In this document: positions 1-64,000 of the stretch, piece after piece
Position numbering within the stretch: the first letter of the stretch is position 1
Layout: every line of letters begins with the position of its first letter
DNA from: Sphagnum magellanicum
Lineage: Eukaryota > Streptophyta > Sphagnopsida > Sphagnales > Sphagnaceae
Assembly (NCBI GenBank): GCA_021904315.1
Contig: CM038924.1
Span: 12,822,026-12,886,025 of the forward strand
DNA: 64,000 nt
Direction of reading: 5' to 3'
Notes under the pieces: model-generated
Database searches by the model: none
Seen by the model: only the letters and a program-made list of their open reading frames with translations
What the model was told of the DNA's origin: nothing
Made by a program: the position numbers and the translations under genes

Positions 1-167
1 ACTAATCAGAATCTCAACTCCTGGAATTCAGTCCTGATCATAGTAATGTCAACAAAACAACGTCCAGGTCATCCAGCAAATTCGGACTATGTTCCTTCAT
101 GGATCGGCCTCAGAGGTTCGAAATTGGACGGAACAGTAGTGAATCCCTGTTCATCAGTAGATTCCTG

Positions 168-726
168 TTAGAATCTCCATCCACCATCCTGATGTTTCCA
201 GATTCGCCAGCTGATGAGTCGCGAGCGAGATCCACTATGCTGTACGCGCAGCACCCGATCTCCTTCTTGATATAAGTCTTCTACTCCCGGAATATAGAAC
301 CTTGTAAAATGATTAGGAGACACAGCAGACTTAGGTACCCAAATATCCCCTAATCTTGGAATGCTAACCTGCCTCTCTGCTCTACCTGGTGCTATTCTAC
401 GCAAGGTAGGAGGTGAAATAGAAGTTGTCCTGTAACTCCGAGATCCATACCCAGCCTCTCGTTCCATCGGTCACCTTCAACCAGATCCTTGCACTAGTAT
501 AAAATCCACTATGAGATACTTCTACCGCAATATCCCCAACGCGAGCTCGGTCAGGGTCTAGACTTACAAGACTAACAAGACCGAAACCCACAAACCTTAA
601 GATCACAGCTCCTCTTTGTGGCCCATTCTGCAATGTCCAGAAATTGAATCTTCTAACAAGAGTAAGCTCTCGATTCTCCTGAGTCACAAATACTTCAGGG
701 ATCTCCTCACCACTAGATGAAGGCAT
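168..726 (-). pseudogene. unrecognised retroelement protein at the gag position, two similar modules, frame broken
   Basis: Two overlapping minus-strand reading frames (397-726, 109 aa; 168-467, 99 aa) follow the PBS. I do not recognise the family. Both end in a related module: the first has a GD..V.VSHSG...IW.K..DG.RGW pattern (about residues 63-93), the second GD..V.VQHSG...SWRIWK.QDGGW (about residues 69-98). They therefore look like two copies of one 80-100 residue unit joined by a frameshift in the overlap at 397-467. No CCHC zinc knuckle or gag capsid signature is visible. A TAA at about 165-167 ends the second frame. The start is the first ATG after the PBS. Either the frameshift is decay, or the element uses overlapping frames. 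Confidence 0.45.
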
Positions 727-791
727 GATCTCTAATCATCATACTACCTAACTACACACAGGTTCTACCAAGGTTGTACACTCGGAACCAT

Positions 792-803
792 GCTCTGATA
801 CCA
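792..803 (-). other. primer-binding site for initiator tRNA-Met
   Basis: The minus strand reads TGGTATCAGAGC, a 12-base match to the complement of the 3' end of plant initiator tRNA-Met. It is the standard minus-strand DNA primer site of plant Ty1/copia and many Ty3/gypsy elements and fixes the orientation of the element. Confidence 0.85.
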
Positions 804-812
804 AAAAGGAGG

Positions 813-1600
813 TGTCCAAACTTACAGCCAACACCATCGAACCCCTGGGGCTACACCATAACCATGTTCTGATTTGACATCTTGCACAGACATCACCAGA
901 CTCCTCAAAGGACCTGATCTATCTACTAATCCCGAGGTCTATAGACTACGCATCATGAACACACACAGCAACAGGCAGACCTTCGGAAGTACAGACTCTT
1001 GTTTTGCCAGCACACTCGCGGATGCCAGCCAAAGAACAACTCCACTCAATATTCACCAAGTAATTACACCCGAGAGCACAAGCTCCCTCCCAAATCACAG
1101 AACTTCAACAATCTAGCTTAAACCTCTCATCGTCTCTTTCTCCTGAAGTTCATCTGCAGCAGATGCTTGACTAGATTTACCCAACGCAGCGGAAAAAGAA
1201 AGAACTAAGCCTCGCTCCTGACTACAGAGTATTTTTTCTATCCATTCTCCCCCAAAACCGCCTGATACTTTCTCTAGCTATCTCGATTCTATCTTCTACA
1301 CAGCCAAAAAAAATCTTTTTCCAAAACGGTCCTCTGATCTTTCTTTCTCGGACCTCCGTTGCTTCTCCCAGAAGCCTCCCCAAAATCTTCCTTGTCATCC
1401 TGATCCGATCCTCCTTTCGCCGACTTGCCATCTCCCTTCATCAATACAAGCTGCCATACCCAATCCAATGCATAGCTCAAAGGAAAAGCCATGCAATTCT
1501 ATGCAGTCCATTATGGAGCGCCGCCACACTGAGTCGCTTGACGCAAAACCCAGGATTCGATCAGATTTTATACTACCTCTTTTCACACCACAGGGTATCC
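813..1600 (-). repeat. probable 5' LTR, outer edge undefined
   Basis: On the minus strand this stretch lies directly 5' of the PBS, where the 5' LTR must be. Its inner end may be at 813, since the plus strand starts TGTCC there and the LTR would end GGACA, but nine bases would then separate it from the PBS. The outer edge is a guess because the partner LTR is outside the window. Short open frames inside it show no recognisable domain. Confidence 0.4.
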
Positions 1601-1604
1601 AAGC

Positions 1605-3233
1605 CTTTGTGTTGCATGTAGGGTGGAATTAGTTGATTGGTAATGGCCATGTGCAAGGTGACATCAAACAACAATGAAAATATTGCTGATTAGTGGTCTT
1701 GCTCACATGATATAGAAAGCAATTTAGTCATTTGTATAAGATCTGAACTCTTACTTCTCTCAATTACTCAAGCATGTCCTATCTACGGACATGTGTGTCT
1801 AATGACTTTCAATCTTTCGAAGAACTTTTAATCCCTGTTGCAATTGTTTTGAGGAAGGAGATATAATAACTTAAACAAGATGGAAAAGTGAAAAAGAAGT
1901 TAGGTTTGAGTGGAATCTCAAAAATAGACGAAGAATGCAAAGTCGGGTACTCAAAATACATCTACTACCCTTGGCCCAAGTAGTCAAGAGTCCTACAAGT
2001 GCCAACAAGTTTTAAGAGAGTTAAAAGGTCATAAATTTCCATATTTTCCATTGCATCACACCTTGAGATTCACTACTACCAGTTGCACATCAACAAGAGA
2101 CATTGATTTAGAGTCCAAGGACTTAATTTGTTGATTTCTACATGTTGATTGTTGATAGTGAAAAATTCAAACCTATGTTTTTTCTTACCTACCCATATCT
2201 AACACATATTTTGGTTCTTGTAATGGAAAGAGGGGCATATTGCGTGTAGGACTTGAATGGATGTGCCCCCTACTCCTTGGAAGTTGGGAAAGTGACCTCA
2301 AAGCAGGCTTGAGATGAATCCTCCAATGCATGAGAAGGCCCACCAAGATGACATACCACAACATTGCAGGAGTGAACCACTCAAAGACCACTTGCAATTA
2401 ACACATCTCAATGCAGTGAGAAACTGACAAACTAGGATGCAAAGCCAAAGTTACAACGATAATTTGAACTATCAACCCCAACTTGCCACAACAACAATGC
2501 AATACACACTTCAACAAGAGATAATTAATAAGATGCCTAATACATTTGGTTGAATGACAAATGGAAGGTACCATGTCTGAAATGAATTACTGTGGAGGCA
2601 AATTATGCCAAGTAGACATGCCTCCAATTTACACTAAAAGATTTCTCCAAGTGCTTTACCTGAACCTTAAAAAGCAAATCATATTTGGTGTTCACACTCT
2701 TGACTCCTACCCTTGATGCACAATGAGAAGCTTTTTAGTAGGACAAGGTTTTCTTGTGTTCAAGCATTTGTCCCCCTCATGCCCTGATCCCAATCTATGA
2801 CCAGGGCGCTTGACCTATGCCCTATGTCTTGGAGCCTAATTAACATCACTAACTAGATCTGATATCCACTTGGCATGATCGACAGATGGACATTGTAAGA
2901 GAACCTCAGTGGGATAACCAAATAATAATCCACAAAACCTCTTCAACCTTGTCAACAGGGACCAGCAGTACATCGTAGTCCTAAAGAGCAGAAAAGTTCT
3001 GAATCACAAAGAAAACCAACTGTGAAGCAGATACTGGAGAATCTACCTTACAGAAGATGGTTCATGATGTTGTCCCAAGATGGAAAATTCAGAATTGAGA
3101 ATAATATGAATGGATGTCCCATGGACAACCACACAATGTCACCAGAGAATTGCATGTTTGCCTAACTAATGATTATCACATACTAATCAGCAGGTTCTCC
3201 TTAAGCATGAAAGACTTTCAAGTGCTCAAAATT
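1605..3233. other. spacer with no recognised gene
   Basis: No coding stretch, RNA gene or clear repeat was recognised. The right part, just below the coatomer stop codon, should hold the 3' UTR and polyadenylation region of that gene (minus strand), but no decisive signal was identified. Confidence 0.5.
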
Positions 3234-6200
3234 TCACTTAAGCAAAGATCTTGCCAAATGTTCTTTTGCTGTTGCAAGTGCCTGTGATATGGTCTGCATC
3301 ATCACACAGGAACCCAACAAGAAGTTAAAACAAGACCATGAGTTCCTATATGGACTGTTGAAATATTGCAAGCGTTTCTGAAAACAGGACCGATTTGGTA
3401 TTTTTGTCTGCTCAACCAATTAAAGGCCCAAAGGTTGTACAGGATTCTGTGGTGATCCAGAAACTAATGCAACAGCCTACATTTGATTATTCAGCACTAA
3501 TGCATTCTGTGCACCCATCTGCCCTTCTTCAGGCTCCTCTCTCCTATTTATTAACATTCTCATTTAAGCTAAAAACAGGGAAACGACGGTGATCACAACC
3601 ACAGAAAATTTGAGTGATGCTATCACATTTACCTGCTCAGAGAGTGGGACATCTGCATCGGCACCACGCATTGCTACTCTGCTGGCTATAACATTTGCAT
3701 CTGACTCCAGTATTATCCTTCAGAAATCACAACCAAAATGTTTTAAGGCAGAAAAAAAGTGGCATCAACACCATATGAGATGCACATGATGGCTCTCCAT
3801 TATTGGAGAACATATATGACTGGAATGGAAAATAGTATAGCTCAGTATTGTAATCAGTGAAGCTGAAGGTTTATCATACTGCACTAATGAGTTTTAGACT
3901 GGAGTTTCAATATTCTGATTGACTTCTAGGGCTTCTGAAATCTTCCAATGTCAAACACATGTCCAATTGTTCCTATTAAATTTGGCAGGGGCCAACTTCT
4001 GTGAGTACCTTTTGACATATCTGTCAGCAAAATCCTGGATGGATCAAGGGCCCCATTTGAAGGGAACAAAAACACAGTAAAACACAAGGAGCAGTACTCT
4101 GGGCACCAGTGAGTCTTTCAAAGTGCACAGGTCGCACGTGCCCCGGACCTTGATAGTTTAGTGTTACTCATGGAATTGTATGTAGAATGACAAAACATTC
4201 AGAACCACTTCACTAGAAAAGACTTAAACTTTAGCTCCAGCTTGAATGTAGAAACAGGGTTTAACAAATTACCCGCCATCAACAAGCTCATCAAGGCATA
4301 GAAGAATTAAGTCCAAGTTCTCCAGCACAGTTTTCTTCTCCACATTGTTCCTGAGCAAATTGGGCACCCAAGAGCCAAATATAAATGTGATTTGAAATAA
4401 AAACTCCAAAAAAATATGTTAGGTAAACCAAGCAACTATTGTGCCAGTTCCAGCCAAATTTAAACAAATATAACAATCAGTGCAGTCATAGCTTTATGAA
4501 TGTCACTCACCAGACCATCACCTACGAATGGAATTGACTAGCTTCCATTACTCCTCACTGATTTCATCACCTCCCAACAGTGGGTGTAAATAAACATTTT
4601 ACATATCTATGAGGTTGCTTCACAACAACACTTTGAAGCTAACATGACACTGAGTGCAATCATAACCTTATGAGACTTGTTTCACAAAGTGTCAGACCAT
4701 TACCTTCATCACAAATAGCACTGACAAGCTACCATGACTAGTCACTAACTTCATCAGCTCCTGATGGAAGGTGTAGATAAGCAGATTATGGGAAATAAAG
4801 TTTCAAAAATCTGTGCCCCAAGTTCTCTTGAATTTCCAGAAGTGACAGGGACGCTCAGTCATCATACCGGCTAGCACTCAGCATACCTAATGAAAAATAA
4901 AATTGTGTCCTCATTCAAGATGCAACAAGCATGTGAACTAAAGGTTGATTTCAATTTATCTTGCCCTGTACAAGAATTGCAAGCATCTAAGCAAAGGTAA
5001 AATATTGCAAAACTTTAATAACTTTCATCCTCAAGATTGTTTAATGCAAGTAATTTGTTGCACTGTGCACAAATACCAAGTTAGCATTCTCCTCCAGTTT
5101 TGTGCAAACCTCAAGAATGATCTTCACAATCCATCCAAGACATGCAGCTAGCTAGTATGAATCAACCTATAAGTGGACGATCACCAATGTAGTCCATCTC
5201 ACCCAGAAAAGATGGGGAGCCAATGACATCTCTCAAGTGAGTTGAAATTAGGTGGCCACATCTGGCCTTGTCAACACTCAACCTAGTAAAGTGTTAGAGG
5301 CTCAACTAGAAAAGAGTGAGAAATACTGAACTTAAGCGAATGAACAAAGTTTCAGATTAAGGTCACACGACAAACCTGAGAAGAAGAGCTACGGCATCAA
5401 AAAAGCCCTGTAAAACTGTAGCCAAAATGAGCTCATTCTCATCTTCACCTCCCGATACATAAAAGTGAAGGTCAGAGACAAACTTGTAGACCACTATATA
5501 TCCATCAAACATCCCGATCTCAGCTGCATTGCAAAGCCACCACATGAATTGTGAACTGCCAGGGAGAAATCAAGAAATTTTCAATTCTCAGGGAAGCACA
5601 TAGCACACAGAACACTATAAAAGACTAACTAGAAACCACCTATGGTACAAAATCAGAATGTAAAATGTACTTTGCTGATACTGGTCAGACATGAAAACCA
5701 ACTTCCCTGCACAATTACAAAACAGCTGAAGATTGGCCGTCCCAATCCCAACATGGCTAAAGCACACAATACTTTAAACCTAAACTCTTCCTGGTCAAAT
5801 CCAGAATAGATCTCAGACCAGTAAGTTAGGGTTGAATTTTTCTACGAGGATCTAAACACTGGTTAAGCACTTAAAACAATAACAGCTTCCAGCGACCTTA
5901 CAAACTATGAACTCCAAATTTCAGACATTACAAAAGCAGAGACATGATTGTCTTTTAGAGCTTCAGTCCCAAATATGGATCCAGAGAGAGCAGCCTTCTG
6001 GACATCTCAAAAGATCAAGATCCCTTCTGAAGGTGGAGGCATGTAACAAATAGGTCATTTGAAAGGGGAAGTTTTACCTTCTGTCCGAGCACTTGTCTTT
6101 TGAGTCTTGGTGAACACGGACTTCTCAAAAGCCAGTTTGGCATTGAGAGTAGGCCAGTCGTCGGAAAAGTACTTCACAGCTACGCGCTTTCCTTCACCAT

Positions 6201-6354
6201 CTAAAAGCAAGATGTTTTTAATCAACGGAGTAGACACCTGAAGCAACCAAGACGAGTGGAAGGTTTTTGATCAAATCAGAAGAAATCTCAATACTCATAC
6301 CGACAATGAAATGCAGTCAGCCAGAGCCCATTCGAGATCCAAAAAGCCATTCAT
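3234..6354 (-). CDS. COPZ: coatomer subunit zeta (COPI coat), six exons
   Basis: Small sigma-adaptin-like subunit of the COPI coat, which forms vesicles for Golgi-to-ER and intra-Golgi transport. Exons on the minus strand: 6301-6354 (tentative), 6078-6237, 5376-5523, 4273-4350, 3633-3717, 3234-3293. All introns are GT..AG and the phases join cleanly to about 194 aa; plant zeta proteins are about 175-185 aa. Conserved blocks in order: [19 protein letters not shown] (exon 2), [17 protein letters not shown] (end of exon 2), [17 protein letters not shown] and [16 protein letters not shown] (exon 3), [15 protein letters not shown] (exon 4), [16 protein letters not shown] and PLSEQ (exon 5), [19 protein letters not shown] (exon 6). 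The C-terminus ends in the usual SLLK then TGA. Only exon 1 is uncertain: it gives an unusual leader ([14 protein letters not shown]...) joined through a 63-bp intron. No frameshift or stop is seen, so the gene looks functional. Confidence 0.93.
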
Positions 6355-6785
6355 TAGTGACAACATACCTCCATGTTTCACCAAGAAACTAAAAAACAAG
6401 ATTAAAAGCTCCACAAATATTTGCGTCTCCAAGTTCTGGATTCGTGATCTAGGTGTACTCCCCCTCCTCCTCCTCCTTCTCCTGGTGCAGATGACGCTCT
6501 TGCTCGGTGGTGCACGCAGGTTTCGATGTCAAATGCGGTCTCTGCAGTCCCGGCTCTCTTTGCTCCCAAGTTAGGTCTTCATGATTGGAGACCGGCCTAA
6601 TGCCCGAAACTTCGCTTGTGTGGAGGACTTGTAGGAACACAGGAAAAGATACTTTCAGCCTGAGGAAGAAGCTCTGAGAAACGTTGGGTGAAAATGGATG
6701 GATGAAAAATAGGGAAAAAACATCGAACGGATGATAAAACATCGCCCAAAGTCTACTACTATGTTCCCTATAGGCCTTCTGCACT
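6355..6785 (-). promoter_or_regulatory. upstream region / possible 5' UTR of the coatomer zeta gene
   Basis: This lies 5' of the coatomer zeta start. A 111-codon minus-strand frame (6449-6784) crosses it but ends in low-complexity Glu codons from a CTCCTCCTC tract (about 6465-6483) and matches nothing known. I read the stretch as leader or promoter. No convincing TATA box was fixed. Confidence 0.35.
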
Positions 6786-6839
6786 TATGGTATCAATATC
6801 AACGATGGTATCAATATTGGTAGCAACGAGCCTGACCCA

Positions 6840-7480
6840 GCCTGGTATCCGGGACTCCGGAACGTGGGATCCGGGTCCTGTTTTTTTTTCTTTAAATTTG
6901 AAGTTGAATCTGGTTCTAAAAAACAGACCCAGCTTGGGTCTAGGTCTAGGTAATCCGGACCAAAGTGGCGGTTAACTGCTGGTTAGCCCTAGTTCTGGCC
7001 CTTTTTCCCCACTTATCTTGGTTGTGGTTCTAAAAGAACTGAGATTCTGTCTGGGTTGGTTTCAGTTCTTAACAAATTTGAGAACCCGGTTCCGGTTGTG
7101 ATTCCATTTTCAAAAATCAGACACGGTTCCAATTCAATATTTATTAATCAGAACTGCAACAGGTGATTCTAACCAGTGTTAGGCGGTTCTTTGCTTTTTC
7201 AAAGAATTTACATAATCAGTCAGTTTTGGTTCTTACCAAACAAAGATTTCAGAGAATCGATTGGTTTCGGTTTCTTAAAAATTGAAGATTTGTAAGAACT
7301 AGTCGATTTCTGGGTTTTAGAAGATTGGAAGGGCTATTTTCTTGACCTGTTGTTTTTTTTTGAGAGAAAACCTGTTGGTTAAATGAAACAGTTCTCAGAC
7401 AAAGCCCTTAACCTGGCTATATTTATCCAGTTTTTAGATTCGTGGGCCAGTTCTTTAATCTAAGTTTTTGAAGAAACCTA
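6840..7480. repeat. degenerate GGTTCT/GAACC-rich repeat related to the hAT element at 61 kb
   Basis: The stretch is full of degenerate GGTTC and GAACC words. At 7174 it holds CAGTGTTAGGCGGTTCTTTG followed by CTTTTTCAAAG, closely matching the left terminus of the intact non-autonomous hAT element (61054: CAGTGTTTGGCAGTTCCTTG, then ATTTTTCAAAG). No matching right terminus was found, so this is a truncated or rearranged family member sitting just upstream of the coatomer gene. Confidence 0.6.
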
Positions 7481-7959
7481 ACTGATTACAATCTCAATTC
7501 ATAAGCAAAGAACATAATTGATTCCGATTGTTCCGATTATCGTATATGTCAAATCCAGTTATTTCAATTGTAAACCTTTGCTAAAAATATGATTTTAAAA
7601 AAAAAAAAATCATAATGTAGACCTTACATTACAGAGGCCTTTGGAATTAATCAAATTTTTAGTTTTGTAAGGTAAAATGAACAATATAATTCTCACTTTC
7701 AATAAAAGCATTAAAATTACATATTTCTTTGAAATTAGCCATGGACAACAAATTCAGAAAATAGCTCAAATGTTTTTTCATTAAACCAATGCACTTACAC
7801 CAAGACCCAAAGTATAAAGCAATTGTGAAGAAAAAGTTCAATGATTCACATCAAAATAAAAATATGAGCAAAAGAAAAAAATTCAGAACTATGCCCATAT
7901 TGGTGGAGTGAAGAACAAAGAACATCAAAAAGGGAAATAAAAAATCACAAAAATTCAAA

Positions 7960-8880
7960 AATTATTCTTGTTCAACATCATCTTCAAATTTTGCATTAAG
8001 CTCTATTATCAATGTTGATTTTGCATCACATGCACTTGCAAGGTTGGAAGGTTTAAAACACCCAACCCTTGGATTAGAAGGTCAATTTTTGTTTTTTGTC
8101 AAGGTGGTTAGTTTATAATCAATATTGATGAAGTGTATTGAAGACACCAACAATTGAGAAAATCCTTTTTATTTTGATTCGGCTTACTAGAATCCCAAAA
8201 GTTTACTAAGCCAACAAAGCTATAGTCAAGAACTTGTGCTCCTCTTCATGCCACTAATATAATGCACACTTGCAACTATCTACATCAACATGATAACAAT
8301 GAAAGGAATCAAGCTCTTGTACCACAAGTTGGTTTAAAGCTTCTACATTAATTTTCATGATTTCAAACAAATCCTCACATTCATTGTCAAAGCTTTGCAC
8401 CTATATCTCTTCGTCATACATAGTGGGCATCAAAACCTTGTAACACTAAATCAACAAAGGTAGTAACAATTGTTCATGATATCGAACAATTAATGTGGAT
8501 GCATTTTCACGACCTAGGTAGTCACCAATTACATACTTTTGAACTTCAAATCTAGCATCAAAGCTAGTATATTGTTTGTTTTTTTTATTATCAACCCCAT
8601 GCAAAAATGAGAAGAAAGGTTGAAAAATATTTAGCAGTTAGCACCTCATGCAAATTATGAGTTCTTTCAAATTTGTAACCAAAATATTTGCTTCTAGATC
8701 AACCATGCTATTAGGGACAACCACATTAACAAGTTCATCTCAAATCTTGCATGTCTTGGTGATGACAAATTGTATATGGGTTTGACTCAAGACATAGCCC
8801 ATCATGATTGGTGACAAAACTTTCACCATAACTTCACAAATAGCCTAAGGTTTTTGTTGTGCGCTCCTATGTCAACACCT
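7960..8880 (-). pseudogene. hAT transposase relic, C-terminal half (first hAT lineage)
   Basis: Minus-strand translation in shifting frames gives a typical plant hAT C-terminal region: YVIGDYLGREN and PTMYDEE (about 8420-8530), CKCALY.WHEEEHKFLTIALLA (about 8180-8270) and FGILVSRIKIKRIFSIVGVF (about 8110-8180). The last two correspond to the hATC dimerisation domain (W..H...P.IA.LA..ILGI..S.IE.ERIFS.AG). Upstream, VVVPNSMVDLEANILVTNLK (about 8660-8740) continues the same protein. Several in-frame stops and frameshifts make it non-functional. Termini and target-site duplication were not found. Confidence 0.75.
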
Positions 8881-11800
8881 ATAACTATTGTTGTCACCAC
8901 ACATACAAAACATAACATGAAAATACCTTGAATGATATATCATGTCCAAACCAAAAATGGTTCTTCCACTTGTAATAAAAACACGAATCCAAACCCAACA
9001 TTTCCACACAACAAAAATGCAAAATTAACACTATGCACAAGAACACATAAAACCTTGCATATAATAGTAGAGTGTGCTAAAATATCAAATCACCAAAAAT
9101 GATTGAAATCAAACAAACAAAAATTATATTCCATTCACAAAATATCCCAAACCTTGTTCACAATTGAACTAATTCAAAATAAAAACCCAAACAATTAAAC
9201 TAACCTGATTTATCCCTAACTAATAAGGACATAATTAAATAACTAAACTAACACACTTGACATCTAATTGGGAATGAAACATGACTATATAATGCCATTG
9301 ATTATCAACTATAACACATTACAATGATAATCCAATAAGTCAATGTGTTTTGGAATGCTTGTAACTTGCTAACAACAAGTTGGTGATTGTTGTGTGTTCA
9401 AGTGGCTATATATTTTTTCAAGCTTTCAGTTTAATTAGATAACTAGATTTTGAACAATGTAACATGGTGGTGACAACTATTTCAACAAAGGAAGTTTTGT
9501 GGCTATTGAATGTGAAACATCATCGATTAGATTATGTTTTATATCATAATCACCAGTATTTCATGAAATGCAAAGCTACTTATATTACTCCAAAAAAATG
9601 CCATGAAATGCCTAGACACCTTGTTGAACGAATATGTTGGATTTGAATTTGTTAATGTTAAAACCGTGCTGCATTTTGAATTCATGCTAGTGTAATCTTT
9701 TGTTATAACTTGCTAGGGAATTGAAAACTTGATGTCTCTTATTTATCCAACACAAAACTATATCACAGATATTTGATATGTTTAGTTTCTAGGCCATAAT
9801 TTCATTTTTTTACAAAAAACTCAATAATAATGTAGCTTCTTGTATTTGAGTTGAAGAATTTGAGCTAGAAATTTGAAGTCAAAAGGTAAAATGACAGGGA
9901 AGTTTTATTTTTCAGCTTTATGATGGCATGAATTTGCCCTTCTTTCATTGGGTGGGTATAAGATTTAAATTTGTGAGATATTTATGATGGACACATATTG
10001 ATGATTCCATCAAGGAAGGTGCATGATTTTTTTTGGCTCCAATTAATGTTGGACGATGGGTGGACTTTTGATCATGTGGTGTCAAGATTAAGATGAAGCA
10101 TATTAAATGGTATAGACCATACCAAATATTGAAATTTGGTTTTGGTACAAGGCATTTGGTTTTAAGAAAACGGATTAGAATCTATCTTAGAGCTAGAAAT
10201 GGACAATGAAACATTAGCCTAAATTGGTATGAAGAAGAATATAACATTTAGTACAATTAAATGGTACACACATAGTGAGCATAAAGTTTTATACTCTTGA
10301 TGTAAGTGTTGCACATACCATTTGTTGAGTAGAAAACCAAGCACATATTGAATTGTTGTATACCTTGAAAAATTGTCACTGGAAATGATATCAACATTGA
10401 ATTCATTTTTGGAAAATCTTGTTATTCAATAGCAAATGAAACCTTGGGAGGGGGGACCCAAAATATTACAAACATAATTTGCCAAAGATGTTCAACTAGG
10501 CACAACATGTTCAAATGTATGATCTCTTGAAGTTTGGTCATCAGACAACATATTCATTAAGAAGCTTTTTAAAGAACACAATATCATGTACCTTAACTTT
10601 TACTTCCAATGCCCTTGTCATTTTAATTGGCCCAAGATTTTCACCAACAATCACTAATGTTGTTTTAACTAACACCTATCCATTTGAAATGATGAATCAG
10701 TCAAGTGATGTATTAATCCCTGTAAATTTCACCAATTTGCATACAACCTTGCTCTACAACTTTGATTATACATCTAATTTAGTACTTGAGTGTAATGAAT
10801 GCTTCTAAGGAGTCTTCATTGCTCCTATGAACTCTCTCTTCAGTCTCATGGTTGGCATAGGGATAAGAGTGATATGAACTTTTCTATTTGTGGATTCCTA
10901 ATAGATGGTGAAAATCTTGCTTCTTGGAGCTTGTTCACAAGTTGAATATTGAATGGAGTGAAAACATAGTTAAGTAGACTAATTACTGTACTTTTTTGGG
11001 TTGAATTATAAGTACTAAAAAATATATCATGAAGTTATCAAACATGTAATTTGGTTGGGTAAAAAGATTGAAATTAATATGGTTATTGATTTTATGTGAA
11101 AAAATATGATAAAAACATATTTAATCAAGAGTTAAATAAGATTATTATGAATGAAAGTAGGTGCAAGTAAATGTTTTATCTTATAAAAATAGGTGCAAGT
11201 AGATTAAAACGATGTCCAAATTTTTTTTTAAAAAAATGGGAGCCTTAAAATATACCATAGGTTTTGTGAAAACATGTAATTTAGAAAATTTGTTATATTT
11301 GGTTTTTGGAAATGAAATAAGTTTAAGACATTTAAATTTTTAATTTTCAAACACATTATTTACACACTTTTATGATGCAATTGCTTTTCATTCTTATGAT
11401 GTCAATTGAAGCTCCATGGTTTTACATTATGATAGGTGGAATTTTTGAGCTATTTTCATGTTTAAATGTGAAAATCACTACTTTTGAATTAAAGAAGACT
11501 ACTTTTGAGGTCTATTTGATTATGCTTTCACCCATGGGTCAAAACACCATTCCTTAATAATAGTTATTGAGATCTTACCTATGCTTGCACAATTTAAAAA
11601 ATCATTTAATGATAGAAACTATTGCTTGTTGTGTATAAGGGTGCATCCACAATAAAATGAACCACACCCAACTCCTTTGTTATTTTCATAAAGGCAAGGA
11701 CTTGAAATTGGAAACTAAGATGACATGCAACCATTGCACAAAATTTATGGTTTAATCACATATTTGACTTCTACAATATATTCTTATAATAAATTTTAGT

Positions 11801-12350
11801 TTTTTTGAATTTTACAACTTATCTTTATATTTATCCAAGAATTATTGGAAAGAAAATTACAAATTCTGAGTTTTACAATTCATTTATATATCAATTCCAA
11901 TAATGATCCAAACCATGTAAAGTCTAATAATTATTCAATCTACATGAGTATGAAAACTTTCCAAACAAATTTAGATTAATTTTGATCATTCTTATGTGAC
12001 TTACTCAAGGCCTTAGGATTGGTTACAAATGTTTAATTAGTCCCTTTCAACCTTCAAATGTTGATATAATTGATTCATATTTTTATATATCATTCTTGAA
12101 TGTTTATTACATCACACTATGTAGATTACATGAAAAAAATTAATTCTAAGTGAAGTTAAAAATTGACAAGTGTTTTATTCAAGAGTGGTTACACTTGTAG
12201 TGGTTCATTATATTGTAAACTTACCCATGCACAAAGAAAGAATTTGCAACAAATACAAAAGCATGGATCAAATCAATACCAACAATGGAATAGGTCCCAT
12301 AAAGCAATACTGAAAGCCTAATTATGAGCTTAAATGCATTTTTTTATCAT
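8881..12350. other. AT-rich spacer, no recognised gene
   Basis: Short open frames here (for example 9464-9646, 10515-10808, 11372-11557, all plus) show no known domain, and base composition matches non-coding DNA. It may contain unrecognised decayed transposon sequence. Confidence 0.45.
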
Positions 12351-12354
12351 ATCT

Positions 12355-13020
12355 TACTTACTTACTTACTTATTTACAATTTAGCGTCATTAAGTGGGCC
12401 AAACAGCGCCCGGGCCAGAGTCGAATTGATGTTAAGTCTGATGAAGCAATTCAGATCTAATCGTCTGACATTGCACTAAGAATCTAGCAAGGATGCCTTG
12501 CTGCTAACAACTCAGTAATTCAGCCAAAGGTGTGATGGCAGTTAATGGCAATGAACCTCTAAACCTCTCTCGAACATTTTGATAGGTAGGGCAAACCAAC
12601 AAGAAGTGGTCCTCATCCTCAACCGCACCCAAGTTGCACAATTTGCAGTAACGCTACTGCACCGACACCTTCACTGGCTTGACTTGCCTTCCTAGCTCAA
12701 TCTGTAGCTTGTGATTCGCACAACGAAAACATGCCAAGCTTCTCCTAAGTTGTGCATTGTCTACCCTAGAGAGGTATTCTTTGTACCCATACTGTGCTGA
12801 GCTATTCAACCCCAAATAGGCTCTCACCCTGTTGGAGTCAGCTGCAGCCACTTGATGGTGTACAATGTATTGCCTTTCAGCCAACTGCTCGAGGCGAACA
12901 CATGGTGGCAACTGATCGCTATCGATGCACAAATTGTACGTCGACAATCGTTCATCTACTTGTGCTAGCCAGCAAGCAGGCAATCGACTCTTTCTACCCC
13001 AGCACTTTGGTTCTCGAGTA
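12355..13020 (-). mobile_element. 3' fragment of a LINE-type (non-LTR) retrotransposon with tetranucleotide tail
   Basis: On the minus strand a frame (12654-12983, 109 aa) followed by readable sequence to about 12520 gives the C-terminal tail of a non-LTR reverse transcriptase polyprotein: LACFRCANHKLQIELGR, then a zinc-binding motif C-x2-C-x9-H-x4-C (RYCKLCNLGAVEDEDHFLLV followed by CP), then TYQNVRERF. A TAG at 12654-12656 interrupts the frame just before the zinc motif. The element ends in (TAAG)n repeats (12355-12375 as TTAC on the plus strand), as expected for LINEs with microsatellite tails. The reverse transcriptase core is absent, so this is a 5'-truncated, dead copy abutting the ligase-like fragments. 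Confidence 0.7.
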
Positions 13021-13021
13021 A

Positions 13022-14275
13022 AACTTTTCGCCTGGCTGCAAGCAATTGCAGTTGTACATCATAAGTTAGCCTAAGCAAAACCTTGTTATGGATGTGCAAA
13101 AAATTTGATAGAAAAATGCATTGCCCTTACACCATTGACTAGCAATGACAATGAAAGAAAGACCATGAATATGTAGAAATTCCTTTTCTTTTGTAGAAAA
13201 CAACCTATCCAAGCTCCTAAACCATTTTTCTAGCAACTTATTTGCCACATTGCCCACAATTGGGATGCCTAGTGCAACTATCAACTCCCACAATATTTTT
13301 TGTTTATTAACATGCATAAATGTGTTGTATTTTTGTTTTAAAAATCTACCTAAAGGTGGAATTTACATTAGTAATAAATGTGTATAAAAATTGAATGGGG
13401 CTCACTTGAATTGCCTTCACCATCTCATACATCTATAAAACTTGAATATAAATACCAAGAAAGGTTAACTTGGATTGCCTTCACCAATTTCTCAACACTT
13501 TTCTTTCCAAAGCCATCCAATTTTGATAAGACCTTACTAGTCAAAATGTAAAAATCAAAAGGATTAGTCACTAACCCTTCATCTTGAAATTGGTACAGGA
13601 TAGAGGGACCAAGGCCATGGATCAAACATTTGGCAAAATGTTCAATTTGCACATTCATTCATTGTCAAATCAATGTTAATGTAACTATAGTCTAAAAAGA
13701 GAGAGCACCAAGGAAAAAAGAGGGGGAAAAAAACGATAGTGAAGAAATTACTTGGTGAGGATGACGACCTAAACATTTTGAATTGTGACAATTTGTTACA
13801 TGTTTATTCTTACTTGTAGTCAGTTCCCCACCACACCATGGACACATACTTGGTGGCATCCACAATTGCACACATGCTTGCCTTAGTTCTTTTAAAAACT
13901 GTACCACTTGCAAAAATGAACACCAAATGTGAAGGTCTAAGTTGGAGACCTAGAAAGGAAATTGCAAGCAAAGACAACCTTTAGAGTTACAATACTATAT
14001 CAATCTAAATCATTTCATTCTCATGCAACTATTTAGTGCATTTAATGTTCCTTGTCCTTATTAAACACACAAATGAACACAAATATAGTTGAATCCAAAG
14101 CCTAATTAGATGAATAGAAGTAACTAATAAGAAAAGATATGGAATCAATATAGAACTAATAATTTTGAGAAATATTTTTTTCCAGAACCTTGTGTAAGAC
14201 TTACCATATCGAATGACATCACCAACACGTTGAATCAGAACATGGTCACCTTCACAAATGCCCATTTTTTATTGT
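13022..14275 (-). pseudogene. NAD+-dependent DNA ligase (bacterial LigA-type) fragments in exon-like blocks
   Basis: Four minus-strand blocks follow LigA domain order. Block 1 (14215-14275): OB-fold strand GDHVLIQRVGDVIR. Block 2 (13752-13906): zinc finger CPWCGGEL..., spacing C-x2-C-x14-C-x4-C as in LigA. Block 3 (13470-13658): first helix-hairpin-helix, IEHFAKCLIHGLG, DEGLVTNPFDFYILT, LDGFGKKSVEKLVKAI. Block 4 (13022-13290): LWELIVALGIPIVGNVANKL, GLSFIVIASQ, then in another frame FLSNFLHIHNKVLLRL. Blocks 1 and 2 join through a good intron (GTAAGTC donor, TTGCAAG acceptor) that keeps frame and yields GDVIRYVV. Damage: an apparent one-A loss in the A-run before block 1, two in-frame TGA codons just before block 3, no acceptor for block 4, and a frameshift near 13090-13110. 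The adenylation domain with KxDG and the BRCT domain were not found; a LINE fragment lies directly downstream and a hAT relic upstream. LigA seals DNA nicks using NAD+. Family assignment is firm; origin (bacterial, plastid-derived or viral) is unknown. Confidence 0.8.
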
Positions 14276-14284
14276 CTGCATACA

Positions 14285-14690
14285 CGCCTACAACAAACAA
14301 GTACTTAAGGGGGAATTGAACCCCAATCCTTGTAGGGATTTTGTTCACTGCAACTTGACAAAAACTACTTGCACCCAACCCCACATTTATAAATCAAATA
14401 ATCATAAGCAAATAATTTGAAAGTGCACTTGATGAGCAACAATAGTGTTACCACTATCAATAATCAATAAATGTTGGAAATCTAACAAGCCCAAAGTAGA
14501 AGTAAAAGGTAGAATCAACCATTGAAATTTTGCCATGTGGAAACCAAATATTTGCATTGTTATTTGATACAATGTTGGTATGAAACCAACAACATGAAGA
14601 ATTAATAGCAACCCGCATCTGAGCTACCATACCTTTAACTAGCAGCACATGTCCACTCCAAACTTAATCATGCACCCCATAGCACATCTG
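14285..14690. other. no recognised feature between ligase-like block 1 and the hAT relic
   Basis: I looked here on the minus strand for the upstream part of the ligase OB fold and found no match. Open frames at 14402-14648 (minus) have no recognisable domain. This may be intron or insertion-flanking sequence. Confidence 0.4.
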
Positions 14691-14699
14691 GTTGTCCTG

Positions 14700-15680
14700 T
14701 CAATCTTTCATTACTGCATAGAAAGGAAAGGTACCATAATCATAGAAATCTTGGGCATACATCCAAACAACTAAATCGAGGAGAATCATCAAGCGATTAC
14801 GCAACTTGGTCTTCATGAAAACAAGATTAGAGAATGTGCGTTCATCCTCCATAGAACCCAATACCATGACCATGCAAATTTGACCAACTTAAACCACTTT
14901 AAGAAATGGTTATTTAAAATTCTACTAAATCCAAGCCTCCCCCACAAGCGCACAATTGGGTTACAATCATGTGGGGAGGTGCTATTGCACCATTGTAATG
15001 GTTTTGCATTGTTAGTTTGAAAAAACAAGATTGTTGGTCAAGTAGAATAAGGTCTATCAATGACCTAGTCATGGTGCTAGGGTTCCCTAATGGTTTAGGG
15101 AGTTTAAAATGTGTTAATAGGATTGCCATGTGCTTTGAAACTGTAACCTTTACCTCTAAAGCTAGTCAGTATTGGGGATAAATCACACCAATAGCATTCA
15201 ACAATTCTTGTGTCAGAAATCGCTTTTTAAGTTCTATTATCAAACTTGTAGCAGTTGAAGCACATTGTGCCTTGATAGATTTTTCAACCTTTGCTCAAAC
15301 CTTTTTGGCCCATAACACCAATGATTAGATTTGTCCAATGGAGCATATACATTTGCGAACTAAATTTAAAGGCGACATATTGAACCTAAGAAATCTAGAT
15401 TCTGTGTAATGATCAACTAACTCAAAAAAAAAGTGGCATGGAGGCAGGAACCTAGTCCCAACATCACAATACATGTTGAAAACATCTGCTTCAGCTAGCT
15501 TCATAGTAGAAACAAAGTCATAGATTAAAATTTACAACCCTTGCACAAACTTTGATAATCTTTGCACTGTTTCCAGTAAGGGCATGATACATGCAAGACC
15601 TAGGAAGGTCTTTACATCACATAGAAGTTCATAATTAGCTTTAGCTATCTATGTAGCCACATTGTCATGAGCCATTTTTA
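14700..15680 (-). pseudogene. hAT transposase relic, C-terminal half (second hAT lineage)
   Basis: Minus-strand translation across several frames gives a plant hAT protein in order: ANYELLCDVKTFLGLACIMP and LLETVQRLSKFVQG (about 15520-15650), MKLAEADVFNMYCDVGTRF (about 15450-15510), AQCASTATSLIIELKKRFLT and QELLNAIGVIYPQY (about 15170-15280), MAILLTHFKLPKPLG (about 15085-15129), and the dimerisation block MEDERTFSNLVFMKTKLRNR (about 14790-14850) followed by LVVWMYAQDFYDYGTFPF, ending at a stop at 14700-14702. Multiple stops and frameshifts mark it as dead. The S(M/I)EDERTFS signature differs from the ERIFS type at 8 kb, so this is another lineage. Confidence 0.8.
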
Positions 15681-15684
15681 CAGG

Positions 15685-16160
15685 GTGAATGCACATTACA
15701 CTAGAACACAGTTGGCAATTGAGAGACCAAATGGATAGTCCAAACTTTTTTAAATGCCTTAATAAAATTGGATAGGAAATTTGAACTGTTGGATCTTGTC
15801 AAATTCAAAATAATGTTAGCTGTTACAATATGTTTTAAAGTACTTTGTCAACTTTCACAAAGCGAGATTTTTCAAATTTTGTCATTTCCCTTGTGCACGC
15901 AAGGACAATGACAAAATTCTTGTGCGTTTACTGTCTTCTGCAAGGCTATTATCTATTTCACATACATTTTCAGGATTTTGATTTCTTGAGTGTTTTGGTG
16001 ACAAAGTGATAATTGATTTTGCTTAAGTAAAAATAAGTTTCAAGAAAATGATTACTATAGCTTTGAGCAAGGATCGTAAGAGTTCCGAGATTTTGACTAA
16101 GTTGCCATGACCTAAATAGTCTAGCAGTACCAAGTTTGGGAGTATAAGGTCTGAACCCTA
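15685..16160. other. no recognised feature
   Basis: This may contain further decayed N-terminal hAT sequence on the minus strand, but no convincing match was read. A 71-codon minus frame at 15970-16185 is unrecognised. Confidence 0.35.
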
Positions 16161-16161
16161 T

Positions 16162-17511
16162 TTGAAAAAAATAAAGCAAGAACATGACACTCTTAGAAGC
16201 AATAGGTCTTCTAGTTTCATTGCTCCTTTACACATGAGCATTCTCATATTAGGTGATGGTGGTCCTATGAATCATAAAGTGTTTGTAGAACACTATGATC
16301 TTTGTTTAGAAGGTTTGAGTCCAAAATGCATTAGGATTCCTAAATATATCATTATGGAAGAAGTGTACAAGTATTTTGGACTTGTGCATAACAAGAATGG
16401 GTATAGTTATGTTTTTAATGAAAATCCTGAAATGATAGCCAAGATGGAAGGGTTATGGATGGTGATTCACCAAAAACCACATGTTCATGCTTCAAGGATC
16501 ATTTCTTTAGGTATGGCAAGAAGCATTATGACAGAGTTAAAAGGGAAGAAGATGAACTGGGCAATGTACACTGAGTGGACAAATTAGGAATAACAACAGC
16601 AAAAAAATTCAATTGTTGAACTTCTAAGTGATGAGGAAAAGGATGGCAAACAAAAGAGAAGATGAAATCTTGGGTGGAAGTGGTAGTTGTGTGAACATTG
16701 CACTTGAAGAAATCATGCAATATGTGGAGTTTATAGAGAAGTTCTTGTTAGAAGTGGAGGAACAAGAGTGCATCAATAAGCAAATCAAACAAAACATTAT
16801 GTTTACAAATGTGAAAGCTCACAACACGATGGAGGATCACAACAACAACTTCAAGGAAGAAATGAAGAGGCTTGTCATGTTGATGCAACTAAAGAACAAA
16901 TCTGATAACCCAATAGCTTTTAATGTTTTGAGATAGAAAGTGCAAGTTCAACATCATTCTATTGTTTAGCAAATGAAAGGGTGGTAGAGTACGAAAGAGT
17001 ATTTAGGGACATAGAGGCTCAGGGAAGCAAGTTGTTTGATTTGGAACAAAAGATCACTTCTTATAAGTGAAACTAGGATGGAGCAAAAGATTTTTTGCAA
17101 AAGTTTGAACAAGGTCAATTAAGTCATCATAGTGGCAATCTTATGCCGTTACCTTTGATTCTTGTTGAGTGTAATGAAGTGGGGTTCAAGGAGTGTATTA
17201 TGATCGAACAGTGCCCATACTGCAGGTTGGGGTTTTTTCCTATGTGGGTAGGAAAGCTTGCTTCTTGCAAGCATTTCTACCATTGTTGGTGTGCGCTTCT
17301 ACATTTTAGCATTTCATCAAAGTGCATTCACCCGACTTGTGAAAAGGAAATGCACGAAAGTTGGTGGAGTTGTGTCAGGATTGCAAAACCTAGGACAATC
17401 ATGGTCACAGAACCAATTTTGAAAACCTCAAGGCCAAAGATTCCAAGACATTTCGATCCATCTCCCAAGGGTATAGTTCATTTATTTTCACTTGCACATG
17501 AACTTGATTGA
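16162..17511 (+). pseudogene. broken hypothetical gene with coiled-coil stretch and C-terminal RING-like zinc domain
   Basis: Three plus-strand frames (16162-16587, 16628-16936, 17095-17511) with little between them read as one damaged protein. The first part (141 aa) is unrecognised. The middle, and the readable stretch 16938-17067 in another frame (ERVVEYERVFRDIEAQGSKL...), is charged and coiled-coil-like. The last part (138 aa) has a compact zinc-binding arrangement: CPYC...G, LASCKHFYHCWCALLHFS, KCIHPTCEKEMHESWW, resembling a RING-type finger. It ends with a stop at 17509-17511. No intron signals were established between the pieces, so frameshift decay is the simpler reading. It sits next to a hAT relic and may have been a passenger gene of a transposon; that is inference. 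Confidence 0.5.
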
Positions 17512-20500
17512 AGTTTTTGAATTTTCATAAGTCCTTGAGGTTGTAATGTAAATTATCTTATTAAAGTCCACAAAAATGTGATCTTTGTAAGTTGATCAAA
17601 AAAATTGTAGTAAATATAAATGCCTTATATTTTGAGGTAGTCTTAAGGTTTGAGTTTTCTGTTAGTGTGGATAGGAGTCTAGTGTGTTTCACAAATCAAG
17701 GTTCATGTGTGTGTAAGAGTCCAACAATTTTGCAAATATAGTTTAGTGCACCCATCAGTCCATTCAGTTCCACTAGTATGAGTATCAAGTGGTTAGAAGT
17801 CAATATGAGCTCTTAAAATGTAGTTAAGGTGTGCACATTTGTCCATTAGGTTTCATTGAAATAGTTCATGAACTTACACAAGTCCATTGAGCTTTATAAG
17901 AATATTGCAACTTGTGCATCAGAGTCACTTTTCTCCACAGTTGCTTATGATTCCACATGAATCCATGAAGCTCACATAGAAGCAAGTCACTTGTGAACAT
18001 TCAATGGACATTGAGCTCCATGTGTATACATGAAATCCATTAACTTCCATAATTTTAGTGTATAGTTCCACAACAATGCATGAAGATCTATAGAAATACA
18101 AGTAATGTGCATATTCAATCCATTGAAGTCCAATGTGTGAGTATGCAAGTCCATTGATTTCCACAAATTGTATCTCATAGCAAGAACTCTGCACAATAGT
18201 CTATATAAGTCTTTGATAGTGTAAATAAGTCCTTGGCAGTGTATATAAAGTCTTAGCAATCTATATTAATTCCAAGTTGCAATGTATTGCATGCACAATC
18301 CAAAATACTAAACTTTCACTTGAACAACTTAAATGTACGATGTCAAAATAATATCAGGTTCAATTTTTGTTTTGCACACAAAGTAATGCTTTAATTGTGT
18401 GTTCATGGATTTGTGCAAGGTGGCCTAGTATGCCAAAGTGGGCATTTTTTTGTTTTTCAGAAACTTAGCCCTCAATTGCGAAATGCCCATCAATCTTGAA
18501 TACCAGCAATCAAGATGTTAGTCCAAGTGTTGGCAACCTTTAGCTACATGCAACTTTGGCAACTAAAAAAATTGGAGAAGTTTGTAGCCCCAACAAAACT
18601 ATTGCATCCCCTTCTCCTCATCCAAAATCTGAACTAGTTATTGTTACTAATGAGTCCATTTGTAAAAGTTGAACCTCTCAAATCAGGAAATTGCCAATGA
18701 AAGCAATGATGATGAAGATGCTGAAAGGGAAAGTTTTGACAAGCTTGGAGTGGATCAAGATGAAGAACATGAGGAGCAAGAAGAAAATGATGGTTTTAAG
18801 AAACCCCATGTAAGAAAATTCAAAGGTTGTAAGTCCAAGAAGGGCATGAAGCCTAAACAATCACTGTTGAAGAAGAATGCAAGTAAAAAAAAGTGAAACT
18901 AGTGGCCGATAAGGTCAATGTTGCAACCACCATTCGACATGCAACCTTGGCCACAAAGAATACTTCCCGCCAATGTGGGGGCAAGAAAATTTGATCCCAT
19001 TGACACGGTTCTTTTTTTTTGGATGTTCAATCAACATGGCAACAAAAAGTATGTTATAAGATGTTCTTGTACATTAAGTCTTGATAGTTTATACTATACT
19101 AGAGGATGGTTGAAGGCTTTCATTGTGTCTAGTGTATGAACCATTTATTTAGATAGATGTCTAGTTGATGATGTAATATTTTCACAATTTTTGGAATGTG
19201 AGTTAAAACAAAAAATGGGATTTTGCAATTGAGTTCATTAAGTCAATTTATATGGATTGCAAACAATTGACCCCAATTTTTATTGTTTCAAGTTCATGTG
19301 TGTCTTGTTATGTTACTTTTTGAATTTTGTTTGCCTATATTTGTTGGATTGATTATTTGATGTGTGTTGTTGTGTTTGGCTTGTTTTTTTTTTTCTTTTT
19401 TGGTATCTTTGAAAACTTAGATTTTAAAGCTAGAGTCAAATTCTATAATTTGAGCTTTAGGTCAAGTTTAAATTCCCTAAATCTACAATGCCTTTTATAT
19501 CATTTTGAGCTACAAAATCAAACCTTTTCAAGATGCATCTTGAATGTCATGTGTGGATTTTGTTCTTTTGGGATCATATGAGTTGTTGTTATGAAGTACT
19601 TAGTATTAAACAAATGTTGAAAGATTATAGCCACAAGTAGCTTGATCATGGGTATGTTACATCCTACATTCACATCCTTTAAATTTATCTTATCTTTCAA
19701 AGACTTTTGTCTTTTGCCATTTGATGATTCTATAACTTTCCTAATCATGAGAATTATGGGATTTTCGTAAATGATGCAGATTTCTTCTAGTGTTTATATT
19801 TTGTTTTGAGAATTTGTAGCTCAATGTAGTCCAATGACCTATGGGCTTTATTAATATGTGCAATTGTATGCAAATGGACAAATTGTGTACCAACAATACT
19901 AAATGAGATTGGGGTTGAAGCTTTAGTCTACTCAATTGCTAAAAATTTAAATGTCATGGATAATGAAACTAATATTTAAATTTGTCACAGGAAATTTGTC
20001 AATTAGATTTGTGCAAGAACATTCTACAAGTTAATGTGTGGGAATAAACAAGTTGTTTGAATTTGTAGATGTATTGTATAGAAGTCAAATTGGACTACCA
20101 TATTGTACATCAACCTTGTAATCAATGTGTTGCGCACAAATAGGTTTGTTTCACAATTTCCTACATACACTATATCCATATTTCTTGCTTGCAAATACAC
20201 TAGGTGAATAATTAGTTTTAGAGTTTCCCTTGCGTTGGGAATTTGAATTGATTATTATGTGTTTGTGCATACGATTTCATCTTGTAGGTGGTGCAAGCTA
20301 TTTTGTGGGAATTTTATGCTAGTGTTCTCAATGCTGGTGTAAAACATGGCATATTGGTGTTTTAAAAGCTTTGGCCCTAGGGGCATCTATTATTTTTGTA
20401 AGTGCATATAGGTATGAACCTTCATGTATAGTTGCCAACAATCTATTGAACCCTAGGCCAAAACTATGTAGAGCAAGTTTTGCCATTAATTATATAGTCC

Positions 20501-21091
20501 TAAACATTGAAGGTTGTCAAGTTGATTGTTGCACAATACAATGCTAGCCAACTTATCACACAACGTGAAGTATTTAGATACTCATCTTTTCTTTTTTTGC
20601 AAAATGGATGTTCATGGTGAACATGTTTATCAAATGTCTAACTTTTAGACACTTTCAATGGCATTAATTTATAAATTTTCATTTGAGGGTAATGAAAAGA
20701 TTATGAATGTTTCAAGGATCACAAAGTATATTTTGGATTTTAAAAAATAAAATCACAATTGGTTAAATAATGTTTAGTTGTGACAAGATTTTTTTTGGTT
20801 TCTAACAAGTGGTGAATAGGGGGATTTGGAAGATTTTTCATGAATGGGCTTTTGGCTTTAACATTGCATCCAAGATGATGTGTCCACCACCAATCTCACA
20901 TCAGGGCATGAGTTTACTACAACTATTAGAACATAACAAGTTGCTACTTAAGAAGCTGAGCATGCCAAATAACTTGTAGTAAAAAAGACAAAATAAGACA
21001 AGCACATTACTATCATTTGTGCATAGGTATTTCTATTCTTTTAAATGCATGTAGTGCTTGCTTTTTGATAATCAACTTTATGGCATGCAAT
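17512..21091. other. AT-rich spacer with weak internal repetition, no recognised gene
   Basis: From about 17700 to 18290 words such as TCCATTGA and TTCCAC recur at irregular spacing (degenerate internal repeats). A plus frame at 18669-18896 codes an acidic-then-lysine-rich peptide without a known domain. Other short frames are unconvincing. Confidence 0.4.
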
Positions 21092-21096
21092 GTTAG

Positions 21097-22243
21097 TGTC
21101 GCAACCCTAGCTTGGGCTCGCGACCATGGCAAAGGGAATTGCAAGGGTGCGGGCCAAAGGGAAGCCCGAGAGTTAAGCCAAAAGGAAGCCCAGGAGCTAA
21201 GGCAAAGGGAAGCCCGGGAATTAAGCCAAAAGGAAGCCCGGGAGTCACATCACATACTCCCGAGAGTGCAAGAAAGTGCTAGGGAGTGTGAGGGAGTGAA
21301 CACTCACACTCCCAAGGCAACTCCCACTTGGGGAGATGGAGTCCCGGTGGACTCCCAAAACTTCAGAGAGCAATTGCAGGGGTCAAACCTCAATGGATTG
21401 TGGCGTTCTTTATATCATTGGAAAGATCTTGAAGCGTAGATATCTAAAACGGGCTCGCATTGTTCCTTTGGACATCTAAAACACAAGTTATGGCCAAAAG
21501 AAGGGTCGGGAGTCGAATTCCCGGGAGTCTGCCAGTTTTGACTCCCGACCACTAAAAGTCGGGAATCGACCCGAAATACTTGGCTGCAGAGGACGTGCGA
21601 CATACCGTTGGAAAGGTCTCGACGAGATCTACAACTTTGCTTCAGACCGCATCGCGATCCGAGGTCTGCTCGCAAAGTTATGGGGCTCCAAAGTCGCGGG
21701 AGTCCCATTTGGCGCGATTTCGGGACTCCCTTTCGGGAGTCCCGGGAAAAATAGCCATTTGGATGTGGGCTCCTTGGAGAGTCACAGAGTATACTATAAG
21801 GGGGAAGTGGTTGGCTTCCCCAAGGGGGGGAAGATGCTGGCTTCCCCACCAAGGGAGTGAGGTGGTGGCTTACTCCCGAGCCCGGAGTGTGTGTGTGTTC
21901 AAAGTGAGTCCGAGTTCACCCGTGGCTTGTCCCAACACCAAAAAGGTTCCATGATGAGTTCTAAAGGGGGAAGGTGATGGTTTCCCCAAGGTTCGGGCCG
22001 TGGCTCTTCCTAGCACCAAAGGTGCTCCAACTTTGGACTAACCACTTGGAGTGGTTAATGGAGGGTCCGTGTGAGTGAGTCAAGCTTGTCCACTCTTCCT
22101 AGTCTTTCCCGGGGCTTTTAGCACGCCCCTCTCACCCCTTTCTAGTGCTAGAAGTCGGGATCGTGCCCCAAGTTCCAACCGCTTCCGCATCGCCGCATAC
22201 TTGGACCCTCAAGTGGGTCTACGAGGAACTTGGGAGCGCGTCA
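21097..22243 (+). mobile_element. solo LTR, copy 1 (1147 bp) with 5-bp target-site duplication GTTAG
   Basis: A GC-richer block begins TGTCGCAACCCTAGC and ends GGGAGCGCGTCA, i.e. the TG..CA ends of an LTR. It is flanked on both sides by GTTAG (21092-21096 and 22244-22248), a perfect 5-bp duplication as made by an LTR-retroelement integrase. With no PBS or coding interior, it is a solo LTR left by recombination. A second copy of the family lies at 25103-26073. The plus/minus orientation is arbitrary; TATAAG near 21796 and the corresponding site in copy 2 would suit a plus-strand promoter. Confidence 0.88.
21160..21246 (+). repeat. 24-bp tandem repeat inside solo LTR copy 1
   Basis: Three full units and a partial fourth of a 24-bp unit starting GGAAGCCCG lie at 21160, 21184, 21208 and 21232. 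Copy 2 of the LTR lacks this array, which accounts for part of their length difference (1147 versus 971 bp). Confidence 0.8.
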
Positions 22244-22249
22244 GTTAGG

Positions 22250-25097
22250 CATTAGTGCTCAGGTTAGCGAATAACAAAGATATGAGGGACTAGATTGGAG
22301 CTTGGCCTTCCATGGTAATTATGTATGTGCTTCTTAGTGGCATTGTTGATTGTTTTTATTGTTTGCTGCATCTGATTTTATACATTATAAAATTTATGAT
22401 TACATGGAGAGGCTAGGAGTGCATAACGTATTGGTGATGTTATCTCAAACAATCTTGCCTTTATAACTCTACAAAAGATTGAAGTTAACTATGAAATTGC
22501 CAACACAATCTTTACTTCCCAAAACAAGGTTTTTATTAGTGTTGATTCTTTGCTTCTCATTTTGCAAGACCTATTGAAAATCTTGTTAAATTAGTTTAAT
22601 GATCAAGAACAAGAAAAACGCTCTAAGTGAACTTTAACTACATAGTTGTTTTCTTCCAATGTTTTTCATCCTTGGCCCATTGATTATGTTGTTGAGTTTG
22701 AGCCCATTCTATTTTGGGTTACAACATCATTCAACAATTCATTTGCTATCATCTTTTAGTCCATGGATATGAAAGTGGTTTTTTATAGCAATTCTATAAT
22801 TCACCAGCTCCTAATGCATGGCAACCTGTTTTGAATGGTTTGCACATGTAGTTTCACATGCATGATCTAGGATTCCTTCTTTTCTTGTTCAAGTTGTGAG
22901 ACGTCATTTTTCATCTTTTGATGTTACTGGTGGTTAGAGTTGAACAATAGATTTGCACTGGTCATATTGCAAACTATCTTTGTAAATTTTAATGTCTTGA
23001 ATGGGAAGGGTTTTTAAACCCCAATACTTGGCAATGGCATTTTGGATGGTGTGGAAACACAAGGAACAATAGATATTCAGTTTTTACAAGTTTAGATTAA
23101 ACAATATATATCACCATTCAATTTATTTCAATGACTAGAAGGTTCAAGTTATGAATTTATAGTAGGAATCAACTTCTGGATTTACATATCACCTAGTTTA
23201 ATCTCTTAGTTCATTGAACTATAATGTTGTCATCAATCTCATACCTTTGCACAACACTATAGTTCAACACATAGCAAATGAAACCCTTGGATCAAGTGAA
23301 CAACACTAAATAAAACACATAATATGTACATTGATATGGTCTAATGTGAGTAATTGTAGATAATGCAAAGCATGGTGAGGAACAAACTTGAATTTTTTTG
23401 TAAGTTACAAATTAAATGAAATATGTAGGAGCTTATTAGATTCTTCTATATTAACATAAATGAAATGTGGGGATCAAGATTTGTGTAAACAGAAAAATCA
23501 TATTTGGAACTTGATGGACTTATGTGCAAACATGAGTAAACTTGTATGCTTTATAGACTTTTATGCACACAAATGAAAGCAATGGAACTTAGTGGACTCG
23601 ACTACATATATGTAAACTAACTATGTGGAAATTACAAGATAGATTAAGTGATGTTTTTAAAATGACCATGTTCTACCATATTTTCCCGTGATTTTTATTT
23701 TCCCATGTATTGTTTAGGCATCTAGTCAAAAGATTGAAATAGGAGAGTTTCAATTGAGATGAAAATTTTAGCAAACAAGGGTGAATGGTTTTGTTTTGTT
23801 CCTTGTCCTAAACACAGCTCCAATGTAAGTGCTTCATGAGTGGCAAATTTTTGGCATCATCTCCACAACATTCTTGTGGTTGATGTTCATGAAATTAATA
23901 AAGCTGGATTGCGCTCAAAAGTCATATCGTGGGTTTGATAACCATTTTCATATCTAGAGCCCCCTTTTATATTCAATAATTAGGTTAGGACACAAGGTGT
24001 ATGCACTCTAAGGTGGCTCAGTGGGGAATTACATAGTGATTAATGAACTAAAAAGCCTTTCTGAAAATAAGCCATTTAATTTTTTTTTTTTAATGTACAT
24101 GTTAAAAAAGTAAAAACTGAAATCCACCAAAAATGATTATGATATGGATGTGTGAAAATATGGTTAATTTTAAGCCATTCAAAAGTCCATAACTTTTTTT
24201 TGGTTAATTTTTTTCTAGCAATTGTTTTGCACATATGTTATTTTTGTTTTAACATATCACATATTGAGTCCCTATAATATACCCCAAATAAAATTCATAC
24301 ACAAAAATGCATGTATATACAGGCACAAACAACAAACCAATTTATATTTTTTAATTACAAAAGTCCATTACTATATAATTGGTGTATATATGTTGTAATT
24401 TTTTAAAAGAAATGTCTTCTTCTTCAAGTTGAAAATTTAAATTTAGCCACAAATTTGAAAAAATATTGTTTTTATGCCATGTTAATAGCATGTAAATGCA
24501 CACCACTTTGTAAAAAACTAGATTGTCATGTAAAAAGTGAGCCACCCTACCTTGCAACCACCTTACGGTGCTCGAGCTCTAAAATTACAAAGATGGCCTA
24601 GTTCACCATTGATGATAATATCTACTGCTTCATCCTATCCTACAATGACATTGGCTAATCTTTTGTGCACATCTAGACCTGGTCTTAATCCAATAATCTT
24701 TGACAGAAAATTTACTTGCAAACTCCCAAATATACAGAAACACTGTTAGTTAATTCACAAGTTATTTTCTAGGTTGTCCCATTTATAAAATTATTGAAAA
24801 GGTTGATGGTCAAAATAGGAGACAAGACCCAAATGATCATTAATACTTATACTTCAGCTATAGTGAAAGAGTGTGTTCACTACAACTTGATTCATTTCTT
24901 TAATTCCTTTAATCCATTGCAAGTAAAATAACTTAATATGTTATTCTTGGATCCACTTCAAGCACTAGTAGGTTCCAAGACTTGGATTTGTCATTACATT
25001 TGACTAGAAGGCCACCACTTAATATACTATGAACCTCCTTTCTAACTAGGACGAGCCTTGCCAATAGTCGTATGTTTAGTATAGTGGCTTTCTCTTC
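22250..25097. other. AT-rich spacer between the two solo LTRs
   Basis: No coding frame of note and no PBS after the first LTR. Because each LTR carries its own target-site duplication, this is ordinary host DNA and not the interior of one element. Confidence 0.5.
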
Positions 25098-25102
25098 CAT
25101 TG

Positions 25103-26073
25103 TGTCACAACCCTAGCTTTGGGCTCGCAACCAAAGCAAAGGGGTTACAAGGTTGTGAGCCAAGAGGAAGCCCGGGAGTCAAGGCAAAGAGGTTGCAAGG
25201 GTGCGGGCCAAGAAGAAGATCGGGAGTCATATCACATACTCCCGGGAATGTAAGAAAGTGTGAAGGAGTATGAGGGAGTCAACCATCACACTCCCAAGGC
25301 AACTCCCACTTTGGGAGATGGAGTCCCGGTGGATTCTTGAAACTTCAGAGAGCGATTTCAAGAATCAAAACTCAATGTCTTGTAGCGTTCTTTATATCAT
25401 TAAAAGCTCTTGGAATGTAGATGTTTAAAATGGGCTCGCATTGCTCATTTGGATATCTAAAACACAAGTTATGGCCAAAAGAAGGGCCGGGAGTCAAACT
25501 GCCAATTTGACTCCCGACGAGAAAAAGTTGGGAATCGACCTAATTTACTTAGTTGCAGAGGGCGTGTGATATACCGTTGGAAAGCTCTCAATGAGAGTTA
25601 CAACTTTGCTTCGAAACGCATCTCAATCCGAGGTCTGCTCGCAAAGTTACGGGGTTCCAAAGTTGCGGGAGTCCCAATTGGCGTGATTTCGGGACTTTCA
25701 CTCGGGAGTCCCGAGAGAGAAAAACCATTTGGATGTGGGCTCCATGGCCAGCCACAGAGTATATTATAAGGTGGAAGGTGGTGGCTTCCCCCAAGTCCGG
25801 GCCGTGGTGAGTCTAGTGTGTCCGAGTTGCCCGTGACTCGTCCTAGCACCAAAGGTGTTCTAATTATGCACTAATCACTTTGTGTGGGTTGTGTGCAGGC
25901 CCGTGTGAGTGAGTGAAGCTTGTTAACTCTTTCTAATCCCATCCGGAGCTCCAACACGCCCCTCTACCCCCTCAAAGTGTTGTGAGCTAAGGAGCATGCC
26001 TCGACTCCTCCCTCTTCCGTTGTCTTCTACTTGGACTCACATTTGAGTCCTTCAAGGAGTTGGGAGTGCGTCA
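25103..26073 (+). mobile_element. solo LTR, copy 2 (971 bp) with near-perfect target-site duplication
   Basis: Same orientation and family as 21097-22243: it begins TGTCACAACCCTAGC and ends GGGAGTGCGTCA. The two copies align along their length (CATACTCCCG, GGAGATGGAGTCCCGGTGG, CCATTTGGATGTGGGCTCC in both). Flanks are CATTG (25098-25102) and CATTC (26074-26078), a 5-bp duplication with one mismatch, consistent with an older insertion. No interior is present. Confidence 0.85.
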
Positions 26074-26079
26074 CATTCT

Positions 26080-29000
26080 GCCATGACCATCACTAGACCT
26101 TCATTGACATTGAACATGATCACATGAGGATGAGCAAGAGATTAATTCTAGTGAATACCCATAACTACTTGAATATGTATATGCATAATTTTGAGTGAGA
26201 AAACAAAATCTTGTTGCTTGGATTACTATTAAACTATTGGATGGAAGGTTAAAACAATTTTGGGAAAATTGATAGTCTAAAAACTTGGACTTCTAAAACT
26301 CCCTTATTTTGTAAGGTATACAATTATGAAGTCATAAGCTTGGTCACTAATAACATCATTCAGGTTGGTGCATGATAGTGTGATCTTTTGACCATAAGTT
26401 TTTCGAATGTACCCCCACCACATGTGCATTGTTAAACTATTTCTTAACAAGCATCCTTGTCTGGAGTTTTGCACAACATATCAACTATTTAGACCTACAA
26501 CCATACCCCTACTATGAACCAAAAAAATGCAAAACTAGTGTATTACCCATGGCTGGGATGGAGAGTATTTCAGAGAAAATCATTATGGATTGTATTGTCA
26601 TTGCATCCATATATTGTAGTGGAAAGACAATCCACCACCCTTGTTCACAAGGAGTTGCTTACGTCACTGACCAAATGATTACTTCACCAAGTCCCACTCA
26701 CCACAAAAAGTTGTGGTGATTTGGATCTAAAGGAGGAAACAATCTACTAGCATAGTAGGCTATCCTTTGGATGCATAAAACACAAGCTCAAACCTTAAAA
26801 CCACTACCAATGGGTTTCAAGCACTTTTCAAATTTTCAATTTCATGCTCCCAAAAGCAAGTTCATTAACCCACATTTGAAGGTTCACATGACCATTTTTG
26901 AAGCACAAAAATACTTCATGTCTTTGAATAATGCTAAGAAAAAAAGGAATTTTATGAGCACTCCATCATTACCTACAATGGAAACTTGTAAGCAAGTTGT
27001 GCTAGAACTATGTCCTTGATTACTTCCAAGAGTTGCCTTCATTGCAACAAACAAGCACCAACACATTGTCAAATGTCATTGACATAAACTTTTGGAACCT
27101 TGACTTTGAACTATTGTTCTCCCAAAACTATGCTAGGTCGTATACATCACAATGGTCCTTTTAGCCCTTGAACAATGATGTTTAGATCCATCAACTGGAG
27201 GACCAGTTGCCTAGAAATTCAATAGTTTGAAAACATCGAAATTTGTAAGAACAATTATAAACGTCCTACTAGATCCTATTATTGAAGAAGATATTTGCAA
27301 ATATATGCACCTAAGGAAAGTAATCCTAGGACTTAAAAAAACTCAAATAATTCAAGATAAATTGCAAAGCTTGGGTGCAAGTATTGTCTTTGAAAATAAC
27401 CACCAATCTTGGAATATATGGGAAAAACTACCTAGAAACTAGTCCAATAATAATGGATAGAAACTTATAGAGATAAAAAAAACACAATAACAATTTGTGT
27501 GTTAAAAACTATATTTTTACAGACACAATGGTTTTGGTTGCCCTTAAATTCATCCTTGTAGGTTGGCAGAATCTCAACTTTGACTTAGCTAATCCTAATT
27601 CAACCACACACTGATCAATTCATGATTTAATTAAATGGCACATGGTTTTAGTTTACATCCTTGAATTAGGGGGGATTGAACCCCATTGAACACAATCCAA
27701 GTAGTTATTCTGAATTTCCTATCTAAGAACACATCAACTTTGTAGTAAAAGAAAATTAAGCACATATTTGCAACACATATAAAATGGTTTTAGGCCACCA
27801 AACCTTTGAAAAAATCCATCATTTAGTCATCCACCTTTAGACAAGCAACAATTTCATTAATACTTTGTAGGACACCTTCTAACAATTCATATGGCACAAA
27901 AAGAAAATAAATAGAGCAAAGAATGCTTCCACATCTTTTGAGACCTCAACAAGTCAATAACTCACACTTATGACTACAAGATATAAAAGAACAAAAGAAC
28001 TTATACTTGGTCATTGGTCTATAAACTAGCCTTGTAAATAGAATTGCAAGAATGTTAATCTCAATATTACTTGAACACTACATAAAAAAGGCAATGGAAA
28101 TTTGAAGCTAATTTTGTTGAAACCTAAAGTTTTTTGTTTAATAACAATGTTGAAACCACAAATATGAGGATACAAACTAAAAAAACATGGAGGTGGAGCT
28201 TCTCCCACAACTTCACAAGTTGTAACGATTAAACTTAAGACCTTGAAGGGCCTATTACCTTTGTTGTCAAATTTCTTCCAATAGACTTGAATATAAAATG
28301 ACAAGAAGCTTATGAAAAGAAATCAAAATACCTTGGCCTTCAAAGCTCCCTCGAAGCTTATAAATGTTGAGGTTCGAAATAACAATTCCCTAGCCGTGAG
28401 TTTGGTAGGCATTTTGTTTCCACACTCTTGAGATCAATGTTCTTTAATTTATTTTGCTTCAGAATCTCCTTGTGATTATCCTACCAACCACACATGTCCA
28501 CATACAAAGATTTATACACTTTGGTGTGCAAAAATGGGTTACGTCATCAAAATAATATAATTGAGCAAATTGTCAGCAATTGCAACATCAACTGTTTCAT
28601 ATTCAAGAACTTTCAATGTTTCAAGAAATGTAAAATGAGGATATGTATCTTGGACACACATGAACGAAACTAAAATGAGCAAATTGAATTAGAAAGTTGA
28701 AAACACAAGGTTCCAACAACAAGTAGGTTGTTGTTCAAACAAATAAGTGAGAATGTCAAGTGTGCTTCACAAAAACTATCACAAGTTGACAACTTTCCCC
28801 TAACCCTATTTTTGTTGACATTCTAAATGACGTCATTGAACCATAATGAATTAGTAATTTTTTTCACCAAAATCATTATTTTCCATTTTTGACTCTGTAA
28901 AACCTTGTTATATACCTTATTGAACATATTTAGTGAAGACAAGTCATCAAAAATATTAATTTAAATGTGTATATGGACTAAAAAATTCTATGATTACAAA

Positions 29001-29395
29001 TGAGTCCATTTTAAATCCTAAAAAAAAACAAGAGCTATTTTTACTTGATCCTTTTTTCTTAAGTATTATGAACTTAAAATTAAGGGTCATTTAAAATTGA
29101 GAACATTCCCTCCAATTCCCTTAGAAGAATAAAGTCCATATCCATAGTTTTTATGGACTGTGACATTAGAAGGTGCTTAGATTACAAAGTCCATTGCATG
29201 TAGAATATTGATTTTTTTAATTTGATTTTTTCAAAGTTAGATTGATTACAACATAAGTTTTTACTTATCAAGTTAACTTTGTAAATTCACTAGTGGCATT
29301 TGAGTTATCCCAAACATTATTTGTTTCATCTATAAATAATTACAATTATGACTTCCATAAAAGTACATTGTAGTGTGCATTTACCTTACAACCAA
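26080..29395. other. spacer, no recognised gene
   Basis: Several unassigned frames occur: plus 26429-26719, 26771-27019 and 27227-27442; minus 28026-28304. A minus-strand readable run at about 28560-28660 (DTYPHFTFLETLKVLEYETV) and another at about 28340-28400 (ARELLFRTSTFISFEGALKA) look like fragments of a real protein but I cannot name it. They lie just 3' of the third hAT relic and could belong to it or to a captured gene. Confidence 0.35.
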
Positions 29396-29399
29396 AGAG

Positions 29400-30627
29400 C
29401 AATATTCAACCAAGATTCTCTTGGATGGTGATAACATTGAGATCCACCATGTTTTTATTTTTTTAGGACCTTGTTGCCCTTGCACTCAAATAATTCAACA
29501 AGTCGCTTAGGAAAATGTGCAAAATAGTTATATGTAGAAAAGAGCAGGGATTCAATCTTGGTTACCAAGCTCAAACCACCCAAGGTCTAAACAACCAAGT
29601 TTGTGCGATGTGCCATACAATGCACACCATTGACATATGGAGCATGCTTCGTCATCAATTGAGTGGTGACACCAATTTTCACACCTTGAAAAACATTAAT
29701 CCCATTTGTTTCAAAACAAATTAGTTTGTTTGCAATCTCCATCTCAATCAAGCCCCCAAACTCAACAAAAATTTTCACAATCAAAGAGGCCCAAGTTACA
29801 ACAAAAGGTGTCCATGTACGCCAAGTGATTTCATTAGATTGAGAGTGAATTCATTGGTCTGATGAATGGGGAAAAGTGAACTACACCCACATTTTGTAGT
29901 AGTGAGGTTAGATTGTCTAAAGTGACAACATCTATAGCCTTTGCAAGTTTAGCAAAATTGGGATCTTCTTCCAATTTTCCATCTCATGCACATGCACATT
30001 CAACCAACTTTGATTATTGATGGTGGTAACTTTGTCACAACTCACCGAGATGTATGTACGTAGTTTTTTGATATACAACTTTGATGGCTTGAATTACAAT
30101 GTTGTGCATTGTTTTAGTCATTGTCCAAGTTGTAAAGTTAGATTAATGTTTCCATGGATAGTTTTAGAAATTAAAAAAATGCCTTGAAGTCTTCAAAATT
30201 TGTCATTGGATGTCCTTGCTTGAATAGATGCCAAATTACAATGAATTACACATATTTCTTCTTCTTCTCGGCCTTCCCTATCTTCTTAATTAAATCAACA
30301 ATTGTGTTTGCCTTGTAGATGCATATATCTTCTCATTTTTCACATGAACATTGTTAGGGTTCACATAATATGCACCCACAACAACTCTAGCTTTAATAGT
30401 AGTGCATTTCTTCAAACCTATTCATGTTTAATCATAGAGTGTAACTTAGGCATTAATAGTTTCTTTTTGCCTTCGATTTTGGAGCAAACCTTCCATCTTA
30501 CCATCTTCATCTTTCCATCCCTTCCACAAATTGGTTCAAACAAGAGAAACCTTGCAACCCAATGATCTTGGTACACTTTGTTTACCTCCCATTTCTGATT
30601 TCTTTTGCTTATTCTTTTTTGGATCAT
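29400..30627 (-). pseudogene. hAT transposase relic, N-terminal half with BED-like zinc finger (third hAT copy)
   Basis: The N-terminal end at about 30418-30590 (minus, two frames) reads KVYQDHWVARF, FEPICGRDGKMKMVRWKVCS, KIEGKKKLL.PKLHSMIKHE: the Cys/His zinc finger that opens this hAT group. At 29460-29784 the catalytic core region reads NVFQGVKIGVTTQLMTKHAP, YVNGVHCMAHRTNLVV, LVTKIESLLFSTYNYFAHFP, KRLVELFECKGNKVL. GVHC.AHRTNL.VQ is typical of these proteins. Stops and frameshifts make it dead. It complements the C-terminal half at 14.7-15.7 kb and is probably the same broad group. Confidence 0.78.
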
Positions 30628-30779
30628 TCACTATGGATTCTATATCATTTTTAGAAGGGACTACAACAACTTCCTCATTGACTTTCTCCTTCCCTTGTTG
30701 AGATCTAACAACAACATAAGCAACATATACATGAGACCCATTGACTATGGGTGACAAACTATGAAACAAGGTAGGTTTT

Positions 30780-33700
30780 AAAAGGTCTGCAAAAGCATGA
30801 TTGACGATATCAGAACTAGGATCACTTAAATTGCTTGGTGTAGATGAAAAAAAAATGAAACTTGAAGTTAACTAATGGCTTTAGGGGTGCCATCTAGTCA
30901 AGAAAAGGATGAATGAAGGTTGACATGAATTTTTAGAGCTTTGTAGGTAATTTTGACGTGAAGGCAAAAATAAAAAAAGGAAAAAATGCGATAGGCAAAA
31001 ACTGAGCTTCTCAAGCTTTGCAAGTAAACTAGATCTAAAAGAAAACTACTTGTGCTCAACTTTCAATCTCTACAAGTAATCTTGACACAATAGGTGAAAA
31101 CAAAGGAAGGTGAAAACATGATAAGCCAAAAGCAATGAGGGCAAAAACTCATTAGATTTTGGAATTTAATTGTGATGGAGATTTTCACATTGCAATGATC
31201 CTTGTCACATTGATCTGTTTCTTGTTGTGCATTCTCATGTGTCAAACATTCATGAATAGAAACACCAATTGCATTAAAAAATCCCATCGTTGTGCCACTC
31301 CACAATACACATTCAAATACTTAAGGATTGCACATATTTAATAAAATGCATTGGAGCGGGAAGATTAATTGAAAAAAGAAACCTTACTTTGGTTGAAGTT
31401 GCTTTGTTGCACCATTGCATTATGCAACCTTCAAACTCCATGCGGGAGAAGGAACAAGATTTGCAAAACAAATGCAAGATTCTTTAGTCCTTGCATCTAA
31501 CACATATTGCCATTCTAGCGTCTTACTTGCTCTACTTGATTCTTGAAGCCCATGAATACACACAATATAAGGATGCCTTAAATTCAAAAATGTCATCTTA
31601 CTAGTGCGATCCCACCTACCAATCTTGTTCCATTTTGGCGGTGAGGTTTGATACTAAGCTTTCATGTCTAGTAGCGAGGGTTCATACTGAGCTTTCACAT
31701 TTGGTGGCAAAGGGTCATATGATCTTTCATGTCCAGTGGCAATGGATGTGATATTCTGTGAGGGGAGTGGCAATGGACATTTGTGCAAAGTAATGATTTG
31801 GCATCCAATGATTGTACGCAATTGGTTTGGTTGACAACTGATCTGGATTGCCCATTGGGAGGATAGCTACCCTTCCTTCTCAAATGTCAAATTATGGCAA
31901 ATTTTCAAAAAAATTCAGCCCATTTTCCTTAAGGCAGTTTGCATGATTTTTTTTTTGGTCACCATGTGGTGAAAATTCGCCACAAATTTTTTTTTAATTG
32001 GAAGCCCTTGATGATTGAATTTTATGAATATGAAATAATAATTTTAAACCTGAGATATAAGGATATTGAATTTTGGATAATTTTTATTATTGAAAATGCA
32101 AATAAATTACAAAAAACATTTTTGGAAGGAATTATGTAATGGGTTCACATTTGGGCCAACAACATAGGCTGTGCTAATGTTGATCTCTAGGTAAGAGTAG
32201 CATGTAAAAACAACTTTAATAGTTGCGATAAATTAAATGGCATGTACTTTAAATTTTGGATGACATCATTACAATAGGGGTGTGAAAATGGGCTCAACAT
32301 GTGTCAATTCACATGGGAAACTATGAGTGTCAAAAGACCTTGACAAAAAATGATTACTTTTGCTTGGCCAACAACAATGATTGACTAACCATTGACTACT
32401 ATTGTAGTACTTAGGTCAATTTGATACTAATTATATTATTTCCAAAAATGTTGAAATTTTCAAAAAAATTAGAGTAAAATTTAAAAAAAAAATCAAATTT
32501 CTAGATCTAATTTTCAAAATTAATTAATTATTCAACAAACATGTGTTAAAGTGGTCAAGGTATTACAATATTGATTGCCTAGTCATAATGATAAATAACA
32601 TTTATGTTTTTTAAAAATATATATTGTCTCGTATTTATTGGTTATAGATGGTGGATGGGGAAAAAATGAACATTAAATTCGAACATGATAATTAATGATA
32701 ATGCCCCATATACATTGCATTGCTTGAACTCTACTCTAAATGCATGCAACAATGAGAACCCATACCTAATCTTGACATTATGTAAATGGTAAGGAACTTT
32801 TTTGAGGTTTTTTATTGCTAGACCCCAAAACCCAAGCAAATCCTTCAAAAAGAAAAGAAAAGAAAAGATCTTTGTCTTTTTTGGGTAGGCCCAAGACATG
32901 AAGAAGATCCTCACAAAAGTTCATTACCATATGTAAATGGTTTAAACTTTGAACCGTACTTAAATGGAAGACTCTTTGAAAATCAATTCATATATTTTAT
33001 GAGCATACATTTCATTTGTGATCTTAAAATAAAATTTTGTGAAGGGACATCCTTGAAAATGAATTGGGAAATTTGTAAAAGTTCTTTATGCTCTCCATAA
33101 CAATGGAAATGAAGAAATGCAACCCTCATGATTAGTGTATCCCTATTCTTTGGAAAAAAATTCACCAACTTCCATATCATAATTTTAGAAGATTTCCCTA
33201 CTTCCTCCCCTTCGTTATGGTCTTTTGAATTACTTTCAAATCAGTGAAAATAATTTCTCCCTACATTGTGGCCCGGATTCTCTCATTATCCAATGTCTTG
33301 TAAGTGTAGTTCACTCACCAAGTCCAAATGTGAGGCACATCTTTGATGATTGAGCTAATTAATATGTTGTAATATATTGTTAATGATCATGTCATAGTTA
33401 TGATGAATTTCAATTATGTATTTTGGTGGCCTTAATCCAAAAATGCTAGTGAATATTAATTTTATAAATTTTTGGTGAAAAATATGAATCTTATACAAGA
33501 TTTCTTTTGGGATAATACATTGCAATAAATATCATAAAATATATGTCTTAAAGTTGAATATAACCAAAAATATATATTTGAAAGCCATATGGTAATATGA
33601 GAACTCCTATTTTAACTTTTTCAAGTGTAAGTTCAAGTTTTAGGTTAATCAGTTTATAGCATCAAAGGGGAAACTTATATCCACAAATGTCAAAGCTAAT

Positions 33701-34330
33701 TCTGACTCCACTTCAGATTGAAACAATTTACGATGTCCAAATAGACATAAACCTAGAATGCAATATAATTCAAACATTTTGGGCGTGGAAAATTTTGGTT
33801 TTACCATTGCAATACTAATTATTTGAGTATTCATAAATTGACCTGATCAGTATTATCTTGCTTTTGGTCTTGCAACACCATCTGCATGTCATGTTTTGAA
33901 GGGAATCTTGTACGGCCAGTCCAACAAAGTTGGAAACTTGGAACCAACATTAGATGATGACTTCAACCATGAAAATTTAACTTGTGATTTAAAAAAAAAC
34001 TAAATTAAACCTAATGAAATTAGGATGCAAAAAGTTTTCAATATCCTTACACACTTTGTCTTTCAACCCCAATTGAACTTTTTGAACAATCAAACGCTCA
34101 TTTTGTAATTATTATATCTTTTATGGGGGTCACAATAAACTTATCTATCAAATCCTTAAAATTGGATCTTAATATATTACAAAAAAATCTGTGATTTTCA
34201 ACTAGGTGAAATGATTTGGGTTTTGCAACTTCTAAAATGACTATGTAGTCAAAATGGAAGTTGCAAAACTCAAGATAGAAGCTTTGCCAAATTAAAATTA
34301 TCAAACCCAAGTTGAAAAAGACACATTTTG
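30780..34330. other. AT-rich spacer, no recognised gene
   Basis: Short frames only, none with a recognisable domain. A short minisatellite at 31638-31742 is listed separately. Confidence 0.45.
31638..31742. repeat. three-copy minisatellite, unit about 32-36 bp
   Basis: Three degenerate units each contain a GTTCATACTGAGCTTTCA-like core followed by GT(C/T)(C/T)AGTGG-like sequence. Unit lengths differ slightly. Confidence 0.6.
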
Positions 34331-34349
34331 TTGTAATGATAGCCTTACG

Positions 34350-34750
34350 TTACAATCACACATAATGCTAAGTTGATGTCAAAAATAACAAGTTTTTTTG
34401 TTGCATTCAAATAAGAATGTTAGCTACCTTCGAATTCTAAGTGGAATCTAATTGACACAATGTTAAGTTGGTGTTAAGTGGATGTTAACTTAACATGAAA
34501 TCTTTTATAAAAAAAATCTAGATCTTGGAATAAAAACACAAATTTATGTAGTAACAGCCCATAAAAGGTGGTTTTTAAGTGATTGTTAATTTAAAAAAAT
34601 GTTTTTCCATGGTTATTCTAGGTGCAAATGAGTAGCAATAAAGTTAACTAGCTTTTAGGTTAGTGCTGATTAACATAGGTTTAAATTTTATTATTATTTT
34701 TTCAATGATGTTATTTAAATTTTAGCCTACTGAAACCTAACACCAAGTCT
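34350..34750. repeat. possible degenerate relative of the 50.4-kb MITE
   Basis: The right edge (about 34728-34752, AACACCAAGTCTGATTGCAC) resembles the right end of the inverted-repeat element at 50404-50614 (AACATCAAGTGTGAATGCAC). The interior is rich in TTAAGT/AACTTAAC words. The left end is only weakly matched, so this is tentative. Confidence 0.3.
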
Positions 34751-34759
34751 GATTGCACT

Positions 34760-37740
34760 ATTAATTTCATTGAAATTGGAGGATCAAATCAAAAGTGAAG
34801 ATGAAAAATTTACACATTGACTAAGTAAGAGATTAAACTCCTCTCATTGAAACTAGTCCTCTCAAGGGCTTTTCACTCACAATATTAGGGTTAATATTTT
34901 ATCTATATGTCCATGGCGATGTATCAAATTTTGTGAGAATCAAATCCTTTAAATTCTCTCAAGTGTTACCCACTTCATCAAACAATCAATATTCAATTTT
35001 GCTCAGTTTGAGGTTTCTTTCTTATTGGGGATGAAACATGGATTCTAGAATCAAACTAGGGTCCAAAGCCAAGATGGCTTTTAACATAACTTCAATAGAG
35101 CCATGTTACATTGTTAGATATTTTGATAAAATAAACAGGTTGCTTAGAAAGTATAGTGGGGTCTTTAAATGTGACTTACATTTGCTTTTCAACTCAAGCC
35201 AAAATTGTATCCCAAATCCTACATGGATGTGAAGTTTCTTAATCCTTAGCTCTATTATATGTGGTCTTTCTGAGAAAATGTAAGGGACCTTACAAAGTAA
35301 GGTTGTTCACACTTAGAACTATTGTGTGCTTTGTCCAGGAAACAAAAGGGACCTCAAGGTGGCACACTTTTTCAATATTTTACCTGGACCTCTTAAGGGA
35401 GAAGTTGACATGGAGGTGGCTTCCACACTTTAATAAACATCTGTCATTTTCAAACTCTCAACTTGCTAATATGAGTTACATTAAGGAAGACTTCTTCCAT
35501 ATGGCCTCAAGGGGTTTGAGGTGGATACCTCCTGCAAAAAGCACAAGTCGGACCTTGTCATAAGCTGAAACATATGAAGATTGCAGGCCACAAGGTGGTA
35601 AGAGTGGGAGGGATGTTACACCTATTTAGATCTTAAGATCCCTCTCTTTTTCTAGGAGGGTAGTTTCATAGTCATAAAGACCAGCCAAAAAAATTCTAGT
35701 GTAATTCACATGACATGATGTAAATTGTAATTTGACCTCTGAGAAATCGCAGGTAGTCTGTTTCCTGTTTGCCCAGCAAGATATTCTGTTTCTTTGGTGG
35801 TATCTCTTGTTTCTTGTTGTCTGAATAATTGATACTGAGATTGTAATGAAGAGTTTTAACACTTGATTACTCTTCTTTTGGGATAATCGTGTTCATGTTA
35901 AGTTAAAGAAAAAAATTCAACAGCAACTTTACCTTGGGTTAGACCCTCAGTAGAGGGCACTACTAAAGTGGGTCCACACTTGGCTCCCTCTTTGCATGGC
36001 CCCTTCTTCTGGTAAAGCCCTCAACCTTTGGGCCTTACTTCACAAGTAAAGACTTGGGCAGATTTTGTGTAGCATAGACTTGGCTCCCTCTTTGCGTGGC
36101 CCCTTCTTCTGGTAAATCCCTCAACCTTTGGGCCTTACTCTACAAGTAAAGACCTTAGCAGATTTTTTTAGTATAGGTGGAGAGCATGTTACAGCCAACA
36201 ATTTTTCCCTCATGAAGTGTGAACATTTCAAAGAAGGCAAAATGTTAGTTAATAAAAATCCTCCCAGTTCTTTACACACCGAAAAGCCCTCGACTGTGTG
36301 CTTTAACAGTATCAGGCCTGCACTTGACATTGCCTCATACAGGCCCTTTTTTCCAATAAAGCCTGCAGCTGAGGGCTTTACTTACCACACAAGGTACCCT
36401 CCAACTACATTAGGAAATTTCTCCAAGTTCTTTATGTACACCAGGCATGGTTCCTTGTACCATTGGCTAAAGAGAGAAAACTCTGTGTATATATATAAAC
36501 AAGGATGGAAATCCATCCACAAAAAGTACAAGACATGTCGAAGCAAATGTAAACACACGAAATGAAAACCAAAACAATCAAAACAGTATGCAGCCACATA
36601 CTTAACAGGTAACAACGAGGTTACAATAATAAGTGCAGCAGCTACACCTCCACGCATGTAGTGCCTTCGTTCCTTCGTTACAGAAAGTTTCCATTGAAGT
36701 TCGTATATAAACTAATTTAACGAGAGTATAAAAGAGTTCGACCCACGTCCGTTTTACAAGTCGACAAAGGGACTTTGCATGAGCTTGCTTGCAAAGTTGC
36801 GTAATTTCATGCTGTGATTGACTTTGCAGATCATGGCTTCTTTGCACTTGTCACAGAAGGTGGTGGAAGGAAGCTGGGATTGTGGGTCGCGGGTTTCAAA
36901 GACAATTTTTGTCCCTAGTAGGCTGCGATTAATGTCAGACTCTAGCAGCGAATTTTGAAACTTATTACTTTTGCAGCAGGTGTATTAAGAGCATCCCCAG
37001 CGGTGCTCGCTATGTGTAGACTCTGCAGAAATATTTCTCACATCCAAGTTTAGTTATTTTACTTTTTTCCTACTTCACCAATAAAACTAAAATTGAGATT
37101 ACAAATAGATGGGAGAGTACTAGTACCAAACCACTTGGACCAATCCGAGTAACTTTCATAAACTCCGAAGCGGGGGATTAGAAGAAGCAATTGGGAGCTA
37201 TAATTCACTTGTGTTTTTGAATCGTGGACAAGCTGGTGGAGGTACAGTTTGCCGCTTCTGTTTTTGGCAAACTTAAGCCACTGGTTGCAAAGTCTTTGTG
37301 GTGCTTTGTTCATTACTGTTTTTTTTTTTTGTTTTTTTGTTTTTTCACTTTGGGATCAATTTGGTGTCTGGATATGCAGGTTTGAGATTCGGAATCACAT
37401 GTGCGCCGTAGAGAACTTGTGGTATTCAAGCTTTCCAGTTTAGGGTAAGAGATACTATAGAGGTGGTCTTTGTGATACAATAATTTGATGTAGCTGGGCT
37501 CTATTGTTTTGTGAGCTTTCAGTTTTCGCTGTATCTTGTGCAATATTATGGCATTCATTTCACTCCCCATTCCTTTCAAGTGTGTGACGCGGTGGAAACT
37601 GGTTCTTGAAGCCGATTCATCGCTGATTCCTTGGTGTCGAGCTGTGCTAGTGTCGTAAACTTGTCTTTCGAGGAGTCAAGTACTGCCGAGATCTGAGAAA
37701 CGGAAATTGGGTTTAGGGTCTAGATTAGAACAACTGGGTT
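34760..37740. other. spacer upstream of the CDPK retrocopy
   Basis: Two plus frames (35038-35232, 35261-35563) are unrecognised. A 100-bp tandem duplication at 35978-36177 is listed separately. At 36990-37010 a GCATCCCCAGCGGTGCTC word matches one at 49390. A T-rich tract lies at 37319-37346. No promoter could be fixed. Confidence 0.4.
35978..36177. repeat. 100-bp tandem duplication
   Basis: Two adjacent copies (35978-36077, 36078-36177) start ACTTGGCTCCCTCTTTGC and differ at a few positions, with a period of exactly 100 bp. More diverged CCCTC/GGGCTTTAC-containing sequence continues to about 36400. Confidence 0.85.
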
Positions 37741-37747
37741 TTTCTAG

Positions 37748-39458
37748 ATGGGCAATACATGCACAGGGTTGGTGACCAAGAGCTGGTATGCGCAAGCGTT
37801 CTCTAGCGCTTTTACAAGCTCTGCATTCCCAAAGCCAGCGGCTACTTCTCAAACATCACCAGACAACAACAATCACGAGCTGGACTCAGCTCCTCGTGAC
37901 AAGGTGCAACACTATCCTCCTGCTCCAAACTGTATACCAGCTTCTGTGCACACGAATCATGACCCTCAGCAGGTCAAAGAGGTTATTGATGTTACAATGA
38001 CAAAAGAGGGAGAGGCAATCAAATTTCCAGGGCACGACTTAACAGCCTCTGTACTACATCGTCACACAGAAAATGTCAAGGACTTTTACACCGTCGGAAG
38101 GAAACTGGGTCAAGGTCAGTTTGGGGTGACTGACCTGTGTGCTGAGAAATCCACTGGCAAGGAGTTTGCATGTAAATTGATTGCAAAAAGAAAACTTATC
38201 TCTATGGAAGATGTGGATGATGTGCAGCATGAGCTTTGCATCATGCACCATCTGTCAGGGCATCCTAATATTGTGACCATCAAGGGGCCATATGAGGATG
38301 TCACTTCAGTGCATCTAGTAATGGGGCTCTGTGCAGGAGGGGAACTTTTTGACCGGATCATCCAAAGAGGCCATTACTTTGAAACCAAAGCTGGAGAGCT
38401 GACACAGACTATTGTTGGGGTTATTGAGGCTTGTCACTCTCTTGGAGTTATGCACAGGGATTTGAAGCCAGAGAACTTTCTGTTCTCCAATCAAGGTGAA
38501 GACGCTGCTCTCAACACAACAGATTTTGGGTTATCTATCTTTTTCAAACCTGGTGAAATCTTCACAGGTGTGGTGGGGAGTCCATACTATGTTGCACCAG
38601 AGGTTTTGCAAAAAAATATGGGCCAGAAGCAGATGTGTGGAGTGCAGGAGTTATCCTCTACATTCAACTCAGTGGAGTTCCGCCATTTTGGGCTGAAACT
38701 GAGCAAGGGATTTTTGAGCAGGTTTTTGAAAAGTGAACTTGACTTTGTGTCAGATCCATGGCTGAAAATTGCAGAGAGTGCAAAGGACCTTCTTTGGAGA
38801 ACGTTGAACCCAAATGCTGCAAAGAGATTGAAAGCTCATCAAGTGTTGTGCCATCCTTGGATTTGTGAAGATGCAGTGGCTCCAGACAGGCCAAGTGATT
38901 CTGCAGTGCAGACCAGGCTCAAGAACTTCTCAGCGATGAACAAATTGAAGAAAATGGCAATCCGTGTGATTGCAGAATCTTTGTCCGAGGAAGAAATTGT
39001 AGGATTGAAGGAGATGTTCAAGTTGATGGACTCAGATGATTCTGGTTCCGTAAGCTTTGAGGGGCTGAATGAGGGGCTGAAGAAAGTAGGTTCAATTCTC
39101 ATGGAGGAAGACATATGTCAGCTGATGGATGCTGCAGATGTGGATCAGAATGGGACAATCGATTATGGAGAATTCTTGGCTGCAACTTTGAATCTAAACA
39201 AGATTGAGCGGGAGGAAAATCTTTTTACAGCATTTTCATGTAAAATTGGGTACCTCACAACAGATGAGCTGCAGCAAGCATGCACTGATTTCCACATGGG
39301 GGGTTATGTGTGTTGAGGATCTCATTTGTGAAGTTGACCAGGACAATGATGGGTGAATAGATTACAATGAATTTGTGACCATGATGCGCAAGGCCAATGG
39401 AGACATACATCGCAGCACCCACCACAGAAACTTGAGTGGGGATTCTCAGATGCTTTGA
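37748..39458 (+). pseudogene. CPK-like: intronless calcium-dependent protein kinase retrocopy, degenerate
   Basis: An open frame of 522 codons (37748-39316) begins MGNTC, a myristoylation/palmitoylation motif, then a ~75-residue variable region, a kinase domain, junction and EF-hands, all in one exon although plant CDPKs normally have several introns. Retained: GxGxFG loop, FACK lysine, [11 protein letters not shown]. Damage: (1) one base lost near 38611-38622 and one gained near 38723-38727 replace about 40 residues (288-328), so subdomain IX DVWSAG and PPFW are lost while the frame recovers; (2) the hinge reads VMGLC instead of VMELC; (3) EF1 loop position 12 is G instead of E; EF2 is intact; (4) a 12-nt in-frame deletion removes the EF3 loop core; (5) a frameshift near 39298-39310 ends the frame, and downstream the EF4 loop has CGA to TGA. 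The ancestral stop is recognisable at 39456-39458. No poly-A tail or flanking duplication was seen. It is clearly related to the kinase at 63.3 kb. Confidence 0.88.
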
Positions 39459-40885
39459 TGGGTACCTAGATAGCCCTCTCCTGCCTTCCCCCTTCAAAGT
39501 CTGAGCTTTTCTTCTTGACCTTGCAAGTGCTTTTGGTTGAACCATAATATCTTAGTCTTGGGCACCAGGCTACAAAGTGGCCATCAAAGAAGTGTTCGGC
39601 ATCTTTATGTTGCTGTAATTGGTCTCTGTAACTGAATTCTAGCCACTTTTCTCACTTTCACCATTTCAGTCTTATGCCAGGTAATTCAAACCTGTTGTCA
39701 GAACTACAGGTTGAAGTTGCTGCTGGGACAAGCAGTGTCAATGTTAGGCAGCGTTTGATTAGATTTGGATGTTTTTGGACATCTATTATCCCAAAATTAT
39801 TAACATTGCCCTGTTCTTAGCTTGCCATTTACTTTGAAGCAGTAAGCTTTCTGTGAGGCCAGATGCACCAAAGAGACTGGGTTCATGGATGAGTAGGGTT
39901 GCATGACGATGAGGCATATCTCAGCTGCTTTTGGATTTCTGAATTCATTCTGCACCTGCATAATATGGTAGGTCTTGCTGAGAAATTTTTGCATGGATGG
40001 ATCACAACACATTCCATTTTGTCATGGTTAAGCAAACTGTGTTCACTGTTCATATATGCTAACTTGTCATGCTGGTAACGGATTTTGAGTGAGATTTTGG
40101 GCTTCTTACTGCCAGTGTCAAATCTGTCTTTGAGAATTTCAATTCCTGTGACCTTTAAACATATGTAAAAGTGCACTACAGTAGCAATGTCTGACTTCAA
40201 ATAGCTTGGGAAAAAAACTGATATATTTGGACAGAAGATGCCATGATTTGAATGTTACAAGAAGCCCAGATCAATCTTTACTTTGGGGATGGCACAGAGC
40301 AGTTTACAGCGCATTTTGTCATGCCATGCATCTTCAGCTTTGGGCATATTGTCACCTAATGAGCAAACATATGCACAAGAAAATGGTTGTACTGAAATTC
40401 AAGATCCTAATACTTTTTTTTCTCTCATGAAAGGTGCATAAGATTGACTCCTTGATTGCTACATGATTTTATATATTCAGAGAATTTGTTGATTCATATA
40501 TGCACAGAGCTCTTGAATGGTCAAATGACACCTTCAGAAAATATCACTCTTCAGGTGACAGAGAGATGGGGGGTTATCTTCCAGTTTCTTGAAGTAAGAG
40601 TGTCGTGTTTGCTGCAATCACCAGGTATAAGTTCTGTGGATTCCGCAAGGATATTGAGATGCATCCATGAGCTTCTTCCGAGACCACACAAGCTCGTCAA
40701 ACAGGCTGGTCAATTGATTTGATACTCTCTCTACCCCACCCTGCACATAATATAGCACACGCAGTAATGAGATTCCTTGAATCAGGGTCTTCTTTCCCAA
40801 CATTTTCTAAGCTGTCTGCTTCCTGCCCAAGGCCTGGCATGAGACAGTCCGCGACCAACAAAGTCACAGTTTATCAATAGAATGG
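39459..40885. other. sequence between CDPK retrocopy and BYPASS1-like gene
   Basis: No gene recognised. The left part may be 3' UTR copied with the kinase mRNA. The right part (40730-40885) should hold the 3' UTR of the minus-strand BYPASS1-like gene. Confidence 0.4.
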
Positions 40886-42247
40886 TCAACAGCTGTGTCT
40901 GCAAGTGCACAATCTAACCTGCAGCTCACTGAGGTGTTCTCTTAGTCGCTGAACTGTTTCCTGGATGCACCGGAATATTGGAAGCTCCTCGTCCTCAAAT
41001 TTGCTTGCAATACTGCAGCTTCTGATCTCCACCAGGCGTGCAATCTGATCTTTCAGTTCTGAGGCACAAGTCTCCACAAGTTTCAGCTCTTGGAATGCAA
41101 ACATGTAGCTCTTCTTAATAGGCTGACGTTGCTGTTCATCATCAGTGTGCTGTTCTCGACCCATTTCACCAATCTCATCATTCAGTTTCTGTTGCAGGCG
41201 CCTGAAAGACGGAAACCAGAGCTCCAGATCTCTAGTCCGTAACCAGTTTTCATTGCTGCTTATCGTGGCACTGGAAAGCAAGACTTGTGAGTACGATGCA
41301 GCAGAAGAGTTGAGAGCCCAGATAAGGACCCTTGCTAAGAAGTCAGTTGTCTCCTTTGTAGCTCGCATCACTCCAGTCAGTCCAACAAGCTTCTTGACAT
41401 GCCCAGTAATTGCAGCAGCAGGCTTCAAAGAAAGTGTCGACCGGATCTTTTCGTGGCTGAATTTCTCACTGATTGCCAGACTTGCATGGCGGGCAATTGA
41501 CATGGATTTCATCATTCCCGGCGAGCTTCGACTTGCCAACAACCTGGTCGTCTCCGATGCAGGTTTTTCGTCTTGGAAACGACTTGCCTTGAGAAACTTG
41601 GATGCAGCAGTAGGCAGCACTGGTGCAGCAGCACTACTACTACTACTTACCACCATCATCTTGCTCAGCTCTTCCTCACAGCTTTGGAGTGCAGCACGCA
41701 AGGTCATCAAGGCGGCGCCGGAGTCTCCACCACATGATCCGGCAGCAGCTGCTTCTGACGTCATAATACAGCATCTATTTGAAGCTTGCACCACGACCTG
41801 CACACACATCTGATATTGTTCGAAAAGAGAGACAGCAGGCTTCAGCACGTTGCAAACATCTAGAAGTTTCATGCTCTCGTCCATGTACTCCTCCACCCAT
41901 GAGGGATCAGATTCCTGCATGACGCCATGATGATGAGCAGCAGCAGCAGCAGCAGCAGACTCATTCTTATTATTATTATTATTGTCCTTGAGCTGCCCCT
42001 CCGACAACTGGCTCACGTCCAAGTATGTGGAGCGCATGAACTCGACCGCAAGAGCAATCCATTCCAAGCTCAGCCATTTGGATTGCAGGGATTGTTCCAG
42101 ATTCTCCAGCCTATTCGCCAGGCAAACATAGAAAGCTCCGAAGTTCCGATCAGAAATATGTCTATTATAGCCTAATTTGGGTCCCAGAGGTGGTCGACCC
42201 TGCTGCTGTCCTGTCAACGGTTTAAATCTTGCTGATGCCATCTCCAC
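40886..42247 (-). CDS. BYPASS1 (BPS1)-like protein, single exon
   Basis: A 453-aa intronless minus-strand gene. Residues about 30-70 (FGAFYVCLANRLENLEQSLQ, then WLSLEWIALAVEFMRSTYLDV) and 115-150 (SWVEEYMDESMKLLDVCNVL) match the conserved core of Arabidopsis BPS1 and relatives. A later helical part (about residues 300-453) includes LWFPSFRRLQQKLNDEIGEM and regularly spaced Leu, suggesting helical bundles. BPS1 limits production of a root-derived mobile signal that arrests shoots; for this homologue the role is inferred from family only. It is longer than BPS1 (about 350 aa), through low-complexity inserts: Asn5 and Ala7 runs encoded by ATT/CAG-type microsatellites at about 41935-41985, and a Ser5/Ala3 run. 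Start: either of two in-frame ATGs (42247, 42241) is possible. No frameshift is seen. Confidence 0.85.
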   Translation of the reverse strand: MEMASARFKPLTGQQQGRPPLGPKLGYNRHISDRNFGAFYVCLANRLENLEQSLQSKWLSLEWIALAVEFMRSTYLDVSQLSEGQLKDNNNNNKNESAAAAAAAHHHGVMQESDPSWVEEYMDESMKLLDVCNVLKPAVSLFEQYQMCVQVVVQASNRCCIMTSEAAAAGSCGGDSGAALMTLRAALQSCEEELSKMMVVSSSSSAAAPVLPTAASKFLKASRFQDEKPASETTRLLASRSSPGMMKSMSIARHASLAISEKFSHEKIRSTLSLKPAAAITGHVKKLVGLTGVMRATKETTDFLARVLIWALNSSAASYSQVLLSSATISSNENWLRTRDLELWFPSFRRLQQKLNDEIGEMGREQHTDDEQQRQPIKKSYMFAFQELKLVETCASELKDQIARLVEIRSCSIASKFEDEELPIFRCIQETVQRLREHLSELQVRLCTCRHSC

Positions 42248-45200
42248 AAGAGTCAGTCATTCACAAATTTTCTTCAACCCCCAGTTCAAGCACAAGAGCT
42301 GGCGAAGGAGCAACGCAGCCCTAATGGACAAAATTCCCTAATAACGAACAAAATTGGGCTTCTCCAAGTTCTATTCTGGATGATGGGTGGCTCATTATTG
42401 GAGAGATTGAGCTTTCATTTTTTTGGGGTTGTGTGTGGCTTCTTTAGACTTCCATTTTCTTCTCAAATGCTGGTTCGTTGGTTTTCACATCTAGGTTATT
42501 CTCGGTTCAATTCTGTGTGCCACAAGCAACAACTAGTTTTGACCAAAAATTCACAATTCTCGACTTGCACGCAAATTTAAGTGCAGAATTCTGCAAATCT
42601 ACTTCTTCCCATTCTTTCCAGAGTGTTCTTGAAGTAACGTGATTGCCAGCAAAAAAATAAGCGTGGATTGTATTCCGCAGTCTCAAATCAATTTACGTAT
42701 GGCGGAACAGGCAGGTCCAGACTGCCAGTGTCTTTTCTAAGAATTTTTGTTTGTAGCCAAAGTGGCCATCATCCATGGGAAGATGTACAAAATGTGGCAA
42801 TCATCCTCAGGAAGATTTAGCCAAATCTGGCTATAAAACCAGATATGAAGTTCAAAACTTTTTATTCATCCTTCTGTATCTTGGGCAACACACTCAAAAA
42901 CCAAATATAAAAACTACTAATTTTTTCCCTCACTTCAAAACCTCCAAAATCACTTCATTTTCGAATTATCAATTTCTCGTTTTGGTGAAATTTCGCCAAT
43001 TAAAAAAAAAGGCTGGGCAGGGCCTGTTCCACCCAGGATTATTTTTTTTCGTTTTTTGGCGAAATTTCCCACAAAAGGCTAAACACTCCATCAGGGTCAT
43101 AACAGATCCCTGTGAGGTGTGCAAGGTGTCTACGTGGTTCTATTGCAGGATTGACCAAATGTTGGTGAAGGTTTTTGTTAAATTAAAAAAGGCATTACAA
43201 TGGGGTCCTTTGAAGTAGGTTAGTGGTAAATAGTTGCTCCTGTATCAACCAGTGTTTTTATCCTGGCGAAATTTTGCTATTTATTGACAAAGAAATTGAG
43301 AAATTTTTGGATTTTCTTTTTCTAGTGTAAACTTGAGTAGTTTTTCTATTTTTAATTAAATTTCGCCAAAATTTTGATATTAAAAAAACAGTGATATCAA
43401 CTTGGTGCCAATTTCAAATTCAACTCCTGCATCACAATATAAATATTGTTTTTTTTTTGGGTTCTGTGGGAGAACATGAACGTGTGTTTTGCTTTGCACA
43501 ATAATTATGTGATTATGCAAAATCACACATGACAGTCCCAGCTAGGAAAAACTCTAAAAACGAAGAACAAAATAAGACACCACAACCCCGGTTAGTGTTG
43601 ACGCTACCACTGGAGTGGATGCCATTTCTATGGCACTTTCATGTTCTTGGGATTTGATAAGGGAGAGCCAGGAAATGATAATTCAAAAGCTAAAGAACTG
43701 GGACAAATGTGTTATTTCTATAACATTGTTTTGGAGGATTTTGGGGGCTTCATGAACTACAATATATCCCTTAGCTGAAGATATGTGTAAGGATTGTAGT
43801 AGTAAATGAGGATGGTTACCTTTGAATGTACACATTTACTTCAGGTGTCCGTTTTTGAAAGCAAACCTGTTTCACTCTATTTCACTCTATTTGGGCAATC
43901 CCCAAATATTTTACATTTGCTTATTCTCAACAAACGTAATGACTGTAGGTGTAGTTCCGTGTGTGGGCATTAGTAGTGACTTTGCTACATTCTTTCTCAG
44001 CTAGCAAAGGTAGAGGTGAAGTGTTGACAAGGGTGAATGCCATCTGTTGTGGCGTGTAGGTTCTGTGGAGTTATTTATCTAGTAGCTCAAGTAGATAGGA
44101 AATAATTTTCACAAACTTCCAACAATGTGCTTTTCTATCAAACACACAATCATCTACAGCCGCAACTTCTTTTGTCCAAATACTTTTGGATTCAAGTTTC
44201 TCAACGTATGAGACCCCAATGGCGTGCGTAATGTTGTAAGTGGGTGACCTTAGAATTTTAAGGCTTTATCCATCCATGGTGTTCAAAGAATTCCTTAAAG
44301 AACATTTGAAAAGGCAGGTGCAGCAGGTGCCAGGGAGATTGGAACATTACCAGTGCCCTTATCAACCAGTGGGGTCCTTTGAGAGACTAATTTTAAGGTA
44401 GTGAGTGTTTTGCTATCATTTACATTCACTTCTATATTCATCACTTCTGTACATGTTGGCTGTGGCTGTATTAACACTACAAAAATATAATACATTAATA
44501 AAATTCTGCCAGAAAATTATGGACAGAAATTTGTTAGAGGTTTAAATTGTCACCAATCCAGTAAAATAATTGAGTTATTAAATGAAGCCTCTAAAGATGG
44601 TCATCATATTCATATCCGACAAAAGCATGCCTGACATGTAGATTTAGATGGGAAGCAAATAACAAATCTTGGGGATCATACACCTAATTTTTGTGATGAT
44701 TTTAAGACAGTGGTCATGAGACGATTTTTGCAGCATTGTTTGGGTTTGGGATTGTATAACATGTGGGATAGTTATGAGCTTCTCAAGAATAGTTTGGTAT
44801 TGATATGCCAATCATTTCTGATAACTGTAAAATTATGGTAATATAAGAAAGTTCTGCATTCTTGTGGTTTAGGGTTGTATAATGTGAGATATGTGTTATT
44901 GTGGTTATAGCGTTGGCTCCCTGGTGTACATAACAGTGCTATGGAACAGAAATAATTTCTATAGAAATAGGGATTGAAGTGATGTGGGTAAAAAGAGTGG
45001 AGAGAATGCTTCGCGTACATGCCATTGCATGGAATTCAAAGGTTTGACTGAAGAATTATTTTTCATTGTGGCATTTCTATGAAAATAACTTTTGGAAATA
45101 TTACCACACTGAATTTCTTTCATTCTTGTATGTTAGACTGATGTAATTGTTAGAAAAGTTCACTACTAGAAAACTCCAAACGGGACTTCTAACATTTTAG

Positions 45201-46555
45201 AGTAATCAGACTTTAAAACAAGTGTACAGAAAGAGAGTGCTTTCCATTGGTGAACAGCATTTGCAGGACACTTGTAGATCTGAAAATCCATCTGAACCCA
45301 ATCATCCAATAAATGACCTTGCTTAGAAAATCAACCATGTTTCCCTTAAAACAGAAACTGTGGTAGATGCCTTGTCATCTAAATCTTTGAGATCTCACAA
45401 CTATTGTCTTTGATTGGTGTAAGTACCTGCAGTTTGGCTATCCTTGTTGACAGTTACAAAATGTGGTCACACCATCACAACCTTCCTTCAGCACAGCATG
45501 TGTTAAGCCTTTTTCTTCAATATATCTTCCATAGATTCTGGATCAATAGTGTTGCTACTACTGAGTACTTCTTACCATTCTGGTCAAAGAGAATCTAAGT
45601 GTGTATTCTAAGCTGAAGTGAGTTGAGACGTGAGGCCTGGTTATTGACAAACTCCACAGGAAAAACTCCGTGAACAAAAGTAGAACAAGCTCTCAATGTT
45701 CCACCACTAAACCGGCATCTCAATTCCTAGCTTTTTATGAATAAGTTCAATGCAAAAACTAACTAGCAAACTTGAATGCTGATTGCTCCCCTTCTGTATC
45801 CGTGCACAGCAGGATGTTCAGACCATCTAGCTCTGGGTCTTATTCTAGTGTTCCTATCAAGGGTTCTGCTGCTCGGGATAACTGTGTAATTGCATTCATC
45901 ACCTTATTGTACAAATTGATGTCCACTCTCAAAAATTAAAACTCAATCAAATGGACTGCAGATGCCAATTTCGTTTTAGCACTGAAATTTGCTGAAATGT
46001 CAAGGTCTTCATCTTATTTCAGCATTTATAGAAGTGGAAAGGGATGAAACTTTGACATGGTTTAAAGATCCACATGAAAATGTCATGGTCCAGGGGTCCC
46101 CTTAAAAATTTGATCAGGGCCATGGCCAGTCAGGTACAACTTGGGTGCAACCTGAATTATTTTTTTGGTTTTCAATGATACTAGGGGACAAATAAGTTCC
46201 TGAAAACACATCTAATTCACCTCCCCCGAATGCAGTATAGCCAGGTCTCCATGACTAACCTGCTCACAGCCAGATCTACTTTTTACTTACCCAGTTCATT
46301 GTTGAGTGGGAACTGCAGACTTAACAAGGACATGGGGGCCAGGGCAAACAATAATTAAGTAGACTGTTTCAAAACTGGGTTCAGGGTCTGTGATCTGCAC
46401 AACCAAGAAACCCTAAAATAGCTTAACCCTAAAACAGTAGCTGAGCCTAAAAGGAGTGAAGCACTCACTCCAGGGCTAGCTAGCTTTATGGAAATAGTGT
46501 TGCAAACCAAGTTCAGATCCTTTCAGCTCATAACCATTGTTGAAGAAGATCCGGT
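42248..46555. other. spacer between BYPASS1-like and UPF0496 genes
   Basis: The left few hundred bases are promoter and 5' UTR of the BYPASS1-like gene. A 147-codon plus frame at 42775-43218 starts with CTKCGNHPQ but shows no family match. A GGCGAAATTT word recurs between 42960 and 43370. The rest is unremarkable AT-rich DNA with no recognised gene. Confidence 0.4.
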
Positions 46556-48591
46556 CTACAATTCATCACGTGCTTCTTGTTCCTTGCCTTGCCATGACAC
46601 CTGCATACTTTCTCCTCTTGCTCTGGAGATGAGCCTTGCAAGGTCATCAAATGTTTGAGAGGATTGGCTGGATTGAGGTCTGAAGACATGTTCTCGGTTT
46701 TCTAGGATCCGTTCCAGAACCACTCGTCGCGCCCGGCTTATTCGGTTGCGTGAAGAGCTTACAGTGTTTTGCAATTCCTCCAATAGCTCGATGAACGCTG
46801 CTTGCTTCCATCCGATTGCCACCATCGCCACTTGCAGCGAAAATGGATCATGCTTCCGCTCCTCCCCAAACCTGACATTTCGCACAATCGCTGCAATTTC
46901 ATTCTGCAAACATCCGAATCATGATCGTCAAGATTATTTATAATATGCTTTAAAACGTGACCTAATTTTTCATTTGTATTTGGAGGTTCCTTACGAAGCA
47001 GAACTTTCCTTGTAGATGACAAGGCACACCTCACCAAGCATAACCTTAGTCGTAGATAACGAGGCACACATTACTAAGCATAACCTTCTTGCACAATTTT
47101 CGAATTAGGTCAGGTTTTTAAGTAGGTAAATGGCAGGTCGCATAGGATATTCTGTTGTTTGATCAACGACAGAGAAGTTTTTGTAATCCTTTCATCGCTT
47201 GAACGACGACGTTTATCCGTCACGAATAATTGAGTATTATACCTCTAGACGGTCAACAGAAGCTTTGATGTTGTTGAGGTCTTGGATGGCCACATAATTT
47301 CCTCGGACTGCATCTTCGACAATGGCTGTCTTGGCTTTGATCCGCGAATAGCGACTGCAAAAGGGCCTAAGCCAGCTTCCTGAAGTATGAGTTCCCATGC
47401 ATCCAGGCTTCGTCGTCTCTGCCACCAGATGTGCCGCAACTTCTGGAGCAGCGACAACATCAGAAACCAACCCACATAGTATAACCGACGTGCAATTAGC
47501 TGCCAGTATGACATTAGAGACCTTGGTCCATCCACGCACTGCACGCAGCTTGTTGTCCAGTTTCATCTTCTTCAACTCTAGCTTCTTCTTCATGGCAACG
47601 TGGCTGTCGTATACCTTTCTGAACTGCTCGTTGAAATCATCGAGAAATGGGTCGGCAGCTTCTATAAAAGCTTTAAGCTCCTTCAGTACAGCTTCGCAAT
47701 CCACTTGTGTAGGATCATCTTCCGTAGGGCAGTGCTTAAGCGCCATCTGGATGGAAGAAGGGGACACGATCAGTCAGAAGACTAGAGCACCCCAACCATG
47801 CAATAATATAGTACCTTCGTCGTAGATAACGAGGCAGACGTTACCAAGCAGAACCTTCGTCGTTGATAACGATGCACACATTACCAAGCATAACCTTCGT
47901 CGGAGATAACGAGGCGCATATTACCAAACATAACCTTCTTGCACAATTTCAAATTAGATCAGGTTTCTTAAGTAGGTGAATGGAAGGTCCAGGGGCTATT
48001 CTGTTGTTTGAGGGCATGGGAGTCCATGACTTCTCGCAGGCAAGAAGACAGGATGAATATGGAACCCGAAAGAAAGAATCCCTGATATATATTTATATGA
48101 AGCTCTAGACTAGATATAAACTGTCTGACAAACAGCTCTCATACCTGGATGTACAGCTCGCGGTCTCGTGTCTTCTGAATATATTTCTCCAGCACTCCAC
48201 AGAAGTCCAAAGCAGTCAAACTGGTGTCGAAGTAATCTTCCACCAATTCCTTCAACTCTTCATTAGCCCACACATCGTTTTTGCAATTCAGAATCACGTC
48301 GACAACTTCCTTGTCAACTTCAATCAAGCTGGTGGTGACATCCTTGAGGGATTTGAAAGAGACTCCCTGTCCTGGCTCCTCCACCCCGGCTGCAAGGCTT
48401 GACAACGCTTTCTGGGTACGGGTCTGAAGCTTGTCATCGAACTTTTTTACATCCGGATCCGTCTTGCAAGCTGCTTCGTAATCTGCGAGGCTATCATAAA
48501 CACCACTGCCACCGCCACTAGAAGTGGGTAAGCGGGCAACTAGAGGTTGCACCACATCACCCTGACTGCTCAGGCTATTGCCGTTCCCCAT
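46556..48591 (-). CDS. UPF0496 (AT14A-like, DUF677) protein, three exons
   Basis: Exons on the minus strand: 48145-48591, 47243-47746, 46556-46903. All junctions are GT..AG and phase 0, giving 432 aa, near the family length. It starts MGNGNSL, a possible N-myristoylation signal. Family features: YEAACKTDPDVKKFDDKL (exon 1), LVEDYFDTSLTALDFCGVLE and KTRDRELYIQ (end of exon 1), LKELKAFIEAADPF and VRGWTKVSNVILAANCTSVI (exon 2; hydrophobic segments), GNYVAIQDLNNIKASVDRLE (end of exon 2), and RISRARRVVLERIL (exon 3). UPF0496 proteins are plant-specific, membrane-associated and partly linked to integrin-like AT14A; molecular function is not established. No lesions are seen. Exon 2 begins at an AUG codon, so it alone could look like a gene, but the splice acceptor and exon 1 homology show it is internal. 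Both introns contain the same minisatellite. Confidence 0.9.
46989..47170. repeat. 40-bp minisatellite in UPF0496 intron 2 plus shared flank
   Basis: Two full 40-bp units (47003-47042, 47043-47082) follow a partial one. The unit core is GTAGATAACGAGGCACAC...ACCAAGCATA. They are followed by about 85 bp (ACCTTCTTGCACAATTTT ... TATTCTGTTGTTTGA) that also follows the array in intron 1. Confidence 0.85.
47813..48010. repeat. 40-bp minisatellite in UPF0496 intron 1 plus shared flank
   Basis: Three full 40-bp units (47813, 47853, 47893) of the form ACCTTCGTCGTAGATAACGA... are followed by ACCTTCTTGCACAATTTC and a flank ending TATTCTGTTGTTTGA, homologous to the intron 2 array and flank in the same orientation. 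Confidence 0.85.
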
Positions 48592-49380
48592 TCAGCAACG
48601 CCTGCCAGTGCAGATAAAACAATTAATACTTCACAAGCTGCAACGCAAATCACAGAAGGATTCCAATGTGCTGAAGCTAAAGCGCAGCTCTATTCCAACA
48701 ACACATTTAAGCTAGGAGCTAGCTGCTTGATTCTTCTCTCCACACAAGTTAAGGTTGAGCACGAATAGCACCCAACAATACAACACTGTAGCACAATTCT
48801 GAATTGTGAGCTACATGTATATAAACTTGAATTCTAAACTGCATACACTTAACCAACCCTGATCTTTCTGTACAGGAACAGAAGGTCCAAAGTATATATT
48901 TCTCTGTATTGGGTGTAATTTTTCGAGACTCCCTGCCTCACATGATGTGTCGTCTCATGTGGTTTTGTTTGCAGTCTGAATCAAGGAATTCATTCTTTGG
49001 CCATACACAATTGATAAGAAGAAGGGATTTTGGTCCTGATTTGGGTTTTCCAAGGAAAACCAAAAAAAACAATCTCAGTGCAAGTAATGCTTTGGCTTCA
49101 AGTATAATCCTTTTTGCCATCAAATTTGCGGTTTTGTTAATCTTCCTCCATCACATCTCACACTAGGGTTGTAGTGCAAGTTGGGGGAGTCACAGATCAC
49201 ACGCCAGTGTGTAACTGAAATACCTTGTTTTTTGTTTTTTTTGTTTTGGCTTCTGTCATATGGTCATCATCTGGTTGCTTCATCAATTCATGTAGCTCTT
49301 TGGCTGTTATACGTGCTTTAAAGAGTTACTGCTCAAATAACGTCATATGTAAGAATCGCTATATGCCATCTCATTTGGTT
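48592..49380. other. upstream region of the UPF0496 gene
   Basis: This should contain promoter and 5' UTR of the minus-strand UPF0496 gene. Short frames on both strands (48547-48768, 48909-49166) are unrecognised. No clear promoter element was fixed. Confidence 0.35.
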
Positions 49381-49386
49381 GCCAAT

Positions 49387-49741
49387 TTAAAACATCCCCA
49401 GCGGTGCTCACTATGGGGCCCTGCACATTAAAGAAAGTCAAAACATGCCGGTTTGACTTAGAAAATGCTTTTGGCCCTGCACACTTTCCTGAGGCAAAGG
49501 GCTGTGCTGCCAAAGAAGAGTGTAATAAATATGATCTGACCGCTGATCCCTGTTTCTGAAAGCTCACTCGTAATGATGGGCCTAGGTGTTTTGCTATTAG
49601 TAGTCTCCCACCCATTTTTGAGAAATGTCCAGAACTAAAAGTTTTGTAAATCTAGAAAACCGTCCTCAAACCCACACCAAAGGTTCTATGAAATAAAACT
49701 AAAACTAAAAACCTTTCAAAATCAAGAACCAGACAACACTG
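49387..49741. repeat. dispersed-repeat segment with a hAT-type right terminus
   Basis: The left edge carries CATCCCCAGCGGTGCTC, also present at 36991. The right edge (49712-49741) reads CCTTTCAAAATCAAGAACC then AGACAACACTG, matching 60690-60719 and the right terminal repeat of the 61-kb hAT element. No left partner terminus or 8-bp duplication was found. Confidence 0.5.
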
Positions 49742-50403
49742 GTTATAACTCATAATCACGTAATAGAAACAAAGACTCAACTATTGACACAACCCATGAA
49801 TCATACTTGTCTAAACGCTGTCAAATAGAATGGAAATAAAACGCAAAGTCACAGAATAATCATAAAGAACAACTATGTTTTAGCCACAAGGGAAAGCCTT
49901 TACTCCTTCCAGAAGGAGGCCAAAGAAGCTCCATCCCCTTATTCAAAATGCTAATGCTATCAATGTCCACATTAGCACACAAATCCAAACCTTTATTAAT
50001 TTGGTTGGGTGGTAGCCTTGACCTCCTAAAGACACTGCAACTCCACCTTGGAGATCCTACTTCGAAGGCTATATTAGTACTCTTTGTGACTCTACCAATT
50101 ATTGGTAAGTCTCTTTAATTCATGTAGCTAGGTAAAACAACCTCTAATTGAAAAAGTTACTAGTTAATAGGAAATTGCCTTTACCATTTCGGACTTACCC
50201 TATTTATGCCATAACCTATTGGTATACATAGGAAATTAACACTTATTTCACTGTGAAATTTTTTGGAGGTAGGTAAAAGCGAAGTACATGGAAGAATGAT
50301 AATATTACTTAAATCATGTATTCCAAATTTTGTCATGCAGTCAGCTTACAGTGGATTTGTTTAAGTCATGGTTACCAATTAGTTTTTGGTTTACATTAAT
50401 AAA

Positions 50404-50614
50404 GATGCTTTCACACTTGGTGTTAGGTACTCTAGTGTTGAGTCCCTTAACACCATACTCGTCATTTAAGACTTAAACTTATTTATTGTGAAGATTTTAT
50501 GTAAAACTAACTTTCATTTAACATTAAGCTGTTGCCCATTTAACATTGGGTGCCACCTAGGATGGCACCTAGATTTTCATTTAACATTGATTTAACATCA
50601 AGTGTGAATGCACC
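50404..50614. mobile_element. 211-bp MITE-like element with about 22-bp terminal inverted repeats
   Basis: The left end GATGCTTTCACACTTGGTGT and the reverse complement of the right end GGTGCATTCACACTTGATGT match at 17 of 20 positions. The interior is short, AT-rich and non-coding, with further TTAACATT palindromic words. A target-site duplication could not be fixed, so the superfamily is open. Confidence 0.6.
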
Positions 50615-53600
50615 ATTATCATTGAGCAATACTATTACTTTATAGCTTTCAAACTTCTTTCATTTATGCTAACATGTTCTATTATACAGGAATGCCTTAA
50701 AATTTGTCAAATAGTTTCTAATTAAATTTGCAAAACTTTCCCCCACAAATTTCCCTATTGTCATGTGCTCATAACTTGCAAGAAGGGAAAAAAATTACTT
50801 TGGCAACACTAGATGCAAAAGTGAATTTTTTCACTGCCATTGTGCAATGGCTTTATGAATATTATACAATTCTGATATATTATATTGCACGGTTTGTATT
50901 TTTATTTACATAGGGTAAATATAGTGTGCAAATGGTAAATACTTATCCTGACCTGAACTTGTGATAAAGTGGTGAATTGGATAAATGTTCTTCATTTACC
51001 TTTAACTTTACTCAAATTGTTATTTTTGAAAAGGTAACCATTTACCTTTATCTGGATTGGAATCTTTTGGAAGCCTTTACATTTTCACATGGCTATTATA
51101 CACTTTTGAAATATTGAATTACCAAATATCACACAACTTACGTATCAAAATCCATATACCTCCTGAACACTAGTTGACACTAATTGAATATAAAGTCAAT
51201 CTTAAATGACCAATGGTTGCACTAGCTCTCCACTTGTGTCCATGCAACTTTTCTTTAACATATTTCCACTAGTCCACTTTAAGGGGGAATTGAAGCAATT
51301 TATTACTTTTGCAAATTTCAACTCTTGAAGCCTTCATTAGCCTAAAGATTCAATGTTGCGATCTTGCCCATTAGCCACATATAGCACCACCTTTTGATTC
51401 TTTTCCATCCTAAATTTCACATTCACATCTCTCTTGAGTTTCACTTTTTGCACTCCATTTTGATGCACCTCATTTCACTTCATTTTGATAGGTGCAATTC
51501 CTTTCATGGAGTTCAACATCCTGTGTTCATTTTCCAGTAGTTTTCTTTGTCTGTGTTTGATGCTTACTAAAAGGCCAACACTTGTGCAATGTTTGAATTG
51601 GTGCAAGTTCATGAATTATACCACAAATTGTTAAAGGTTGTGGAAAGTATTAGACTATAAACAATGTAAGGAGATTTGTGGAACTAATTAGGAAATTTTG
51701 ATCATATGACTAATTGATTACTTCGACATCAAGGTGTTGTTTGATTTGTTATCAAAAACATCATATTCAATAACACATTACTTGCAATTTTATGATAGTG
51801 TATAATATGATAAATTGCAAGGTCATAAATAAGGTCTATTTTTCAAATTTATGAAGTCACTTCAATGGTGAGGGATTTGAAAGGACTATAGAATTCTTCT
51901 AAGATTCCTGCTGTAGCTAGCAATAGCACCTAGCTCTAAATTTGGTGAGTTTTTTTTTTCCAAAATATATAAGAAAAAAACCTCTAAAACAACATTCTTT
52001 CATGTTCTTTTTGCTACTTTGAAAACAAATTTGTCACCAAAAGAAAGCCTTGGTCATCAGTGCTATGGTTGCAAGGTTGTGTCAAACATTAAACAATAAT
52101 CAAAATGAGAAAGTTTTCTTGAACTAATTGGGAAACCTCTTAGGATTTCCAATCCTGAGAATGCTCAAAATAATTTTGACATTGTTCAATGGTGTTTAAA
52201 TGAACAAAATATGTTTGAATGTCTAATCACATTGATCTTCCATATGACTAACTTAAACAAAGGCATTCAATTTATACTTTGTATAGTGATCAAATTGTGG
52301 TGTTCAATGAAAAATAAATTGTCATTGTATTCAATTTGACTACTATTAACCACGCAAGCATCACATGGTTTTCATTTATAAATGTGAACATCATGATATA
52401 ATTAAAATTGTAGTATTAGAAATCCATGATAAGTGTATTAAATTGAGGTCATAAATACATTAAATCTAAGAAATACTAGAGGGAGAGACAAATAGTAGAA
52501 ATAAGCATTCAAATAAATATAATTTCCAATTTTGCTGATTGATTTATTAAAGAGTATTGATAATATTGACAATCAGCCAAGAATTAAAGGCATTTCTTAT
52601 ATTATCCTCCTTATCGACTTTTGGAGGAAACCAAGAGGCAAAGTTCTCAAAATTACGGGTCCCAAGTTGAAAGAAAATCCACAATATGCATTTTCTAGAG
52701 GGATAGACAAGATAAAAGGTCATCAAGATTATTGTTGTCGATGGCATAAATATTTCCTAACATCATCTAACAAATTAAAATTGAATATTGTAAATTAATG
52801 AGGATCAATAAGATCAATAATTGATTTCATTATTTTTTACACCTTTTGGGGCCAAATGAGGTTTTATGTTGCAAAGCTTCACATGCTATTTACAATATGT
52901 AACTAACAAAATAGTGAAACATATATGTTCACACAAAGGTTGAAAAGCACTGTCCATCATACTACTACCATAAGCCAATTATGGCTTCACTTACAAGTGT
53001 CATTTTTTTGGGTCAAGAAACCCCTTCAAATAGATAAGATACCCATAAGTCCATAGTTTTAAAAAATTTACAACTAATGCAAAATATGATACAAAATTTC
53101 CAAAATCACCAACATTAATTCATGAAAGTTACATCTTTATACATATTTTATGCTGATTAGGACCAACAAGGAAATAACAAATCATTTAATAAGTTTTATG
53201 TCAACCCTAAATCCTCATATTGCACCTATTTGGAAGTGAGCTATACTACTTGTTAGATTCAAAATCATAGGTGTACTAGTTTTCAATTGTTAAGAATGAT
53301 GATCACTAAGGAAAATTGTATCAAAATTTAATGCATGACATAAAAATAGATTGAGAATAGATTGCATGGCTCCTTTGGGGACACCATTGAGTAATGCAAG
53401 GCATTGGTTAACTTACTGGTTAACTATGACCACTATACAAATTTCAATTAATTTGCCTTGAAAGCATCTGCCCATGAATTTTGCTTGAAGTCTATTATGT
53501 AAGTCTTGGAGTTTATGTAAAAGCCATGTCCACTTTATCAAACAATGTTCCCTAGCTTATTTCAAAAGAAGGAACCATTTGTGTGCATGGAAGCAAGTTA

Positions 53601-56600
53601 TGAATATAATACCACTAGATCTTGATGTTTTGTAAGAGAGGAGGTGGTGGGAGGACACTTGACCATTGTAGGGCCATTGCAAAGCATAATCCCAATATCA
53701 TTGCTTAGTTTTTACATGAAGTAGGTAGGGGGGGGCCCAAGGACCATAAGTGGTAATCAAAAGTTACATATAGTCCAATATAGTTCTTGATGGAGCCAAG
53801 AACACACATAACACTCCAATAAATAAGTTCAAATGTACAACAAGAAATGGCACAAAACATAACGATCAATGACAAATAATAAAAATAGATGGCAAAGATA
53901 AATGGCATATCCAAGTTCATGTCAACATGATATATTGGCAAATATAAGTGAGACTTAGTATGATTCTAGAAGTGATGATGATAGTTACTATCATATAATT
54001 AAATGGCAATTTGGCAATTAAATTTTAATTAATCTGTTGAGGTGAATATGTAACTATAATAACATAAATTAAAATTTGAACTGAAAATTTTATTATGTAA
54101 TGAACTTTTTAAAATAACCATATTCATAAATGCTCGAACATTCAAACCAAAACTAAAACAATGGATTGTCACGACTTATGTCTTGGGACTAGAACAAGAA
54201 TAAGACAATGGAAATGGGTCGAGAATAAGCTCAAGGCATGGCATGAGCAAAGTAAACACACTTAAAAAACAATGGGAGTGTGTGACTCAAAAGGAGAGTC
54301 GTGAAAGGAGGCATTCCAAGATGGAGATAACATATATTTTCACTTTGGGAGTTGATAGTTCAAAGAGTTTCAATCATTTGGAATGATGTTTGAAAAAGTA
54401 AACCATATTCAAGATGAGTGAATATGTTGAAGGATATATGGCATGGACAACATTTCATAACCCATTGCAATGTAGGTATTAAACATATATTTATATGTTT
54501 ATGGTCAAAAAAATTTAAAATTTAGTTTAAGTTGTTCATGGGCATTCATTTTTCATTATTCATCCATAATTGCTACTTAAGAAGGTGCCCAAAAAGGTTC
54601 TTTAGATAACGGGCCATATGGAACCATTTATGAAAATTTTCTTGAAGAAAATTAGTAGATGTTATTTTTAGCTTTAATATACATTCAACATCTAAGGTAC
54701 AACCTTGTGCTTTAACCTTATTTGATGCACTTTTAAATTTGTCAACTTGTGATATCAATGATAAAAAAAATTTCAAAGCTTGATGTTGGAACATAACATA
54801 AATATCAAGGTGCATTTTTTAGTTCCCAACAATAAAGAAGGCATGGGAACTCCAAGATGAAACTAAGATTCAAGCTCTTAGTTGAATTCATGGATCAGGT
54901 GTCAAATTATATAAACGAAACATGAGGACAATTATTTCATTTTGGAACCAAAATGATGCACAGATGAATTATGAGCAATTCAAATTCACAAGACACACTG
55001 TAATTCTAAATTGGGTGCTGGCATCACTTTTTTCATTATAATATAGTTTACAACTCCCCATGGGGGCCAAATTTGAATGATCATTTTTCTAAAGTTTTTC
55101 CTTGTTGTTGTGAACCTTTTAGTTTTTAAGCAATTTACCAAACTCTTAACCAAAGGTGATTTGACTCCTTCAAATCATCATTTAAATGGTCTAGAATCAC
55201 TTTGGTAGTTTGATCCTCAACCTTTCAAATGACCATAACTATTGGTAAATATCCTTATTTTGGGAATGTGACCCCAATTTATTGAAGCATTTTTCACTTG
55301 ACCTTTTCAAAGATAAAATAGATGCATTTTGGATAAGGTTTGCTCCTAAACTTGTTCCAAAAATTCAAACATCTCGGAATTCTTAACCTTCAAAGTGAGA
55401 ATTCCATTCTCAATGTTGCCACTTCTTTTTTCGGAGTTTCCCACATTTGTGCAAATGCATTTCAATCAATGGATACCTTGGCCACACTCCTGACCCTTTT
55501 ACCTTGTTTTGCACAAGCTTTTGGATGTAAGGCCAAAGTTAAAGTCATAACATTGTTATTTTATTTCATGTTTCCAACCCTTCCATGCTTTGAGTAACAT
55601 TGTTTTGAACTATTTTTCTTGCATATTTTGGGACCTCGTTTTCAATTATTTTGTTGTGTGGTTTGATTTGGGTTTAGGGGTGTTTTTGTTATAAGTGTTC
55701 TAATTTTTGTGCACATTGAAAATCATTTGGTTGTTGTAGTTTTCATGCCCATCACATCATTTTTCGATTTGCATTTTTTTCAATAAAGTTTTTTTTAATA
55801 TATTTATAAATGTTCAAATATTTTTGACACATATTTTTAAAAGGAATCCTTATTAGTCAATTGGGGGGGAGATTTTTCTTTGAACTTTAAAAATAAATGA
55901 ATAAAAATGTAGGTGCAATTTATTGGTTGTTGGATATTTCATAATAAGGTTAATGTAAGGCACAATCATGAAAAAGGTACCCCCCAGGAATCAAAGGCGT
56001 ACATAGGATGTTTTTCATTATCTACCAATGATAAAATTTACACAAAACAAATTTAATTGAAAATCCAACAATTCAAAGTAAAATAATTTGCATTGTGGTG
56101 GTGATTTTTTCATATGTGTACATTGACATGCATCAATATTTTTGTTTAAATCCAAAAATGCAAAAAATGATTAAATAAATTTCTATAAACACAACTAGAT
56201 ATGTCTTTTTAAGACATTATTTCCTACACATGACATGCACCTATGATTATAATTTCCAAGGCCAATGAATACAAATAATCAAATAAAATGGCTAAAAAAT
56301 TTTTTTTTTCCCTTATAGCCCCATAAAAAGAATTTTGTGACTTTCAAAAAAATTTATATGGTCTGTAATTTAATCAAATGCATCCAACAAATATTGCTAA
56401 ACATAAATGTAAGCATTGTTTATTTATAAATAAAAGTTGAAATCAATTGTAACTTTTAATATCAATCGGTTTTTTTTTCAATTTTTTGATGGAACTAGGG
56501 TGGCCAGCATCCCTAGGCAAATTTTGACTTAATTAATGACATTATTTCAAAGAACTCTTGAAATTGTATCCTATAGACATAAATGTGACAACACCTTCCA

Positions 56601-58393
56601 CCAAAAAGTAATATTATGTCACATTTAGGCCACCAAAAAACAATTAACAAAATTTATGATAAAATAATCCATTTTCAGAAAACTTTGACACATTTTGATG
56701 ATTTTTCACCAAAAATCCCACTACTCAATACATTCCTTTTGATTCCATATAAAAAGCATTGCACTTAAAACATTAACAATGTTATTTGAAGGACTCAAAA
56801 ATAATATAATATCCAATATATTTTTAGATATTTTTATTTGTGTAATACGACATTATTTTAATTGTATGCACATTAACAATACATTATGATTGTAAATGCA
56901 ATGAATATTTTAAAAACCCAAAATTATTTTATGTAGTCCTTGACCCATTAAATCGTCCTTTTTGGTATGCTTATCATGATTGTGCCCTCTAGGGCATGCA
57001 TTAATCTTCAATAATAAAAATAAAATAAAAAATATAACATATACATTAAGATTGTAAATATTGATTGTTAGTAGGTTCATTCAATTAATAGGTCAAAAAA
57101 TTAAAAAATTAAAAAAAATTATTGTTACAAACACTACAATTCAAGAAATTACAAATGATTTTTATATGTCATTGAAGTTCCTTCCTATATCTCCATCCAT
57201 CCCCAAAGAGTGACTAGTAAAGCATAACATTCTTCAAGCACTTACTAGTGATCCCCTCAATGAAAGCCCAAATTGACCATAATAACTATAGAAGTGCACA
57301 AACTTTAATTAGCATTTGTGTTGTGAGGTAGGTATAGCCTACCACTTCACTTTTTGGCTTTGAAATTTGCAAAACAAATAAAATGACTTTTTGTTACAAA
57401 TCAATTTACTCCATCTCTCACATGAACTGTCAAGGGTGGAAATCTTGATTGTGGCAAGTGCAAGCATCACTTACTTTCTAGAAAATAGATCATATGTTCA
57501 TGACTTTTATTTCATTTTATTTTTGTTTGTTTTGAATGAAATGAAATGATTGATGATTCAAAATATCAAATATGTATGTTGTTTGTTTAATATTCATTAT
57601 AATTTTATCCATCAAGGGAGCATATAGTTGTAAATTTCTTTTCATTGCATCTTCAAAAAATGAGTGCATCATGTGTTCTTTTCTTTTTATCAAATACTAA
57701 AACTAAGAATTTAAATAAATATAGAGTATTAGAATTCAATTCAAATAACAATTATATTTGAATTTTTTTATGATGATATATGTGCATATTAAGAAATTAG
57801 GTAGTAATAGGGTGGGAAAAAAAATTTCCTAATCCAATACCTCCCAAAGAATACCCAGTTTGAAGTAGATAATGTATAACACCATCACTTAGTGTACCCC
57901 CCCCAACCTCAATGCACGGACAAATGAGGTCTAAATTTAAAAAATTGACATGACATTGGAAAGGAATTTGATAAGAGATACACAAAAAAAAATGTTATCA
58001 TGTAACATTTCTTCCAAATTGTGTCATTTCTATGAAGGGCCCATGGAGAGCTACAAAATACATTATGCATGGGAGTATTTCCTCCTACAAGATCCAGTTC
58101 ATGATGAGCTTGTAAGAGAATGTGATATGCCTTGAATTCACTTATGGCCCAAACTGCACCATATGTCATCTTTACTTTTTTTTGAGCAACTGAGGTGCTC
58201 AAAGAGATGTTTGTGAACACATCGATGTGTCTTAACATTCAAAGTTCTCTTTGCTTGGACCCAATTTCAAGGGCCTAAGGAGCACAACCCACATTTCAAA
58301 AAACTTCTTTGCCATTTGAACTGAGGATTCCCATCTATACCCCTCAACAAGCTTGGGATCATCATTAAGAAATTACTTGCAAGGGTTTAGGGG

Positions 58394-58418
58394 GTGTGTG
58401 TGTGTGTGTGTGTGTGTG
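58394..58418. repeat. (GT)n microsatellite
   Basis: An uninterrupted run of about 12 GT dinucleotides. It creates the CVCVCVCV stretch in a chance frame at 58353-58616. Confidence 0.95.
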
Positions 58419-59474
58419 CACTCATTTACAATTCTGTGGGCACTGGCCCACTGGGGTCCCCAAATCATCAATTATTGGCAGTGTGGGGGACTACTTCCAC
58501 TAGTATTGCACCTTGTGCCTCATTCTTATTTAATTTGTTACCTTGACATCTCACTAATTAAACCTTCCAACAAGAGCACCATATGTTATATAGTCGGGCA
58601 AGGAACACATGTTTAATACTACGGTAGAAGTCAATTCCTTTTATTACTGTACATAGTACATATCTTGATGGACATATTGTATCAAATCTATTTGTTTAGG
58701 AAGGTTATTTGTTTGTTTCTTTTTCACATTGAGATCCTCCAAATTCCAAACCATGATCCCTCACTTGCCTCTCTCTTGGTATCATGAAAGGGCTTTAAGG
58801 AATGCCCTTATGAGTATGGGTGTGTGGAGGTAGTTGGGTCTGGCCTTACTCTTGGAGGAAAGCCATTTTGAGTAGGGGTGCACAGATGTGGTTTGGTGAT
58901 GTTTAAACTTATGGTGCAAGAGTTACTGAATATTGAACATTTTTCATTGAAAGTTCAATAAAATCAAAACAAAACTGTTTAGGGAAATTGGGACAACTTC
59001 TTGGTAAAGCTAGAAAGTGCTCAATGAGTGGGATTTCTTGAAGGTAATTTCTTAATTTTTATACCTAAGGTGAGGGACATATTGAATTTTGAGTAATATT
59101 TTTCATGGGACATTTATATATTCATTTATTCTTCACAATTGGGCTCTATCATCAGAGTCCTATTCACACTTGGGCCAACAGCAGAAGTGACACTAGTAGA
59201 CGGTTATTTTCCAGTCCAAAATATTTCATATCTTATAAAACATACTTTTTTAATAATGTTATTTAATTCTCTTGTGACATACTTAAAAAACATGAGAAAA
59301 ACATGAATAGAAAACATTGGTTAAGTAACCACTCTTCCTTTACATAGGGTTTTGGGGATAAATGAAATAGATTTATAACAGAAGTTGTTGGAATACAATA
59401 ATGGATACAAATTGCTTTTATGAAATCCAAAGCCTTTACCAAAGGCATAAAAAGTACTTTAAAAACATTTCCTT

Positions 59475-59777
59475 TGTCGGCCTTGAGGGCAAGGATATTG
59501 TGTTTAGATTCATTATAGAGTATAGTAGCTTAATGGATTTTGACCCCTAAGTAGTAGGTCTATTTTTATATGAGGATTTTTGAAAGATGATATTTTGGCT
59601 TGTCTTCAGACTTGAGATTAGTTATAGAGTTATGATATCTTGAAGGATTTTGGTTTCTTTTAGAGGATTTTTTTGAAAATTATATTTTTTTGCATGGTGA
59701 AATTCATAATTCTTCTTTTGCCTTAAGATACTTTGTAATGTAAATGGCAAGGCCACAGTGTGACACACCCCCTTGTT
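59475..59777. repeat. about 300-bp direct repeat, copy 1
   Basis: Begins TGTCGGCCTTG and ends at GTGTGACACACCCCCTTGTT. It aligns along its whole length with 60179-60508 in the same orientation (shared runs include GATATTGTGTTTAGATTCAT and TTTTTATATGAGGATTTTTG). The pair encloses about 400 bp. Confidence 0.85.
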
Positions 59778-60178
59778 ATTCCACGTACCTTGTGACCCAT
59801 AACCACCTTCATTTCATTTCATAAAAGGTCCCAATGAAACATGTGCAAAAGTGAAGAAAGAGGAGATATGAACTTGAGGTACTTTTAGATTTTGTGGCTG
59901 GATTTTGTGTGGTGTACTGAAAGTATGTCAGAGAAAGAGGTTTAAATGTAGTGTGTGATGGGGAAGGTCTATTACCCCCGGGGCCCCTCAGTAGGTTCTC
60001 AGGTACCCACTTGGGCGGTTTCAGGGTACATGAGGCAGGCATGATTTCTGACAATTGTGGCAGCCCAAGTAAAGCTGTAGTTTGAATGTGTGTCAGGGAA
60101 TCCTTGTTCCCCGAGGTCCACAGTCCAGTCCACACTTACTAGTTAAGTAGGTTCTTGGGAACACTGAGAGTTGCAATT

Positions 60179-60508
60179 TGTTGGCCTTGCCTACCAAGGC
60201 AAGAAGGATATTGTGTTTAGATTCATTATAGAGTATAGTAGCTTAAGGGATTTTGGCCCCCTAGGTAGGTAATAATAGGTCTATTTTTATATGAGGATTT
60301 TTGAAAGATGATATTTTGGCTTCTGTTGAAACTTGAGATTAGTTATAGAGTTATAATTGCTTGAAGGATTTTGGTTTCTTTTAGAGGATTTTTTTGAAGA
60401 TTATATTTTTGCATGCTGAAATATTTGAGTTTCCATAATTCTTCTTTTGCCTTAAGATACTTTTTAATGTAAATGGCCTCCAGGTCACAGTGTGACACAC
60501 CCCTTGTT
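60179..60508. repeat. about 300-bp direct repeat, copy 2
   Basis: Begins TGTTGGCCTTG and ends at GTGTGACACACCCCTTGTT. It has small insertions relative to copy 1. The enclosed 59778-60178 has no coding evidence and no tRNA-Met primer site, so a miniature LTR (TRIM-like) element or a simple duplication are both possible. Confidence 0.85.
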
Positions 60509-60720
60509 TTAATGCTATTGGTAGTTCTCAAGTTCCAAATTGAACTAGGCCCCAAAATTTTTGAAAGCATACTAAAAATTATGTAAATTGAAAATTTAAC
60601 AAATTTGAAGAACCGTTCCCAGAATTGCATAAAAAGTTCCATCAAATTTCATAACAGATTAGCCAGAACTCAGAACTGAACTGAATGTTCCTTTCAAAAC
60701 CAAGGATCAGATAACACTGA

Positions 60721-60981
60721 TTTGAACCTTTGTTTGCCTCCCAAAAAATATGGATGTACTTGGAACTGGTGTTTTGAACCTGTGTTTTCCTCCAAAAAAA
60801 TATGAATGTACTTGGAACTGGTGTTTTGAACCTGTGTTTTCCCCCCAAAAAAATATGAACGTACTTGGAGCTGGTGTTTTGAACCTGTGTTTGCCCCCAA
60901 AACAATATGAATGTATTTGGAACTGGTGTTTTGAACCTGTGTTTACTCCCCAAAAAAATATTAATGTACTTGGAACTGGTG
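60721..60981. repeat. five-copy minisatellite, unit 51-53 bp
   Basis: Units at 60721, 60772, 60824, 60877 and 60929 each run TTTTGAACCTGTGTTT, a C-run, an A-run, ATGAATGTACTTGGAACTGGTG. Length changes fall in the C/A homopolymers. The array lies directly after a hAT-type right terminus (AACACTG ending at 60719). Frames across it on both strands are by-products of the repeat. Confidence 0.92.
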
Positions 60982-61011
60982 TTCATCAGTGGTTATTACA
61001 TATACCTGACT

Positions 61012-62405
61012 TGGATTACATTTGACAGACCTGGTTCTGTGGGAGGTTCTCACCAGTGTTTGGCAGTTCCTTGATTTTTCAAAGAAACCACCGCTTCTGG
61101 ATATTTTTAAAAAATCAAGACCGAAGAACCCCCTGATCCTGGGTATTTTAAAAAATCAGAATGAAAGAACCATCTGGTTTTGGGTATTTCAAAAAAAAAT
61201 TGGAATCAAAGAACCGGTCAGCTCTGGGTATTTCAATAACAGCAGAATCAAAGAACTGTGAATTCTGGGTGTTTCAAAACCCTAAAAGAACCCACTGGTT
61301 TTCATGAGAGAACCGCCAGTTCTTTCATGCTTCTTCCTTTGAATGTTTGTCAGGTTGGTTCCTGAGGTGAGGATTTCACCTCAATTGGGACCCAGCAATG
61401 CTAGACCTGTATATTCAGTTTGGAGGGTTAGAATCATTGGTTCTGGTTCTGGTTAGTAAAAATCAAATTGGAGCTGGCAGGTTTGACTTTCAAAAGCAGT
61501 TCTAGAGTCATAAAGCACTGCCTGGATTTTTCCTTTGTACTTCAGCTCCCTTACCTGCCTGAAAAAACATGTTTTCAGCAAGTGGGACCGGCCTACTGCC
61601 TTGAGGCACAGATCTGAAATCATGGAAGGGCCTGGACTTAGTCCCTTCTCCTTCGCTGAACTTTTTCTTTCTTTCGAAGAACCAAACCTGGAACTGGATT
61701 CTGGGTTCCATTTATGTCTGAAACTGAGACTGGAATCAAAACTGGTATCGTTGAAAAAAAATATACACTAAATCCAGAGGCCAACCAGAGGCTAACCAGA
61801 GGTTAAATATCTGCTCCAATCCAGGTTACTCAGAACTGGATCAGAACGAAGACAGGATCAGAACAAAATCGAAATCGGAACTGGAATCAGAATTTCTTTG
61901 AAGAAACTGGACCCAGAATTATTTTCTGAAAGAACTGGAACCAGAACCAATCTAATTTATAGTCAAGAACCGCCCAACACTGGTTCTCACCTTGGTTACT
62001 TTCTGGCAATGCGAAAGGCTAAAATCGGCAAGCCTCGTGTTTTTTTAACGAGTCGTCCCTTGTACCCGCCTTGACACTCGGTAACCGAGCCCAGATGCAG
62101 ACGACTGAAGACCGTCGGATTCCAGATCCAACGATACGCGTATGTGACCGAGTCAGCTCAGAGCCAGCGCCGGCGAAGGCAGGCGTCCACGGTTACATGT
62201 GGGCAGACATGGTTCTGTGGGCGGTTCTCACTTTCGGGTAACATCGGTACAAAGAACCTTCCGCTTTTTGCGAGTCGTCGCTTGTACCCGCCTTAAAAAT
62301 CGGTAAGAAGACCGACGACTGAAGACCGTCGGATTTCGGATCCAACGGTGGGCGCTATGTGACCCAGTCAGCGGAGAGGCAGCGTCGGGGAAAGCCAACG
62401 AAGAA
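61012..62405. repeat. tandem duplication (unit about 220 bp) in the CDPK upstream region, left copy interrupted by a hAT element
   Basis: Copy A is 61012-61053 plus 61991-62187; copy B is 62189-62405. Shared blocks include GACCTGGTTCTGTGGG / GACATGGTTCTGTGGG, CGAGTCGTC(C/G)CTTGTACCCGCC (62049 and 62270) and GACGACTGAAGACCGTCGGA (62100 and 62314). Copy B has a single GTTCTCAC (62224-62231) where copy A has two copies flanking the 929-bp insertion. The unit is GC-rich compared with the surrounding DNA and lies about 0.9 kb upstream of the kinase start codon. Confidence 0.85.
61054..61982. mobile_element. non-autonomous hAT-family transposon (929 bp) with TIRs and 8-bp target-site duplication
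   Basis: The ends are CAGTGTTTGGCAGTTCCTTG and, inverted, CAGTGTTGGGCGGTTCTTGA: an imperfect ~20-bp terminal inverted repeat starting CAGTG, as in hAT elements. Direct 8-bp duplications GTTCTCAC flank it exactly (61046-61053 and 61983-61990), the length made by hAT transposases. The interior has no transposase; it is built from degenerate GAACC/GGTTC words. The neighbouring tandem copy at 62189 preserves the empty site, which confirms the boundaries. Related termini occur at 7174, 49741 and 60719. Confidence 0.92.
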
Positions 62406-63294
62406 ATTAGGACCAAGTTGAGAAAGGAGCTTCACTAGGGAGAGTGCCGTAGTTCGAATTCCGGCAGACCGTCGGACCATTTGCATCGAAGGAGACGAAG
62501 AAGACGAAGCGGCAGAGCAGCACTGCAACGAAAAAACCCAGCCAGTCAGTCGGCGTTGCAGCAACAACAGAGAGGTTTCGTCAAAAAGAGCCGAGGAGCA
62601 AGAAGCAACGAAGCCAAGCAGCTTTTGTTTACACGAAGAGTAATGTGCGTTGGAGCTGCAACAACAAGTTTTCGATGCTGCGATAGGTCTCTGTGTGTAG
62701 CCTAGCACCAGAGCACCAGACTGACTTACTGACTGGAACTTTTTGGAAGCTGGGGTTTTGTTTCAAAGGCTCAAAACGAAAGGTAAGTGCACACACTCAA
62801 TTTTTATACTCTGTTGCTAAACTTTGTGCAACTTTCGGTTCTAGTGCTTCTGAAGGCTTGTTTCTCGACTTTCTTGCTTTTGAAGTGGGCACGGATTGTA
62901 GGTCAAGCTGAATAATATAGTTCAGGTATGGTTCTTTTATGACGCAATTTGCTGTTGCTGACCTAGATGAAACTTAGGAGGCAAAGGTGGGGTTTGAAGA
63001 GAGATGAGAACAGCTTGAGGATTAGAGATAAATGAGCGACGCTTGTTTCAGGGGCATTGAGTAAGAGCTGGTATTGCCGTCCTTTTGTAGGTCAATAGCA
63101 GGATCCGTCCACCCCCCCAACACCCTCAGCAAAGGTCAGACAAAGACGATAGTCGCTAGGAAGCGGAGGAGGAGGCTGAGTCAACACATCCAGCAAACAC
63201 AACCCCACGGCCTTTCTTGCTGCAATTTTCGAGATCCTTTCAGCGAGAACCCCAAAATCCTGGACTGCAGCAGGGGAAGGAAGATAGTGGAGCG
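62406..63294 (+). promoter_or_regulatory. 5' leader of the second CDPK, with probable 5' UTR intron
   Basis: A splice donor AAAG|GTAAGTG follows 62782 and an acceptor with pyrimidine tract CCTTTTGTAG ends at 63090, suggesting a 308-bp intron in the 5' UTR. An upstream open frame of 74 codons (63074-63298) overlaps the kinase start as ATGA and could lower translation if it is in the mature mRNA, although its ATG falls inside the proposed intron. The leader is much more GC-rich than the spacers. The transcription start was not fixed. Confidence 0.5.
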
Positions 63295-64000
63295 ATGAAC
63301 AATTACGGGTCTGAAACGAGGGTTTTGCGAGGCCAGAGCACAACGGCCTCAGTGCTGCAGCGGCATACAGAAAACCTGAGGGACTTGTACATCCTGGGGA
63401 GAAAATTGGGTCAAGGTCAGTTTGGGGTGACTTACCATTGTACTGAGAAAGCCACTGGATTGCAATTTGCATGTAAATCAATTGCCAAAAGGAAGCTTAT
63501 ATCTCCAGAAGATGTGGAGGATGTGCGTCGAGAGATTCACATCATGCACCATCTTTCCGGGCATCCTAATATTGTCACCATCAAGGGGGCTTATGAGGAT
63601 GCAACTTCAGTGCATCTAGTAATGGAGCTTTGTGCCGGGGGGGAGCTTTTTGACCGGATCATCCAAAGAGGCCATTATTCTGAAGCCAAAGCTGCAGAGT
63701 TGACACGTACTATAGTCGGTGTTGTTGAGACATGTCACTCTCTTGGAGTTATGCACAGGGATTTGAAGCCAGAGAACTTTCTGTTGGCCAACCAGAGAGA
63801 GGATGCACCTCTTAAGACGACAGATTTTGGGTTATCTGTGTTTTTCAAACCTGGTGATATCTTCACAGATGTGGTGGGAAGTCCATACTATGTTGCACCT
63901 GAGGTGTTGCGAAGACACTATGGCCCAGAAGCAGATGTCTGGAGTGCAGGAGTTATTCTTTACATCCTCCTTAGTGGAGTTCCTCCTTTCTGGGCAGAGA
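63295..64000 (+). CDS. CPK-like: calcium-dependent protein kinase, N-terminal 235 residues (runs off window)
   Basis: Ser/Thr kinase domain of a plant CDPK, about 85% identical in DNA to the retrocopy at 37.7 kb by eye. Visible: [12 protein letters not shown] loop, [11 protein letters not shown] lysine, [11 protein letters not shown], hinge [14 protein letters not shown], catalytic [15 protein letters not shown] (most CDPKs have ATDFG), activation/P+1 segment [12 protein letters not shown] and [20 protein letters not shown] at the window end. All key residues are present and there is no frameshift, so it looks functional as far as seen. The EF-hand half lies beyond the window. The start is the first in-frame ATG after a TAG at 63157-63159, giving a variable region of only about 17 residues (MNNYGSETR...) without the usual MGxxC acylation motif. 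No intron occurs in these 705 bases; many plant CDPKs have their first intron just after this point, so it cannot be judged as gene or retrocopy. Confidence 0.88.

Follow-up and report, generated by a model that had tools for sequence, protein, structure and literature searches.

A putative decayed duplicate of part of a complete, bacterial-type DNA ligase gene in the genome of the moss Sphagnum magellanicum

Introduction

NAD+-dependent DNA ligases (LigA) are described, in the passage on this family of a 2019 review, as identified only in eubacteria (PMC6728418). The relevant portion of another paper reports a sporadic occurrence in eukaryotes (PMC2806865). For plants, the ligase entry in the table of PMC4166229 is LIG1 only in every species, Physcomitrella included, and Physcomitrella LIG1 is predicted in the same part of that paper to be a plastid protein. 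The plastid ligase of Arabidopsis is called unclear in sections of PMC4166229 and PMC3914683, and the excerpted text of PMC6963530 names ATP-dependent ligases only for this species. Plant LigA is not mentioned in the excerpts of PMC3493329, PMC6981420, PMC7050145 and PMC11228847, and the matches listed from the open-access literature, a scope that leaves subscription papers and preprints mostly outside, included no recognised description of it. Plant LigA is a kind of ligase left out of general accounts of plant DNA repair.

Here we describe LigA-like fragments in Sphagnum magellanicum. Comparison with the rest of the genome indicates that a complete bacterial-type ligase gene lies elsewhere in the same genome and that the fragments are what remains of a partial, now decayed copy of it.

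Results

The analysed stretch of DNA (the window) comprises 64,000 nucleotides of contig CM038924.1 (C18:12822026-12886025), and same-genome searches covered 439 Mb in 31 contigs. An earlier note on the window had described four LigA-like blocks in LigA order. Translation of the window bore this out, with all four blocks on the minus strand, and the spacing C-x2-C-x14-C-x4-C was present in the translation of block 2 as described. The note had named a profile match to LigA domains as a check, and such a match above the Pfam cut-off was found for block 4 (Table 1). Block 3 (HHH_5, 16.7 bits, E 0.011) and the short block 1 (DNA_ligase_OB, 11.7 bits, E 0.25) remained under their cut-offs, and for block 2 Pfam gave two unrelated sub-threshold matches and none to a zinc-finger family. 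The Pfam OB model had no match across the whole genome, probably because the domain is divided among short exons. A phage DNA search with window positions 13022-14275 gave zero matches.

Chance likeness of the blocks to LigA is excluded by their collinear DNA identity with a complete gene. With blastn, window positions 14268-13078 matched contig C10 at 85.4% identity over 1197 bases, and a composite of the blocks matched four C10 exons at 67-76%. When searched against its own genome, this composite found 10 places, four in the window, four on C10 and two weak ones (E 0.75 and 5.68). The span originally assigned to the fragments, 13022..14275, does contain the homology; its edges required correction, since homologous DNA starts at 14268, the first stretch ends at 13078, and further pieces follow down to position 9600.

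A blastn comparison of the whole window with 24 kb around the C10 gene gave nine matches. Seven of them are collinear, run from window position 14268 to 9600 at 77-86% identity, and span exons 11-16 and the 3' flank, making the duplication directly visible. The same comparison revealed no remnants of exons 1-10 anywhere in the window. The window copy has no adenylation domain, and the adenylation model was convincing only on C10, where four of its six places in the genome scored above the cut-off, the two others having E values above 1. Separately, two short stretches within window positions 4509-4781 show 75-78% identity to sequence upstream of the C10 ligase (about 295-398 in the numbering of the C10 locus, L017), in the opposite relative orientation.

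Table 1. Remnants of the ligase gene and adjoining elements in the window. Positions count from the first letter of the window.
Feature	Position	Strand	Evidence and remarks
Repeat element cutting off the LigA copy on its 5' side	14266..15682	.	at least 43 genome matches including itself, from 40 of 48 candidates scored
Exon 11 remnant (3' part of OB fold), block 1	14205..14268	-	blastn to C10, alignment, weak Pfam OB; one-base insertion near end
Exon 12 remnant (Cys4 zinc finger), block 2	13752..13907	-	85.9% to C10 exon 12; acceptor AG to AA
Exon 13 remnant (first HhH), block 3	13470..13646	-	90.4%; acceptor AG to AA, no adjacent AG; HHH_5 under cut-off
Exon 14 remnant (HHH_2), block 4	13164..13311	-	84.5%; acceptor AG to AT; HHH_2 33.8 bits (Pfam cut-off 27)
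First insert, setting exon 14 apart from the remainder	12352..13077	.	726-base gap between collinear matches
Second insert	11639..12227	.	589-base gap between collinear matches
Exon 15 remnant, start (rest of HhH)	11534..11584	-	blastn, alignment; acceptor AG to AA
Third insert, within exon 15	10957..11533	.	577-base gap between collinear matches
Exon 15 remnant, further part (C10 8380-8606, L017 numbering)	10743..10956	-	deletions, two in-frame stops
Exon 16 remnant (BRCT end)	10492..10675	-	85.9%; acceptor AG retained; two bases deleted
LigA 3' flank	9600..10491	-	blastn 77-83%; three stretches: to 10000, 9990-9776, 9774-9600

The decay of the copy is likewise plain from the alignment. Identity to C10 is 79.5-90.4% in exons and 82.9-89.0% in introns, the lowest exon value being that of exon 11, whose first ten bases (14278-14269) are non-homologous and were forced into the alignment. 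The remainder of exon 15 and the start of the intron that follows are absent, and frameshifting indels are present. Four of the five ancestral splice acceptors are lost, only that of exon 16 being retained; the donors readable in the copy (exons 11-14) are GT in all four cases. Among 337 codons, 66 differ from C10 non-synonymously and 38 synonymously. Of the four stops counted, two are due to the ten forced bases and the one-base insertion, as are a few of the 66 non-synonymous codons; the pair in exon 15 is unaffected. Blocks 1 and 2 had been proposed to be joined in phase by an intron, and they do join, although the AG used lies one base past the ancestral acceptor, a shift that is offset by the one-base insertion upstream.

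The retained introns, an intact paralogue and disabling changes are the marks of an unprocessed (duplicated) pseudogene. A processed (retro) pseudogene was ruled out, since the introns are present and align at 83-89%. In both ligase copies the intron after exon 13 (L017 7751-7910; window 13312-13469, minus strand) holds a near-repeat of the last codons of the exon (VKAIQ), and this small duplication therefore predates the copying of the gene.

We also considered whether the window locus could be a working gene, encoding for example a small DNA-binding protein that combines the zinc finger with the HhH regions. In favour of this, the cysteines of the finger and extended portions of the blocks are retained, and the first intron still joins in phase. 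However, the acceptors of exons 13 and 14 are lost and have no neighbouring AG, exon 15 is broken and carries stops, the changed codons are mainly non-synonymous, and the introns are as close to C10 as the exons are. We therefore regard a working gene at this locus as very improbable.

The substitutions are strongly skewed. Taking C10 as the ancestral state, C/G to T/A changes affect 219 of 969 aligned C or G sites, compared with 30 of 1358 A or T sites for the reverse transition. This 7-fold asymmetry argues that the window copy, and not C10, is the one that changed. By context, the C/G to T/A rate is 92/208 at CHG, 12/34 at CG and 115/727 at CHH sites, and changes of this kind (CAG to CAA) underlie three of the four lost acceptors. 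Such a pattern would be expected from deamination at methylated cytosines. We infer that the window copy is a methylated, decaying pseudogene, its silencing and splicing being read off the sequence.

At the 5' edge of the copy, matches to the repeat element on C3, C6 and C14 stop at window position 14266; the C13 copy stops one base off, those on C15 and C2 fall 9-16 bases short of it, and another C6 copy extends 27 bases beyond. Since several repeat copies end at the LigA junction, the junction marks a terminus of the repeat. Either the repeat was inserted and the 5' half of the ligase copy was lost, or the ligase segment was captured beside the repeat (edge at 14268).

Some further features of the window may be recorded. 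The first insert contains a G+C-richer, 134-aa ORF (12654-13058, minus strand) with no Pfam match, which may resemble the zinc-binding tail of LINE-type reverse transcriptases. An uninterrupted 522-aa frame of calcium-dependent kinase type, with kinase and EF hands, lies at 37748-39316 (plus strand) and is possibly a retrocopy; a second protein-kinase frame of this type (63160-63999, plus strand) continues past the window end. A 456-aa ORF at 40886-42256 (minus strand) matches Pfam BPS1 with 23.7 bits (cut-off 23.5), and five copies of a 52-base tandem repeat occupy 60721-60983 with 88% matches.

A search of the host assembly for full-length copies, proposed in the earlier note, led to a complete LigA gene on the 18.3-Mb contig C10, at positions 3757253-3764059 of the plus strand (L017 2253-9059). 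The gene model has 16 exons, GT-AG boundaries in 15 of 15 introns and a single 1113-aa frame. Its putative start, the ATG at L017 2253, is the first in the long frame and matches the start of the S. compactum protein. The fragments that the note presented as the finding are truly LigA-derived, but they belong to a pseudogene of this complete gene, which the note had missed. Its reading of the fragments as LigA in a plant genome is in this sense partly supported.

The C10 protein exceeds the cut-offs of two NCBI LigA models (675 and 646 bits; cut-offs 369 and 444). The adenylation domain (PF01653) scores 236.6 bits against a cut-off of 27 and retains the equivalents of K115, D117, E173, K290 and K314, including the KxDG lysine. 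The NAD+-binding domain Ia stays under its cut-off (Nlig-Ia, 24.1 bits; cut-off 27), with the equivalents of Y22, H23, D32, Y35 and D36 all retained. OB fold (96.7 bits), HHH_2 (HhH; 63.1 bits) and BRCT (51.6 bits) each exceed the Pfam cut-off. The Pfam zinc-finger model has no match; the four cysteines of the Cys4 finger align with C408, C411, C426 and C432. At the catalytic, NAD+-binding and zinc positions checked, the C10 protein is identical to Klebsiella LigA in 21 of 21 cases. The best solved relative is the E. coli-type LigA of PDB 2owo (E 4e-127), which aligns with the core over query residues 10-608 and with the BRCT domain.

Ahead of the LigA core, the C10 protein carries an N-terminal extension of about 355 residues. 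Residues 1-30 are arginine-rich (9 R, 2 acidic residues, zero S/T), and the next 30 contain 10 S/T. The extension begins with MQR in Sphagnum and with MHR in liverworts, and MQR is found at an internal methionine in Physcomitrium. In its composition, the extension resembles organelle import signals. ATP-ligase domains are present in the genome as well (10 exon-level matches, spread over four contigs), and LigA is therefore an addition and not a replacement.

A database search with the C10 core required shared words and similar length, scored 8000 matches and listed 120, with about one quarter of the database being named. Among the 120 were 13 plant rows: Sphagnum compactum, three named Physcomitrium patens, two Riccia, two Marchantia, one labelled Mesen1 (apparently the alga Mesotaenium) and four unnamed. 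Three of the unnamed rows have the length of the Physcomitrium protein or are a piece of it, and one is moss-like. With the S. compactum protein the C10 core shares 97% identity, and with the Marchantia, Riccia and P. patens orthologues 50-61% over about 95% of its length. The earlier note had described LigA as known from bacteria and a few large DNA viruses; entries from plants are already in the databases, some of them named 'DNA ligase (NAD+)' or 'DNA ligase (NAD(+))'.

No name of a vascular plant, hornwort or fern was among the 120 matches listed, which is no more than suggestive of an absence of LigA from these groups. Three further short rows, 92-93% identical to the S. compactum protein, came from a profile search, which brought in no additional named plant. 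The full 1051-codon Physcomitrium frame is contained in contigs of at most 3482 bases, which would fit spliced transcripts if the Physcomitrium gene has introns. H23 is replaced by N in all three liverwort rows, and in Marchantia Y35 is also replaced, by F; two bacterial rows have Y at position 23. The Mesotaenium row is without the N-terminal part and 10 of the 21 checked positions.

These data also bear on bacterial contamination or an assembly chimera as the source of the ligase sequences. The family is chiefly bacterial. Against such a source stand the 15 GT-AG introns of the C10 gene within its long contig, the second intron-bearing copy on C18, and the orthologues in further mosses and in liverworts, and we consider the chance of contamination or chimerism negligible. 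The contention of the earlier note that the fragments are LigA-derived, intron-bearing and plant-nuclear, and not part of a bacterial chimera, agrees with these findings.

Trees were built in order to place the plant sequences, a quick one from 67 chosen rows and a careful one from 57, after removal of ten rows, some of them viral, that were long or redundant; five more, including Mesotaenium, were dropped for a third tree of 52 rows. In the 67-row tree, the eight plant rows form one clade (99) within a 28-row set with Chloroflexota and Actinomycetota (96). In the 57-row tree, the plants again form one clade (100/100), branching in organismal order, and a split unites them with eight Chloroflexota-side rows (94/98; 89/70 in the 52-row tree). 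Three of these eight rows are unnamed and two are identical, and Chloroflexota are split in the trees, with L021, L027, L041 and one unnamed row apart from the eight. A position of the plant clade beside some Chloroflexota rows thus has moderate support.

Of the three sources named in the earlier note, bacterial transfer is the best supported, a plastid ancestor was not recovered, and a virus found no support from the viral contigs sampled. An inheritance of the intact gene from the cyanobacterial plastid ancestor, instead of from a separate bacterial donor, is in our view unlikely, though it deserves to be kept in mind. The AU test retains the union of plants with the cyanobacteria-like rows (p 0.178), a group of three rows tentatively labelled by sequence motifs. 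However, the log-likelihood is 17 lower when the plants are held with these rows, and the free trees place the plants with Chloroflexota-side rows. Plasmid searches for cyanobacterial LigA returned no cyanobacterial name among the matches listed (60 of 220 and 15 of 220 records).

Arrival of LigA with an integrated large DNA virus would be in keeping with the NAD+ ligases that some such viruses carry, according to the relevant part of PMC2806865. The plants are nevertheless apart from the viral contigs sampled, and their union with two of these was rejected (p 0.033). The viral rows are contigs that are probably phage-like, and ligases known from large eukaryotic DNA viruses (named NCLDV) are not among them; a phage protein search covered the best 30 of 1209 records. 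Overall, a viral arrival appears highly unlikely. An alphaproteobacterial origin was rejected as well (p 0.0105 with plants held with alphaproteobacteria). Plant LigA is probably a bacterial gene and not one of the mitochondrial ancestor.

Discussion

We are highly confident in a joint account in which the blocks in the window are a decayed partial duplicate of the nuclear LigA gene on C10, and in which this parent gene is bacterially derived, vertically inherited and probably encodes a nick-sealing enzyme. A segment with at least exons 11-16 and the 3' flank of the C10 gene, introns included, would have been copied to its present place, where it adjoins the repeat element and where three inserts of 0.58-0.73 kb break it up. 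The copy would then have decayed, mainly by C-to-T changes in plant methylation contexts, with the loss of most splice acceptors, and should be able to make no ligase.

The C10 protein would most likely have its lysine adenylated from NAD+, pass AMP to the 5' phosphate and close the nick. It may act in plastids and/or mitochondria, beside ATP-dependent ligases. Given the plastid prediction for moss LIG1 in the consulted part of PMC4166229, LigA need not be the plastid ligase. The gene was presumably acquired from a bacterial donor, perhaps one on the Chloroflexota side, and would have been passed down vertically within bryophytes, probably from the time they split from Mesotaenium. Uptake may thus have preceded the bryophytes and, if the Mesotaenium row holds, the parting from Zygnematophyceae.

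A wider reading is possible, although we lean against it, in part because of the plastid prediction for moss LIG1 and the divided placement of the Chloroflexota in the trees: bryophytes and their algal relatives may use a Chloroflexota-side LigA as an organellar ligase, and vascular plants may have lost LigA and rely on ATP ligases. If true, land plants would have an unrecognised second type of DNA ligase, with a donor outside the plastid and mitochondrial ancestors. Since Physcomitrium and Marchantia, both model bryophytes, share a conserved nuclear LigA, the plastid-ligase question can be tested directly. Taken by itself, the window copy is a pseudogene of an ordinary kind; read against its intact parent, it offers a clear record of methylation-type decay.

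The C10 protein agrees with bacterial LigA (E. coli, 2owo) in its order of domains and in its residues at all 21 positions checked. It differs in being encoded by a nuclear gene with 15 introns and in its long N-terminal extension, and the window copy differs further in having no catalytic half. The plant ATP ligases LIG1, LIG4 and LIG6 also join DNA nicks, but LigA belongs to another family and uses another cofactor. The NAD+ ligases of large eukaryotic DNA viruses, as presented in the relevant part of PMC2806865, are of the same family and occur in a eukaryotic setting; the plants did not group with the viral contigs sampled, which are probably phage-like. Further counterparts are the Marchantia and Riccia proteins named 'DNA ligase (NAD+)' and the 'uncharacterized protein' of Physcomitrium patens; the C10 gene is their orthologue, and the window copy is a dead duplicate of the Sphagnum-type gene.
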